This document shows, piece by piece, positions 1 through 51,698 of a stretch of 51,698 nt of DNA (position 1 is its first letter; the number at the start of each line of letters is the position of its first letter). The stretch comes from Phycisphaerae bacterium (lineage in GTDB: Bacteria; Planctomycetota; Phycisphaerae; UBA1845). Position numbers and translations under genes: made by a program. Location of the stretch: assembly GCA_030429365.1 (NCBI GenBank), contig JAUIEW010000006.1:1-51698 (forward strand), in the 5' to 3' direction. Below the pieces are notes generated by a model, which was not told the DNA's origin, searched no databases, and worked only from the letters and a program-made list of their open reading frames with translations.

Positions 1-77
1 GACTCTGAAGGTCTCGGGGGTAGCGTGTGTGTTGTCGAATTGCGACCCGTAGCCAAATAGAGTGGAGCGAACATACG

Positions 78-350
78 ATGGCCGGTCAATTCGTCATCGA
101 TCATACATTCAGCATTCGCGGACGCGGCCCGGTCGTGTGCGGCAAGATCGTCAGCGGTACGATCGAAAAAGGCATGACCTTTTCAATTCCCTCCATCGAC
201 GAGCCAATCGTGGTGGACTCGGTCGACATCATCACCAGCTTCCAGCCAAGACGACGAGAGACAGGCCTGCTGTGTGCACAACTCAGCGAAGCGAACCAAG
301 CGGCATGGCGCGACCTTGATGTCGGCGGTTTGAAAATCACCGTCGAGTAG
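78..350 (+). CDS. Stand-alone EF-Tu domain-2-like protein (90 aa)
   Basis: The 90-residue product has the beta-barrel signature of translation-GTPase domain 2: an FxIxxxFSIxGRGPVVxGKI stretch at residues 5-24, followed by SGTIEKGM. In EF-Tu and SelB the equivalent segment follows the G domain and contacts the aminoacyl end of tRNA. Here there is no G domain: no P-loop or NKxD motif is encoded on either side, so the protein is a single barrel. The ATG at 78 is chosen because GTGGAG lies about 10 bases upstream and the domain begins just after it; an upstream in-frame start would add only non-conserved residues. It converges with the metallophosphoesterase gene 39 bases downstream. Its function is unknown; possible roles are as a small binding module or as a remnant of a translation factor. 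Confidence 0.75.
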   Translation: MAGQFVIDHTFSIRGRGPVVCGKIVSGTIEKGMTFSIPSIDEPIVVDSVDIITSFQPRRRETGLLCAQLSEANQAAWRDLDVGGLKITVE

Positions 351-389
351 CGTCGATTTGTTATATGAACTTGGGCAAGGCGGTTGTAG

Positions 390-1259
390 CTACGCAATCG
401 AAGCCAGCGGGCGAATGGCGCTGACCAGGTCTTCGGTTTCGTAGGGTTTCTTCAGGTCGAATGGTAGCATCACGCCGTGGTTGTGGTCGCTGGCGATGAT
501 GATGAGTCGGTTGCCGACCACGTCGTAGCCGGATTCCTGCGGTTGGTGGCCACAGATGAAAATGTCGACGTCGAAGATTTGCGCGAGTTCGTCGAGTTGC
601 TGTTGGGTCTGATGGCGGCCCCAGACCAGTTGGTATGCGCTGCCGCCGTCGCCGATGTCGCGGCCTTTTGGCGTGCGCTTGAGGACGGTCGGGTCAAACG
701 TACGCATCATGTCCGGGCTTGGCAGTGAATGCGAAATCATGACGCGGTTGGCCGTCCGGACTGCGAGCGGATACGACGCAATGAAATCGAGCAGCGCGTC
801 GGCGACGATGATGTACGACTCGCCGTACGTCTGGCGCATCCCTGCGAGGAAACTGTAGGTGACGACGCGGCCGCCCTTGGTTATGTCCTGTTCGATGAGT
901 TGGGCGAGTTCGTGGTTGCTTTGAATGAAGTGGACTTGTTCCGGGTACTCGGTCTTCCACTTCGCGGCTTCGAGCAGAACTTCGTGCGACATGTCGTGGC
1001 CGTCGATGCCCTGCGGCTCTTCATGGATAATCTCATGGAGGACGATGTGGCGGGCGGGGGCGTGTTCGAGGTCGCAGAATTTGACGATGCGCTCGAAGTT
1101 GCGGCGGTGGCCATGAAGGTCGCCGGTCACGACGAGCTGCCCGTAGTTGGGCAAGACGATTGTGGACCCTTGCAGGCACTCTTCGGCGCGGTTGAGCCGG
1201 GCGGCGGCGCGATAGGTGTCGGCGTCTTCTTGGATGCGTTGGGCGATGTCAATGCTCAT
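390..1259 (-). CDS. Calcineurin-like metallophosphoesterase
   Basis: A 289-aa protein of the calcineurin-like fold. Visible metal-site motifs are GDLHGH (46-51), SNHE (114-117, in place of GNHD/E), SHSLPSPD (about 176-183) and CGHQPQE (about 236-242). The second canonical motif, GDxxDRG, is replaced by a HEIIHEEPQG segment around 75-84, so one metal-bridging aspartate is not where expected; a neighbouring acidic residue may substitute. The gene lies 108 bases downstream of the Ser/Thr kinase gene on the same strand. A kinase/phosphatase pairing is an attractive inference, but calcineurin-fold enzymes act on many phosphoesters (phosphoproteins, diadenosine polyphosphates, cyclic nucleotides), and the substrate cannot be read from the sequence. 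The start codon is ATG with only a weak ribosome binding site. Confidence 0.85.
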   Translation of the reverse strand: MSIDIAQRIQEDADTYRAAARLNRAEECLQGSTIVLPNYGQLVVTGDLHGHRRNFERIVKFCDLEHAPARHIVLHEIIHEEPQGIDGHDMSHEVLLEAAKWKTEYPEQVHFIQSNHELAQLIEQDITKGGRVVTYSFLAGMRQTYGESYIIVADALLDFIASYPLAVRTANRVMISHSLPSPDMMRTFDPTVLKRTPKGRDIGDGGSAYQLVWGRHQTQQQLDELAQIFDVDIFICGHQPQESGYDVVGNRLIIIASDHNHGVMLPFDLKKPYETEDLVSAIRPLASIA

Positions 1260-1367
1260 GCTGATCGAGTTATCCAGTTGCTGTTCGCATTCACATCGGG
1301 CTCTTGAACGCGCTGGTGTTGGTCTTGTTTAAGATCCTTTTCTGCCAGAATTCAGGCGAATTCGCAA

Positions 1368-2243
1368 TCACTCCAAAAGGTCCGGGCTTTCCGACATACT
1401 CGCCCGCTTGCTGGCTTTTAGGTCTTCGAGTTTCTGACGCCAGAGATTCTGCACGGTCTTGAGTCGCCCATCAACTTGTACCATGTCCTTCGGTCGATCG
1501 CCGGGGTTCGACTTGCAGCATTCCATGATGAGTTGGCTCAGCGCCAACGGAAACTTGTCGTTGATTTCGCGCGGCGAGCGCGGCGTATCGGCTCGGCTGA
1601 TGTCAGCCGCTGATGCGCCAGCGATTTCGGTCGGATAGTTGATTCCGGTCAACGTCCAGTACATCGTCGCGCCGAGGTTGTAGACGTCGGTGCGCTGATC
1701 GAGGTTGAGACGGCGGACCTGTTCGGGGGCGATGTAGTCGGGCGTACCTTGAATGCGTTTCTTGCGATGTCCGATGGGGCAGCTTTGCCCGAAGTCGATG
1801 ACTTTCACTACGCCGTTCTTACCGAGCAGAATGTTGTTCGGCTTGATGTCGGCATGAACGTACCCGCTTTCGTGCAACGCGTGCAAGCCAGCCGCGACCT
1901 TGCGGAAGATCGTAAAGAAATGCTCCAAACGATTCGGCCGATGTTGCTCGATCGTCAGCCCTTCGATGTATTCCATGACCATCAGGACTTCGACGGTCCG
2001 GAGGCGCTTCTTATTTCGGTGGATCGAGATGCACTGGCGAATGTGTGCGTGCTCGAGCGGATGACAGACTTCGTATTCCGTTTCGACCTGTTCGATGAAA
2101 CGTTGGTCGTCGGGCTCGCGCCGTACCACGCGTTTGAGGGCGTAGTGTTTGCCCGTGGCCTGGTGGACCACGCGGTGGATGACCGATCGCGCACCTTGCC
2201 CCAGAACTTCTATCGAACCGTAGCCGGGTAGCAGATCAGCCAA
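1368..2243 (-). CDS. Eukaryotic-type Ser/Thr protein kinase, soluble
   Basis: A 291-aa protein that is almost entirely a Hanks-type kinase domain. The glycine loop GQGARS is at 15-20, the ATP-binding lysine is K37 (ALK), the catalytic loop HADIKPNN is at 130-137 with D132, DFG is at 150-152 and GTPDYIAPEQ at 166-175. The arginine before the catalytic aspartate is alanine (HAD, not HRD), so it is a non-RD kinase that may not need activation-loop phosphorylation. There is no membrane segment or PASTA/sensor domain, unlike many bacterial relatives. The start codon is TTG at 2243, supported by AAGGGAG seven bases upstream. It sits between the potassium channel and the phosphoesterase genes on the same strand. 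Substrates are unknown. Confidence 0.93.
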   Translation of the reverse strand: MADLLPGYGSIEVLGQGARSVIHRVVHQATGKHYALKRVVRREPDDQRFIEQVETEYEVCHPLEHAHIRQCISIHRNKKRLRTVEVLMVMEYIEGLTIEQHRPNRLEHFFTIFRKVAAGLHALHESGYVHADIKPNNILLGKNGVVKVIDFGQSCPIGHRKKRIQGTPDYIAPEQVRRLNLDQRTDVYNLGATMYWTLTGINYPTEIAGASAADISRADTPRSPREINDKFPLALSQLIMECCKSNPGDRPKDMVQVDGRLKTVQNLWRQKLEDLKASKRASMSESPDLLE

Positions 2244-2457
2244 CCCCAGTCTCCCTTCCCGCCTCGCCTAGATCCTGAAAGACCCCGATTTTGCCGTGAT
2301 ACCGAAGTGCCATGACGCACGTGACTGGTTTGGGAGCATCCATTTCAAACGCGGCACCCGAGCCGGCAATACCCCCAATCGCCCCAGCCGCCTACCGGGA
2401 CGGTCCATATCATAGCCATATTGGTTCTCTCGTCTATTTGAGAGAGAGGATGGGGAA

Positions 2458-3441
2458 TTAAATGCTCAGACGTTCGAGGCGGTCGGCCAACCCCCCGCGT
2501 CCGATCACGATCAGCTGGTCGTCGACGTGGATGATCTCCTGGGGACCGGGGCCAAAAACCTGTCTGCCATCGCCTCGCTTGATGGCCACCACCATCACGT
2601 CGGCCCGCTCGCGGATGCTGGAATCCTTGAGGGCTTTGCCTGCGAGTGACGAACCGGCATCAACCTGATACTGGGCGATTTCGATGTCCACGCCCTTGGC
2701 GGCCATGTCTGCAAAGTCGACCACATGGGGACGTCGCAGCAGACCGACGGCTTTGTTGGCGCCGATGGTCTGCGGGCTGATGACGGCATCGGCGCCGGCC
2801 CGTTTGAGTTTTTGCTCGGTCGATTTCTGTTCCGCGCGGGCGATGATTTTGACGGTCGGGCACAAGCCGCGGGCGGAGAGGGTGACGTAGACGTTGTCAG
2901 CATCGCTGGAGAGGCACGTCACCAAAGCGGCAGCGCGCTGGATGCCAGCCGCTTCGAGTTCGTGGTCGTCGGTGGCGTCGCCCTGGACGTGAAGGAGTCC
3001 GCGATTTTCAAGCTCTTCGCGCATCTCGCGATCGATGACGACGCATTCTGCGTTCTCGCGTTTCAGATCCATGGCGATATTCGAGCCCATGCGCCCGAAA
3101 CCGCAGATGATCGTGTGACCGCTTAACTTCGCGATTTTGTCTTTCATTCGCAATCGCTCCCTGTGTGAACGAAGTTCGCCGCCCACGATGAGTGACACGA
3201 GGTTGGCAATCGAAATCGCAACCGCGCTGTAGCCGACGACGATGATGCCGATGGTCAGGACACGCCCCGATTGGTCGAGGGGAAAGGCTTCCTGGTATCC
3301 GACGGTCGATAGCGTGATGACCGTCATGTAGAGCGAGTCGAGAAACGACTGACCTTCGAGAATGACGTAGCCAGCCGTCCCGGTCAACTGGACCAGGACG
3401 AGGACTGAAATCGAGATGAACAAACGTTTGCGCGGACTCAT
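2458..3441 (-). CDS. TrkA/RCK-type potassium channel subunit
   Basis: A 327-aa protein combining a two-helix potassium pore with a cytoplasmic RCK regulatory region. A first membrane helix (about 6-28) and a second (about 61-87) flank a pore loop carrying the filter TVGYQE (46-51). A Rossmann TrkA-N domain starts with the nucleotide-binding GFGRMG (114-119), and a TrkA-C domain occupies the last 80 or so residues. The start at 3441 was chosen over an upstream in-frame TTG or CTG because its ATG overlaps the stop of the preceding transferase gene as ATGA (3441-3438), the usual sign of translational coupling. Such channels conduct K+ across the inner membrane and are gated by nucleotides or cations bound to the RCK domains. 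Confidence 0.92.
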   Translation of the reverse strand: MSPRKRLFISISVLVLVQLTGTAGYVILEGQSFLDSLYMTVITLSTVGYQEAFPLDQSGRVLTIGIIVVGYSAVAISIANLVSLIVGGELRSHRERLRMKDKIAKLSGHTIICGFGRMGSNIAMDLKRENAECVVIDREMREELENRGLLHVQGDATDDHELEAAGIQRAAALVTCLSSDADNVYVTLSARGLCPTVKIIARAEQKSTEQKLKRAGADAVISPQTIGANKAVGLLRRPHVVDFADMAAKGVDIEIAQYQVDAGSSLAGKALKDSSIRERADVMVVAIKRGDGRQVFGPGPQEIIHVDDQLIVIGRGGLADRLERLSI

Positions 3442-4550
3442 TCCTGAGATTCCCGTTTGTCGGTATTCGTCGTTGCTGGTGCGTGTTCGAGGATGGCGAT
3501 CATCAACACGACGAAACAGCACTGCGCAAACAGCAACATGGCAAACGACCAGTCTACCCGCGGTACGATGATCGCGGAAATGCCCGTCGCGCCAGTGGCC
3601 AGATAGATCGTGCAGACGGCCGCCCGCACACTCATGCCGCGGCGCACGAGCCGGTGCGAGAAGTGTCGCTGGTCGCCGCGAAACGGGCTCTCGCCCGCGC
3701 GAAGCCGATGGATCGTCACGCTAATCACGTCATAAAGCGGAACCGCGAGCACGATCAATGGCACCAACACGCCGACGGGAGCAAGGCCCTGCTCGGGATC
3801 GTAGAACGTCGTCAAGATTGTCAGGATCGACAGCAGATATCCAACCACCATGCTGCCGGCATCACCCATGAAAACCGATGCCGGTGCAAAGTTGAACATC
3901 AGAAAACCCAAGAGCGTTCCGACGAGCACCCAGGCCATGATGGGGACGAAGATCTGACCGGTCTGCGTTGCGGAGCACGCGAAGATGCTCGCCGCGATCG
4001 CCGCAACACCGGCGCTGAGACCGTCCATGTTGTCGAGAAAGTTAAACGCATTGATGATGAAGACGATCCAGAAAACGGTGGCGGTGATCGAGATGATTGG
4101 TCCCATCGCCTCAATGGCGCGAATCTTGCAGAGCACCACGACAGCCAGCGCGACGAGCGTTTGAATGACCAGCTTGATGCCTGGACCGAGCGGCTTCCTG
4201 TCGTCGATCAACCCGAGCACATGCAGCACAAGTGCGCCCGCGAAGATGGAAAGCAAGGTGACGAGTTTGCTGCCCATGCCCTCAAGGTGCGGCTGGATGA
4301 ATGCGGGCAGCCACGCGGGTGGGTTGGCAGGGTCGATCAAGCGGGCGGCCAATGATCCGGCGATGAGTGGAAGCGTCGCGCCGATAAAGATGGCAATTCC
4401 GCCGCCAAGTGCCACCGGCGTGCCATGCGACTTGTGACCTCCGGGGCGATCCACAAAACCCGTGCGCAGCGCCCACCGCCTGACGATCCACGTAAGAAGG
4501 ACCGACAGCAGAAAAGAACCGATGACCGCAGCACTGACCAGCTTCGCCAT
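3438..4550 (-). CDS. WecA/TagO-like polyprenyl-phosphate sugar-1-phosphate transferase
   Basis: A 370-aa, multi-spanning membrane protein of the MraY/WecA family (about 10-11 hydrophobic segments). Family motifs are present in order: GLIDDRKPLG (113-122, the Asp-Asp pair), NAFNFLDNMDG (167-177), FMGDAGS (228-234) and RHFSHRLVRRG (295-305). The last motif matches the histidine loop of WecA/TagO, which use UDP-GlcNAc or a similar sugar, rather than the PIHHHFE of MraY. The reaction moves a sugar-1-phosphate onto undecaprenyl phosphate, starting O-antigen, teichoic-acid-like or exopolysaccharide synthesis. No other glycan-assembly genes lie beside it; its immediate partner is the coupled potassium-channel gene. 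The exact sugar donor cannot be assigned. Confidence 0.92.
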   Translation of the reverse strand: MAKLVSAAVIGSFLLSVLLTWIVRRWALRTGFVDRPGGHKSHGTPVALGGGIAIFIGATLPLIAGSLAARLIDPANPPAWLPAFIQPHLEGMGSKLVTLLSIFAGALVLHVLGLIDDRKPLGPGIKLVIQTLVALAVVVLCKIRAIEAMGPIISITATVFWIVFIINAFNFLDNMDGLSAGVAAIAASIFACSATQTGQIFVPIMAWVLVGTLLGFLMFNFAPASVFMGDAGSMVVGYLLSILTILTTFYDPEQGLAPVGVLVPLIVLAVPLYDVISVTIHRLRAGESPFRGDQRHFSHRLVRRGMSVRAAVCTIYLATGATGISAIIVPRVDWSFAMLLFAQCCFVVLMIAILEHAPATTNTDKRESQE

Positions 4551-4641
4551 GTGCGAAAGTGTAGGCTCAGACGGGACCTGTGCAAATGTTTAAGGCGATG
4601 ATTGATTGGCCCGGTGATCGCCACCCGGTGAATTGGGCGTT

Positions 4642-4944
4642 CTAGACGCGGCGGATGTGTTGCGGTTTGACACCCGGGACTCGACATAGCTCGCCGCGCA
4701 CTTCCATGTCGAGTTTAACGGTGACGGTGTACCACGTGATCGACCCCAGCGACTTGCGCTCCTCGGCGCTCAGATGTTTCTCAACAAGCTTGGGCATGTC
4801 CTTGAATGCGATTCCGGACTTGGTCTTGGGCGTGCATTTCTTGATCGCTTTCTGGATGCAGTCATATTTCCATTTGGCGATGCGCGTGCCCTTCTTCCCG
4901 GGCGTCGGTGTCTTGCAGAGAATCGTCGGTTCGGTGGTGGCCAT
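4642..4944 (-). CDS. Conserved hypothetical protein, about 100 aa
   Basis: A 100-residue basic soluble protein beginning MATTEPTILCKTPTPGKKG and containing a KWKYDCIQKAI helix, a SGIAFKDMPKLVEKHL segment and a C-terminal GSITWYTVTVKLDMEVRGE stretch. This pattern resembles a family of small conserved proteins of the same length (I believe the DUF6958 type, from memory and unchecked). Several look like a winged-helix or ribosome-associated fold, but no function is known to me. The ATG at 4944 is preferred because the family-like sequence starts right there; an upstream in-frame ATG at 5055 would overlap the start of the divergent Kazal-lipoprotein gene. There are no signal peptide, membrane segments or catalytic motifs. 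Confidence 0.7.
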   Translation of the reverse strand: MATTEPTILCKTPTPGKKGTRIAKWKYDCIQKAIKKCTPKTKSGIAFKDMPKLVEKHLSAEERKSLGSITWYTVTVKLDMEVRGELCRVPGVKPQHIRRV

Positions 4945-5054
4945 GAATACGATTCTAAGCGGACAAGCCGATTCGCCGCAACCGTTTCCAGACAGTTGAA
5001 AGGCTCTATAATCAGCACCGATGCATCCATAGGGTTTGGAAATGGAGTCATGCA

Positions 5055-5600
5055 ATGAAATCTCGGAATCAGTTGGTTGCTGGTGTGCTTGTGCCTTTCA
5101 TCGCAGGTTTCATGCTGACGGGGTGCGATGTTCTCACGGACCTGTTGCCTTGTGGCGGACTGTGCGGAGCCAACGAGTTCTGCAAACGAGCGGATGGCGA
5201 CTGCGATTCCAATGAAGGTGTTTGCACCGAGATTCCGGATGCCTGCGATGATGTCTATTCGCCGGTTTGCGGTTGCGACGGCGCGACCTATGGCAATGAA
5301 TGCGAAGCCAGTGCTGCTGGCGTGAGTGTTGCGTCGATTGGTGAATGCCCGGATGAGGGCGCGGGCTTGGGCGAGTTCTGCGGTGGGTTGGCTGGCGTGG
5401 CCTGTCAGGACGGACTCTACTGCGAGTTTGAAGTCGGCGTGTGCGGGCAGGGCGATCAGTCCGGCGAGTGCGCGTTGATCCCCGATGCGTGCGCCGCTGT
5501 CGTCGATCCGGTCTGTGGATGCGACGGTCAAACCTACAGCAACGCATGTGAAGCCGCCCAAGACAGCGTCAGCATCGCATCGGAAGGCGAATGCAACTAA
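5055..5600 (+). CDS. Lipoprotein with two Kazal-type domains
   Basis: A 181-aa exported lipoprotein. A hydrophobic signal peptide ends in the lipobox LTGC, with C24 as the lipidated cysteine. Two copies of a Kazal-like module follow, at about 57-98 and 139-180, each with the pattern CxxIPDAC...PVCGCDGxTYxNxCEA...GEC. A cysteine-rich linker separates them. Kazal domains usually act as serine-protease inhibitors that present a loop near the second cysteine; the linker may be a further small disulfide domain. The ATG at 5055 has GGAG seven bases upstream. The protein probably faces the periplasm or the outer surface, where it could protect the envelope from proteases. The gene is followed by an 8-bp tandem repeat that overlaps its stop codon. 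Confidence 0.88.
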   Translation: MKSRNQLVAGVLVPFIAGFMLTGCDVLTDLLPCGGLCGANEFCKRADGDCDSNEGVCTEIPDACDDVYSPVCGCDGATYGNECEASAAGVSVASIGECPDEGAGLGEFCGGLAGVACQDGLYCEFEVGVCGQGDQSGECALIPDACAAVVDPVCGCDGQTYSNACEAAQDSVSIASEGECN

Positions 5601-5625
5601 CCAACTAACCAACCAGCCAACTAGG
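5594..5625 (+). repeat. Four tandem 8-bp units overlapping a stop codon
   Basis: Two perfect copies of CAACTAAC are followed by two degenerate copies (CAACCAGC, CAACTAGG). The first copy contains the TAA stop of the Kazal lipoprotein gene (5598-5600), so the repeat starts inside the coding end and extends into the spacer. Confidence 0.8.
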
Positions 5626-5863
5626 CGGCGCATGGGCGCCCGAATGTAACGAACACGCAACGACGGTGCGCCTTTAATGCGCAACGCGTTGCTTCAGTTG
5701 TGCGGTTTGCAGCACCAATACCCCACCCTCCTTTAACATCCCCCCGCGGTCAGTTAAGCTTCACCTCACTAAGATCTGGTGATTGGGGGATCACCGTCGA
5801 TCAAATTCATCGCACACATCGCTTCGCCCCAGGAAGCGCACACAAAACGGAGTGGAGAAAACG

Positions 5864-8800
5864 ATGGCCAACGAGGGCACAACCCAGAATAAGGATATCG
5901 GCGCGAACGCAGAAACCAGTCCGACTGACGAACCATCGAAACCGGTCAAAAAGAAACGCTGGCTTCGGCGCATCGTTGTCGTGGTTATGTTGCTGTTCTT
6001 CCTGTTGGCTGGCCTTGTTGTTGCGTCGCCGTTTCTAGCCGCCACGTCGCCGGTTAAGAACTACGCGAGTCGCTGGATCGGCGAGCAGGTCGGCGGTGAC
6101 GTCAAGCTTTCAAAGCTGAATCTGTCGTGGTTCAACGACTGTGAGGTCGAAGGTTTTTCCATGACCGACCAGAAGGGCCGGCAGTGGGTGGACAGCGGGT
6201 TGGTCGTTGTCCCCGGCGGACTTTGGGGATTGCTCCAACGACTCGACATTCCAGAAAACATCCGCATCGAATCGCCTTCGATCGTCGTATACGTCGACGA
6301 GGAAGCGGCTGACGGTGACACGTTGGGCGATGCGCCTGATGCGGGCCATGGCGACGCGGGTTCGAGTGAATCGAATTTCAAGTTGCCCACGATCAAACTG
6401 ACCTTGCGCGATGGCAAGGTGACGATCGTCGGTCCGCCGTCGCATTCGGATGAAGCCGACCCGGTTGACTATGTGATCGACGCGATCAATGCCGATGTCA
6501 CATTGGTGTCATCCGGAAAGCTGGCGGCGAAGATCGATGCCCGTTCGCCCGATGGCGCGACGCTGTATGTCGATGCCGATGTCGAAGACGCGCTGGTGTT
6601 GACCCGCGACCTTTCCGACCCCGCGCTTGCGACCAACTCTGCCGGTTCGATCAAGGTTCATTCGGATAAGCCATTCAACCTTCAGCGACTGACCGAGGCG
6701 CTTCCCGAATCGTATCGCGCGTCGGGCGAAGTGTTGCTCAAGATCGATGCCGACATTCGCGATGGTGTGCTGACGTCGAATCTCGATATTCAAGTCGCGG
6801 ACATATCAGCCGCGGCCATCGAAGGCGCGAATCGGTTGTCGTCCGGACGAATGGGTCTGACCGGAACGATCACCGTGGACCAGCAGAAGGCGTCGGGTAA
6901 GCTTGATCTCGAAGGCGACGCTGGAATCGCCAATGCCGTGTTCGATTGGCCCTACCGTGAAGCCGAATCGATGCCTCCGGTTGGCGAACACGTTGAGGCG
7001 ATGTTGGCTGGCAAGCTGCTGGCTTGGCCCAACCTGGCGGCGAAGCTTTCGGGCAATGTCGATCTGGCCGTGTTGTCGAAAGCGTTTCCCGGTCTGATGC
7101 GATTGAAGTCCGACGTCTATCTTGAGGATGGCCTGCTCGACATTCACGAGCTGGCGCTGACTGGCGGAGAGAAGCCGGTCGCCAAGTTAGCTGCATCGTT
7201 GCACGATGTGACGGCTGCCACCCCCGGCGGTCCCGTCCAATGGGACCCTGCAACCGTCGAAGTCGATGTGACCTCAAACGATGACGGTGATCTCGATGTG
7301 CGCCGGGCGCTGGTCGATGCCGGTTTCGCCCGCGTTGAAGGTCGAGGCGATCTGAGCGGGCTTTCCGCATCCGTCACCAGCGACCTCGACCGTTTGAACC
7401 AGAAGATTTCGCCCGTCGTTGACCTCGGCGTCGACGAGTTGGCTGGTCGTTTGAATTCGAAGATCGAATTGAACCGAACAAGCGACGAGCGTGTGGCCAT
7501 CACCTGCGACGTCAGCGGGAATCAGGTTCGTTTTCGCAGCGGTTCAAATCACTTCGACGCATCCAAGATCGACGCGAGCACACGCAGCGAAGCGCAGCTC
7601 GAAAACCGCAAGCTGGTTCGAATCAACTCAGACGAAACCAAGGTCGACCTCGGCGGTGAAATCGTCGCGACCGTGAAGGGCACGATTGATGTTGCCAATG
7701 ACGGCTTCTCGGTTGATGTGAACCTACCACAGGTGCAACTCACGCGACTCAATCATGTGCTCAACGGATTTGGCGTGGAGTTGTCCGACGTTCGCGGCGG
7801 TGCGTTGGCGGGTGTCGCCCATTTGGAACGGGCAAACGCCAGTGCGGCGATCCTGACCAGTGGCGATCTTTCCGCACGCGATTTGCAGCTTGATGCGGAG
7901 GCGGCTTCCCATCGCGCGGACCTTGGTTGGAGCAATGTGCGGTTGGATACGCTGGCCTCCACCGTGGTCGTCGAATCGGCGTCGCTCGAAAGCGCCATCG
8001 CAGCCGTCGATGTGTCGCAGTGCGAGTTGGGTTATGGCGACGCATTCAAGTTGGCCGGTCGCATCAAGGGGCGGGCTGACCTGCAGAAATGCGCCAAGCT
8101 CCTGCGGAGCGAAGATGGTCAGCAACCGTTTGAAAATACGGTTGGACACCTGACGTTCGACACCGATTGCCAAGCCGACGGAAACCGAACGTCGCTGCGC
8201 GGTACCGCATCGATCGACGACCTGGCGATGCAAGCCGAGGACGGAACCGTCTACCGCGACAAACTGCTCGCCGACTACAACGTCAACGTCGATTCAGCGG
8301 CAGACACCATCAGCCTCGACAAATTGCAACTCACCAGTACTGCCGCGTCGCTCGATCTTGGCGGAAAAATTGCGTCATACAGCGCGACCCAAAACGCCGA
8401 TGTCAGCGGGACATTTTCGCTCGACTGGCAACGAGTCATGCAAGTGTGCTACGAACTCTACCCAGCCACCCGCGAGCTGGTCACCGTTGCCGGTCGCAAC
8501 AACAGTCAACTGAAGGTAAACGGGCCACTCAACAACCCAAACCAGTCGCCGGCGTTTCGCGATGCGTCGATGTCAGCCAACCTCGGATGGCAATCGGCAG
8601 AAATCATGGGCATCCCGCTCGGAAGTTTGGAACTCAAACCGACATTGCGGGATGGCAAACTCAACGTACCGGTTACCAAGGTCGCAGCGGCTGGCGGTAA
8701 CGTGCAACTCGGTTGCGACGTGCTCTTTGATTCGCAAGGTCCGCAGCTTCGTTTGCCAAGCAACTTGCAAATGCTTTCGGGCATCGAAGTCACGCCGCGT

Positions 8801-9745
8801 CTGGGTCAGCAACTGCTGAGTCGATTCAATCCGATTTTCGGAAACGCCACGCGGATGGCTGGCCGTCTTGATCTGACGATACGCGAGCTGTCGCTGCCCT
8901 TGGGCGATGCGCTCTACACCGGCGGTAGCGGTCTGGGGCGACTCGACTTGCACAACTTTAAGATCACGCCGAGCGAGTTCTTAACGGTGCTGTTGGAGTT
9001 GGGCGGGCTTGGTCAGCCGGACATGTATTCGGTCGATGTCAGCGGTGTTGATTTCACGGTACAGGACGGGCGAATCAGCTATCAGGATTTGACGCTCAAT
9101 TTCGCCCAGCAGCGCTTCGACCTGAAGTTTCGCGGTTCGGTCGGGTTTGATGATACGTTGGATCTATACGTATCGATCCCTGTACAGGAGCATTTGCTGC
9201 GGCGGTTGAACGTGCAGGGGCCTGTCGGCGAGTACGCTACGCGATTGGCTGGCACGCGGATCGAAATTCCCATCACCGGTTCGCGGTCGAATCCGAAGCT
9301 CGATTTCTCGCAGGTCAAGATGGACGCGCTGATCAAGGATGTGGTCGCCGACACGCTCTTGAACCCGCAGGCCTTGATGAACGCCTTTGGCAAGGTGGCT
9401 GCGACCGACGAAGATCGAGCGGCAGCGGCCAGCCGGGGTGGTCGAACGCGAACGAAAGGCAACACAAGATCGAAGGGGCGTGAAGGCAGCAGTGGAACCG
9501 GACGGCGCGCGAGTAGCAAAGAAAAAGAGAAAGAGAAGCCGGGGTTGGGTGGGCTGCTTGGGGGCGTCTTGAAAGAGAAAAAAGGCAAAGAAGGCAAGGA
9601 AAAGGAAACGCCCAAAAAAGAAGGCGGAAGAGTTCGCAAGAAAGAAGACGATAAGAAGGATCCCGAGGATCAGAGAGCCAAAGAACGGAAGAAGAGGGGT
9701 AGCAAACGACGCCCCTCTGGACGAAAGCGAAGCAGCGAACGTTGA
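5864..9745 (+). CDS. Giant AsmA-like envelope protein
   Basis: A 1293-aa protein anchored by one N-terminal membrane helix (about 37-56) preceded by a basic KKKRWLRR patch, with the bulk outside the cytoplasm. The long body is low in cysteine and rich in alternating hydrophobic and polar beta-strand patterns (repeated DVD, LDLxG, xVxxxxDLxA). This is the look of AsmA/TamB-family proteins, which form long beta-grooves that move lipids between membranes. An AsmA C-terminal-like segment lies at about 1020-1180. The last 105 or so residues (from about 1187) are a highly charged Lys/Arg/Glu/Gly tail, predicted to be disordered. The ATG at 5864 was chosen for the GTGGAG upstream and because the upstream in-frame start gives only unstructured sequence. 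The next gene begins two bases after this stop, suggesting an operon with the YihY-like gene. Confidence 0.82.
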   Translation: MANEGTTQNKDIGANAETSPTDEPSKPVKKKRWLRRIVVVVMLLFFLLAGLVVASPFLAATSPVKNYASRWIGEQVGGDVKLSKLNLSWFNDCEVEGFSMTDQKGRQWVDSGLVVVPGGLWGLLQRLDIPENIRIESPSIVVYVDEEAADGDTLGDAPDAGHGDAGSSESNFKLPTIKLTLRDGKVTIVGPPSHSDEADPVDYVIDAINADVTLVSSGKLAAKIDARSPDGATLYVDADVEDALVLTRDLSDPALATNSAGSIKVHSDKPFNLQRLTEALPESYRASGEVLLKIDADIRDGVLTSNLDIQVADISAAAIEGANRLSSGRMGLTGTITVDQQKASGKLDLEGDAGIANAVFDWPYREAESMPPVGEHVEAMLAGKLLAWPNLAAKLSGNVDLAVLSKAFPGLMRLKSDVYLEDGLLDIHELALTGGEKPVAKLAASLHDVTAATPGGPVQWDPATVEVDVTSNDDGDLDVRRALVDAGFARVEGRGDLSGLSASVTSDLDRLNQKISPVVDLGVDELAGRLNSKIELNRTSDERVAITCDVSGNQVRFRSGSNHFDASKIDASTRSEAQLENRKLVRINSDETKVDLGGEIVATVKGTIDVANDGFSVDVNLPQVQLTRLNHVLNGFGVELSDVRGGALAGVAHLERANASAAILTSGDLSARDLQLDAEAASHRADLGWSNVRLDTLASTVVVESASLESAIAAVDVSQCELGYGDAFKLAGRIKGRADLQKCAKLLRSEDGQQPFENTVGHLTFDTDCQADGNRTSLRGTASIDDLAMQAEDGTVYRDKLLADYNVNVDSAADTISLDKLQLTSTAASLDLGGKIASYSATQNADVSGTFSLDWQRVMQVCYELYPATRELVTVAGRNNSQLKVNGPLNNPNQSPAFRDASMSANLGWQSAEIMGIPLGSLELKPTLRDGKLNVPVTKVAAAGGNVQLGCDVLFDSQGPQLRLPSNLQMLSGIEVTPRLGQQLLSRFNPIFGNATRMAGRLDLTIRELSLPLGDALYTGGSGLGRLDLHNFKITPSEFLTVLLELGGLGQPDMYSVDVSGVDFTVQDGRISYQDLTLNFAQQRFDLKFRGSVGFDDTLDLYVSIPVQEHLLRRLNVQGPVGEYATRLAGTRIEIPITGSRSNPKLDFSQVKMDALIKDVVADTLLNPQALMNAFGKVAATDEDRAAAASRGGRTRTKGNTRSKGREGSSGTGRRASSKEKEKEKPGLGGLLGGVLKEKKGKEGKEKETPKKEGGRVRKKEDDKKDPEDQRAKERKKRGSKRRPSGRKRSSER

Positions 9746-9747
9746 GC

Positions 9748-11193
9748 ATGTTTGAAGAAATCCGGTCGCGGGCCCAACGGCTACGCACAACCCCATCCGA
9801 CGAGTTGAGTCGGTGGGCGCGGCTGGCTGGCTTTCATCTCAACCTCTGGCAGTTCTGCGCGAAGCGCCTTTGGCAAAACAACATCACCGCGATGAGCGCG
9901 GCGCTGTCGTTTCGAACCATCTTCACGATGATTCCGGCGATCGTCCTCGTGCTGTTGATCCTCAAGTCGGTTGGCATGCTGGAAGATTCGCGCAGCAGCC
10001 TCCACGAGATGTTGGCCAAGACCGGCATCTCGCAAATCGTAATTTCAGAACCCATCGAAGACGGTGACGACGCAATAGATGACGACCCAGGCGGTGACAA
10101 CACAGACGGTGAGAACGAGTCGGCTGACCGAACGCTCAACGTTGCGGAAGAGATCGAACGCATCGTTGGCAACGTCGAGTCGAAGCTGACGGTCAATCGC
10201 GTTGGTCCCGTGGGTGTTGTGCTGCTCATCTGGACGGCGCTGACGTTGATCACGACGTTGGAGCGATCGCTCAATCGAATTTTCGGCGCGAGTCGATCGC
10301 GCTCGATACCGCGAAGGCTGTTGATGTACTGGTCCGTTTTGACGTTGGGCCCGTTGGTGTTGATGGCCACTTCGTATCTAGGCGATCGCGTGGTTTCGGC
10401 GTTTGCTGCCGCCCCCGGCGCCTCATTCTTGCTGGCGATCTTCGGATGGATGGGGCCAATCCTCGTTGACATTCTCGTTGTTGCGGCGATCTACAAACTG
10501 CTTCCCAACACGCACGTCAAATACCGCGCCGCTTTGGGCGGTGCGATGATTTCCGTTCCGATCTGGCTCGTTGCGAAATGGGGATTCGCAGTTTACGTCG
10601 TCAAATTGGTTGGCGGCGGCAACCTCTACGGGGCGCTGGGCCTGCTCCCTTTGTTTCTGATCTGGGTCAATTTGTCGTGGCTGATCTTTCTGTTCGGGGC
10701 GCAGGTGTCGCACACGGCTGCCAACCTCGAACGCATGCGACGCGTCGAGCGCGCCGACCAGCGATCCTACACGCCGGTTGACCTGCTCGCCGGTGCGATT
10801 ACGGTGGCAGTGCCATATGAATGCGGTAAGGGGCCGGTGTCGGCTGAACTCTTGATCGACAAACTGAACCTGCCGATTGAAGCCATCCGCCGACTCGTCG
10901 ATCGACTGGAGCGCAGCGGAGTGTTGTGTCGCGTCGATCGGGGAACGGATACCGAAGATCATTATGTTCTGGCCAAGCCGCCAAGCGAGATTCAACTGCT
11001 CGATGTGGTCGGTCTGCATGCGGGCGAACTGAACGGTGAGGACGACGCCGGCTATGACCGCGACCTGGCCCAGAGTGTTTCCGCGATCACCGATGCGTGT
11101 TTTCAACCCAAGCTGGGGAAGCTGACGTTGGCCGACGCTTTGGCGAGCCTTCCCGATCCCAAAGAACAGCAAAGCAAAGGAAACGACAGTTGA
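9748..11193 (+). CDS. YihY/BrkB family membrane protein with C-terminal winged helix
   Basis: About 481 aa. The N-terminal 330 residues hold the YihY/BrkB (formerly RNase BN-like) membrane domain, with the SAALSFRTIFTMIPAIVLV start and six hydrophobic segments, ending near IWVNLSWLIFLFGAQ. An acidic, Asp-rich insertion (about 104-132) sits in a loop between the first two segments. After the membrane part comes a soluble domain (about 340-430), PVSAELLIDKLNLPIEAIRRL then RLERSGVL, a winged-helix pattern. An in-frame TTG at 9742 overlaps the previous stop as TTGA and is an alternative start; the ATG at 9748 is reported. The family is a membrane protein of uncertain transport or lipid-related role. 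Following the AsmA-like gene directly, it may share in envelope lipid handling (inference). Confidence 0.88.
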   Translation: MFEEIRSRAQRLRTTPSDELSRWARLAGFHLNLWQFCAKRLWQNNITAMSAALSFRTIFTMIPAIVLVLLILKSVGMLEDSRSSLHEMLAKTGISQIVISEPIEDGDDAIDDDPGGDNTDGENESADRTLNVAEEIERIVGNVESKLTVNRVGPVGVVLLIWTALTLITTLERSLNRIFGASRSRSIPRRLLMYWSVLTLGPLVLMATSYLGDRVVSAFAAAPGASFLLAIFGWMGPILVDILVVAAIYKLLPNTHVKYRAALGGAMISVPIWLVAKWGFAVYVVKLVGGGNLYGALGLLPLFLIWVNLSWLIFLFGAQVSHTAANLERMRRVERADQRSYTPVDLLAGAITVAVPYECGKGPVSAELLIDKLNLPIEAIRRLVDRLERSGVLCRVDRGTDTEDHYVLAKPPSEIQLLDVVGLHAGELNGEDDAGYDRDLAQSVSAITDACFQPKLGKLTLADALASLPDPKEQQSKGNDS

Positions 11194-11861
11194 AACCGAT
11201 CCATCCGAAACCACTTCGAACTGTCGCCATCGTATTGACGATCGTGGTCCTCTTGACGACCGGATGCCATCGACAGATCGCAGTCGATGCGTATCCCCCC
11301 AACGCGTTGAAAGTTCGTTATGTCTCAGCCACCGATTTCACCGACTGCCTGTTGGCCAGCGCCGTGATGTGCGTGAACTACGTGGTCGGTCAGGATCGCT
11401 TCGCAGCGACGCGGGTCCGAGAGCAGATGGCCAGCGAGGGCTTTGACCTCACACGGGTCGGTGATGTGCGGGCATATTTAGCCGATCGGCGGATCAAACT
11501 CATCCCACTGAAAGGGGAACTGACAACCGAGCCGCCGATGGGGCTGGCGTGGTGGGTGGTTTCGCGGGGTTATCCGGTCATTTGCGTGGTGAATCAGGAG
11601 GAGGGCGCCCCCGAGGAATTCAACCATGCCGTGGTGGTGATCGGTGTGGATCTGGACGATAATAGTGATGAAGTCGGCGATGTGATTGTGCTCGATCCTG
11701 CGTCGCAGAAGCGGTTGGAGCGGTGGGATCGTGAGACCTTCCTCTCTCGCTGGGTACCGACCGGCAACGTGATGCTCTTGGTATTTGATGTGTCGAACCA
11801 GGCAATCGCCGACGGACGTTCGCGATCGATTTCGCCGAACGAAATTGAATTGGGCTCGTAA
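11190..11861 (+). CDS. Lipoprotein with C39-like cysteine peptidase domain
   Basis: A 223-aa lipoprotein. A basic N-terminus and hydrophobic helix end in TTGC with C26 as the lipidated residue. The soluble part resembles the C39 papain-like peptidase fold: the likely nucleophile is C53 in DFTDCLLASAVM, the histidine is H146 in FNHAVVVIG, and an aspartate follows in IVLDPAS. A WDRETFLSRW segment near the end matches the substrate-side helix seen in such proteins. The start is TTG at 11190, overlapping the TGA of the YihY-like gene (TTGA), with AAAGGAAA upstream. C39 domains cleave leader peptides at double-glycine sites; lipoprotein versions have unknown substrates, and a non-proteolytic role is possible. 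It may act with the small exported protein encoded next. Confidence 0.8.
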   Translation: MKPIHPKPLRTVAIVLTIVVLLTTGCHRQIAVDAYPPNALKVRYVSATDFTDCLLASAVMCVNYVVGQDRFAATRVREQMASEGFDLTRVGDVRAYLADRRIKLIPLKGELTTEPPMGLAWWVVSRGYPVICVVNQEEGAPEEFNHAVVVIGVDLDDNSDEVGDVIVLDPASQKRLERWDRETFLSRWVPTGNVMLLVFDVSNQAIADGRSRSISPNEIELGS

Positions 11862-11909
11862 GTTTCTGCAGGCAAACGATAGCGCCGAAAGGTTGGAGGA
11901 ATCGACGTG

Positions 11910-12257
11910 ATGACTAAGAATCAAACAGCCGTTGTTGCGGCGATTTGTTTGCTGATGGGAACTGTGGCCCGCGCCGGCGAGAATCAGGGGGCAACGAGTG
12001 CAAGCAGCCTCGAGTCCACGACCGCCAACCAACCTGCGCTCGTCACACCGCCGCAGCGTCCGGTGACCATCACCGCCGAACAGCTTAGCGCCCTCGAAAA
12101 GTTGGCCGACAACCCCAAGCATGCCGTGCCAGCCGACACCCGCGCTGCGTATAGTCCGGAAGCCGCCAAGACTATGAAAAGTCTCAGCGGCCCCGCGTTC
12201 TATGCTGGTTATGGTGGGACGATTCTTTGGATCTTGCTCGCAGCCGCCCCGCTTTAG
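11910..12257 (+). CDS. Small exported protein with C-terminal hydrophobic segment
   Basis: A 115-aa protein not recognised by sequence. It has an N-terminal signal peptide (hydrophobic to about residue 17, AGEN after), a Thr/Ser/Pro-rich middle and a C-terminal hydrophobic segment (YGGTILWILLAAAPL), which could anchor it in the membrane. GGAGGA lies nine bases before the ATG; a GTG three bases earlier is equally possible. It follows the C39-like lipoprotein by 48 bases. That order, cysteine-peptidase lipoprotein then small membrane protein, recalls the PA2778/PA2779 pair of Pseudomonas (weak analogy only). Its last codon overlaps the convergent pilT gene by four bases. Confidence 0.6.
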   Translation: MTKNQTAVVAAICLLMGTVARAGENQGATSASSLESTTANQPALVTPPQRPVTITAEQLSALEKLADNPKHAVPADTRAAYSPEAAKTMKSLSGPAFYAGYGGTILWILLAAAPL

Positions 12258-13393
12258 TCGGGCTTGTTGTCGTTTTCCAATTCGCCGCTGAATCCGATCA
12301 GGTTGGCTTCCTTAAACTTCTTCTCAAGCGCGACATGGTCGTGCGCCAATGCGAGCGCATCTTCCGGTTCGACCTGCCCACTTGACGCCAACTCAAACAG
12401 GTGGTTGTCCATCAGGATGTTACCCTTCGCTTTTCCGGTCTGCATGGAACTTGGAATCTTGTAAGTCTGGCCTTCGCGGATGTTGTGCTTGATACCGGCA
12501 TCCGGAACCATGATTTCGAAGGCTGCAACACGACCCCCACCTTTCTTACGCAAGAGTCGCTGGGCGATGATCGCTTCCAGTGAACCGGTGAGCATCGCGC
12601 GAATCTGCGCCTGCTCGGTCACCGGGAACGAGTCGACAATACGTTCGATCGTACTCGGTGCACTGGACGTGTGCAGCGTACCGAACACAAGGTGGCCCGT
12701 TTCTGCCGCGGTGGTGGCGGCTTTGATCGTGGTGTAGTCACGCATTTCACCCACGAGGATGATGTCCGGGTCCATACGCAACGCACGACGAATGCCCTCG
12801 TTAAAGTCGGGCAGGTGGACGCCGACTTCGCGCTGGGTGACGCGGCATTTTTTGTGCGGATGGACGAATTCGATCGGCTCTTCGAGCGTGATGATGTGAT
12901 CGGCCCGCGTTTGATTGACGTAGTCGAGCATCGTCGCGAGTGTGGTGGTCTTGCCCGATCCGGTTGGCCCGGTGACCAGAACCAAACCACGCGGCAACAT
13001 GCAGAGTCGTTTGATCGCATCGGTGTCGGGGAAGTTGAGCATTTCCCAGGTGAGCAGGTCCTTGGGAATCAAACGCATGACGATTCCCATCACGTTGGCC
13101 TGGTCTTCGTATTGCAGACGGTGGATCGAAACACGGAAACGACTCTCGTGCATACCGACCGCGAAGTCCGTCGTGCCGACTTCCTGCAATTCCTGCTGGT
13201 TCTTTTCCGGCGTGACGGATTTCATCAACCCGACCATGTCGTCGGCATCGAGTTCTTTGGTTTCCAGGCGGCGCATGCGGCCACTGATGCGCATCATGGG
13301 TGGGGCGCCGACCGAGAGATGCAAGTCACTTCCGCCCTGGTGAACCAAGGCGCCCATCAATTTGTCAATCTGCAATGTTTTTGTTTTGCCCAT
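12254..13393 (-). CDS. pilT: PilT twitching-motility ATPase
   Basis: A 379-aa secretion-superfamily ATPase of the retraction (PilT) type. It has an N-terminal PAS-like domain; Walker A GPTGSGKT is at 142-149, the Asp box near 168-174 (TLEEPIE), Walker B IILVGEMRD at 211-219 and the His box TGHLVFGTLHT at 232-242. PilT hydrolyses ATP to depolymerise type IV pili, driving twitching and DNA uptake. No other pilus genes lie within the window, so the pilus machinery must be elsewhere. The gene converges with the small exported protein gene, sharing four bases. Length and motif order match standard PilT, and there is no sign of degradation. Confidence 0.96.
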   Translation of the reverse strand: MGKTKTLQIDKLMGALVHQGGSDLHLSVGAPPMMRISGRMRRLETKELDADDMVGLMKSVTPEKNQQELQEVGTTDFAVGMHESRFRVSIHRLQYEDQANVMGIVMRLIPKDLLTWEMLNFPDTDAIKRLCMLPRGLVLVTGPTGSGKTTTLATMLDYVNQTRADHIITLEEPIEFVHPHKKCRVTQREVGVHLPDFNEGIRRALRMDPDIILVGEMRDYTTIKAATTAAETGHLVFGTLHTSSAPSTIERIVDSFPVTEQAQIRAMLTGSLEAIIAQRLLRKKGGGRVAAFEIMVPDAGIKHNIREGQTYKIPSSMQTGKAKGNILMDNHLFELASSGQVEPEDALALAHDHVALEKKFKEANLIGFSGELENDNKPD

Positions 13394-13595
13394 TGCGTAC
13401 GTCGCTCCCCGTTGGTGAGTAATGATCAGACGCGGATGTCACTGGATCGACCGACTCCGCCCAGATTGAATATCGCGGCTTGAGTATAATCCCAATCCGG
13501 GCGAATCTCATCCGCACTTCTGTATTGTTGCTGAAACGTCAACCGGAGTCGAGCCGGGGGCATCAATTCGCCCGCGAACTCGGCTGGGCTTGCGG

Positions 13596-14690
13596 TTACA
13601 AGTTCTGCAGCCGCTGCTCTTTGTCGTGCGTCTGGAGGGCTTCGACGAGTTCGTCGAGTTGGCCCAGCATGATTCGATCGAGCGAATAAAGGGTCAAACC
13701 GATGCGATGGTCGGTGCAACGGTTCTGTGGAAAATTGTAAGTGCGAATGCGCTGGGAGCGATCGCCGCTACCGATCATCGTCTTGCGGGCCGAGTCGAGC
13801 TTGGCGCTTTGTTGCTTCTGATGGTGATCGAAGAGGCGGGTCGTCATGATGCGCCGGGCTTTGGCGCGATTCTTGTGCTGCGATTTCTCATCCTGCATCG
13901 AAACAGAGATGCCTGTTTCGGTGTGGACGAGCAGGATCGCGGACGACGTCTTGTTGACTTTCTGACCACCCGGTCCGCTGGAGCGCGAGACGTGTTCTTC
14001 GACGTCGGTGTCCCAGTTGATCTCGATGTTGACCTCTTCCGGTTCGGGGAAGACCGCGACGGTTGCGGCGCTGGTGTGGATGCGGCCTTGGGCTTCAGTC
14101 TCGGGAACGCGCTGGACGCGGTGACCCCCGCCTTCATAACCAAACGCCTGCCACGCACCATCGCCGCGAATGTTGAGGACGATTTCTTTCAACCCGCCCA
14201 TGTCGCCCATGGATTGGTCGAGCACTTCAACCTTGAATTTGCGAAGCTGGGCGTAACGCAAATACATCTCGTACAGGTCGCGGGCAAAAAGGGCGGCTTC
14301 ATCGCCACCGGTTCCCGCACGCACTTCGAGGATCAACGACGAGATCGCCGCATCGTCAGCCGACACAACTCGGTCTTTGAGCATCTCCATCTGTTCGTTG
14401 TACTTCTCTTCGAGGTCGGGGAGTTCTTCCTGGGCGAGTTCGCGCAGGTCCGCGTCCGTCGACGAATCATGAACGAGCGAGCGGGCTTCTTCGAGGCTAT
14501 CCATGGTGGATCGAAGCGCCCGATACGGATCGATGAGATAGCGCAGCTTTCCCGACTCTTTCGCGAGTTCGGTCACGCGTGTGTGATCAGTGGCGATGTC
14601 TGGGTCGGCCATCTGCGCGTCGAGCTGTTCTTTGCGCTTCGACAGTTCGGCGAGCTTGGCAAGGAGTTTTTCGTCTACGGTTTGGGCCAT
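13596..14690 (-). CDS. prfA: Peptide chain release factor 1
   Basis: A 364-aa class I release factor that recognises UAA and UAG and hydrolyses the last peptidyl-tRNA. The anticodon-like tripeptide is PET (196-198, RF1-type PxT, inside GHRVQRVPETEAQGRIHT), and the catalytic GGQ is at 241-243. Length is normal for RF1. Its start ATG has GAGG five bases upstream. It lies downstream of the L31 gene on the same strand, a common pairing, but a hairpin terminator stands between them. Because RF1 reads UAG, its intact state argues against reassignment of UAG in this organism, which is relevant to the amber codon found in the split lipoprotein gene at 16218. Confidence 0.97.
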   Translation of the reverse strand: MAQTVDEKLLAKLAELSKRKEQLDAQMADPDIATDHTRVTELAKESGKLRYLIDPYRALRSTMDSLEEARSLVHDSSTDADLRELAQEELPDLEEKYNEQMEMLKDRVVSADDAAISSLILEVRAGTGGDEAALFARDLYEMYLRYAQLRKFKVEVLDQSMGDMGGLKEIVLNIRGDGAWQAFGYEGGGHRVQRVPETEAQGRIHTSAATVAVFPEPEEVNIEINWDTDVEEHVSRSSGPGGQKVNKTSSAILLVHTETGISVSMQDEKSQHKNRAKARRIMTTRLFDHHQKQQSAKLDSARKTMIGSGDRSQRIRTYNFPQNRCTDHRIGLTLYSLDRIMLGQLDELVEALQTHDKEQRLQNL

Positions 14691-14762
14691 GATGACCTCG
14701 TATCGAAATAGTGGTCGCCACCCGCGGGCGGCTGATCATTGGTCTGACTCGATTGTCCGGCC

Positions 14763-14807
14763 AAAAAGAAACCACGCAACCGGTATGTGGAATCCGTGTG
14801 CGTGGTT
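14763..14807 (-). terminator. Rho-independent terminator after the L31 gene
   Basis: On the minus strand, AACCACGCA (14807-14799) pairs perfectly with TGCGTGGTT (14778-14770) around a 20-base loop, followed by TCTTTTT. It sits between the L31 and prfA genes, so it likely ends or attenuates L31 transcription before prfA. Confidence 0.7.
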
Positions 14808-14865
14808 GATTGATTCTTAGAAAGCTAAGCTGCTGCGTATGACATCACTGCGATGGGCCGCCGCT

Positions 14866-15135
14866 TTATTTCTTCTTTTTCTTCTTGTCGAAGTAGTTGC
14901 CGCCGAACTTCGACTGGAACCGCTCGACGCGACCCGCCGAGTCAACAAACTTCTCGACGCCGGTGAAGAACGGATGCGATGCGCTGGAGATTTCCATCTT
15001 GACCACCGGGTAGGTCTTGCCTTCGAACTCGATGGTCTCCTTGCTCGACAGCGTCGAACGCGTCAGCACCTTGTAATCGGCTCCCGGGTCCCAGAAGACC
15101 ACATCCTGATACTTGGGGTGAATGTCAGTTTTCAT
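14866..15135 (-). CDS. rpmE2: 50S ribosomal protein L31, type B
   Basis: An 89-aa ribosomal protein. The sequence has the conserved [17 protein letters not shown] opening, the [20 protein letters not shown] core and an RFQSKFG segment, then a lysine-only end. It lacks the CxxC zinc pair of type A L31, so it is the zinc-independent type B, which in bacteria having both forms is the zinc-starvation paralog. No type A copy occurs in this window. The ATG at 15135 is preferred to the in-frame TTG at 15138. L31 sits on the 50S central protuberance and bridges to the 30S head. It is upstream of prfA. Confidence 0.96.
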
Positions 15136-15332
15136 CAACGTCTACCTTCTACAGATCAGCCTTAAAAGTGTCCCAGGGGCCAAGTCGGGCTCATTTTTCA
15201 CAACTCGACCGAGCCGCGTATTGTAGGAAACCACGCCCGACTTGCAACCTGCGCCGCGATGATCGCAAACCGCCTTCATCGCCCCGAAAGGGCTCTTTTC
15301 GGTCGATCGCTCGGTCTGCCGCAGACGTTCAG

Positions 15333-16646
15333 TCAGAATCCCTGGAAGGTCAGGGTTTCCATGCACGAACCGTCAGGGCCCGTGCATTCGACAGTGATGT
15401 CGAACTCGCCTGGCCCGCACGTTAAGGTGCAACTGTGCCCGCCATTTCCGAAAAAAGACAGGTCGGTTCGGACCGAATCGTAGGTGTCGTCCGAACCATC
15501 CTGAGGTTCAAAAGTGCTCGGGCCAAAATTCTCCGAGCCCAGCGGTTCGATGGTGATGTTGCCCTCCCCGGTCACCCCGAGTGTCATCGAGCCGATTTGG
15601 CATGCCCCGTTTCCGATGTAGGTGCCTTGGCTCTTGTCCGATTCGCCCGGATCGACGCCCGACCCACCGTTCCCATTGTCACCCGTGTCGGCTTGGCATT
15701 GCACGAAGGCGGTGGCCACGATCGAAATGTCGTAAGAGGTGGTCGATTCATCAGATGGTGACGTTTCCGAATCGCCGGACACGTCGCTGACCGTCGCATT
15801 GCCGCCGAAAACATTGTTGCCGGTAAAACCGCCGACACTTTGCCCCGACTCTTCACCTATCAGTTGGGCGAAGCGCTCCCATTGATACTGCATCGTGAAA
15901 TCGATTGTTGCGTAATATTCTCCGAGCCCGACGTCGCCGCACGCGTACGACACGATTGTCTCGGTCAACCCGGTGTCGCCCGAATCGGGAAGGGTGACGG
16001 GATTGTCGCCAACGAGAAATAACTCGCCGACGCTTGTGTCCTGATAGATCGGATTGTTGACGTCCACATAGATGTACGACGATCTGATTCGAACGGTCAC
16101 CGGCGGGAGTGCCGTGTTGGCCGGGTGCGTTAGGGGAATGCTCGAAACAAATACATCAATGCCGGAGTAGTCCACGGTCATTGTCGAGAAGTGATTGATC
16201 TCCGCTTCGAGCGTGGCCTAGCCGCTTTCGGTATCGAGCATCAGCGCGTGGTTCCTGGCGACTTCGGGATTGTCGCCCTGCGCGGTGGTCATCGAAACAA
16301 ACGGGATGCCGCGTTCGCCTTCACCGCCGGCTTCTACAAACTCGTCAACCTCGATCGTGATCTTTGCGGGAACTTCGAACTGTAAATCCTCAGGGGTCAA
16401 CTCGTAGGTCAGCTTCGGCGCCGATTCGTTTGACGCGACCGTGCGTATGCCGATTTCGGTTGATTCCGTCAATGCGCCGGCAGGCACTTCCAAACGCAAC
16501 CGCTCGTCAGTCGATGCGATCGTTCCGCCGTCGGCGCCGATGGTGGCTCGGTTGGTGTCAGATTGCGACGGCATGGTTTCCTCACATCCAGTCACCAGGA
16601 CCAATGCAAGCTCCGCCACGACGATCAACTTGAACGTTTCGCGCAT
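15333..16646 (-). pseudogene. ZU5-like lipoprotein gene interrupted by an in-frame TAG
   Basis: One reading frame spans 16646 to 15333 with a single TAG at 16220-16218. The first part (142 aa) has a lipoprotein signal (VLVTGCEE) and a ZU5-like beta-domain with the usual GADGGTI...LEVPAGALTE pattern. The frame after the TAG runs open for about 295 codons and begins with a typical continuation, ATLEAEINHFSTMTVDY, where NHFST is the segment that normally ends this domain. The remainder is a secreted acidic, Gly/Ser/Asp-rich region with cysteines near the end. No ribosome binding site precedes the first ATG of the second part (16181). The upstream start ATG at 16646 has GGAG seven bases before it. 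This is a recent nonsense mutation, a sequencing error or a readthrough site; RF1 here looks normal. Confidence 0.75.
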
Positions 16647-16763
16647 GATCAACTCCAATTTGAAAATGACCTGGAAATCCCCGCCCGAGTTGAAAGCAGT
16701 ATCGGCAATTGCTGCCGATTCGTTGACTCAATCGGATGGGCCAAGCTTCAAGCGGCGTGAATA

Positions 16764-18920
16764 TCAGGCTTGACGGGCGTGATTTCGAAGCGCTGGCAGG
16801 TAGTATCGCTTCCAATACTCCTTGACCTGGCGATGGGAGTTAAACACATGGGGAATCGACTGAATCGCGTTTTTCATCCGGGCGATCCATTCGGTTGGTG
16901 TGTTGCCGTTGGCCCGTTTGAAGTAGAGCGGGACGACCTCCTTCTCCAGCGTTTTGTAGAGGCTTGCGACGTCGCGCTGGTCGTCCTTGGCTGTCCCTCG
17001 ATGATCCTGCCCCGTGCCGATCTTCCAGCCGTTCTTGCCGTTGAAGCCCTCGGGCCACCATCCGTCGAGAATGCTGAGGTTCAACCCGCCATGGAGCGCC
17101 GGTTTCATTCCGCTGGTGCCGCTGGCTTCGTGCGGGCGCTTCGGGTTGTTGAGCCACACGTCGACGCCGGCCACCATGTGCCGCGCGACATTCATGTCGT
17201 AATCTTCGAGGAACACCACGCGGTTGCGGAAGCGCGGCATGCGCGAGAAGCGCACGACTTCGGCGACAAAGGCCTGGCCTTCAGTGTCGGCTGGGTGCGC
17301 CTTACCGGCGAAGATGAGTTGGACGGGCGCTTTCTTGTTGTTGAGAATTTTCGCAAGGCGCGCGGGGTCGGAGAAAATCAGCGTCGCGCGTTTGTAGGTG
17401 GCGAAGCGCCGGGCGAACCCGATGGTCAGCGCGTTTGGATCGAGGATATTCTTCACGTCTGAAAGTTTCATGCCGCGCACCGGATCGCGCCGCAGTTGCC
17501 GTTCGATGCGCTGGCGACAGAATTCAATCAACTCGGCTTTGAACTGTGCGTGCAGGTTCCAAAGCGCTTCGTTCGGAATGCGCGTCGCCCGTTTCCATGT
17601 GGCGCTTTTGTCCTGATTTTCCGCCCAATTCTCGCCGAGATGCTCGCTGAGCAATTCGTTCATCGCAGGGTGAAGCCAGGTCTGCAAGTGAATCCCGTTG
17701 GTGACGTGTCCGATGGGGACAGCCGACGTTTTCTTCTTCGGGAAAATGCCCGACCACATCTTGCGTGCGATTTCGCCGTGCAGTTTGGCGACTCCGTTGG
17801 CATATCGCGACGTGCGCAGCGCCAATGGCGTCATCCCGAAATTTTCTTTGGCGTTGTCGGGTTTAACGCGGGCGAGATTGTGAAACTGCTCGTGGGTTAG
17901 TTTGAGTTTGCGCTGGTACGTGGACAGATAGTGATCCACCAGCGCGGGATCGAATTCTTCATTGCCAGCCGGCACCGGTGTGTGCGTGGTGAAGACGCTC
18001 GTATTGCGCACGTAGCGCAGCGCCTGCGCGAATGTTTCGCCGGATTCCTTCATGCGCTCGGCGATCCGTTCGAGCGAGAGGAACGCGGCATGTCCTTCAT
18101 TCAGATGGCACGCGCCGACCGGAATCTTCAGCGCCCGCAGCAACTGCCATCCGCCAATCCCGAGGAGAATTTCCTGGCGGATGCGGGTGTCGCGATCACC
18201 GCTGTAGAGCGTGTGGGTCAGCTTGCGGTCGCGCGGCTTGTTTGCGGGCATGTCGGTGTCGAGCAGGTAGAGCGGCACCCGTCCGACGTCGGCCCGCCAT
18301 GCACGGACCGTGACGCGGTCGGATCCCATCGCCAGCCGCAATCGCCAAGGCCTGCCGCCGCTCGTCCGCACCTCTGAAAAGGGCGTGTTCTCCGGTTTGA
18401 TCAATTGCTCGCCGCTGACCTGCTTGCCGGCAGCGTTGATCCGCTGCCTGCCGTAACCTCTTTTCCAATATATGCCTACAGCCGCAAACGGCAGCCCTAG
18501 GTCGCTGGCGGACTTGAGATGATCGCCGGCCAGCACGCCGAGTCCGCCGGCATAGAGCGGGAGCGATTCGTGCAGTGCGTATTCCATACAAAAGTAGGCC
18601 ACGTTGGACGAGGCTTTTGCACCTTTTGCGTATAAGGTCTTGGCTCGCTTGTAGCGGCTGAGATCTCGGTGGGCATCGCGGACGCCTTTGACGAACTGGG
18701 GATTCGATTCCAATGTTCGGCGTTTGGCCGCGGTGCATTTGCGGAGTGCGACCACAGGATTCTGGTTGGATGACTCGTATGACCGCGGGTTGAGCGATTG
18801 AAACAGCGGCGCGAGTTGCGGCTGCCATGTCCACCAGAGATTGCTGGTGATTTCGGCGAGTTGATCGAACGCGTTGGCTCTTGTCTTCTTGCGGCGCGCT
18901 TTGGTCGATGTCTTGCTCAT
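16764..18920 (-). CDS. glgP: Alpha-glucan (glycogen) phosphorylase
   Basis: A 718-aa glycosyltransferase family 35 enzyme of the shorter alpha-glucan phosphorylase type, with an N-terminal DUF3417-like region. It releases glucose-1-phosphate from glycogen or maltodextrin in the cytoplasm. The pyridoxal-phosphate lysine sits in EASGTSGMKPALHGG (about 613-627), and NEGHAAF, HTPVPAGNEEFD and GFARRFATYKRA match family-conserved stretches. It is divergently transcribed from the pullulanase gene with only 44 bases between start codons. This pairing makes a glycogen or alpha-glucan breakdown module, as pullulanase removes the branches that stop the phosphorylase. No glycogen synthase or branching enzyme gene was seen here. 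Confidence 0.96.
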   Translation of the reverse strand: MSKTSTKARRKKTRANAFDQLAEITSNLWWTWQPQLAPLFQSLNPRSYESSNQNPVVALRKCTAAKRRTLESNPQFVKGVRDAHRDLSRYKRAKTLYAKGAKASSNVAYFCMEYALHESLPLYAGGLGVLAGDHLKSASDLGLPFAAVGIYWKRGYGRQRINAAGKQVSGEQLIKPENTPFSEVRTSGGRPWRLRLAMGSDRVTVRAWRADVGRVPLYLLDTDMPANKPRDRKLTHTLYSGDRDTRIRQEILLGIGGWQLLRALKIPVGACHLNEGHAAFLSLERIAERMKESGETFAQALRYVRNTSVFTTHTPVPAGNEEFDPALVDHYLSTYQRKLKLTHEQFHNLARVKPDNAKENFGMTPLALRTSRYANGVAKLHGEIARKMWSGIFPKKKTSAVPIGHVTNGIHLQTWLHPAMNELLSEHLGENWAENQDKSATWKRATRIPNEALWNLHAQFKAELIEFCRQRIERQLRRDPVRGMKLSDVKNILDPNALTIGFARRFATYKRATLIFSDPARLAKILNNKKAPVQLIFAGKAHPADTEGQAFVAEVVRFSRMPRFRNRVVFLEDYDMNVARHMVAGVDVWLNNPKRPHEASGTSGMKPALHGGLNLSILDGWWPEGFNGKNGWKIGTGQDHRGTAKDDQRDVASLYKTLEKEVVPLYFKRANGNTPTEWIARMKNAIQSIPHVFNSHRQVKEYWKRYYLPALRNHARQA

Positions 18921-18964
18921 GGTTGTCTATCTCGGTTTCACTGGGATTGGGTTGGTCGGCTGAT

Positions 18965-21169
18965 ATGATACAGGGGTTGGTCGAGAATACGACCAAACTG
19001 TTTGGATCAATCTGGAAAGGTTTGCGGTTGGAGCAGAAAGTTCGATCGGTCACGTTGGATGCGTGGAGGCATCTGACCGTGCGCTTCAGTCACCGCCTGC
19101 CCGCTTCCGACTGGCATCCGGGTCGTTTTCAACTCACGGCGTCGGATGGCGCGGTGATCCCCATCAAAGCCGTCTATCCGTTTAAGCATCGCGGCGACCT
19201 TTGCGCCGTCTATTCGCTTGAGGTCGAAGACCCGTTCGAGTTTCCTCAGAAGCGCTACGTGCTTTCAGTTGACGGTTTTGGCGAACACCGCTGCCGCCCC
19301 GATTACATTCTGCGCGATGCCGAGCGGTTCTATGACGAAAGCGTGAAGCTCGGCGCGACATACTCACCCGCGGCTACGGAGTTTGCGGTCTTCGCCCCGA
19401 ACGCGACCGAAGTGAAAGTCGTGATCGCCAACCAACCTGACGGAGCCGTGGGCCTTACGGAGCATTCCCTGACGATCAACGAAAAAGGAATTTGGCAGGC
19501 GAAAGTCGCGGGCGATTGGGCCGGTCGATTTTATTCCTACAAACTGACAGCCGACCGACTCGACTCGAATTGCGAAGTGATCGATCCCTATGCTATTTGC
19601 ACCCAGGGACGACATCCGCGATCGCTCATCGTTGACCTGCCCGCAACCGATCCACCGGGATTTCGCGAGCATGAATTCGCGGGTGTCGAGTCGCCAACCG
19701 ACGCGATCATCTACGAGATGCACGTGCGCGACCTGACCATCGCAGCCGACTCGGGCGTGTCGCAAAAGGGCAAATACCTCGGTCTCACCGAAGCGTCAAC
19801 GCATCTTGAATCCGATTCAACGACCGCCACTGCATTGGCGCACATCAAAGAGATGGGCGTCAACTGCGTTCAGATCATGCCCGTTCAGGATTTCGACAAC
19901 GACGAAACCGATGGCGATTCGTACAACTGGGGTTACATGCCGCTCCATTTCAATTCGCCCGATGGTTGGTTTGCGTCCGAGACGGTTGGTCCGTCGCGCA
20001 TCACCGAACTGAAGTCGGCGATCCAGACGTTCCATCAAAACGGGATCGGTGTGATCCTCGACGTGGTCTACAACCACACCGCCGCAGGGGCTTCGTTTGA
20101 GAAACTGATTCCCGGTTACTACTTTCGCATGACGCCGGCTGGCAATTTCTCGAACGGTTCCGGTTGTGGGAACGAGTTCGACAGCGAAATGCCGATGGCC
20201 CGCAAGTTCCTGCTCGATTCGCTGCGCTATTGGGTGCGCGAATACAAAGTCGACGGCTTTCGTTTTGACCTGATGGCGCTGATCGACTCTGAAACCATGA
20301 AGCAAGTCCGTAGCGAATTGCTTAAGATCAATCCAAACATCCTCATCTATGGTGAACCCTGGGTGGCAGCCGCCACGCCACTTAAGACCAAGACGGACAA
20401 ACACGCGACCCGCGGTAGTGGCATCGGCGCGTTCAACGATCGATTCCGTGATGCGATCAAGGGGCAGGGAGACGGCGGCGATGCGGGGTTCATTCAGTTC
20501 GGAGGTAATGTCGACGGCATCGTGAAGGGGCTGATGGGGGCTGTCCACGATTGGGCGCAGGATCCGGTTGACACGATCAACTATTTTGAAGCACACGACA
20601 ATCTGACGTGCTGGGACAAGTTACTTCTGAGCGTTCCCGATGCTTCGGATGAAGATCGCAGTCGGATGATGCGGTTGGCCAGCCTGATCCTGCTGACTTC
20701 GCAAGGCGTTGCGTTTCTCCACAGCGGGCAGGAGATGGGCCGAACCAAGGGCGGAAACCACAACAGCTACAACGCCCCCGACGAGACCAATCAGATCGAC
20801 TGGACGCGGAAAGTGGTGCACGCCAACCTTTGCGAATACGCGCGCGGATTGATTGCCCTCCGCAATGCCCACCCGTTGTTTCGACTGCGAACCCGCGAAG
20901 ATGTGGAAAGCCGCGTGCATTTCGCCGTGCCGCCGCGCCACGACTGTATCGTGTACCAGGTCGACGGAGCGGGTTTGGCCGGCGAGACGGCTGAAAGCGT
21001 GTGGGTCTTGCTCAACGGCAGCGTGGAGGACGTCGAGTTTTCCCTCGCGGATGGACGTTGGAATGTGCTCGTTGATGGTCAGCGAAGTGGCATTGAATCG
21101 TTGGAGACCGTTGAAGGAAGTGTTCGGTTGCCGGGGCGATCGGGCATGGTGTTAACGGTCAGTCAGTAA
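18965..21169 (+). CDS. pulA: Type I pullulanase / glycogen debranching enzyme
   Basis: A 734-aa GH13-family enzyme that hydrolyses alpha-1,6 branches. An N-terminal CBM48-like domain (about 120-220) precedes the catalytic barrel. Diagnostic motifs are YNWGY (320-324, pullulanase signature), DVVYNHT (366-372, region I), DGFRFDLM (430-437, nucleophile D435), YGEPW (462-466, acid/base E464) and EAHDN (542-546, region IV). No signal peptide, so it is probably cytoplasmic and works on stored glycogen with the divergent GlgP. The start at ATG 18965 avoids overlap with glgP and fits the divergent layout; an in-frame start at 18881 would run inside glgP. A C-terminal beta-domain follows. Confidence 0.95.
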   Translation: MIQGLVENTTKLFGSIWKGLRLEQKVRSVTLDAWRHLTVRFSHRLPASDWHPGRFQLTASDGAVIPIKAVYPFKHRGDLCAVYSLEVEDPFEFPQKRYVLSVDGFGEHRCRPDYILRDAERFYDESVKLGATYSPAATEFAVFAPNATEVKVVIANQPDGAVGLTEHSLTINEKGIWQAKVAGDWAGRFYSYKLTADRLDSNCEVIDPYAICTQGRHPRSLIVDLPATDPPGFREHEFAGVESPTDAIIYEMHVRDLTIAADSGVSQKGKYLGLTEASTHLESDSTTATALAHIKEMGVNCVQIMPVQDFDNDETDGDSYNWGYMPLHFNSPDGWFASETVGPSRITELKSAIQTFHQNGIGVILDVVYNHTAAGASFEKLIPGYYFRMTPAGNFSNGSGCGNEFDSEMPMARKFLLDSLRYWVREYKVDGFRFDLMALIDSETMKQVRSELLKINPNILIYGEPWVAAATPLKTKTDKHATRGSGIGAFNDRFRDAIKGQGDGGDAGFIQFGGNVDGIVKGLMGAVHDWAQDPVDTINYFEAHDNLTCWDKLLLSVPDASDEDRSRMMRLASLILLTSQGVAFLHSGQEMGRTKGGNHNSYNAPDETNQIDWTRKVVHANLCEYARGLIALRNAHPLFRLRTREDVESRVHFAVPPRHDCIVYQVDGAGLAGETAESVWVLLNGSVEDVEFSLADGRWNVLVDGQRSGIESLETVEGSVRLPGRSGMVLTVSQ

Positions 21170-21191
21170 CTTCTGGAATTGAGAATTCATA

Positions 21192-22076
21192 ATGAATGTC
21201 AGGCGATTGGTTTGCGCATGTCTTGTACTCACTGGTTTTGTGGGCGCCGCGCCGGCTTGGGGTTGGGGGGCGGCTGGTCACCGCATCGTCGGTGACATGG
21301 CGTGGCACCGGTTGAGTCCTGCGGCCCGTGCGGAGGTCGATCGACTGTTGGCGCTGGATGCGGAATACGATTCGTTGGCCAACGCCTGCATCTGGGCCGA
21401 CGCCGTTCGCAGCGATCGAAGTTATCGCTGGGCGAGCCGACTTCACTATCTCAATATCCCGAAATCGGAAAGCGGCTACGATGAAGATCGCGATTGCAAG
21501 CCGAAAACAGACTGCCCCGCAGGCGTCAAATGCCCGCCGCGCGATTGCGTGGTGTCGGCGATCACCTTTTACCTTGATGTGCTGCGAAGCGCCGAGGCCA
21601 CGGACGGGGAGAAGTTGATCGCCCTGAAATTCGTCGGGCATTTTGTGGGCGATATTCATCAACCGTTGCACGCTGGCTATGCGCGGGACCGCGGGGGGAA
21701 CGATGTGCGCGTGGAATTCAAGCACAACAACACCAATCTGCACACGCTTTGGGACACGGTGATGCTTCAAAACATGGGCCGATGGACCGATCTTGCCGAG
21801 TCGCTGAACAATGACTTGAAGGATTCGGAGGTCGCAGCCAGGGTGAAAGTGTGGGCGGCTGACGTTGATCCGGCCAACTGGGCAGCCGAGTCCAACGCGC
21901 TGGTTCCCGAGCTTTACACGCTGATTCCCAAGAGCGGTCGAATCGGCGATGAATACCAGGCGGAGAACACGCCGTTGATTCGCATGCAGCTTCAGAAAGC
22001 AGGCGTCCGGTTGGCGGCAGTCTTGAACACGGCGCTCGCGAAGACCGAAGTGGGTGAGAAAGGGGCTGAGAAGTGA
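21192..22076 (+). CDS. S1/P1-type zinc nuclease, secreted
   Basis: A 294-aa secreted nuclease/phosphatase of the S1-P1 family, which cleaves single-stranded nucleic acid and removes 3'-phosphates. The signal peptide ends near AWG, so the mature enzyme starts at W25, whose N-terminal tryptophan and H30 (WGAAGH) form part of the zinc site. Other ligand motifs are present: WADAVR, RLHYLNIP, FVGHFVGDIHQPLHAG and NLHTLWDTVML, consistent with the three-zinc cluster. A cysteine-rich insert (CKPKTDCPAGVKCPPRDC) lies in the middle, probably forming disulfides. The gene starts 22 bases after pulA and overlaps the next gene as GTGA, so these three are likely one transcript. Confidence 0.93.
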   Translation: MNVRRLVCACLVLTGFVGAAPAWGWGAAGHRIVGDMAWHRLSPAARAEVDRLLALDAEYDSLANACIWADAVRSDRSYRWASRLHYLNIPKSESGYDEDRDCKPKTDCPAGVKCPPRDCVVSAITFYLDVLRSAEATDGEKLIALKFVGHFVGDIHQPLHAGYARDRGGNDVRVEFKHNNTNLHTLWDTVMLQNMGRWTDLAESLNNDLKDSEVAARVKVWAADVDPANWAAESNALVPELYTLIPKSGRIGDEYQAENTPLIRMQLQKAGVRLAAVLNTALAKTEVGEKGAEK

Positions 22077-22540
22077 AGAAGGAATTGATCGAAGCCTGGC
22101 GCACCAACAACAAGATCAATCTCATGCTCATCGACAAGATCACGGACGAGGGCATGAGCGCGACGCTTTCCAAGCGGGGCGGCCGGGGCGTGGCCGGCGA
22201 GTTTGCACACATGCACAACGTTCGCCGCATGCACATCGAGAATCGGGCGAAGGAGCATCTGGAAGGACTGGAAAAGTTCGCAACCGGCGAGGTGCCCAGC
22301 AAGGCGCAGCTAAAGAAGGCCCTGAAGGCGTCGGGGAAAGCGGTCGAGGCGCTACTGGTAGGGGCGCTCGAAGGCAAGCCGAAGCATCGCGGATTCAAAA
22401 AGGGCATCTTCACGACGCTGGCGTATTTCGTTTCGCACGAAGCGCATCATCGCGGGCGCATTGTGCTGACGCTCAAGGTCAGCGGCAACACGTTGGATAA
22501 GAACATGCAGATGGCGATCTGGGGCTGGGATCAGATCTGA
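22073..22540 (+). CDS. DinB-fold protein
   Basis: A 155-aa soluble four-helix protein of the DinB/YfiT fold. Its histidine pattern (HMHNVRRMH at about 46-54, then SHEAHHRG near 123-130) is typical of the metal site of these proteins, many of which are thiol transferases or have no known substrate. The start is GTG at 22073, overlapping the TGA of the nuclease gene as GTGA, so translation is coupled. The C-terminus MAIWGWDQI is common in DinB relatives. There is no signal peptide. A link with the secreted nuclease is not obvious. Confidence 0.85.
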   Translation: MKKELIEAWRTNNKINLMLIDKITDEGMSATLSKRGGRGVAGEFAHMHNVRRMHIENRAKEHLEGLEKFATGEVPSKAQLKKALKASGKAVEALLVGALEGKPKHRGFKKGIFTTLAYFVSHEAHHRGRIVLTLKVSGNTLDKNMQMAIWGWDQI

Positions 22541-22579
22541 ATTCATGTGGGTTGATTGCGTTCAGTCCAGTCGTAGCGC

Positions 22580-22607
22580 TGTCATTCCCGCGCACGCGGG
22601 AATCCAG
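22580..22607. repeat. Short palindromic repeat, GTCATTCCCGCG type
   Basis: A perfect hairpin ATTCCCGCG-CA-CGCGGGAAT (22584-22603) sits between the DinB gene and the zinc-ribbon gene. It belongs to a widespread bacterial intergenic palindrome type with conserved flanks (TGTC... and ...CCAG). A related inverted pair occurs at 36498-36580. Confidence 0.75.
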
Positions 22608-22741
22608 GGGGAAGCTGAGTCATCCAGGTGAGTATTGGCCCCCGTTCTGCAAAGAGTGAACGAGCAAGACGTTGCGCCTGGAATAAGATTGCTATAGGGA
22701 GTTGGAAGGATGACGCTGTCAGTGCGGGGTCTTGATGCGCG

Positions 22742-23155
22742 TTATGTTTCGCGTTGCTGAGGATGCAATGGCGTGCCGCACTCGGGACATATGCCGCTCA
22801 CATTTCCGGTGAGGTCGTAACCACACGAAAGGCATTCGTCCTCGGGAATCTGTTTGTAACTGTGGGGCAGGACAACGTCGCCTGTAAAGTATACACCTGA
22901 GAACATGCTGGTCTTGCAGTGTGCCAGGTGATTGACACCATTCCCATCGCGATAGACGACTCGATACATTCGTTGGTTCTTATTCCCAAGCCAGCCTGGG
23001 GCGAATAGCCGCCACTTGGCTTCACGAAATTCTCCGCCTCGGGATTCAACGTATTTCTTGATTCGAGCCTTATCGATTGCTCCGTCGAGAATCCGTACGC
23101 CAACCAACAAGCCGATTCCCCCAACGGCTACCGCAATGATTGTCAAGAGTTCCAT
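22742..23155 (-). CDS. Membrane-anchored zinc-ribbon protein
   Basis: A 137-aa protein with one N-terminal membrane helix (about 4-21) and a short C-terminal zinc ribbon, CLSCGYDLTGNVSG followed by CPECG (about 109-126). The middle part is a soluble beta-rich domain not recognised. This CxxCGYDL...CPECG ribbon is frequent in planctomycete proteins of unknown function. GGAGA lies eight bases before the ATG. It has no obvious operon partner: palindromic repeats flank it on both sides. A function cannot be assigned. Confidence 0.75.
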   Translation of the reverse strand: MELLTIIAVAVGGIGLLVGVRILDGAIDKARIKKYVESRGGEFREAKWRLFAPGWLGNKNQRMYRVVYRDGNGVNHLAHCKTSMFSGVYFTGDVVLPHSYKQIPEDECLSCGYDLTGNVSGICPECGTPLHPQQRET

Positions 23156-23334
23156 TGACCGCTCTCCGTCCTGCGACGAGATCTGCCCGATCCCCTTGCG
23201 ATGCTGATCGCAATCGTTGGATAGGCACTATGATTGTTTAGAGCAAGCTCTATACCAGTCTAACTGGCGAAGTGTCGTACTTGCTGAGGAAATTGCAGAA
23301 TTTTGCACTGAGGTTGAATCGGTGACGCTTTGGT

Positions 23335-23394
23335 GTGGGCCGTGCCCACCGCCGTTCGCACGTCAACGGCTTGGTGGGCACGGCCCACCCTACG
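23335..23394. repeat. REP-like 16-bp inverted repeat with CCTACG tail
   Basis: GTGGGCCGTGCCCACC (23335-23350) is repeated as its exact inverse (23373-23388). The 22-base loop contains an inner GCCGTT/AACGGC stem. The right arm runs into ACCCTACG (23387-23394), a tail shared with the palindrome at 32677-32698. Confidence 0.8.
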
Positions 23395-23434
23395 AAAAAC
23401 GCACCGCCTTCTTTTTGATGGAAGGCGGTGCGTT
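23394..23434 (-). terminator. Strong terminator downstream of glnA
   Basis: On the minus strand a perfect 14-bp stem (AACGCACCGCCTTC at 23398-23411 pairing with 23421-23434) with a 9-base loop is followed by TTTTTCG. It lies 40 bases beyond the glnA stop and is a clear rho-independent terminator. Confidence 0.85.
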
Positions 23435-23473
23435 CTTAATTCTTCAACTTTGCGTTCGATGCTGAAGCTTTCT

Positions 23474-24925
23474 CTAGAACTGGCTCCAGAGCATCTGGTT
23501 GGTGACTTCGTGGTGGAACATGATTTCGCTGTGCTTGATCAGCGTGCCGAGTTCCTTGGGGCAGCGGTCGGCAGCCATCTGCTTCAACTCGACGTACTTG
23601 GCCTGCATGCCTTCGCCCAACGTGTTCGCGATGTACTCGCTTTTCTTGAACAGGCGGATGGCCGAGCCGATGTTGTCGGGCAGCACGCGCGTGCGGGGCC
23701 GCTTGTCGGGATCGACCGGATCGGGATCGGGTCCTTCCAAGCCGGTCTTCAGCAGCGTGTAAATCAACATGTACGGGTTGGCATCGGGTGCCACGCTGCG
23801 CACTTCGATGCGGGCTGACTTTTCATTTCCGAGCGGGATTCGAATCATCGCCGAACGATTGACGGCTGACGATTTGATTTCGTTCGGGGCTTCATAGTTC
23901 GGATCGAGACGCCGGTACGAGTTGACGCTCGGGTTAAGGACGAGGCAAATGTCGTCGGCTTTGTTGAGGATGCGGCCAATGAACTGATGCCCCATTTTCG
24001 AAAGATTGTGTTCGTCTTTTCCGTCGTAGAACAGGTTCTTGCCATCGCGCGAAATCGAGATGTTCGTGTGCATGCCGCTGCCGTTGATGCCGGTGATTGG
24101 CTTGGGCAGGAATGACGCGGTCATGCCCTGGGCCTGCGCGACCTGGCGACAAATGAGTTTGTAAAGCTGGATCTGGTCGGCGGCGACGAGCGCTTCGGAA
24201 TAACCAAAGTTCATTTCAAACTGCGACGGGCCGACCTCGGGGTGATCCTTCTCATTGTTAAACGCCATCGCCCGCTGCACTTCGGCTGCACTGTCGATGA
24301 ACTGGCGAAGCGGATCCTGCGGAAGCGAGTGGTAGTACCCACCGGTTGAGATGGGTTCGAATCCACCGGTTTCCCTGATGTGTCGTTCGGCATCGCGACC
24401 TTTGAATAGAAAGCCCTCAATCTCGGCTGATACGTGCGCGATCGTTTTGTCTTTGTCGTAGAGATCGTTTGACAGTTGCGAGAGTCGGGCGCGGAAATCC
24501 GCACGAAACGCCGTTCCGTCTTTGTCCTGAACTTCGCCGAACACGACGACTTTTCCGGGACCGAAGATATCGGAAGGCAGCCAATAAAATGCGCTCCAGT
24601 CGATGCCGAGACGAAGATCCGATTCGGCGATTTCGGTGAACCCACGAATGCTTGAACCGTCGAAGGTCAGGTTCTCTGCCGAACTGAGCAGGAACTTTTT
24701 GTCGTAGTCGAGCATGTGCAGCCGACCTTCAAGATCGGAGAAGCAAACGGTGACGGCTTTGATCCGCTTTTCGTCGGTGAGATACTTTCGGCGTTGATCT
24801 TCGATCACTTTCGGGTCGACCCGCTCAATGCGGTCCCGTTTCGAAGCGGTGTTCAACTCCTCCAGTTCGCCGTAATGGAGTTCGAGAAAGTCCCTCAGTG
24901 CCGGTTTGTCCATTGTTGGGCTCAC
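23474..24925 (-). CDS. glnA: Glutamine synthetase, GS-I-like without adenylylation motif
   Basis: A 483-aa glutamine synthetase that joins ammonia to glutamate using ATP. Family motifs are present: DGSSIRGF, an EIEGFLF metal segment, NGSGMHTNIS, and NRSAMIRIP. The C-terminal region lacks the NLYxLP tyrosine motif adenylylated in classical GS-I beta enzymes; it instead ends in a helical region (QAKYVELKQMAADRCPKELG...). Regulation by adenylyltransferase is therefore unlikely. The GTG at 24925 is chosen because AGGA lies four bases upstream; the downstream ATG (24913) would have no ribosome binding site. Two inverted repeats precede the gene and a strong terminator follows it, so it is a single-gene unit. 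Confidence 0.93.
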   Translation of the reverse strand: MSPTMDKPALRDFLELHYGELEELNTASKRDRIERVDPKVIEDQRRKYLTDEKRIKAVTVCFSDLEGRLHMLDYDKKFLLSSAENLTFDGSSIRGFTEIAESDLRLGIDWSAFYWLPSDIFGPGKVVVFGEVQDKDGTAFRADFRARLSQLSNDLYDKDKTIAHVSAEIEGFLFKGRDAERHIRETGGFEPISTGGYYHSLPQDPLRQFIDSAAEVQRAMAFNNEKDHPEVGPSQFEMNFGYSEALVAADQIQLYKLICRQVAQAQGMTASFLPKPITGINGSGMHTNISISRDGKNLFYDGKDEHNLSKMGHQFIGRILNKADDICLVLNPSVNSYRRLDPNYEAPNEIKSSAVNRSAMIRIPLGNEKSARIEVRSVAPDANPYMLIYTLLKTGLEGPDPDPVDPDKRPRTRVLPDNIGSAIRLFKKSEYIANTLGEGMQAKYVELKQMAADRCPKELGTLIKHSEIMFHHEVTNQMLWSQF

Positions 24926-25000
24926 ATATTCCTGACAAGTCAGTTTTGTTAAAAACCTTTACAATAAGAATAACTCTACGTTAGATTAAGCTAACGGCTG
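24926..25000 (-). promoter_or_regulatory. AT-rich glnA leader with two inverted repeats
   Basis: Directly upstream of glnA the sequence turns AT-rich. CTGAC-AA-GTCAG (24932-24943) lies seven bases before the start codon, and GTTAG-6-CTAAC (24980-24995) lies about 55 bases before it. These could be operators or a leader hairpin. A clear promoter pair was not assigned. Confidence 0.4.
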
Positions 25001-25451
25001 TAATTGTTCAAGTACAATGGACGCTGTCTCGTCTAGCTTAAAACGTCCGAAAATGCCCTCGAAACGTCTTGCGGGCGAAGGTCGGCATGGCGGTGAGGGG
25101 TCTTGGGCAGCTTGTGCCAGTTTTTCAGGCCGCTTCCGCGGACGCCCGAATTGCTCTGCTTTTAGTTTCCTCGTGAGCATTCAGCTTGGGCGATGCGGTT
25201 GATCCGATCGGTGGCCAGGGTGCGCTTTGGTGATGTCGGCGAGCGGACGGACGTGCAGAAATTTCCCTACATGCTTGAGTTCGCAGTGATTGGGATTGGC
25301 AATTCACATGGTCCATCAAGTTTCGAAATTGTATCGGTTCGTCCCGTGCGCGAGCGTGATTGTGTGCGCGAGATGTTGTTACTTGTCCGGCGCGATTGGA
25401 GCGCATTGACGTTGAGAGTCGTTGCGTGATATTTGCGTTTCGTTGTTGCGA
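25001..25451. other. Gene-free spacer between glnA and the HTH gene
   Basis: About 450 bases with no convincing coding signal on either strand: the open frames here have no conserved motif, no ribosome binding site and atypical composition. No RNA gene was recognised. The region leads into the promoter-like element at 25452. Confidence 0.5.
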
Positions 25452-25480
25452 TTGCCATGCCACAAGAAATCTGGCATACT
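25452..25480 (+). promoter_or_regulatory. Candidate sigma-70 promoter for the HTH gene
   Basis: TTGCCA (25452-25457) and CATACT (25475-25480) are separated by exactly 17 bases, about 70 bases before the HTH gene start. An inverted repeat ATGCCA...TGGCAT (25457-25462/25472-25477) overlaps the spacer, a position suited to an autoregulatory operator. This is pattern-based only. Confidence 0.4.
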
Positions 25481-25547
25481 TCGCGCGGCTGTCAGGCCTT
25501 GGGTCGTCATTCATCAAAACGCATGAGCGAGTAAGGAGGGTTATTCG

Positions 25548-25859
25548 GTGCGGACCATCACGAAGCAGGATTGCAAAGTGCTTGTCTCCGTTGTGAAACC
25601 CTCTGACTTGGGGCCCAAAGGCAAAGAGATATATAGCCGCCTCTTTCAAGAAGCCTATGGCGTTCCCTTCGATATGGTGACGTTGTTGCGTCAAGGTCGC
25701 TTCACCATTTCGCAGCTCGAAAAGAAGCTCAAGATGAGTCGACGCACCGTTTTTCGGTATTTGCTCGCCATCGAAGAATGCGGTTGCACCATCGAGTTGT
25801 CAGACGAGGGATACCGCATGACCGCGCCTGGAAAAACGTTCGGTCCACTCTTGAAGTAA
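25548..25859 (+). CDS. Small HTH DNA-binding protein
   Basis: A 103-aa protein whose central part (about 48-82) is a helix-turn-helix: TLLRQGRFTISQLEKKLKMS then RRTVFRYLLAIEECG, the DeoR/HTH_11-like pattern. The C-terminus reads as a short beta-wing (TIELSDEGYRMT). The start is GTG at 25548 with an excellent ribosome binding site, AAGGAGG, eight bases upstream. There is no ligand-binding domain, so it is either a simple repressor or a DNA-bridging protein. It sits 143 bases before an orphan DNA methyltransferase gene, which it might control, in the manner of restriction-modification controller proteins (inference). Confidence 0.75.
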   Translation: MRTITKQDCKVLVSVVKPSDLGPKGKEIYSRLFQEAYGVPFDMVTLLRQGRFTISQLEKKLKMSRRTVFRYLLAIEECGCTIELSDEGYRMTAPGKTFGPLLK

Positions 25860-26002
25860 TCCGGGCGTTTGCGTTTCCCTTTCGCTGCGCGGTTTACATT
25901 TGATAGCGCTGCGGTTTGTCATGGCGCGCTGTGCTGCCCCAAACAATCCTTCGCGTAACTCTGCGTCGAGTGTCTTGCAGGCACGCATGGATTGGCTGTC
26001 CC

Positions 26003-26875
26003 ATGAATGAAGCCAAGGCCAACATTCACTGCTCGTCGCACGACTCCAACCATGTCCTTCACGAAAATGTTGCCGAACAGATTGTCTGCGCCGACAACCT
26101 GTCGATGATGGCCGCCCTCCCCGATGCATCGATCGATTTGGTCTACATCGACCCACCATTCATGACCAACACGACCCGCTCCTCGTCGAACGGTCAGAAA
26201 TACGATGATCGCTGGGCCGGCGGGATCGACGAATACCGCGCGTTTCTTCGAATTCGTCTGGTGGCGATTCACCGACTGCTACGGGAAAGCGGGACCATCT
26301 ACGTTCACGTAGACCCGAGGGTGAGTCATCACGTTCGGCTGCTCTTGGACGAAAAGTTTGGCGCGGAGAATTTTCTCAATGAGTTGATTTGGAGTTATCG
26401 GACGGGCGGGATTTCGAAGAAGTGGTTTGGCCGCAAGCACGACACGATTCTGGTCTACGCAAAGGCCCTCGGAAAGCACACCTTCAATATCCAGCGCGAT
26501 GGGGCGTACCGGACTGACGGGTTGAAGCACGACGAGACGGGCCGGCCTTTCAAGCAGACGACCAAGGGCCGTCTCTATTTCAACGCAGACGGGCCAGCCG
26601 TCACCGATGTCTGGGAAATCCCCTTCCTTTCGACCGTTTCGTTGGAGCGGACCGGGTATCCGACCCAGAAGCCAGAAGCACTTCTTGAGCGAATCATCCG
26701 AGCCAGCAGCCGCCCCGGGGACGTGGTCGCCGATTTCTTCTGCGGAAGCGGTACAACATTGGCCGTTGCCAAACGAATGGGAAGAAAGTGGCTCGGCTGC
26801 GACGCGAGCGAGGAGGCCGTCAAAATCGCGGTCAGCCGCCTTGGACGCGTTGAAACGATGGTTGGTCTGGGTTGA
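26003..26875 (+). CDS. Orphan DNA methyltransferase, beta-class, probably N6-adenine
   Basis: A 290-aa DNA methyltransferase with motif IV DPPF (50-53) before motif I, DFFCGSGTT (244-252): the beta order seen in HinfI- and CcrM-like enzymes. DPPF rather than SPPY points to N6-adenine methylation. PTQKPEALLERII (about 220-232) matches the conserved motif X region before the SAM site. The ATG at 26003 is chosen because the family-like sequence begins about 20 residues later; an earlier in-frame TTG at 25916 adds a non-conserved arginine-rich extension. No restriction enzyme gene is adjacent. It could act in defence, cell-cycle control or gene regulation; the recognition sequence cannot be predicted. 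Confidence 0.92.
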   Translation: MNEAKANIHCSSHDSNHVLHENVAEQIVCADNLSMMAALPDASIDLVYIDPPFMTNTTRSSSNGQKYDDRWAGGIDEYRAFLRIRLVAIHRLLRESGTIYVHVDPRVSHHVRLLLDEKFGAENFLNELIWSYRTGGISKKWFGRKHDTILVYAKALGKHTFNIQRDGAYRTDGLKHDETGRPFKQTTKGRLYFNADGPAVTDVWEIPFLSTVSLERTGYPTQKPEALLERIIRASSRPGDVVADFFCGSGTTLAVAKRMGRKWLGCDASEEAVKIAVSRLGRVETMVGLG

Positions 26876-27027
26876 CTGGGTGAACGGCTTGGGGGGCCTT
26901 TCGGTTTAACTGTATGAACTTTGCGGCGGCGGGCTGTGCTTATTGACGACGTTTCGATTGGGCAATAGCATTCGACTCTCACCTGTTTTCAAGGCTGGCG
27001 CCAGGCTCGTCGCCTACGAGTGAGGCG

Positions 27028-27885
27028 TTGCTGAGAAGATCCCCGGTGTATGCCATTATTTCTGACATTCATGGTAACTACGAAGCCTTGCAGGCGGTCT
27101 TGGCTGAGATCGATCGCCGCAATGTGAAAGAGATCTATTGCCTGGGCGACGTCATTGGTTATGGCGCCAGTCCCAAGCAGTGCATCGATACCGTCATGGA
27201 GCGGTGTGAAGCCGTCGTGTGCGGCAACCATGACCATGCCGTCTTCTACGAACCGTCGAATTTCAACGTCAGCGCCGAACGCGCGTGCTATTGGACGCGG
27301 CAGGTTTTTGAAGACGAGACGAAGAAGTCGTTGCGCGATCGCCGGTGGGAGTTTTTGGGCAAGCTGCCCATCCGCCATGAGGCCAAAGACATCCTGATGG
27401 TGCATGCCTCACCGCGCCGACCCGTGAATGAGTATCTGTTCGCGGAAGACGTTTTTACCAACCCGACCAAGATTCTCGCGAACTTCGATCGGTTGGAAGA
27501 ACGGCATATGGCCTGCGTGGTCGGGCATACGCATGTTCCCGGTGTGTTTCTGGACGATCCCTATTTCGATCCGCCCGGTGAACTGCGCGAACCGAGTTTC
27601 TACACGATCACCGAAGAAGAGAAGGCCATCATCAACGTGGGTAGCGTCGGGCAACCGCGCGATCGCGACGTGCGGGCGTGCTTCGTGATTGTTCATGAGA
27701 AGGGTGAGAAGGTTCCGTACCCAGAGGATGTCGGTCCGGGTGATATCTCGCCGGACGAAGACGGGTACGTGGGGACGTTGGAATTTATCCGCGTCGAGTA
27801 TGACATTCAAAAGGCCGTCCAGAAGGCGCTGGATACTCCCGATCTGGATGACTTTCTCGGCCTTCGGCTTTTGGAAGGGCGATGA
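27028..27885 (+). CDS. Metallophosphoesterase, YfcE-like
   Basis: A 285-aa calcineurin-fold phosphoesterase with a complete metal site: SDIHGN (12-17), CLGDVIGYG (38-46), CGNHDH (65-70), MVHASP (about 124-129) and VGHTHVPG (about 160-167). A similar set occurs in predicted phosphodiesterases of the YfcE/DNA-repair-type group, which act on small phosphodiesters. A C-terminal extension of about 90 residues is acidic. The start is uncertain: the TTG at 27028 is reported, but GTG at 27046 (just before YAIISD) would fit the domain equally well. The neighbouring genes give no clue to the substrate. Confidence 0.88.
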   Translation: MLRRSPVYAIISDIHGNYEALQAVLAEIDRRNVKEIYCLGDVIGYGASPKQCIDTVMERCEAVVCGNHDHAVFYEPSNFNVSAERACYWTRQVFEDETKKSLRDRRWEFLGKLPIRHEAKDILMVHASPRRPVNEYLFAEDVFTNPTKILANFDRLEERHMACVVGHTHVPGVFLDDPYFDPPGELREPSFYTITEEEKAIINVGSVGQPRDRDVRACFVIVHEKGEKVPYPEDVGPGDISPDEDGYVGTLEFIRVEYDIQKAVQKALDTPDLDDFLGLRLLEGR

Positions 27886-28063
27886 TTCGCTGTGTGGACC
27901 GGCAGCACCGGATGCCGCGAGTCAAAGCACTGAACGCCCGTCATTGAATAAACGATCGAACAACATTCAGCGGGCGGACCTGAGCGAACGAACGACGTTG
28001 GCGCGCCAGTTCGTGCTCAATCGACCGCAACACTAACTTCATCAAGACAGCACCAAAACAACA

Positions 28064-30124
28064 ATGGACAACAAGAACTTCTTTAGGGCTCTCTTCTGGG
28101 CACTGCTCTTTTTTCTGTTGTGGCAGATGATTGCCATACGGATTTGGCCGCCAGTTCAACCAACGGCGGGCGATGGGCAAAATGGTGCGTCGGCTGACGG
28201 TACGCCGGCAGCGGTGTCGACGAACGGGGCAGGCGATCCCGGCGCAGGTGAAGTCGCGTCGGCTGACCCCGTGGCCAACGGCGCGTACAGCCCGGTTGGG
28301 TCTGACACCACCGAATCGATTGTGCTCGGTACCATCGAAGGCGGATTCAAGAGCCCGTATCGGATGCAGCTCGACCTGTCGAACCAGGGGGCGTCGATTT
28401 CAAAGGCGACCTTGAGCGACCATTGGAAGCGCGGCGGCGACAAAAAGAACTATGTGCTGCTCGCACCGCTGCATCGCAAGCGCGGGAATCCGTGGCGGTC
28501 GCTGACAGTTGATCGGTTGACGATTGACGGTAAGCATCGCGTCGACTTGCGTGACTTGCGCTGGACGGCTGAGAAGCGCGAGGTCAACAACGGCGAGTCG
28601 GCAGTCTTCACCGCGACGATCGATGCGGCGGGCCAACCGGTGCTGAAACTGACGCGAACGTTCTTGCTGCCGGCACAGGCGCACGAAACGCTCCGCAGCG
28701 ATTTGCAGATTTCGCTGGAAATCGAAAACGTCTCGGACCAGGAGCACCGGGTCATCGTCGTCGAGCGCGGGCCCATCGGTTTGCTCTCGCAGGGGACGTT
28801 CATGCCCGACCAGAAGGTCTATGCGGCATGGCGGACCGAAGGCCTGATCGACTTGGAGACGAAGAACTTCAAGGAAGTCGGCAAGATCAAGCAGTACACG
28901 TTGTATGCGGCTGACAAGCATCCCGACGAACCGCTCGAATGGTATGCCGGTGGGAATCTGTTCTTCACCTGCACGACGTGTCCGGTTGATGCGGAGGGGA
29001 ATGCGGTCAGCGGCGTGGTCGCCCAGGTGCAGGCGATCGATCTGGATGGCAATGCAACGACTGGAAATGATGTCACCTCGGAAGTGACTTCGGTTCAGCA
29101 GACGATCGCGCCGGGTGAGACGAAGTCTTTGATGTCGGCGGTCTACCTTGGGCCGAAAGACCGCGAAGCCTTCAGTCATGCGAGCAATGTCGATTACGTC
29201 AATCGCGACTACATGCAGCAGATCAAGGAAGGGTATGGTTCGTGCACGTTCAGCGCGCTGACCGACCTGATGATCACGCTGCTCAATTGGCTTTATAAGG
29301 TCACGGGCAACTTCGGCGTGGCGATTATCATTTTGGTGATCGTGGTGCGCACACTGCTGCATCCGATCACCAAGAAGACGCAGGTGAACATGGTCCGCAT
29401 GCAAAAGAGCATGGGATCGTTGCAGCCGAAGATGGAGGAGATCAAGCGCAAGCACGCCGGCGACAACGCGAAGATTCAGCAGGAGATCATGAAGCTGTAT
29501 CGCGAAGAGGGTGTGAACCCGATGGGGCAGATGCTCGGCTGCCTGCCGATGTTCCTTCAGATGCCGATCTGGGTGGCGTTGTATTCGAGCTTGCGCAACA
29601 ACGTGGCGATGCGTGGGGAGCCGTTCGTCCTTTGGATCTCAGACCTGACGTCGCCCGATTGTTTTTATCATTTCAGCAAGACGGTGAACGTCCCGCTTAT
29701 GGGTGAGATGACGTGCTTCCACCTGCTGCCGATCCTCGTTGGCGTGATGATGTTCGCTCAGCAGAAATTGATGCCGCGTCCCAAGCCCGATCCCAACGTC
29801 AAGAAGACGCCGCAGTCCGAACAAGCCGAGCAGATGCAAAAGATCATGCCGTACATGTCGTTCATCATGATCTTCTTGTTCTACAAATTCCCGAGCGGTT
29901 TGAACCTTTACATCATGACGAGCTCGCTGGTCGGTGCGGCAGAGCAGGTCTACATCCGCAAGCACATCAAGCAGAAAGATCTCGAAGGCCCGAAAGGTGG
30001 CGGGATGGCCAAGGGGCCCAAGAAGCCAAAGAGCGGCCCATCGTTCCTGGAAAAGCTGCAACAAAAAGCCGAGGAAGCTCAAAAGCAAGCCAAACAAAGA
30101 AGCGGCAAAAAAGACCGGCGGTAA
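28064..30124 (+). CDS. yidC: YidC membrane protein insertase
   Basis: A 686-aa insertase of the long Gram-negative type. It has an N-terminal helix (about 7-27), a large periplasmic beta domain (about 90-380) and the conserved YidC core: NWLYKVTGNFGVAIIILVI, then the key arginine R429 in VVRTLLHP, the cytoplasmic helical hairpin with KMEEIKRKH and GVNPMGQMLGCLPMFLQMP. It inserts membrane proteins alone or with SecYEG. The C-terminus is a lysine-rich tail (KKPKSGPSFLEKLQQKAEEA...), as often found, that can contact ribosomes. Linkage to rnpA, rpmH or mnmE, common elsewhere, is not seen here. The next gene is 249 bases away across a palindromic repeat. Confidence 0.97.
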   Translation: MDNKNFFRALFWALLFFLLWQMIAIRIWPPVQPTAGDGQNGASADGTPAAVSTNGAGDPGAGEVASADPVANGAYSPVGSDTTESIVLGTIEGGFKSPYRMQLDLSNQGASISKATLSDHWKRGGDKKNYVLLAPLHRKRGNPWRSLTVDRLTIDGKHRVDLRDLRWTAEKREVNNGESAVFTATIDAAGQPVLKLTRTFLLPAQAHETLRSDLQISLEIENVSDQEHRVIVVERGPIGLLSQGTFMPDQKVYAAWRTEGLIDLETKNFKEVGKIKQYTLYAADKHPDEPLEWYAGGNLFFTCTTCPVDAEGNAVSGVVAQVQAIDLDGNATTGNDVTSEVTSVQQTIAPGETKSLMSAVYLGPKDREAFSHASNVDYVNRDYMQQIKEGYGSCTFSALTDLMITLLNWLYKVTGNFGVAIIILVIVVRTLLHPITKKTQVNMVRMQKSMGSLQPKMEEIKRKHAGDNAKIQQEIMKLYREEGVNPMGQMLGCLPMFLQMPIWVALYSSLRNNVAMRGEPFVLWISDLTSPDCFYHFSKTVNVPLMGEMTCFHLLPILVGVMMFAQQKLMPRPKPDPNVKKTPQSEQAEQMQKIMPYMSFIMIFLFYKFPSGLNLYIMTSSLVGAAEQVYIRKHIKQKDLEGPKGGGMAKGPKKPKSGPSFLEKLQQKAEEAQKQAKQRSGKKDRR

Positions 30125-30150
30125 ACTTCAAGAGAAGTCGAAACCCTAAA

Positions 30151-30350
30151 GGGTGGCCCACCTCTTCAGAGGTGGGGGAGTCGATTGATCAAAAAGGCAA
30201 AAGCGTCCCAAAGGGTTCATCGACGCGCCCACCGCCGCAACAGAATCATCAAAAACGACAGGCGACATCGTTCGCCTTCGAGAACAAATCCGGTCGGCAA
30301 ATTGAGTAGCATCATCGACTCCCCCCCATGTTCGAAAAACATGGGCCACT
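30151..30350. repeat. REPIN-like inverted pair between yidC and the OLD gene
   Basis: Two related hairpin units face each other. The left unit is GTGGCCCA, a 9-bp stem (CCCACCTCT/AGAGGTGGG, 30157-30176), then GGGGAGTCGATTGAT. The right unit (30311-30350), read on the minus strand, is GTGGCCCA, a stem CCCATGTT/AACATGGG, then GGGGAGTCGATGAT. The flanks are conserved and the stems differ, which is the design of REP pairs (REPINs). The intervening 120 bases contain no gene. Confidence 0.8.
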
Positions 30351-30373
30351 TGTCCTAACAAGGGAGAGGGCAC

Positions 30374-32542
30374 ATGAAGCTCACGCGAATGGCCGTCACA
30401 AACTACAGAGCCCTTAGAGACGTATCGATCCCATTGTCGCGTTTCGGATGCCTGATCGGCGAGAACAATTCCGGCAAATCCACATTCTTGCAGTCTCTGT
30501 CCTTGTTCTTTTCAGGATCGAAGCTGGCCGCAAGCTACTTCTTCGATGAGGCGAAGCCGATTCGTATCGCGGTCACATTCGACGACATCACCGCGAGCGA
30601 TCTGGCTAGACTTGCCGAGGAGCATCGAACGAGGGTAGCGGGCATTGTAAAGGATGGAAACCTTACCCTCGTCCGTTCTTATGGAACTGATGGGAAGAGC
30701 TCAATGTTGTACAACACCCTGACCCCCAACGATGTGCGATTTTCGGCAGACAGCATCGCAGGCCTGATGAAGGGGCAACGCGCTGGACAGGCATTCGTGA
30801 AAAAGGTGGTCGAAGCCTTCCCTGAGCTGGACGGCGTAGTCGATGCGTCCATGAATCAAGATGCGATGAAACAGAAGATCCAGGGGCTCGCTGATTCCCT
30901 GCCTGACGACGAGAAGACGGCGGCGGACCAAGCGTTGCCGACGGGCATCGACAAGAGCATCGCACCGATGCTCCCGGACGCTATTTACATTCCCGCCGTC
31001 AAGGATCTTGCCGACGACATCAAGACAACCGAAAGCACGCCGTTTGGCAAGATACTTTCAATTTTGCTCCAAGCGGTGGAGCCGAAGCTGCCGGACGCCA
31101 AAAAGCTCTTCGAGGAGCTCAATGCGAAACTCAACCGTGTCCAACAAGCGGATGGAACCGTAAGCGATAACCGGCTCGACGAAGTGAAGCTCATCGAATC
31201 GACAGTGGAGAAGTACGTCCAAGAGAGCTTTGCCGATGTGGCGTTGCGGATCACGATCCCTCCACCAGAGTTGAAGACGGTCTTTTCGTCTGCACGTATC
31301 TATGCCAATGATGGAGTGGATGGGCTGATCGACACCAAAGGCGACGGGTTGCGCCGTGCGATTGTGTTCTCGATTCTCCGATCATACGTGGAACTAAAGG
31401 CGAAACTGGTGGTGGATGTTCCTGCGGAGACCGAGGCTGAGTCTACTGAGCCGCAGGTCGAGCCTGCGCCGGGTTCTTATCTTCTGCTGTTCGAAGAGCC
31501 GGAGTTGTTCCTCCACCCCAAGGCGCAGCACATCCTCTTTGACGCCCTGCGGGTCTTTGCCAATGACCATCACGTACTTGTCACGACCCATTCTCCGATG
31601 TTCTTCGGGCCGGCGGCAACCGAGACCTTTGTCAAACTTCGGAAGATGTCGGATGAATCGATTGCCCCTCGACCTTTCACGCAGGTGCAGCCGGTCGATC
31701 TGTCTGACATGACAGCTAAGGACCAATTCCAGATCATCTGTTTCGAGAACAACAATGCAGCGTTCTTCGCGGACACCGTCGTTTTGGTCGAAGGTGACAG
31801 TGACTACCTTCTCATGCCGCATATCGCGAAGACTCTTGACCCAGATTGGGACGTAGCCCAAGTCCCTGTGCTATTTGCTCGGATCACCGGCAAGGGGAAT
31901 ATAAGGCGCTACCGCAGCTTCTTCTCGCGGTTCGGCGTACGCGTCCCTGTCGTTGCAGACCTAGACCTCCTTGTCAACGGCTTCGATCACATCGAGCCCA
32001 GCGACGAGTTGAAGAATGCCCGCAGGAACCTCTTAGACAAGGTCGACGAGTTGGTCGTCTCCGACGAAGACGGCCCGTCAGCTAAGGAGGCGAAGGCAGC
32101 GTACGGTTCGGGCGAATTGCGCGGCCTCTGGCGACATGTTCGTGAATTGCAGAGGAAACTCGCGGCCGATGAATGTACGCAGAACGAACATGACGAGGCA
32201 GTAGAAGCGTTCTTCGCATGGCAACGCAAGTCGGAACGACTCGACGTGCTCCAGCACAACGATGACGCACAAATGCTTCAACTGAAGCACAAACTACTAG
32301 CAATGCTCCGGGGCGATGATGTCTATGTGCTCGAACGCGGAGCCATTGAACAGTATTATCCAGACACGATCACCGGACCAGACAAGCCGTCGCGAGCCCA
32401 GGACTTCTGCGCAAAGGTCGCTACGCGCGATGCGATCCTCGATTGTTGCGGCGAGCAAGAGTTCATGCGGGAAGGCACGCTGACCAAAATGAAGGAGTTC
32501 AGTCTTATCTTCAGCTCGATCTTCAATGGACTGGACGGTTAA
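30374..32542 (+). CDS. OLD-family ATPase with TOPRIM nuclease domain
   Basis: A 722-aa protein of the overcoming-lysogenisation-defect (OLD) family. An ABC-type ATPase half has Walker A GENNSGKST (29-37), and Walker B YLLLFEEPE (about 369-377) followed by VLVTTHSPMFF. A TOPRIM nuclease half has VVLVEGDSD (about 470-478) and an acidic VVADLDLLV. OLD proteins cleave DNA in an ATP-dependent way and act in phage defence or genome maintenance. GGGAGAGGG precedes the ATG. No UvrD-like helicase gene (GajB partner) adjoins it, so it is a stand-alone class 1 OLD rather than Gabija. Flanking palindromic repeats on both sides mark it as a possibly inserted unit. Confidence 0.92.
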   Translation: MKLTRMAVTNYRALRDVSIPLSRFGCLIGENNSGKSTFLQSLSLFFSGSKLAASYFFDEAKPIRIAVTFDDITASDLARLAEEHRTRVAGIVKDGNLTLVRSYGTDGKSSMLYNTLTPNDVRFSADSIAGLMKGQRAGQAFVKKVVEAFPELDGVVDASMNQDAMKQKIQGLADSLPDDEKTAADQALPTGIDKSIAPMLPDAIYIPAVKDLADDIKTTESTPFGKILSILLQAVEPKLPDAKKLFEELNAKLNRVQQADGTVSDNRLDEVKLIESTVEKYVQESFADVALRITIPPPELKTVFSSARIYANDGVDGLIDTKGDGLRRAIVFSILRSYVELKAKLVVDVPAETEAESTEPQVEPAPGSYLLLFEEPELFLHPKAQHILFDALRVFANDHHVLVTTHSPMFFGPAATETFVKLRKMSDESIAPRPFTQVQPVDLSDMTAKDQFQIICFENNNAAFFADTVVLVEGDSDYLLMPHIAKTLDPDWDVAQVPVLFARITGKGNIRRYRSFFSRFGVRVPVVADLDLLVNGFDHIEPSDELKNARRNLLDKVDELVVSDEDGPSAKEAKAAYGSGELRGLWRHVRELQRKLAADECTQNEHDEAVEAFFAWQRKSERLDVLQHNDDAQMLQLKHKLLAMLRGDDVYVLERGAIEQYYPDTITGPDKPSRAQDFCAKVATRDAILDCCGEQEFMREGTLTKMKEFSLIFSSIFNGLDG

Positions 32543-32676
32543 GACATGAACATAACGAGTAGAAAGACGCGCTTGGAACTGGTCTGGATCGGGAATGGGG
32601 GCCGCGCACTTCGTCGCTTCGTTACTTCGTCACTCAGTTACTTTGTGCCCTTGTAACTTTCGTGCCTATGTCCCTT

Positions 32677-32698
32677 GGTCCGCACAGCGGACCCTACG
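32677..32698. repeat. REP-like palindrome with ACCCTACG tail
   Basis: GGTCCGC-ACA-GCGGACC (32677-32693) followed by CTACG. The tail matches that of the element at 23335-23394. The TAG stop of the minus-strand ASKHA kinase gene (32694-32696) lies inside this element. Confidence 0.7.
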
Positions 32699-33869
32699 CG
32701 ATAGCTTCATTGGCTGTCGCTGCCGCCACTGCGGCGCCAATTGCGGGAGCGGCGCGTAGTTTGGATGCGGTCAGCAAATTTGCATTAATTTGACCTTTTG
32801 GTGCGTAGGCTTCGATCAAGTCGTTGTTCTTTGATTCGCCGATGAACGCGGCCAGGTATTCCTTGATGCGGCTCAGGACGTCGAGCCCTTCTTGTGGCTG
32901 GCTGCAGATTTGGCCGAGGCGTTGGCCGATGATGACGCGATCGACTTTGGTGCCGCGGTATGGGTGGTCGGCGTTCAGTGCCGCGTAGGCTTCGCCGCGA
33001 TCGGTTCGATTGGGGCGGCCCGTTGTGATGGTCTGCAGTCGCTCGAAGATCAACTCGGCGGCTAGCATCGCTACCGATTCCATCCATGTTGCTGCGATTG
33101 GATTGCCATTGACCGCGTCGACTTCTGGATACTTTGCGCCTGCGTCCGACAGATGGCCAACGAGTCGATGATACGTTTCGTTCATCGACTTCGCCGAGAT
33201 GAGTTTTTCAAACGTCGGCCCAAAACTTGACGCGACTTGCCACGATTTTTGAATCCAACCCGACGCTTCGTCGAAGGTGACGAGTTTGCCTTTGAGCTTC
33301 ATCGCGTCGGCAACACCAGTTCCCGCGCCCATGTAGTACGCGTTGTCCACGTCGCGAAAGAGTCCGTCGCTGGCGAATTCTTCGCCGATCCCGCAATAGT
33401 CGGCATCGCTGCCGAGCGCGGCGATGGGGGCGGCTAACTTGATGTTGGCCGCTTCCAGTTTCGCTTCGAGTTGCTCGAGGTATTTCGGAAGGCGCGGTCC
33501 GTTGTTGATCACGACGATGCCGCGTTTGTCGGGCGATTTCAGACCGGGCATGCCGACGCCAATCTGCACCGGGCCCGTTGATGCTGCGCCTTTGACGACT
33601 TCCGCGATCGCTTCAAATGCGGCATCGATCCACTTGTCGGCTTGTTTCTTTTCGGATGGTTTGATTTCGATGGCGTCGAGGTCGCGTTCGCTGAATTGCT
33701 GCGCGACGGGCACCGGCGTGAAGTCGGCCACCCGTTCATAGACACGACTGGCCGACGCCGCACCGAGTTTGAAGCTGCGTTCGTCGCCGCTTTGCTGAGC
33801 GATGACTTCGTGCGCTTTGATTTCCGTCGCGCCGCCATCCACACCGATAAGAAGAATATTGTCCGACAT
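32694..33869 (-). CDS. ASKHA-superfamily sugar kinase-like protein
   Basis: A 391-aa protein with the actin-like ATPase fold of sugar kinases. The phosphate-1 motif GVDGGATEIK opens the protein, GVGMPGLK resembles the ROK/glucokinase substrate segment, and YYMGAGTGVADAM is the phosphate-2 glycine loop. The GSDADYCGIGE region matches the catalytic-Asp region of ROK kinases. It therefore probably phosphorylates a sugar, but the substrate and exact family are unclear. The gene starts eight bases after the glycosyltransferase stop, so the two are an operon. The stop codon lies within a REP-like element. Confidence 0.78.
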   Translation of the reverse strand: MSDNILLIGVDGGATEIKAHEVIAQQSGDERSFKLGAASASRVYERVADFTPVPVAQQFSERDLDAIEIKPSEKKQADKWIDAAFEAIAEVVKGAASTGPVQIGVGMPGLKSPDKRGIVVINNGPRLPKYLEQLEAKLEAANIKLAAPIAALGSDADYCGIGEEFASDGLFRDVDNAYYMGAGTGVADAMKLKGKLVTFDEASGWIQKSWQVASSFGPTFEKLISAKSMNETYHRLVGHLSDAGAKYPEVDAVNGNPIAATWMESVAMLAAELIFERLQTITTGRPNRTDRGEAYAALNADHPYRGTKVDRVIIGQRLGQICSQPQEGLDVLSRIKEYLAAFIGESKNNDLIEAYAPKGQINANLLTASKLRAAPAIGAAVAAATANEAIA

Positions 33870-33877
33870 GGTGATCG

Positions 33878-35473
33878 CTACTTGCTTTGGTTGAGTTGCT
33901 GCCTTCGGTGGATCGCTTCAAGTCGCGTGTGATCCTTGGCGTTGTTGTTTCGCGCGATCGTGACGGGGTCGATGTTGTGATCGGTTCCGCCGCTGTGGCG
34001 AATGACTTCGTAGATCGGGTCCCACACGCGACCAATGACGTAACGCTCGGCGATTCGGTTGACCAGGTCGTAGTCCTCGCCGTAGTTGCGACATTCGTTG
34101 TCGTCGTTGACGCCAAACCAACCAGCATCGGCGATCACTTTGATGTGGGCGGCACGCGGAGCACCAGCCCCACCGATACGCAGCAGGTTGTTGCGGCCAT
34201 TGTCAGCCGTCCACTCATCGTGCGTGACCACCGGGACGTTCTCATCGCGGGTGACCTTGCCGGTTTTTTCATCGAGCACGGAGACTTCATACGAACCAAC
34301 GACCATGCCGATCGCCGGATCTGAGTCGAAGACCGCGAGAAGTTTCTCGACGGCATCGGGCTTGAGGCGATCGTCGGAATCCAACTGCACGTAGTACATA
34401 CCGTTGGCCGACGCGATGCCGGTGTTGAGGCAGAGCCCGAGGTTGTTGATGTCCACGACGATCAACTGCACGGGCGGTTTACTCGCGTCGTACTTGGCGC
34501 CGCCTTCCATGTAAGCTTTGACGGCTGGCACCGTCGGATCGTCATCGCCGCCGTTGACCACGATGACCGTTTCGACGCGCTGTTCGGTTTGCGCCTGCAC
34601 GCTTTCGATCGCTCGGCCAATGAATTCCGGACGATTGTTCACAGGAATCACGACGCTGGCGATGCAGTCTTTCGAATGCTCGGGCTTTTCGCCATTCGCA
34701 TAAACGGGACCAACGTGCGCACCCGGTTCGAGGTACGCGCCGATGCGCTTGAGGTGACCGTTGAGCGCGTGTTCCATCTCAAGCTGGCTCGACTTGTCTT
34801 CCATCAAGTAGTCGAAGACGTTGTGCGCCTGGGGCGGAGCCGCCACCGAGTACAGCGAACCGGCATAGCGGTTGCCGATGTGCGCGACGCGTTTGCTTTC
34901 GGAAACCTTCAAGCGAAGGTCGTAGATGTCGGCAGCGTTGAACGATTCATCGTATCCACCGCATTCGCGCATCGCGGCTGTCCGGTAGAGAATCGCCAAC
35001 CCCATGTCTTCGCCGTCGCGCACTCGGCCGGGATGCCAATCGGCGAGTTTGATTTCGTGACGCGTACCGTCGGTCTCGACGCGATCGTAATCCGAATAGA
35101 CGAGGTCCATCGGGTTCATGCGCGTCGCGGCCATCACCATGGTCTGAGCCGCCGACTTGGTCAGCGTGACGCATTGCGCCTCGTTGTAGACCGCGAGGAC
35201 AAAGTCGGTGTCGCAGGCCTTCAGCGCGGCGTTATACATCGCGGCCCGATTCTTGAATTGACCGGCGATGTAAGTGACGCGGCTGGCGTCGGATAGATTC
35301 AGTTCGAGCTTGCGGTCGGAACCTCGGCTATCGACGAGGATGACTTTCACGCCGGGTTGATCCTGCCGTAAGGCGGATTCAATCGAATCGCACAGGGCCG
35401 ACTCGGCGTAGGGAAGCTTGTCAGTGATCGCAAAGACGATCGAAACGCTGGATTTCTTAAATTTCGCAGGCAT
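33878..35473 (-). CDS. Glycosyltransferase, two GT-2 (GT-A fold) domains
   Basis: A 531-aa soluble protein with two successive GT-A domains. The first (about 8-200) is degenerate, with SIVFAITDK and DLVYSDYDRVE. The second (about 270-520) is canonical: SVVIPVNNRPEFIGRAIESV, then VQLDSDDRLKP (DxD-like, about 363-373) and a C-terminal GEDYDLVNRIAERY. This arrangement fits a glycosyltransferase with one active domain adding sugars to a surface glycan. It is divergent from the GNAT gene and is followed closely by the sugar-kinase-like gene. The acceptor and donor are unknown. Confidence 0.88.
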   Translation of the reverse strand: MPAKFKKSSVSIVFAITDKLPYAESALCDSIESALRQDQPGVKVILVDSRGSDRKLELNLSDASRVTYIAGQFKNRAAMYNAALKACDTDFVLAVYNEAQCVTLTKSAAQTMVMAATRMNPMDLVYSDYDRVETDGTRHEIKLADWHPGRVRDGEDMGLAILYRTAAMRECGGYDESFNAADIYDLRLKVSESKRVAHIGNRYAGSLYSVAAPPQAHNVFDYLMEDKSSQLEMEHALNGHLKRIGAYLEPGAHVGPVYANGEKPEHSKDCIASVVIPVNNRPEFIGRAIESVQAQTEQRVETVIVVNGGDDDPTVPAVKAYMEGGAKYDASKPPVQLIVVDINNLGLCLNTGIASANGMYYVQLDSDDRLKPDAVEKLLAVFDSDPAIGMVVGSYEVSVLDEKTGKVTRDENVPVVTHDEWTADNGRNNLLRIGGAGAPRAAHIKVIADAGWFGVNDDNECRNYGEDYDLVNRIAERYVIGRVWDPIYEVIRHSGGTDHNIDPVTIARNNNAKDHTRLEAIHRRQQLNQSK

Positions 35474-35545
35474 AGATCGGAGACTTTTATTCGATTATTG
35501 TTATTTAATCTAGCACTTGGGCACGGATAGAGGCTCGTTTTCAAA

Positions 35546-36463
35546 ATGAATCGCTCAGATCGGACCATTCGAACCGCCAACGAGGGCGACCTGGCTGATA
35601 TTTGGACGCTTTTGAAGGACATATTGTTCCTCGATCACTTCAGCCAGGACTTAATTCGCGAGAAGATTTTCGAGAATCCGGCTCCCGATCGGATGGCGTA
35701 TGACGTGATCGTCTCTGAAGTCGGAGGGCGGATTGTAGGGATCATGCAGGTTGTCCGCAGGCCGGCTGACCGCAAGGGCTGGATCGGGCTGTTCGGTGTC
35801 CAGGCGTCGCAGCAGCGGACCGGGATCGCCTCCGAGCTTCTGGATTATGCCCTTGAGTCGTTAAAGGGGCAGGATGTCGAAGAGGTCGAGGTGCTGGCGA
35901 TTCCGGGGAATTACTTCACGCCGGGCGTCGATCCGCGCTACACGCCAGCCCTCTGCTTCCTGGAGAAGCGGGGCTTCCAGCGGTTTCGCGATTGCGTGAA
36001 CATGATCGGGCGGTTGGATAAAGCGTTCGACGTGTCAGGCGACATCAAGCGGCTTGAGGATGCGGGACTGACCATTCGGCGGGCGACGGTCGCGGATGGT
36101 CCGCTGCTGGATGCCTATTTTTCGCGGGAATTCGGCGATGACTGGCGGTTGGAAGCCGCGCTGGCGATGGCCAACGATCCGCCGGCGCTTCATCTGGCGC
36201 TGAAAGACGGCGCGGTCATCGCCTTCAGTGCTCACTCGACGCAGAACCGGGAGTGGGGCTTCTTTGGTCCGATGGGCACCTCGCCGCAAACCCGCGGGCT
36301 TGGGATTGGGCGAGTACTGCTTCAGCTTTGCCTCAACGACCTTCGCGATGCCGGGCACAAGTCATCCGTCATCCCTTGGGTTGGGCCAATTCCGTTCTAT
36401 TCCCACCATGCCGCGTGCACCGTGGAGCGGGTTTTCTGGCGGTATCGGCGGCATTTGGGTTGA
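35546..36463 (+). CDS. Tandem GNAT acetyltransferase
   Basis: A 305-aa protein with two GNAT domains. The first (about 5-155) has the acetyl-CoA motif QQRTGIASELLDYAL. The second (about 175-305) has PQTRGLGIGRVLLQLCL. Both contain the (Q/R)xxGxG/A core that binds the pyrophosphate of acetyl-CoA. Such twin-GNAT proteins acetylate amino groups of small molecules or proteins; the fusion of a first domain with an IPGNYFTPGVDPRYTPAL insert is unusual. No substrate can be proposed. The gene is divergent from the glycosyltransferase gene with 72 bases between starts, and a degenerate palindromic repeat follows it. Confidence 0.87.
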   Translation: MNRSDRTIRTANEGDLADIWTLLKDILFLDHFSQDLIREKIFENPAPDRMAYDVIVSEVGGRIVGIMQVVRRPADRKGWIGLFGVQASQQRTGIASELLDYALESLKGQDVEEVEVLAIPGNYFTPGVDPRYTPALCFLEKRGFQRFRDCVNMIGRLDKAFDVSGDIKRLEDAGLTIRRATVADGPLLDAYFSREFGDDWRLEAALAMANDPPALHLALKDGAVIAFSAHSTQNREWGFFGPMGTSPQTRGLGIGRVLLQLCLNDLRDAGHKSSVIPWVGPIPFYSHHAACTVERVFWRYRRHLG

Positions 36464-37123
36464 GGGCTTTGACAGGTGCAAAACGCGCACCTCGGCCGTC
36501 ACTCCTGCGCACGTGGAGGTCTTGAGTGGTCGTGGGATCGCGGCGCCCGTTCTGGATTCCCGCTTTCGCGGCAATGACGACACGGTGCGGCAATGACGAC
36601 GGGGCGGCCGCCGGGTGGGTAATAGTTCCCGATTCGCGGATTGCGGGTGGGGAGCCATTAACCAGTTTCGGGCCAATTTGAATTTCACCTCTGAATTCTC
36701 GATTCCATAACTTTCTTGATTGCAATGGTTTATGTGTTTTCTTGCCCGGCAATTGCCGAATGGCACGGGGCATGCCCTATATCCCATCGCCGGCGTTGGG
36801 GAACGCATGGCGATGATGGGGTTCGGGGCGAATCGCCTCGAAAGTGCCTTGGGGAAGTGGGGCTGCGATGGGGCAGCCGTCGTTTGGATGGGAAAGTGTG
36901 CGGTTGGGGAAGCACTTGGATTTCTGAATCGTTGGGGAGCGTTTCAGACCTGAGAGGGATTGAGAGAGCCGTTTTGGGGAGAGAGACCCGGAAAGAGAGC
37001 AGACCTTAGTCCTCCAGATTGGAAGTGTCGGAAACAGCAAGAAACGTTTTGATTCAGCAAAAGAGCAAGAGAGAGCATTAGCAGTTCGGTCAAGAAACGC
37101 AGTCATGCAAACGAGCCGCCTTT
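36464..37123. other. Long non-coding stretch, possible RNA gene
   Basis: About 660 bases without a credible protein gene. It holds a palindromic repeat near its start, a GGCAATTGCC palindrome (36748-36757) and a purine-rich GAGAGA/GGGGA section (about 36950-37075). It ends in a strong plus-strand terminator that no annotated gene explains. No match to RNase P, tmRNA, 6S or SRP RNA hallmarks was recognised. Confidence 0.45.
36498..36580. repeat. Degenerate inverted pair of the GTCATTCCCGCG repeat
   Basis: The left arm GTCACTCCTGCGCACGTGG (36498 on) is a decayed copy of the repeat at 22580. The right arm (36552-36579) is an inverted copy containing GATTCCCGCTTTCGCGG. Together they form a REPIN-like inverted pair of about 83 bases just after the GNAT gene. 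Confidence 0.6.
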
Positions 37124-37173
37124 GCCGCGGCCGACCTGTCCTGGGTGGACAAGTCGGTCGCGGCCCTTTTTTT
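37124..37173 (+). terminator. Strong rho-independent terminator without an obvious gene
   Basis: An 18-bp stem (GCCGCGGCCGACCTGTCC, 37124-37141, pairing with 37147-37164 with one mismatch and one G-U pair) and a TGGGT loop are followed by CCTTTTTTT. It reads on the plus strand and lies about 660 bases beyond the GNAT stop and about 107 bases before the next start. Confidence 0.85.
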
Positions 37174-37279
37174 GTCTGGGCGGTTTGAATGTTCGTGAAG
37201 TTCTGAGGCGCGGGATGACGCGTGGGGCTTGCGTGCTTATCGTGTGTTGGTGACTTCTGCTGTTGGAGAGCTTTCACCC

Positions 37280-38149
37280 ATGCGCTTTTGGATTCGCATA
37301 CATAGTTGGCCGCTTTGGAAGCGATGGCTCTTGAAGGCGACGGTTCTCGCGCTGACGGTGCTAATCGTTTGTTTTCCGCATCCGATTTTGCTGGCGCGCC
37401 ATCTCGGTCATTGGAGCGAGCCCAACGCGATGATCGACGCGGAATCGAAATCGCTCGATCCGCTCGTCCCCGAACTCATGAAGACGCTTCCTGAAGGGGC
37501 GAATCGCGACACGCATCCGAAAGAAATCCTGCGCGCCGTTGAACTTCTCGTTTACAAGACGCTGCCATACGCATTCGATTGGGATACGTGGGGGATGGCC
37601 GACTACATGCCGACAGTCGATGAAGCGCTCGCGATGGGGCGCGAAGATTGTGACGGCCGGGCGGTGGTTGGCGCGAGCCTGTTGAAGCGCATCGGATTCG
37701 AGTCGCAGTTGAAGACAGATGGCGCGCATGTCTGGGTGACCACGCCGCAGGGCGACACGATGGGGCCAGGCAAGGTGAGCATGATTGAGACGACGCCAAC
37801 CGGCGTCAAAGTCAACACGCGATGGCTTTGGACGATGCCGCGGATATTGGCCGTCAACACTGCTCTGTTTCCGCTGGTGCGAGAGTTGATCATCGCTTTG
37901 GTTCTGTGGGGATTGCTGCTTCATCCGGCGATGCGGCGCAACCGCATGGTGGTCATTGGCGTGCTGATCATCGGGGGATTGTTCCTGCTGCGATCGGGCG
38001 GGAATCTGCACCGCGGCGAGTCGATGACGCTGGTCTGGTTGGGGATTGTTGCACTCATCGTAGCGATGATTTGTTGCCGCGTCGGAGGCCGGCGCGTGGA
38101 GAAGCCCGAGGCGGCTACCGAGTCGGGTTTCAATCCAGCCAACAATTGA
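37280..38149 (+). CDS. Membrane transglutaminase-like protein
   Basis: A 289-aa protein with an N-terminal membrane helix (about 17-36), a soluble transglutaminase-like domain and two or three C-terminal helices (about 200-275). The likely catalytic cysteine is C124 in GREDCDGRAVVGASLL, and the histidine is H150 in GAHVWVTT, as in the transglutaminase-core papain-like fold. Bacterial versions may crosslink or cleave proteins or act on cell-wall peptides; the site of action appears to be outside the inner membrane. GGAGAG lies nine bases before the ATG at 37280, which excludes the longer in-frame start. The stop codon falls within a 15-bp tandem repeat. Confidence 0.82.
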   Translation: MRFWIRIHSWPLWKRWLLKATVLALTVLIVCFPHPILLARHLGHWSEPNAMIDAESKSLDPLVPELMKTLPEGANRDTHPKEILRAVELLVYKTLPYAFDWDTWGMADYMPTVDEALAMGREDCDGRAVVGASLLKRIGFESQLKTDGAHVWVTTPQGDTMGPGKVSMIETTPTGVKVNTRWLWTMPRILAVNTALFPLVRELIIALVLWGLLLHPAMRRNRMVVIGVLIIGGLFLLRSGGNLHRGESMTLVWLGIVALIVAMICCRVGGRRVEKPEAATESGFNPANN

Positions 38150-38191
38150 CTTTCTTTTCGGTGACTTTCTTTTTGGCGACTTTCTTTTCGG
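38147..38191 (+). repeat. Three tandem 15-bp units beginning at a stop codon
   Basis: Three near-identical units of TGACTTTCTTTTCGG (38147, 38162, 38177) with single-base changes. The first unit supplies the TGA stop of the transglutaminase-like gene (38147-38149). Confidence 0.85.
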
Positions 38192-38322
38192 GCACGCTGC
38201 TTTCCGAGCGCTTTCTCGCAGATGACGTTCTTGCAGGCGGCCGGCGAATCGTGGAAACTCGGCGAAGCTATTGCGATTTGAATCCGCGAATCGCGCACCC
38301 ATTGTCTTATCGGGAAGAACCC

Positions 38323-38958
38323 ATGACCAACCATCCGCAGGTGAACCTCGTGTCGCACCCGATCATTCAGCAGCGTCTGACGCTCGTTCGCGACAAGAAC
38401 ACGAAGGTTGAGCAGTTTCGGGCGCTATTGTCGCAGATCGCAAGTCTGATGGCGTTTGAATTGACCCGCGACCATCCGACGGTGGATGTGGAGGTGGAGA
38501 CGCCGCTGGGGCCGTGCCGTGGAAAGAAACTGGCGACGGAGTTGACGCTGGTTCCGATCCTGCGGGCGGGGTTGGGAATGACGGATGGCATCTTGCAGTT
38601 AATTCCCGAAGCGCGGGTGGGGCACCTCGGTTTGTATCGCAATGAGCAGACCCTCGAACCAGTCACGTACTACAACAAACTCCCACCGAATATCGCCAAG
38701 ACAGAAGTGATCATCATCGATCCCATGCTGGCCACCGGCGGTTCGCTCAATGTAGCGATTGATACCGTCAAGCAAGCCGGCGCGGGGAATATCAAGATAC
38801 TATGCCTGGTCGCCAGTCCGGAAGGTATTGAAGCCGTGACCAACGTTCATCCAGATGTGTCGATCTACACAGCCGCCATCGACGAGAAGCTCAACGAACG
38901 AGGGTACATCGTTCCCGGCTTGGGCGATGCCGGCGATCGGATTTTTGGTACGGCGTAG
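38323..38958 (+). CDS. upp: Uracil phosphoribosyltransferase
   Basis: A 211-aa salvage enzyme that converts uracil and PRPP to UMP. The family motifs are PILRAGLGM (78-86), the PRPP loop DPMLATGGS (133-141) and a C-terminal uracil-binding YIVPGLGDAGDR (195-206). Length is standard. The ATG at 38323 is chosen for its GGAAG ribosome binding site and because MTNHPQVNLVSHPI is the normal family opening; the same frame is open much further upstream, but that part overlaps the preceding gene out of frame. It stands alone between the 15-bp tandem repeat and the giant secreted genes. Confidence 0.96.
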   Translation: MTNHPQVNLVSHPIIQQRLTLVRDKNTKVEQFRALLSQIASLMAFELTRDHPTVDVEVETPLGPCRGKKLATELTLVPILRAGLGMTDGILQLIPEARVGHLGLYRNEQTLEPVTYYNKLPPNIAKTEVIIIDPMLATGGSLNVAIDTVKQAGAGNIKILCLVASPEGIEAVTNVHPDVSIYTAAIDEKLNERGYIVPGLGDAGDRIFGTA

Positions 38959-39179
38959 GCGACGGTCGAAGTCCGGAAACTTCCAGCAAATTATTCTTGA
39001 ATTCACTATTTCACTCGATCTCCACACCAAGTGAAGTAGCGCGCTGGTCTTGTCGCCGCACCTTCCGTTTTGCTATCATGAAATTGGCCGGAGTCATCGT
39101 TGCGCTGAGTCCGCGCCATCGATCAGCGTCTACAAGCAATTCGCCGCGTTAAATACTACCGATTGCCGGGGGCATTATC

Positions 39180-41945
39180 GTGTTCAGGAAATCGCAAATT
39201 CGTTTCGATTTCGTATGGCAGGAATGCCTTTGGTGTTTTATCGCGTTGACCGCGGCACTTGTCGTAGTTCCGGTTTTGCCACAGAGATTGGTTGCGGGTG
39301 ATTGCAATGGCAACAGGATAGATGACGTTGTTGATATCGCGGCGGGCACAAGTGCAGATTGTGGCAGCAACGGCATACCCGATGACTGCGAGCCTGACGG
39401 GGCGTGTGTGTCCGCTTCTGATCTGACGGTGCTGGATGAAGACTTTAACGATTATATGATTGGCCAGGACCCGGCCAATTGGTTTGATACGGACATCTTT
39501 TCGAGCGACATCGAATTTGATGCGCTTTTCAAGATCAAGCAAGTTGGCGATGAAGTTGTATTTGGGACCGACTCGACCGACGTCAACATTCACTCCCACT
39601 ATATTGGCCCTAGTGGTTCGGAGATCTCGACGTTGACATACATGGGTCGCATGCGAATCACCGATGATGACGGTGGTGTTGGCGTGACCTTTCTATCGCG
39701 TTTTAACAAGCAGTCGACATCCGAGTATGACTATCTGCGCCTTCGCCGCTCGAACTATGCTCCACATGCCCGGACGTTTCATTTGGCGCCGCCGGAGTTC
39801 AGTGGGTTAACGGGCGATGTTGATTCAGGCGTTGATCCGATCGTGGACACTTGGTACCGATTTCGCATTGAAGTCACCGAGACTTGCCCCCAATTGCACA
39901 TTCAAGCCAACGTTTGGGAGGATGGTCAACCCGAACCTCCGGATTTTCAGATCGACGCAATTGATCCCACCGGTGTCCATCCAAAATCCGGCACCGTTGG
40001 TGTGTGGAGCATGGGCGCCGGCAGCAAGTACTGGGACGATCTGCAAGTGATTCGCCGAAGTGCTACCGATTCCTGCGTTGATGGCGAACCTTGTGATGAT
40101 TGCGACCCTTGCACGCCCATCGACGTGTGTGTTGATGGAACGTGCATAGGTACATACGGTGATTGCGATGCCCACGCAGTCTTGCCCGAGTGCGCGGAGA
40201 TACTCTATGTGGATGATAGCGCCACCAACGGGTTGAATACCGGCGATTCCTGGGCCGACGCCTATGTTGATCTTCAAGATGCGCTGGCCGAGGCGGCTAT
40301 CAACTGCTCCGTGACTGAGGTCTGGATTGCGGCAGGCACGTACACACCGGATCGAGGCGGAGAGCAAACGCCCGGTGATCGCGATGCGACATTTCGACTG
40401 CAAAACAACTTGGCGCTGTACGGTGGTTTTGTGGGTACGGAGGTCCATCGTGATGAGCGTGATCCAGAATCAAACGAGACGATTCTAAGTGGCGATTTGT
40501 TGGGTGATGATGCACCGGTCGCGTGTTCACAGAATTCGCCGGATTGTGATGCTTTCGGTCAATTGTGTGTCGATGGTGCTTGCATTATCAGCGACAACAA
40601 CGCCGAAAATGCTCGCCATGTGGTAACCGGTACGGGAACCAATGAGACCGCAATCCTTGATGGATTCACCGTCAGCGCGGGAAATGCAGATGGCTCATTT
40701 CCGGATGGCTGGGGCGGTGGCATGATCAACGATAGTGGCGCTCCTGAAGGCACTTCGCCCACGGTGACGCACTGTAAATTCGTCGGCAATTCGGCAATGC
40801 GTGGTGGGGGGATGTGGACTTGGGGGCCAGGTCCAACCGTGGATCATTGCACGTTCAGTCGAAACGCTGCCAGTCTTGCTGGCGGTGGGATGCACAATGT
40901 GAGCAGAGCCTTAGTGATCGATTGCGCATTCGACAACAATTCGGCAGCTTTGGGCGGCGGCATGTACAACGAGGATAGCAGTGTGACAGTCATCCAATGC
41001 ACCTTCAACGAGAATTATGCGTCGTCTGGCGGTGGCGGAATGCGAAACCGAAGCGGCAGCAATTCAATCGTGGACCGCTGTACGTTTAATCGAAACGTTG
41101 CCACCAGTTTCGGCGGCGGATTGGCCAACCTCAGCAGCGGTGCGATCGTAACGAACAGCCAGTTCACAGGTAACAAAGTTGTTTCAGGCAACGGAGGTGG
41201 GATGAGCAACGAAAACGCAAGTCCTCCGTCAATCATCAATTGCGTGTTCAGCGGTAACCATGCCGCATTGAACGGCGGTGGGATCTACGGTCTGTTTTTT
41301 AGCTCGCAGCCCAAGGCGGTTTTGAATTGCACGCTCTCAGCCAATGTTGCCGGAGTCATTGGGGGCGGGATATACAACGAGGGCAGCGTCATAACAGCAA
41401 ACAACTGTGTATTGTGGCGTAACTCGGATGGCAACGGTTCGGGGGAATCCGCACAGTTTTCTGGCGAATACTTAACGGCGAATTATACGACCATTCAAGG
41501 TGGCTGGTCCGGTGCCGGCGTCGGCAATATCGCTGCCGATCCGCTCTTTGCGGATGCGAACGGGGCTGACGACATCGTTGGAACCGAAGACGACGACCTG
41601 CGTTTGCTACCGGGTTCGCCTGCGATCGATGCGGGCGACAATTCGGTTGTGCCCGTTGATGTGTTGACTGATCTGGATGGTCATGCGCGGTTTGTGGATG
41701 ACGTGTCTACGGCTGACACGGGCGTTGGCGTCGCTCCCATTGTTGACATCGGTGCGTACGAGTTTGTGCTCGGCGATTGCGATGCCGATGGCGATGCCGA
41801 TCTTGCAGACTATGCGATCTTGAGTGGATGCTTGACGGGGCCCGGGACGGTACTGGGGGCGGCGTGTGCTTGCCTCGATCTGGACACGGACTTCGATGTA
41901 GATCTGCTGGATTTCTCCTTGTTTCAGAGGGGCTTCTTGCCCTAG
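39180..41945 (+). CDS. Giant secreted beta-helix protein 1, EF-hand/dockerin-like end
   Basis: A 921-aa exported protein. In order: signal peptide (to about 40), EF-hand-like DCNGNRIDDVVDIAAG (about 41-56), a concanavalin-like domain (about 83-293, ending in SGTVGVWSMGAGSKYWDDL), a short cysteine-rich piece, a parallel beta-helix (about 342-860) with many GGGMxN turns, the DPLFADANGADD...GSPAIDAGD closing segment, and a C-terminal EF-hand pair (DCDADGDADLADY and DLDTDFDVDLLDF) like dockerins. The start is GTG at 39180 with GGGG about eight bases before. It probably binds calcium and sits at the cell surface or is secreted. Its front half is homologous to giant gene 3 and its helix to genes 2 and 3. 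The role (adhesion, polysaccharide binding) is inference. Confidence 0.85.
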   Translation: MFRKSQIRFDFVWQECLWCFIALTAALVVVPVLPQRLVAGDCNGNRIDDVVDIAAGTSADCGSNGIPDDCEPDGACVSASDLTVLDEDFNDYMIGQDPANWFDTDIFSSDIEFDALFKIKQVGDEVVFGTDSTDVNIHSHYIGPSGSEISTLTYMGRMRITDDDGGVGVTFLSRFNKQSTSEYDYLRLRRSNYAPHARTFHLAPPEFSGLTGDVDSGVDPIVDTWYRFRIEVTETCPQLHIQANVWEDGQPEPPDFQIDAIDPTGVHPKSGTVGVWSMGAGSKYWDDLQVIRRSATDSCVDGEPCDDCDPCTPIDVCVDGTCIGTYGDCDAHAVLPECAEILYVDDSATNGLNTGDSWADAYVDLQDALAEAAINCSVTEVWIAAGTYTPDRGGEQTPGDRDATFRLQNNLALYGGFVGTEVHRDERDPESNETILSGDLLGDDAPVACSQNSPDCDAFGQLCVDGACIISDNNAENARHVVTGTGTNETAILDGFTVSAGNADGSFPDGWGGGMINDSGAPEGTSPTVTHCKFVGNSAMRGGGMWTWGPGPTVDHCTFSRNAASLAGGGMHNVSRALVIDCAFDNNSAALGGGMYNEDSSVTVIQCTFNENYASSGGGGMRNRSGSNSIVDRCTFNRNVATSFGGGLANLSSGAIVTNSQFTGNKVVSGNGGGMSNENASPPSIINCVFSGNHAALNGGGIYGLFFSSQPKAVLNCTLSANVAGVIGGGIYNEGSVITANNCVLWRNSDGNGSGESAQFSGEYLTANYTTIQGGWSGAGVGNIAADPLFADANGADDIVGTEDDDLRLLPGSPAIDAGDNSVVPVDVLTDLDGHARFVDDVSTADTGVGVAPIVDIGAYEFVLGDCDADGDADLADYAILSGCLTGPGTVLGAACACLDLDTDFDVDLLDFSLFQRGFLP

Positions 41946-42315
41946 AGCCAAGCGCGGTCTGCTGGTATAGCGGCGATCGAGTTGGGGTGTGGTACGACGA
42001 CACGACACGGTGCGTGAATCGTTCCGCCCATTGCGTGGGCCGATCAACAGGTCCGCAAATATCCGTTGATATTCACGCCGGATTTTCACATCCAGCCATT
42101 GAGTGGGTGAGCTTCAATCTGCTACCATGATCATGGGACAGGTGCATGTGGTCGGCATGCACTTCTCTGTTGATCAGATTGAACACCACAATGCATTTTG
42201 TGGTTCCATTCTCATGGACCATTCGTTCCGAATCAGGACTCGACCAACCTTTACCATTAGCCTGCGGCTATGCTTTTTGAAAAGGCGCACCAGGCGCCTG
42301 CAAGGGGCAGCGACC
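41946..42315. other. Spacer between giant genes 1 and 2
   Basis: 370 bases with no conserved gene. A 7-bp hairpin, ACCACAA-TGCATT-TTGTGGT (42185-42204), lies about 110 bases before the next start, and a GGCGC-rich hairpin sits near the ribosome binding site (about 42283-42300). These could affect expression of gene 2; nothing else was seen. Confidence 0.4.
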
Positions 42316-45300
42316 ATGAACAATACCAATGCAACCCCAATTCGTTTGCGTCAGCCGGCACGGCGCATCAACCGAATCATGCTTTCGCTGTCGCTTATCT
42401 TGTCGATAGTGCTGGTTCCAATTGCGAGGGCGGATGACTGTAATTCCAACGGTCTCGACGATGCGGCTGACATCGCTGGCGGCACGAGTACGGACTGCGA
42501 TACCAATGGCCTTCCCGATGAATGCGAGGGCGTGCTGTTCGTGGATGACAGTGCGACCAACGGACTGAACGACGGAAGTTCATGGGACAATGCGTTTGTC
42601 TATCTGCAGGATGCGTTGTCGGCGGCTGATGCGAACTGCGCGATTGGCGAGATCTGGGTGGCAGCAGGGACGTACAAGCCGGATCAGGGCGGCGGACAGA
42701 CGCCGGGTGATCGCTCAGCCACCTTTCAGCTTCAATCCGGATTGGCGCTCCACGGTGGTTTCAACGGAACGGAATCCAGTCTGGATCAGCGCGACCTGTC
42801 CACCAATCGAACCATTCTCAGCGGCGATTTGCTCGGTGACGACCTACCCGATTTTGAAAACATGACGGAGAACAGCCAGCATGTCGTGACCGGGTCCGGG
42901 ACAGATTCCACGGCCATATTGGACGGAGTCACCATTTCGGCTGGCTACGCCGACACGCCCATGTTCGACGGTCCCGGGGGCGGAATGTTGAATGAAGCTG
43001 GCAATCCGACTTTGGTGGATTGCAGATTCATTGGAAATCAGGCTTACGATGGGGCGGGGATGGCCAATTTCTCAAGTAGCCCGAGTTTGACCCGCTGTGC
43101 ATTCGAGCGAAACAAAGCCCTTCTTTCAGGTACGGCTGTTCTGAATGCGGAGCAGAGTCACGCAACATTCGCAAACTGCGAATTCAGAAACAACCTATCA
43201 GCGGTAAGTATTGCGGGACCGTTCGACGCGGGCGGTATGCAAAATCTGGAGAGCAGCCCGTCGATCACTGCCTGCCAATTCATCCATGACTTGCCAATCT
43301 ACGGGCATGTGCCTTACGGAATTCGCAATAGCGGCAGCGATCCAACGATAACGGATTGCAGTTTTGCGGGTTTCTATGTTGGAATTGAGAACAATGAAAA
43401 CTCGAGTCCGGCCGTGAGCCGAAGTCGCTTTAGCAAGAACCTCTCGTCCGGTATGACGAACGGTACTGGCATTCCGACCATTACCGGATGCTACTTCACG
43501 AGTAACGGGGTCGGTGGAATTATGAATTCAAGCTGCAATGCGATCATTGCGAACTGCGTTTTCAACGGGAACTTCGGGCGCGCGCCTCAAGCTGCAGGCA
43601 TATCCAATCACGTATACAGTTCTCCATTGATTGTCAATTGCACGTTTACACGTGGAATCCGTTCGTCCACAGGCGTGCCACACGAAGCGATTGCTAACTT
43701 TTTCCATAGCAGTCCGACGATCGCCAACTGCGTGTTCTGGGACAAGGGGCAGATTCAGATCAGGTCGTTAGATGGCAGTGCGCCGGTCGTCAATTACAGC
43801 ATCGTTCAAGGTGGCTGGAGCGGTGCTGGCGGTATTGGGATTATCGACGCTGATCCGTTGTTTGTGGATTCGAATGGGCCCGACGGTATAGCGGGAACCG
43901 AAGACGACGATTTGCGGTTGCAGCCCGGTTCGCCCGCGCTCGATGCCGGTGATAATTCGGCAGTGCCGGTGGGTATCGTCACTGATCATAGTGGAGCCGA
44001 CCGATTTGTAGACGACGTTAATACGCCGGATACCGGTGCAGGCCCGGTACCGATTGTGGACATGGGTGCGTATGAATTCCAGGCGAAAACCGTGCTGTAC
44101 GTCGACGATGACGCGACCAGCGGAGCCAACGACGGATCGAGTTGGGCCGACGCGTATGTGTACTTGCAGGATGCATTGCTCGACGCGGCAACCAATGGCG
44201 TGACAAGTCAGATTTGGGTGGCGGCAGGAACGTACAAGCCGGACGAGGGCGGTGGGCAAACGTTGGGTGATCGCACAGCCACCTTCCAACTTCAATCCGG
44301 TTTGGCGATCTATGGCGGTTTCGCAGGATTCGAAACCACGCTTGATGAACGTAACGCTGACAGCAACGCCACGGTTCTGAGTGGCGACTTGATGGGCGAC
44401 GACCTGCCCAACTTTGGCAACTACGATGAAAACGCGCTACATGTCCTGACTGGGTCTGGTACGGATGAGACCGCGGTGCTCGATGGATTTACGGTTACGT
44501 CGGGCAACGCGAACGGGGTTCCGCTTTGGGGTGGTGGAATGTTGAATGATGCGGGCCATCCGACCATAGACCATTGTGTCTTCAAGCATAATTTGGCCGG
44601 CGTCAACCAGGGGTTCGGTTGTTGCGGTGGTGGAGGAGGAGTCGCAAATATTGGAAGCGCTCCAACGATTCGGAACTCCAGGTTCAATCAAAACAAAGCT
44701 GTTAACGGCGGAGGCATATACAACATTGATCAAAGCGATCCAATCATCGAGGATTGCGTGTTTGAGGGAAACGCGAATTTTGGCTCTGTCACGTCAACAC
44801 CGCGAGGTGGTGCAGGGATCCAGAATGAAAATAGTAGTCCAATGGTGTTGAGATGTCGTTTCGTCCGCAATGAAGGTGGGCAAGCCGGTGGAATTCTAAA
44901 TGCGCTCCAAAGCAATCCGACTATTTGGCGTTGTGACTTTGATAGCAATGGCCCAGCTGGAATTGAAAACGATGATGGATCCGATGCAATCATCGACTCA
45001 TGCCTGTTCAAGAGAAACGACGGGATTGGCGTCAGCAATACATCCAGTCAGCCGACAATTTCGAACAGTGTGTTTCTCGGAAACGAACTTACTGGAATGG
45101 TCAATACATTCAGCGACGCAGCCGTGACGAACTGCGTATTCGACGGAAACGGTACAGGTTCAACCAAGGCCGGAGGCATGTACACCATCGGAAGTGCTCC
45201 GCTCGTGACAAATTGCACTTTTGCCAACAATGCGGTTTCGATAGGGCAGAGTGTCGGTGGCGGAATCCACAATATCGCAAACAGCAGCCCGATCGTTACG

Positions 45301-45831
45301 AACTGCATCTTCTGGAAAAACACCCCAGGTCAAATCGAAGAAGCCGGTAACTCCCCAGTGGTCAATTGGAGCATTGTTCAAGGTGGTTGGAGCGGAGATG
45401 GTGGGACTGGGATCATCGATGCCGATCCGTTGTTTGTAGATTCGAACGGCCCCGACAATTTCGCCGGTACCGAAGACGACGACTTGCGCTTGCTGCCAGG
45501 TTCGTCGGCGATCGATGCTGGTGACAATTCAGCGGTGCCGGTTGATGGGTTGACTGATCTGGACGGTCATGCGCGCTTTGTGGATGACGTCACGATGACT
45601 GACGTGGGCGTTGGCATTGCTCCGATTGTCGACATGGGAGCCTACGAGTTTGTGCTGGGTGACTGTGATGCTGACGGTGATGCCGACCTTGATGACCATG
45701 CGATTCTGAGCGGGTGTCTTACGAGCCCGGGCACTGCGTTGGGTGTTGGCTGTGCTTGTCTTGATCTGGATTCGGATGGCGACGTGGATTTGCGCGATTT
45801 TGCGCTGTTTCAGCGCGGGTTTTTCAATTGA
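42316..45831 (+). CDS. Giant secreted beta-helix protein 2, duplicated helix
   Basis: A 1171-aa exported protein with signal peptide, one EF-hand motif (DCNSNGLDDAADIAGG) and two tandem beta-helix modules, starting at about 42534 and 44092. Each opens with VDDxATxGxNDGSSWxxAxx, then YLQDAL, IWVAAGTYKPD and a TPGDR/TLGDR line, and ends with the DPLFVDSNGPD...GTEDDDL block. The second module is clearly a copy of the first. The C-terminus is the EF-hand pair (DCDADGDADLDDH, DLDSDGDVDLRDF). The ATG at 42316 has AAGGGG eight bases upstream. Unlike genes 1 and 3 it lacks the concanavalin-like domain. Its function is unknown; a surface-structural or binding protein is likely. A small CGGCAT/ATGCCG hairpin follows its stop. 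Confidence 0.85.
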   Translation: MNNTNATPIRLRQPARRINRIMLSLSLILSIVLVPIARADDCNSNGLDDAADIAGGTSTDCDTNGLPDECEGVLFVDDSATNGLNDGSSWDNAFVYLQDALSAADANCAIGEIWVAAGTYKPDQGGGQTPGDRSATFQLQSGLALHGGFNGTESSLDQRDLSTNRTILSGDLLGDDLPDFENMTENSQHVVTGSGTDSTAILDGVTISAGYADTPMFDGPGGGMLNEAGNPTLVDCRFIGNQAYDGAGMANFSSSPSLTRCAFERNKALLSGTAVLNAEQSHATFANCEFRNNLSAVSIAGPFDAGGMQNLESSPSITACQFIHDLPIYGHVPYGIRNSGSDPTITDCSFAGFYVGIENNENSSPAVSRSRFSKNLSSGMTNGTGIPTITGCYFTSNGVGGIMNSSCNAIIANCVFNGNFGRAPQAAGISNHVYSSPLIVNCTFTRGIRSSTGVPHEAIANFFHSSPTIANCVFWDKGQIQIRSLDGSAPVVNYSIVQGGWSGAGGIGIIDADPLFVDSNGPDGIAGTEDDDLRLQPGSPALDAGDNSAVPVGIVTDHSGADRFVDDVNTPDTGAGPVPIVDMGAYEFQAKTVLYVDDDATSGANDGSSWADAYVYLQDALLDAATNGVTSQIWVAAGTYKPDEGGGQTLGDRTATFQLQSGLAIYGGFAGFETTLDERNADSNATVLSGDLMGDDLPNFGNYDENALHVLTGSGTDETAVLDGFTVTSGNANGVPLWGGGMLNDAGHPTIDHCVFKHNLAGVNQGFGCCGGGGGVANIGSAPTIRNSRFNQNKAVNGGGIYNIDQSDPIIEDCVFEGNANFGSVTSTPRGGAGIQNENSSPMVLRCRFVRNEGGQAGGILNALQSNPTIWRCDFDSNGPAGIENDDGSDAIIDSCLFKRNDGIGVSNTSSQPTISNSVFLGNELTGMVNTFSDAAVTNCVFDGNGTGSTKAGGMYTIGSAPLVTNCTFANNAVSIGQSVGGGIHNIANSSPIVTNCIFWKNTPGQIEEAGNSPVVNWSIVQGGWSGDGGTGIIDADPLFVDSNGPDNFAGTEDDDLRLLPGSSAIDAGDNSAVPVDGLTDLDGHARFVDDVTMTDVGVGIAPIVDMGAYEFVLGDCDADGDADLDDHAILSGCLTSPGTALGVGCACLDLDSDGDVDLRDFALFQRGFFN

Positions 45832-46075
45832 TTGCGGGGACGGCATGACAAATGCCGCCCGTTATCGGGACATGCGTGTCAGCGTCCAAAAATCTTAGCG
45901 TCAATTGCACTCGTTTGATGGTCGGTCTCCCGGGTAGAATTGACGATCCGCATCAGCCCAATAGGGCTAAGGGCTATTAGGCCGCCAAAGCCAATTGGCT
46001 GGCGTGGCTATGCAGATGTTGAGTCGGAAGGCGGAGCGATCAACGACTCAGACCAACTCCTGGAGGATCGACCCA

Positions 46076-49000
46076 ATGTGCAGCACATCGGGCTGTCAAT
46101 TCGCAAATCATCGTCGGAAATCCTTATTGGTATTGATTGTGCTGGCCACGTGTGCGGTGCCGCACTCTGCTCTTGCCGCGGATTGCAATGACAACGGTGT
46201 GGACGATGCCATCGATATCAGCGGTGGTGCGAGTCTCGATTGTGGCAACAACGGTATACCGGACGAATGCGAGCCCGAAGGCGTCTGCATCTCTGCTTGT
46301 GATCTGGTCGTCCTTGACGAAGATTTTGAGGCGTACGCGATCGGTTCTGATCCTGCTGACTGGTTTGATACCCAAGCCGGTTCCGCGACGAACGAAGACG
46401 ACGCTCTATATCGCGTCACAAATGCCGGCGGAAATCAGGCATTCTTTACGGATTCGTCGAGCACGAATGTCCATTCGCACTATGTCGGTCCGGACGGGGC
46501 TACCCTTTCGAGCATGACGTACACGGGCCGGATGCGCATCTCCGATGACAACGGCGGTATCGGCGTCACGTTCCTCTCGCAGTTCAGCGATCAGCCGGGA
46601 TCAACATACGAGTACCTGCGACTTCGCCGGGCCAACTATGCCCCGGAAGCACGCACATTTCAGCTTGCGCCGCCCAACTTCGACAATCTCGTCGGCGACA
46701 TCGACTCGGGCGTCGATCCGGTTGTGGATACGTGGTATCGATTTCGCGTCGATGTTGATACGACCGGTGCGCAGATGCGCATCCAGGCGAAGGTATGGGA
46801 GGAGGGCCAACCCGAACCAGTGGCGTATCAGATCGACGCGGTCGATCCAAGCGGTCAACATCCAACATCCGGCACCGTCGGTATCTGGAGCATGGGCGGC
46901 GGCGAAAAGTATTGGGACGATTTGCACGCCGTCAGCCGCAACGCGCTGGTCGCATGCGACGACTTGGATGCGTGCACGGTTGGTGATGTGTGCATGGGGG
47001 GTGTGTGTCAAGGCGTGCCTATCGACTGCTCGTACCTAAGCGGCGCATGTTTGGTTGGTGGGTGCGACCCCAACAGCGGGACGTGTGTAGCCATTCCGGC
47101 CAATGAAGGCGGAGGTTGCGACGACGCGGATGCGTGCACATTTAACGATAATTGTGCGGGCGGCGTTTGTTCTGGAGTCGCATTGGATTGTTCGCACCTT
47201 GACGAAGGGTGCCTCGTTGGCGCGTGCAATCCAGCATTGGGGACGTGCGAGACTGTTCCGGGAAACGAAGGTGCATCGTGTGACGATCTGAACCCGTGTA
47301 CCGAAAGCGATGCCTGTGACGACGGTGTATGCCGCGGGGACTCAAAGGACTGCTCTGCATTGAACGTCGGATGTTTGGAAGCGACCTGCAATCTGACCAA
47401 TGGGCTTTGTGAATCACCCTCCGGTTTCGGTGACTGCGACACGGACGGTTTTCCAGACGAATGTGAGTTCGATTCAGGCTTGCGGGTGACGAAACTCACC
47501 AGGACAGATTTTGCATCGGTTTTTCGGTTTGGCGCTGATGTGGCTGTGGACGGGACGTTTGGCGTGGTTGGCGCACCATTCAGTTCGGTGGCTGGTCCAA
47601 ATGAAAGCGGAGCGGCATATGTCATTAATCGAGTTGACGGCGTTTGGCAAACAGGCTCGCAGTTGACTGCGAATGATGCGGATGCGGTTGATCGATTTGG
47701 CCATGCCGTCGGCATCAGCGATGACACGATCGTTGTCAGTGCGAATCGAGAGAACAATGTCCACGGGGCAGTCTACGTATTCAAGTGGTTGAACGGAATT
47801 TGGCAGCAGGTTCAGAAATTGATTGCGAGCGACGGGACCGTCAATGATCTATTCGGTGCGAGCATTGCGATTGACGGCGACACCATACTTGTGGGTGCGA
47901 TTGGAGACGATGACTCAGGAAGCCTGAGCGGGGCTGCATACATATTTGAAAAGATCGATAGCAGTTGGCAAGAAGTTGCGAAGCTGACAGCCGATGACGC
48001 CGCGTCCGATGACCACTTCGGGCGAGCCGTGGCGCTTGATGGCGATACGGCTGTGATTGGCGCGTACCGCGCTGACAGTGATGAGGTCAATGAGGGTGGC
48101 GCGGTTTACATATTTCGTAAATCAGGCGGCGCTTGGTCCCAGGTGGAGAAACTGACGGCTGACAATGCGGAACTAGAGGATTGGTTTGGATTCGCCGTCG
48201 ATGTGGAACGAGATACGATTGTTGTCGGCGCTCATCGGGCGGATCGAGGCGCCGTCGACAGCGGCGCGGCATACATTTTTCGCAAGGTAGGCGGAACTTG
48301 GCAAAGTGTCTCAGAACTGACTTCGGACAACCCCACGACGGAAGCACACTTTGGTTACAGCGTTGGCATTGCGAACGGGGTCGTTGCGCTCGGTGCGATT
48401 GGGGACATTTCCGATAGTCCGGATAACGGCGCCGCATATTTCTCATATGAAGTTTCGGGAATCTGGCAGCAACCAATCGGAATTGTTGCGGGCGACGGCT
48501 CGTTCGATGACGAATTTGGGACAAGCGTTACCGTGAGCGGTTTGCAGGTGTTTTGCGGGACTCCGCTCTACGATGGCGTTTGGTCGAACAGCGGGGCGCT
48601 CTATGTCTTCGATCTTGCGATCCCCGATTGCAACAACAACGGGGTGCTGAACGAGTGCGACATCGCGTCGGGGCTTGAGACGGACTGTAACCTCAATGGT
48701 GTTCCCGATGCATGCGAACCTTTCGGAGAGAACGCGCAGGACTGTTCGCACCTGGACAGTGCTTGTGCGAGGGGCGTATGTCAACTTGAAGAAGCCGCGT
48801 GCGACGTCATTTCGGTCAACGAGGGCGGGGTGTGTGATGATTTGGACAACTGCACGATGAATGATTCCTGCGATGCAGGTATTTGTGCTGGCGAACCCGT
48901 CGATTGCTCTGCGCTTGATTCGGATTGTCTGGCTGGTGAGTGCAATCCTCTAGATGGCGGATGTGTGGTTGTGCCTGCCAACGAAGGAGGTGCGTGTGAT

Positions 49001-51698
49001 GATTTGGATTTATGCACCGTCAGCGATGTGTGCTCGATTGGCATATGCCAAGGGACGCCGATGGATTGCTCGCAGCTGGATCACAGCTGTGCAGAAGGGG
49101 TTTGCAATTCGAGCAACGGATTATGTGAAACGTCGCCGGTCAATGAAGGCGGCGCATGCGATGACGTGAATGTCTGCACGACTGACGACTATTGCGCGAA
49201 TGGAGAGTGCACGGGCGTTTCCGTTGACTGTTCGCATCTGAATAGTGCCTGCATAGTTGGGGCATGTGACCAGACAAGTGGCGAGTGTGCGGCCATCCCT
49301 GCCAACGAGGGCGGTGCGTGCAATGACCTCGAACTGTGTACCGACGACGATCGATGTCAAAGCGGCATCTGCGCAGGGACGACAATTGACTGCGCACTTT
49401 ATGACGTCGCATGTCTTCCGGGTGCGTGCAATCCAAGCACTGGAATGTGTGAATCGCCAGTCATCGAGAGCGATTGCAATACAGACGGTGTTCCGGACGA
49501 ATGCGAGTATTCGTCAACTCCGTTCTATTCAAGAATCTTGGCGCCAGATGGAGCGGCTGGTGATCGGTTTGGTTCAAGTGTTGACTTTGGAGATTCGATT
49601 GCGGCAATTGGTTCTTACTATGGATCGGTTTCCGGGGTCAGCGAAAGTGGTTCGGCATATGTATTCCAACAGGTGGGCGACACATGGATGTATGCCACGG
49701 AACTGGTTTATGAGGATCCGGCCTCGGGCGATCGATTTGGCTTTGACTTATCGATCAGCGGAAGTGAACTCATCGTCGGTGCAAACCGAGATGATGACGA
49801 TGGAACCGACAGTGGTTCTGCGTTCATCTTTGCGACATCAAATGGTATCTGGAAGCAATTTGCCAAATTGACGGCTGACGATGCGGCTGGTGAAGATTAT
49901 TTTGGAACCGGCGTTGCCCTTGATGGTAATACAGCGGTGGTCGGCGCTCATGGAGATGACGACGGGGGTTCGGAAAGCGGTTCGGCGTATGTATTCCGTA
50001 AAGCCGGTGGAGTTTGGCTACAGATCGCGAAGCTGACAGCTGATGATGCCACGTCCGATGACTATTTTGGCCGCGATGTTGCGATGAGCAGAGATACGAT
50101 CGTGGTCGGCGCTTACCGGGCGGACAACAATGGGGTCGGCAATACCGGGGCTGCGTACGTGTTTCGTGAAATCAACGGCGTTTGGCAACAAGTCGCAAAA
50201 CTGGGAGCCGACGATGGGGCTACGGACGATGGTTTTGGACTCGATGTCGACATCGACGGTGCCACCATCGTCGTTGGCGCATACCAGGATGACGATGGCG
50301 CATTGAACAGCGGATCAGCTTATGTCTTTCGGGAAGTCGGAGGAGTGTGGTTGCAAGTGGCCAAACTCAATGCAGGCGATCCTGTTGGTGATGCGAATTT
50401 CGGGCGAAGCGTAGCGATCGATGGCAACCTTGTCGTCGTAGGGGCATACCGAGACGATGGCAACGGGCTTGAAAGTGGTGCGGCGTACATTTCGCAAAAA
50501 ATCGCTGGAGTTTGGGGGCAGCCAATCAAGTTCGTTCCAGACGTGACGTCAGCCGGCGATCAATTGGGAATAAGTGTGGCGATCTCCGGAAACACTTCGG
50601 TCCTCGGGGCATATCAAGATGCGGACAACGGAGCGGATTCCGGTTCTGCGTTTGTGATGGTACTCGCGCCCCCGGACTGCAACTCCAACGGCATGTTGGA
50701 CGAATGCGACATCGCGTCGGGCCTTGAAACGGATTGCAATCTCAACGGGGTTCCCGATGCGTGCGAACCTTTCGGAGAGAACGCGCAGGACTGCTCGTAC
50801 TTGGATAGCCCTTGCGCGAAGGGTGTCTGCGATCTTGAACAGGGAACGTGTGAAAGAGCTCCCGCAAACGAAGGCGGTAGTTGCGACGACGCCAGCGACT
50901 GTACTTTGAATGATGTTTGTTTTTCCGGGAAATGCATCGGTACCCGTGAGGACTGCGCCAGTAATGGTTTGCCGGCAGAATGCGAAACGGTCCTGTACGT
51001 TGATGACAGTGCGACGGCTGGCTTGGACAACGGAACTTCGTGGCCGGATGCCTACATCTATCTCCAAGACGCTTTGTACGAAGCGAGCGTCAATTGTGGT
51101 GTTACGGAAATCTGGGTAGCGGCGGGGAGCTATGCGCCTGACATTGGTGCGATGCAAATGCCTGGCGATACGTCTGCGGCATTTGATCTGCGCCACGGAT
51201 TGGCGCTCTATGGCGGTTTCTCGGGTAGCGAGACTGAACTGGGTCAGCGGGCCCCTGATGTGCACATATCAAAACTTACAGCCAATGGGTCAACTTTTGA
51301 CATCTTGACTGCAGTCGGAGTGGATTCGACCTCAATTCTCGATGGGCTCACCATCGCAGATGGAATCCGGGGAATGGTTATCGAGTCGGGTAGTCCTTGG
51401 GTCAATAATTGCAAGTTCGAGAATCTGCATCTCAGGGCAGTGGAGAACAGATTCAGTGATCCAACCATTTCCAACTGCGAGTTCTCGTTCAACGGTTATA
51501 TTCCTGGCTCATTCGTCTACGCAGGAGGTGCGATTTCCAATTATCAAAGCGATCCACTCATTGTTGATTGCAGATTCGTCCAAAATCGTGCACCGATGGG
51601 GGCGGGAATCGCAATCTCCGAATCGGACCCAGTCATAGACAACTGCGTCTTTGAAGACAATCTCGGGCAAGGGGCCGGAATCTACATCGTTGCGGGCT
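46076..51698 (+). CDS. Giant secreted modular protein 3 (partial, continues past window)
   Basis: The open frame runs from ATG 46076 to the window end, at least 1874 codons without a stop. GGAGGA precedes the start by eight bases. Order: signal peptide (1-34), EF-hand pair (about 36-67), concanavalin-like domain (79-287, paralogous to gene 1), three cysteine-rich repeats (290-464), a seven-repeat FG-GAP propeller (about 468-850), an EF-hand, four cysteine-rich repeats (887-1132), a second seven-repeat FG-GAP propeller (about 1145-1530), an EF-hand, another cysteine-rich segment (1570-1634) and the start of a beta-helix (1640 on). FG-GAP blades follow DxFGxxVAxDGDTxVVGA, as in integrin-alpha propellers, each about 55 residues. 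Calcium binding and a surface ligand-binding role are inferred. Propellers 1 and 2 each have seven blades. Confidence 0.88.
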   Translation, partial: MCSTSGCQFANHRRKSLLVLIVLATCAVPHSALAADCNDNGVDDAIDISGGASLDCGNNGIPDECEPEGVCISACDLVVLDEDFEAYAIGSDPADWFDTQAGSATNEDDALYRVTNAGGNQAFFTDSSSTNVHSHYVGPDGATLSSMTYTGRMRISDDNGGIGVTFLSQFSDQPGSTYEYLRLRRANYAPEARTFQLAPPNFDNLVGDIDSGVDPVVDTWYRFRVDVDTTGAQMRIQAKVWEEGQPEPVAYQIDAVDPSGQHPTSGTVGIWSMGGGEKYWDDLHAVSRNALVACDDLDACTVGDVCMGGVCQGVPIDCSYLSGACLVGGCDPNSGTCVAIPANEGGGCDDADACTFNDNCAGGVCSGVALDCSHLDEGCLVGACNPALGTCETVPGNEGASCDDLNPCTESDACDDGVCRGDSKDCSALNVGCLEATCNLTNGLCESPSGFGDCDTDGFPDECEFDSGLRVTKLTRTDFASVFRFGADVAVDGTFGVVGAPFSSVAGPNESGAAYVINRVDGVWQTGSQLTANDADAVDRFGHAVGISDDTIVVSANRENNVHGAVYVFKWLNGIWQQVQKLIASDGTVNDLFGASIAIDGDTILVGAIGDDDSGSLSGAAYIFEKIDSSWQEVAKLTADDAASDDHFGRAVALDGDTAVIGAYRADSDEVNEGGAVYIFRKSGGAWSQVEKLTADNAELEDWFGFAVDVERDTIVVGAHRADRGAVDSGAAYIFRKVGGTWQSVSELTSDNPTTEAHFGYSVGIANGVVALGAIGDISDSPDNGAAYFSYEVSGIWQQPIGIVAGDGSFDDEFGTSVTVSGLQVFCGTPLYDGVWSNSGALYVFDLAIPDCNNNGVLNECDIASGLETDCNLNGVPDACEPFGENAQDCSHLDSACARGVCQLEEAACDVISVNEGGVCDDLDNCTMNDSCDAGICAGEPVDCSALDSDCLAGECNPLDGGCVVVPANEGGACDDLDLCTVSDVCSIGICQGTPMDCSQLDHSCAEGVCNSSNGLCETSPVNEGGACDDVNVCTTDDYCANGECTGVSVDCSHLNSACIVGACDQTSGECAAIPANEGGACNDLELCTDDDRCQSGICAGTTIDCALYDVACLPGACNPSTGMCESPVIESDCNTDGVPDECEYSSTPFYSRILAPDGAAGDRFGSSVDFGDSIAAIGSYYGSVSGVSESGSAYVFQQVGDTWMYATELVYEDPASGDRFGFDLSISGSELIVGANRDDDDGTDSGSAFIFATSNGIWKQFAKLTADDAAGEDYFGTGVALDGNTAVVGAHGDDDGGSESGSAYVFRKAGGVWLQIAKLTADDATSDDYFGRDVAMSRDTIVVGAYRADNNGVGNTGAAYVFREINGVWQQVAKLGADDGATDDGFGLDVDIDGATIVVGAYQDDDGALNSGSAYVFREVGGVWLQVAKLNAGDPVGDANFGRSVAIDGNLVVVGAYRDDGNGLESGAAYISQKIAGVWGQPIKFVPDVTSAGDQLGISVAISGNTSVLGAYQDADNGADSGSAFVMVLAPPDCNSNGMLDECDIASGLETDCNLNGVPDACEPFGENAQDCSYLDSPCAKGVCDLEQGTCERAPANEGGSCDDASDCTLNDVCFSGKCIGTREDCASNGLPAECETVLYVDDSATAGLDNGTSWPDAYIYLQDALYEASVNCGVTEIWVAAGSYAPDIGAMQMPGDTSAAFDLRHGLALYGGFSGSETELGQRAPDVHISKLTANGSTFDILTAVGVDSTSILDGLTIADGIRGMVIESGSPWVNNCKFENLHLRAVENRFSDPTISNCEFSFNGYIPGSFVYAGGAISNYQSDPLIVDCRFVQNRAPMGAGIAISESDPVIDNCVFEDNLGQGAGIYIVAG
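48656..48744 (+). repeat. Intragenic repeat, copy 1 (copy 2 at 50705-50793)
   Basis: About 90 bases recur 2049 bases later in the same frame. Both encode the same 30 residues (EF-hand motif plus ACEPFGENAQDC), with nine differences, all synonymous third-position changes. It is the hinge after each propeller, before each cysteine-rich block. Confidence 0.9.
50705..50793 (+). repeat. Intragenic repeat, copy 2
   Basis: Partner of the copy at 48656-48744; it precedes the third cysteine-rich segment and the beta-helix of giant gene 3. Confidence 0.9.

Follow-up and report, generated by a model that had tools for sequence, protein, structure and literature searches.

The locus and its features

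The analysed window, a stretch of 51,698 nucleotides, represents an entire contig (C420) of the source genome, that of a Phycisphaerae (Planctomycetota) bacterium, which comprises 5.23 Mb in 455 contigs and is 95% complete. Three tandem paralogs (39180-41945, 42313-45831 and from 46076 onwards) lie in this window, the third and last of which encodes a giant modular protein. Its start codon ATG at 46076 is preceded by GGAGG at 46062-46066, nine bases ahead, and the frame runs for 1874 codons without a stop, still open at the contig end at 51698. This bears out the initial annotation, which had described a frame of at least 1874 codons running off the window end. The secreted, modular nature that was proposed for the product is in agreement with the frame, the ribosome binding site and an apparent signal peptide recognised by eye. 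The features are as follows:

39180..41945, forward strand: tandem paralog with Ca-loop doublet, the same lectin-like module, beta-helix, choice-of-anchor Q and dockerin-like C-terminus (sequence comparison)
42313..45831, forward strand: tandem paralog with Ca-loop doublet, two beta-helix halves, choice-of-anchor Q and dockerin-like C-terminus (sequence comparison, Pfam)
46076..51698, forward strand: gene of the giant modular secreted protein, 3' end missing at the contig end (open frame, SD GGAGG, ortholog L079 9896-16150)
46076..46180, forward strand: apparent Sec-type signal peptide (RRKSLLVLIVLATCAVPHSALA-A; sequence, read by eye)
46181..46282, forward strand: DCNxNG...DCxNNGIPDECE Ca-loop-like doublet (95% identical to the ortholog; no Pfam EF-hand match)
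46298..46954, forward strand: lectin/concanavalin-like jelly-roll module (AlphaFold; Foldseek matches to galectin-like proteins, legume lectins and thrombospondin)
46955..47455, forward strand: Cys-rich block 1, three units, one in the ortholog (sequence, ortholog comparison)
47459..48640, forward strand: propeller 1, seven FG-GAP_2 blades, residues 462-855 as modelled (Pfam, blade model, AlphaFold, Foldseek, VIA)
48614..48804, forward strand: 191-nt spacer after propeller 1, repeated after propeller 2 (nucleotide comparison)
48626..49495, forward strand: Ca-loop-like doublet and Cys-rich block 2, four units (85-95% identical to the ortholog)
49505..50686, forward strand: propeller 2, seven FG-GAP_2 blades, residues 1144-1537 (Pfam, blade model; 43% identical to propeller 1, 81% to the ortholog)
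50663..50853, forward strand: second copy of the 191-nt spacer repeat (nucleotide comparison)
50687..51025, forward strand: Ca-loop-like doublet and Cys-rich block 3 (sequence, ortholog comparison)
51026..51698, forward strand: right-handed beta-helix, PMP-like, continuing on another contig (Pfam Beta_helix, E 6e-10)

A search of GTDB genomes identified a complete ortholog of 2084 residues in Phycisphaerales bacterium UBA1845 (L079 9896-16150). Its modules are arranged in the order signal peptide, Ca-loop doublet, lectin-like module, Cys-rich block, propeller (seven blades), doublet, Cys-rich block, propeller (seven blades), doublet, Cys-rich block, beta-helix, choice-of-anchor Q and dockerin-like end. 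It is barely credible that the giant frame is an artefact of an assembly fusing unrelated genes, the outcome that the initial annotation had named as fatal to its reading: the gene stops at a contig edge and contains many repeats, but an independent genome has the identical order in a single 2084-codon frame, which rules the artefact out. Purifying selection acts on the giant protein: modules other than propeller 1 share 71-95% identity with the ortholog (57% for the signal peptide) and display dN/dS values of 0.06-0.16 at dS of 0.44-1.3. Only two Pfam families, FG-GAP_2 and Beta_helix, are detected in the window protein, and no enzyme or catalytic domain was found in it.

N-terminal modules and Cys-rich blocks

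The segments that had been called EF-hands are DCNxNGxxD...DCNxNGIPDxCE doublets, which are common across the phylum. As they match no Pfam EF-hand model, Ca-loop-like or thrombospondin-3-like would be the safer name. Residues 36-293, comprising the first doublet and the lectin-like module, yield no Pfam match at all, EF-hand models included. The concanavalin-like module, on the other hand, was named correctly as a predicted fold, because the AlphaFold model of residues ~75-293 (pLDDT 86.3, pTM 0.86) is a jelly-roll sandwich that resembles galectin-like proteins (Foldseek E 7e-7 to 1oq1), legume lectins (E 3e-6 to peanut lectin) and thrombospondin C-terminal domains, as is typical of the concanavalin A-like lectin/glucanase fold. 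Sugar binding by this module is putative. Strong matches to it are present in all five genomes of the genus, in one of 46 other genomes of the family and in two more among 294 genomes sampled in the phylum. Thrombospondins, in which a type 3 Ca-repeat lies beside an L-lectin-like C-terminal domain, offer a parallel: here too, Ca-loop-like repeats adjoin a lectin-like jelly roll, and 1yo8, 2rhp and 3fby are among the Foldseek matches. However, the window module is N-terminal and without a TSP_3 Pfam match, and the likeness is one of fold only.

The Cys-rich repeats, each of ~54 residues, form three blocks, the first of which has no Pfam match when tested alone. An RGDS at residue 420 was considered as a meaningful motif; it is missing from the ortholog and was taken as chance.

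The two seven-bladed propellers

FG-GAP_2 (PF14312) membership is evident from 14 stretches with an E-value of 2.9e-193 and 626.5 bits, compared to a Pfam cut-off of 23. A blade model built from the protein's own 14 repeats places them in two sets of seven (residues 470-848 and 1152-1530) with a step of 52-56 residues, in accordance with the seven repeats of about 55 residues per block that had been noted initially. In both sets, a KLT strand comes first and the third strand of blade 7 comes last, the velcro arrangement known from closed rings. AlphaFold returns propeller 1 as a closed ring (pLDDT 88.5, pTM 0.91), using an alignment of eight related propellers from which the C355 propeller, misaligned by one blade, was left out. 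Among solved structures, the best 50 Foldseek matches of this model are all integrin alpha chains, and VIA-align superimposes it on the human integrin alpha head with a Z-score of 40.5 over 358 residues at 2.9 A and about 18% identity. The propeller profile also finds integrin alpha-M by sequence alone (E 1.3e-8). Propeller 2 probably adopts the same seven-bladed fold, as suggested by its homology to propeller 1 and the equal blade spacing. The FG-GAP_2 repeats, which annotation leaves anonymous, are hereby tied through predicted structure to closed integrin-like propellers.

The likeness to integrins nonetheless has limits. FG or LG followed by GA, GS, GT or SA is found in all 14 blades, while the motif proline is retained in two only (GAP in blade 1, GTP in blade 7). 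No window blade has a DxDxDG calcium loop joining strands 1 and 2; the one DVDIDG present, in blade 12, overlaps with strand 1. Consequently, the propellers have an integrin-head-like fold but lie outside the motif definition of 2011, since the 1-2 loops are devoid of DxDxDG and most blades lack the GAP proline. The closed integrin-like propellers proposed initially are thus supported, by model for the first (residues 462-855) and by homology for the second. Compared to human integrin alpha, the window protein has neither thigh, calf or transmembrane domains nor a beta-subunit or calcium loops, and the GAP proline is mostly replaced. Bacterial integrin-type propellers with seven FG-GAP blades, some in tandem, were described in 2011, with DxDxDG in every blade of the examples (Chouhan et al., 2011; PMC3192720). 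They share with the window protein the seven repeats, the FG...GA motif, the velcro strand from the N-terminus and, sometimes, 14 repeats forming two tandem domains. The window blades differ in that they are of the FG-GAP_2 family, their 1-2 loops lack DxDxDG, and the secreted chain around them is far larger, with additional lectin-like, Cys-rich and beta-helix modules.

Blades are no more alike within a propeller (42.7%) than at the same position of other propellers (42.9%; 39.8% at other positions), so that an old amplification of blades followed by copying of whole propellers is only weakly indicated.

A divergent cassette relative to the ortholog

The most notable new result is a cassette difference between the window protein and its ortholog at residues ~317-850. 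Within the first Cys unit, at residue ~317, an identity of 94% drops to near 50%; it returns abruptly at residues ~851-860, at the spacer that follows propeller 1. The divergent block consists of the two Cys units that are extra in the window and propeller 1, which shares 43% amino-acid identity with its counterpart at saturated synonymous change. The spacer copies after propeller 1 and propeller 2 are 80-82% identical in nucleotide sequence, and 75-79% identical to paralogs. In a tree of 17 propellers with few strongly supported branches, window propeller 1 groups with a propeller from one gene of the corresponding array in genome OFTM112 (support 93/91). An AU test, for which the clade was chosen after the tree had been viewed, rejects a tree joining the two orthologous first propellers (p 0.007).

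This comparison strongly indicates that the two Cys units and propeller 1 were replaced as a cassette, with edges within the repeated spacers. Block replacement through homologous spacers is the simplest reading, pointing to a whole-cassette exchange between paralogs. Fast divergence of propeller 1, or chimeric assembly of either genome, is a rather unlikely source of the difference. Both genomes are metagenome bins, and a chimeric assembly could therefore mimic a cassette swap; in addition, propeller 1 has no close copy elsewhere (49% identity at best), and the support for the clade with OFTM112 is not higher than the values given above. Neither divergence nor chimerism agrees well with saturation of dS in the cassette only, the sharp edges, the accompanying change in the number of Cys units and the AU rejection of sister first propellers. 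Since the ortholog pair differs by one whole propeller, propeller exchange as a mode of surface-protein change becomes testable. The wider proposal that the tandem array is a cassette-exchange system, which swaps whole seven-bladed propellers between paralogs, with closely similar Ca-loop/Cys spacers serving as recombination handles, and diversifies the cell surface, is speculative and, at present, should be regarded as doubtful. If true, the surface would be diversified for partner choice or for escape from phages or predators, while the remainder of the protein is kept under strong purifying selection.

The C-terminus and its possible docking

The Pfam Beta_helix match spans residues 1749-1870. 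As in chlamydial polymorphic membrane proteins (PMP/POMP), the helix carries FxxN/GGA repeats, and the ortholog matches the NCBIfam POMP_repeat as well as choice_anch_Q. In contrast to the chlamydial proteins, no autotransporter barrel was seen here, and the helix is one module among many.

Extending the contig to find the C-terminus, as the initial annotation had recommended, succeeded in part. The ortholog provides the missing end, and the first 795 bases of the reverse strand of contig C404 form an open frame that is 82.6% identical to this C-terminus across 265 residues; about 52 residues are missing between it and the frame in the window. It is strongly indicated by this match that the missing C-terminus sits on C404, and a complete protein of about 2190 residues is therefore predicted. 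The contig end was not found to overlap any other contig of the genome, and we infer the join from the ortholog. Contig C247 also starts in-frame with a beta-helix end and was rejected in view of the C404 match. Synteny failed to support the join, with a downstream gene order that differs from UBA1845. Gene order appears to break right behind the giant gene (at L079 16150-16293 in UBA1845), with a rearranged downstream region: typA/moaC, which come next in UBA1845, lie here on C283 beside an amidohydrolase, and the genes present on C404 are of the sppA-like and subtilase kinds.

Relatives of the dockerin-like end are encoded at the ends of many genes in the source genome. A planctosome of cohesin and dockerin proteins has been proposed for planctomycetes (PMC6461901), with which the window protein shares the giant modular secreted architecture, Ca-repeats and dockerin-like modules. 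It is quite improbable that the giant protein is the scaffold of such a complex, with its C-terminal module docking onto a cohesin. A profile of the C-terminal modules does match type I dockerins in the PDB (E 2.4e-5), and the source genome encodes one cohesin protein of 226 residues (L205 1350-2030 (-) on C267), apparently membrane-anchored, with a signal peptide, a single cohesin domain, a Pro-rich linker, a C-terminal hydrophobic segment and a basic tail. Yet Pfam Dockerin_1 reports no match for the ortholog or C404 and scores of 12-14 bits in two paralogs, under the cut-off of 22.9, and a cohesin counterpart was not found in the four other genomes of the genus, although all of them carry the lectin-like module. 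With the cohesin seen in the source genome only, cohesin-dockerin anchoring is weakened as a general mechanism. The window protein further differs from the planctosome proposal in that no peptidase partner was shown. A weak cohesin-like match in the window at 9975-10259 (-) is antisense to a gene for a YihY-like membrane protein and was taken as noise.

Distribution across the order

Of 41 genomes sampled from the order, 35 contain FG-GAP_2 blades, with three of them from the window's genus. Reading 20 loci in full, of which 19 lie outside the genus and one belongs to a genus-mate, gave 24 sets of at least four blades. Of these sets, 20 contain exactly seven blades; one is a run of 14, two have 8 blades and one has 4. 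Exactly seven blades is therefore the number in most sets sampled across a whole bacterial order. The exact module order, searched for in other planctomycete genomes as recommended initially, was recovered in the window's genus only, complete in UBA1845. The order thus looks genus-restricted, as far as the initial impression of novelty is concerned, but the kind of protein is widespread: giants with two and three propellers exist elsewhere in the order, including a protein of 1735 residues from another family with two seven-bladed sets linked by thrombospondin-3 repeats, and tandem propellers have been published (PMC3192720).

Proposed role of the giant protein

In fold, the modules belong to extracellular binding or scaffold types, and those at the end are of the anchor type. 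The product is probably a secreted, cell-surface or matrix protein in which rigid binding platforms, namely one lectin-like module, two closed seven-bladed integrin-type propellers and one beta-helix, would be joined by Ca-loop/Cys-rich spacers, followed by a choice-of-anchor Q segment and a dockerin-like double Ca-loop module at the C-terminus. The propellers and the lectin-like module would bind partners, either glycans or proteins, the C-terminal module would provide attachment, either to the cell envelope or to other proteins, and cassette exchange among paralogs may alter what is bound. A role in surface binding, adhesion or matrix formation, as suggested initially, is inferred from these modules. 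Alternatively, the modules could be mainly structural spacers: propellers and helix would determine how long and how stiff a fibrous envelope or matrix protein is, without specific binding. This is possible but not likely: the repeats are regular, a catalytic domain was not detected and the number of modules varies freely among paralogs and genomes, whereas the lectin-like module is conserved (36-89% identity, with invariant aromatic and charged residues) and has the lowest dN/dS of the modules (0.06).

Paralogs and related genes in the genus

Across the genus, 17 sets of seven blades were counted. The arrays of UBA1845 and OFTM112 that correspond to the tandem paralogs differ in the number and mixture of modules, and paralogs elsewhere in the source genome carry one to three seven-bladed sets, although the middle set of the C334 paralog has only six clear blades. 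Two gene pieces, L037 (C128) and L041 (C78), seem to be one giant protein split across two contigs within its third propeller: four blades lie at one contig end and the remaining three open the other contig, seven in all. A paralog with the same N-terminal order (L081 9785-14353) has FG-GAP_2 in the first propeller slot and FG-GAP_3 in the second, and SGL/NHL-type repeats occupy a later slot in L196 and L038, as if any propeller fits the slots. In OFTM112, a gene of 272 residues (L082 9881-10699) joins the first third of the lectin-like module straight to choice-of-anchor Q and the dockerin-like end. The joint lies at similar GPDG/GPDN sequences and looks like an in-frame collapse of a giant gene, or a misassembly. 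A further gene, L199 on C220 with counterparts in G047-G050, carries a distantly related copy of the lectin-like module; its frame is of near-constant length across the five genomes of the genus (1586-1590 codons), in contrast to the variable giant genes. The loci L080 and L081 (JANQQE01) are titled Alphaproteobacteria bacterium IP29b_bin.190 but appear to be from G049, a genome of the window's genus, and are probably mislabelled.
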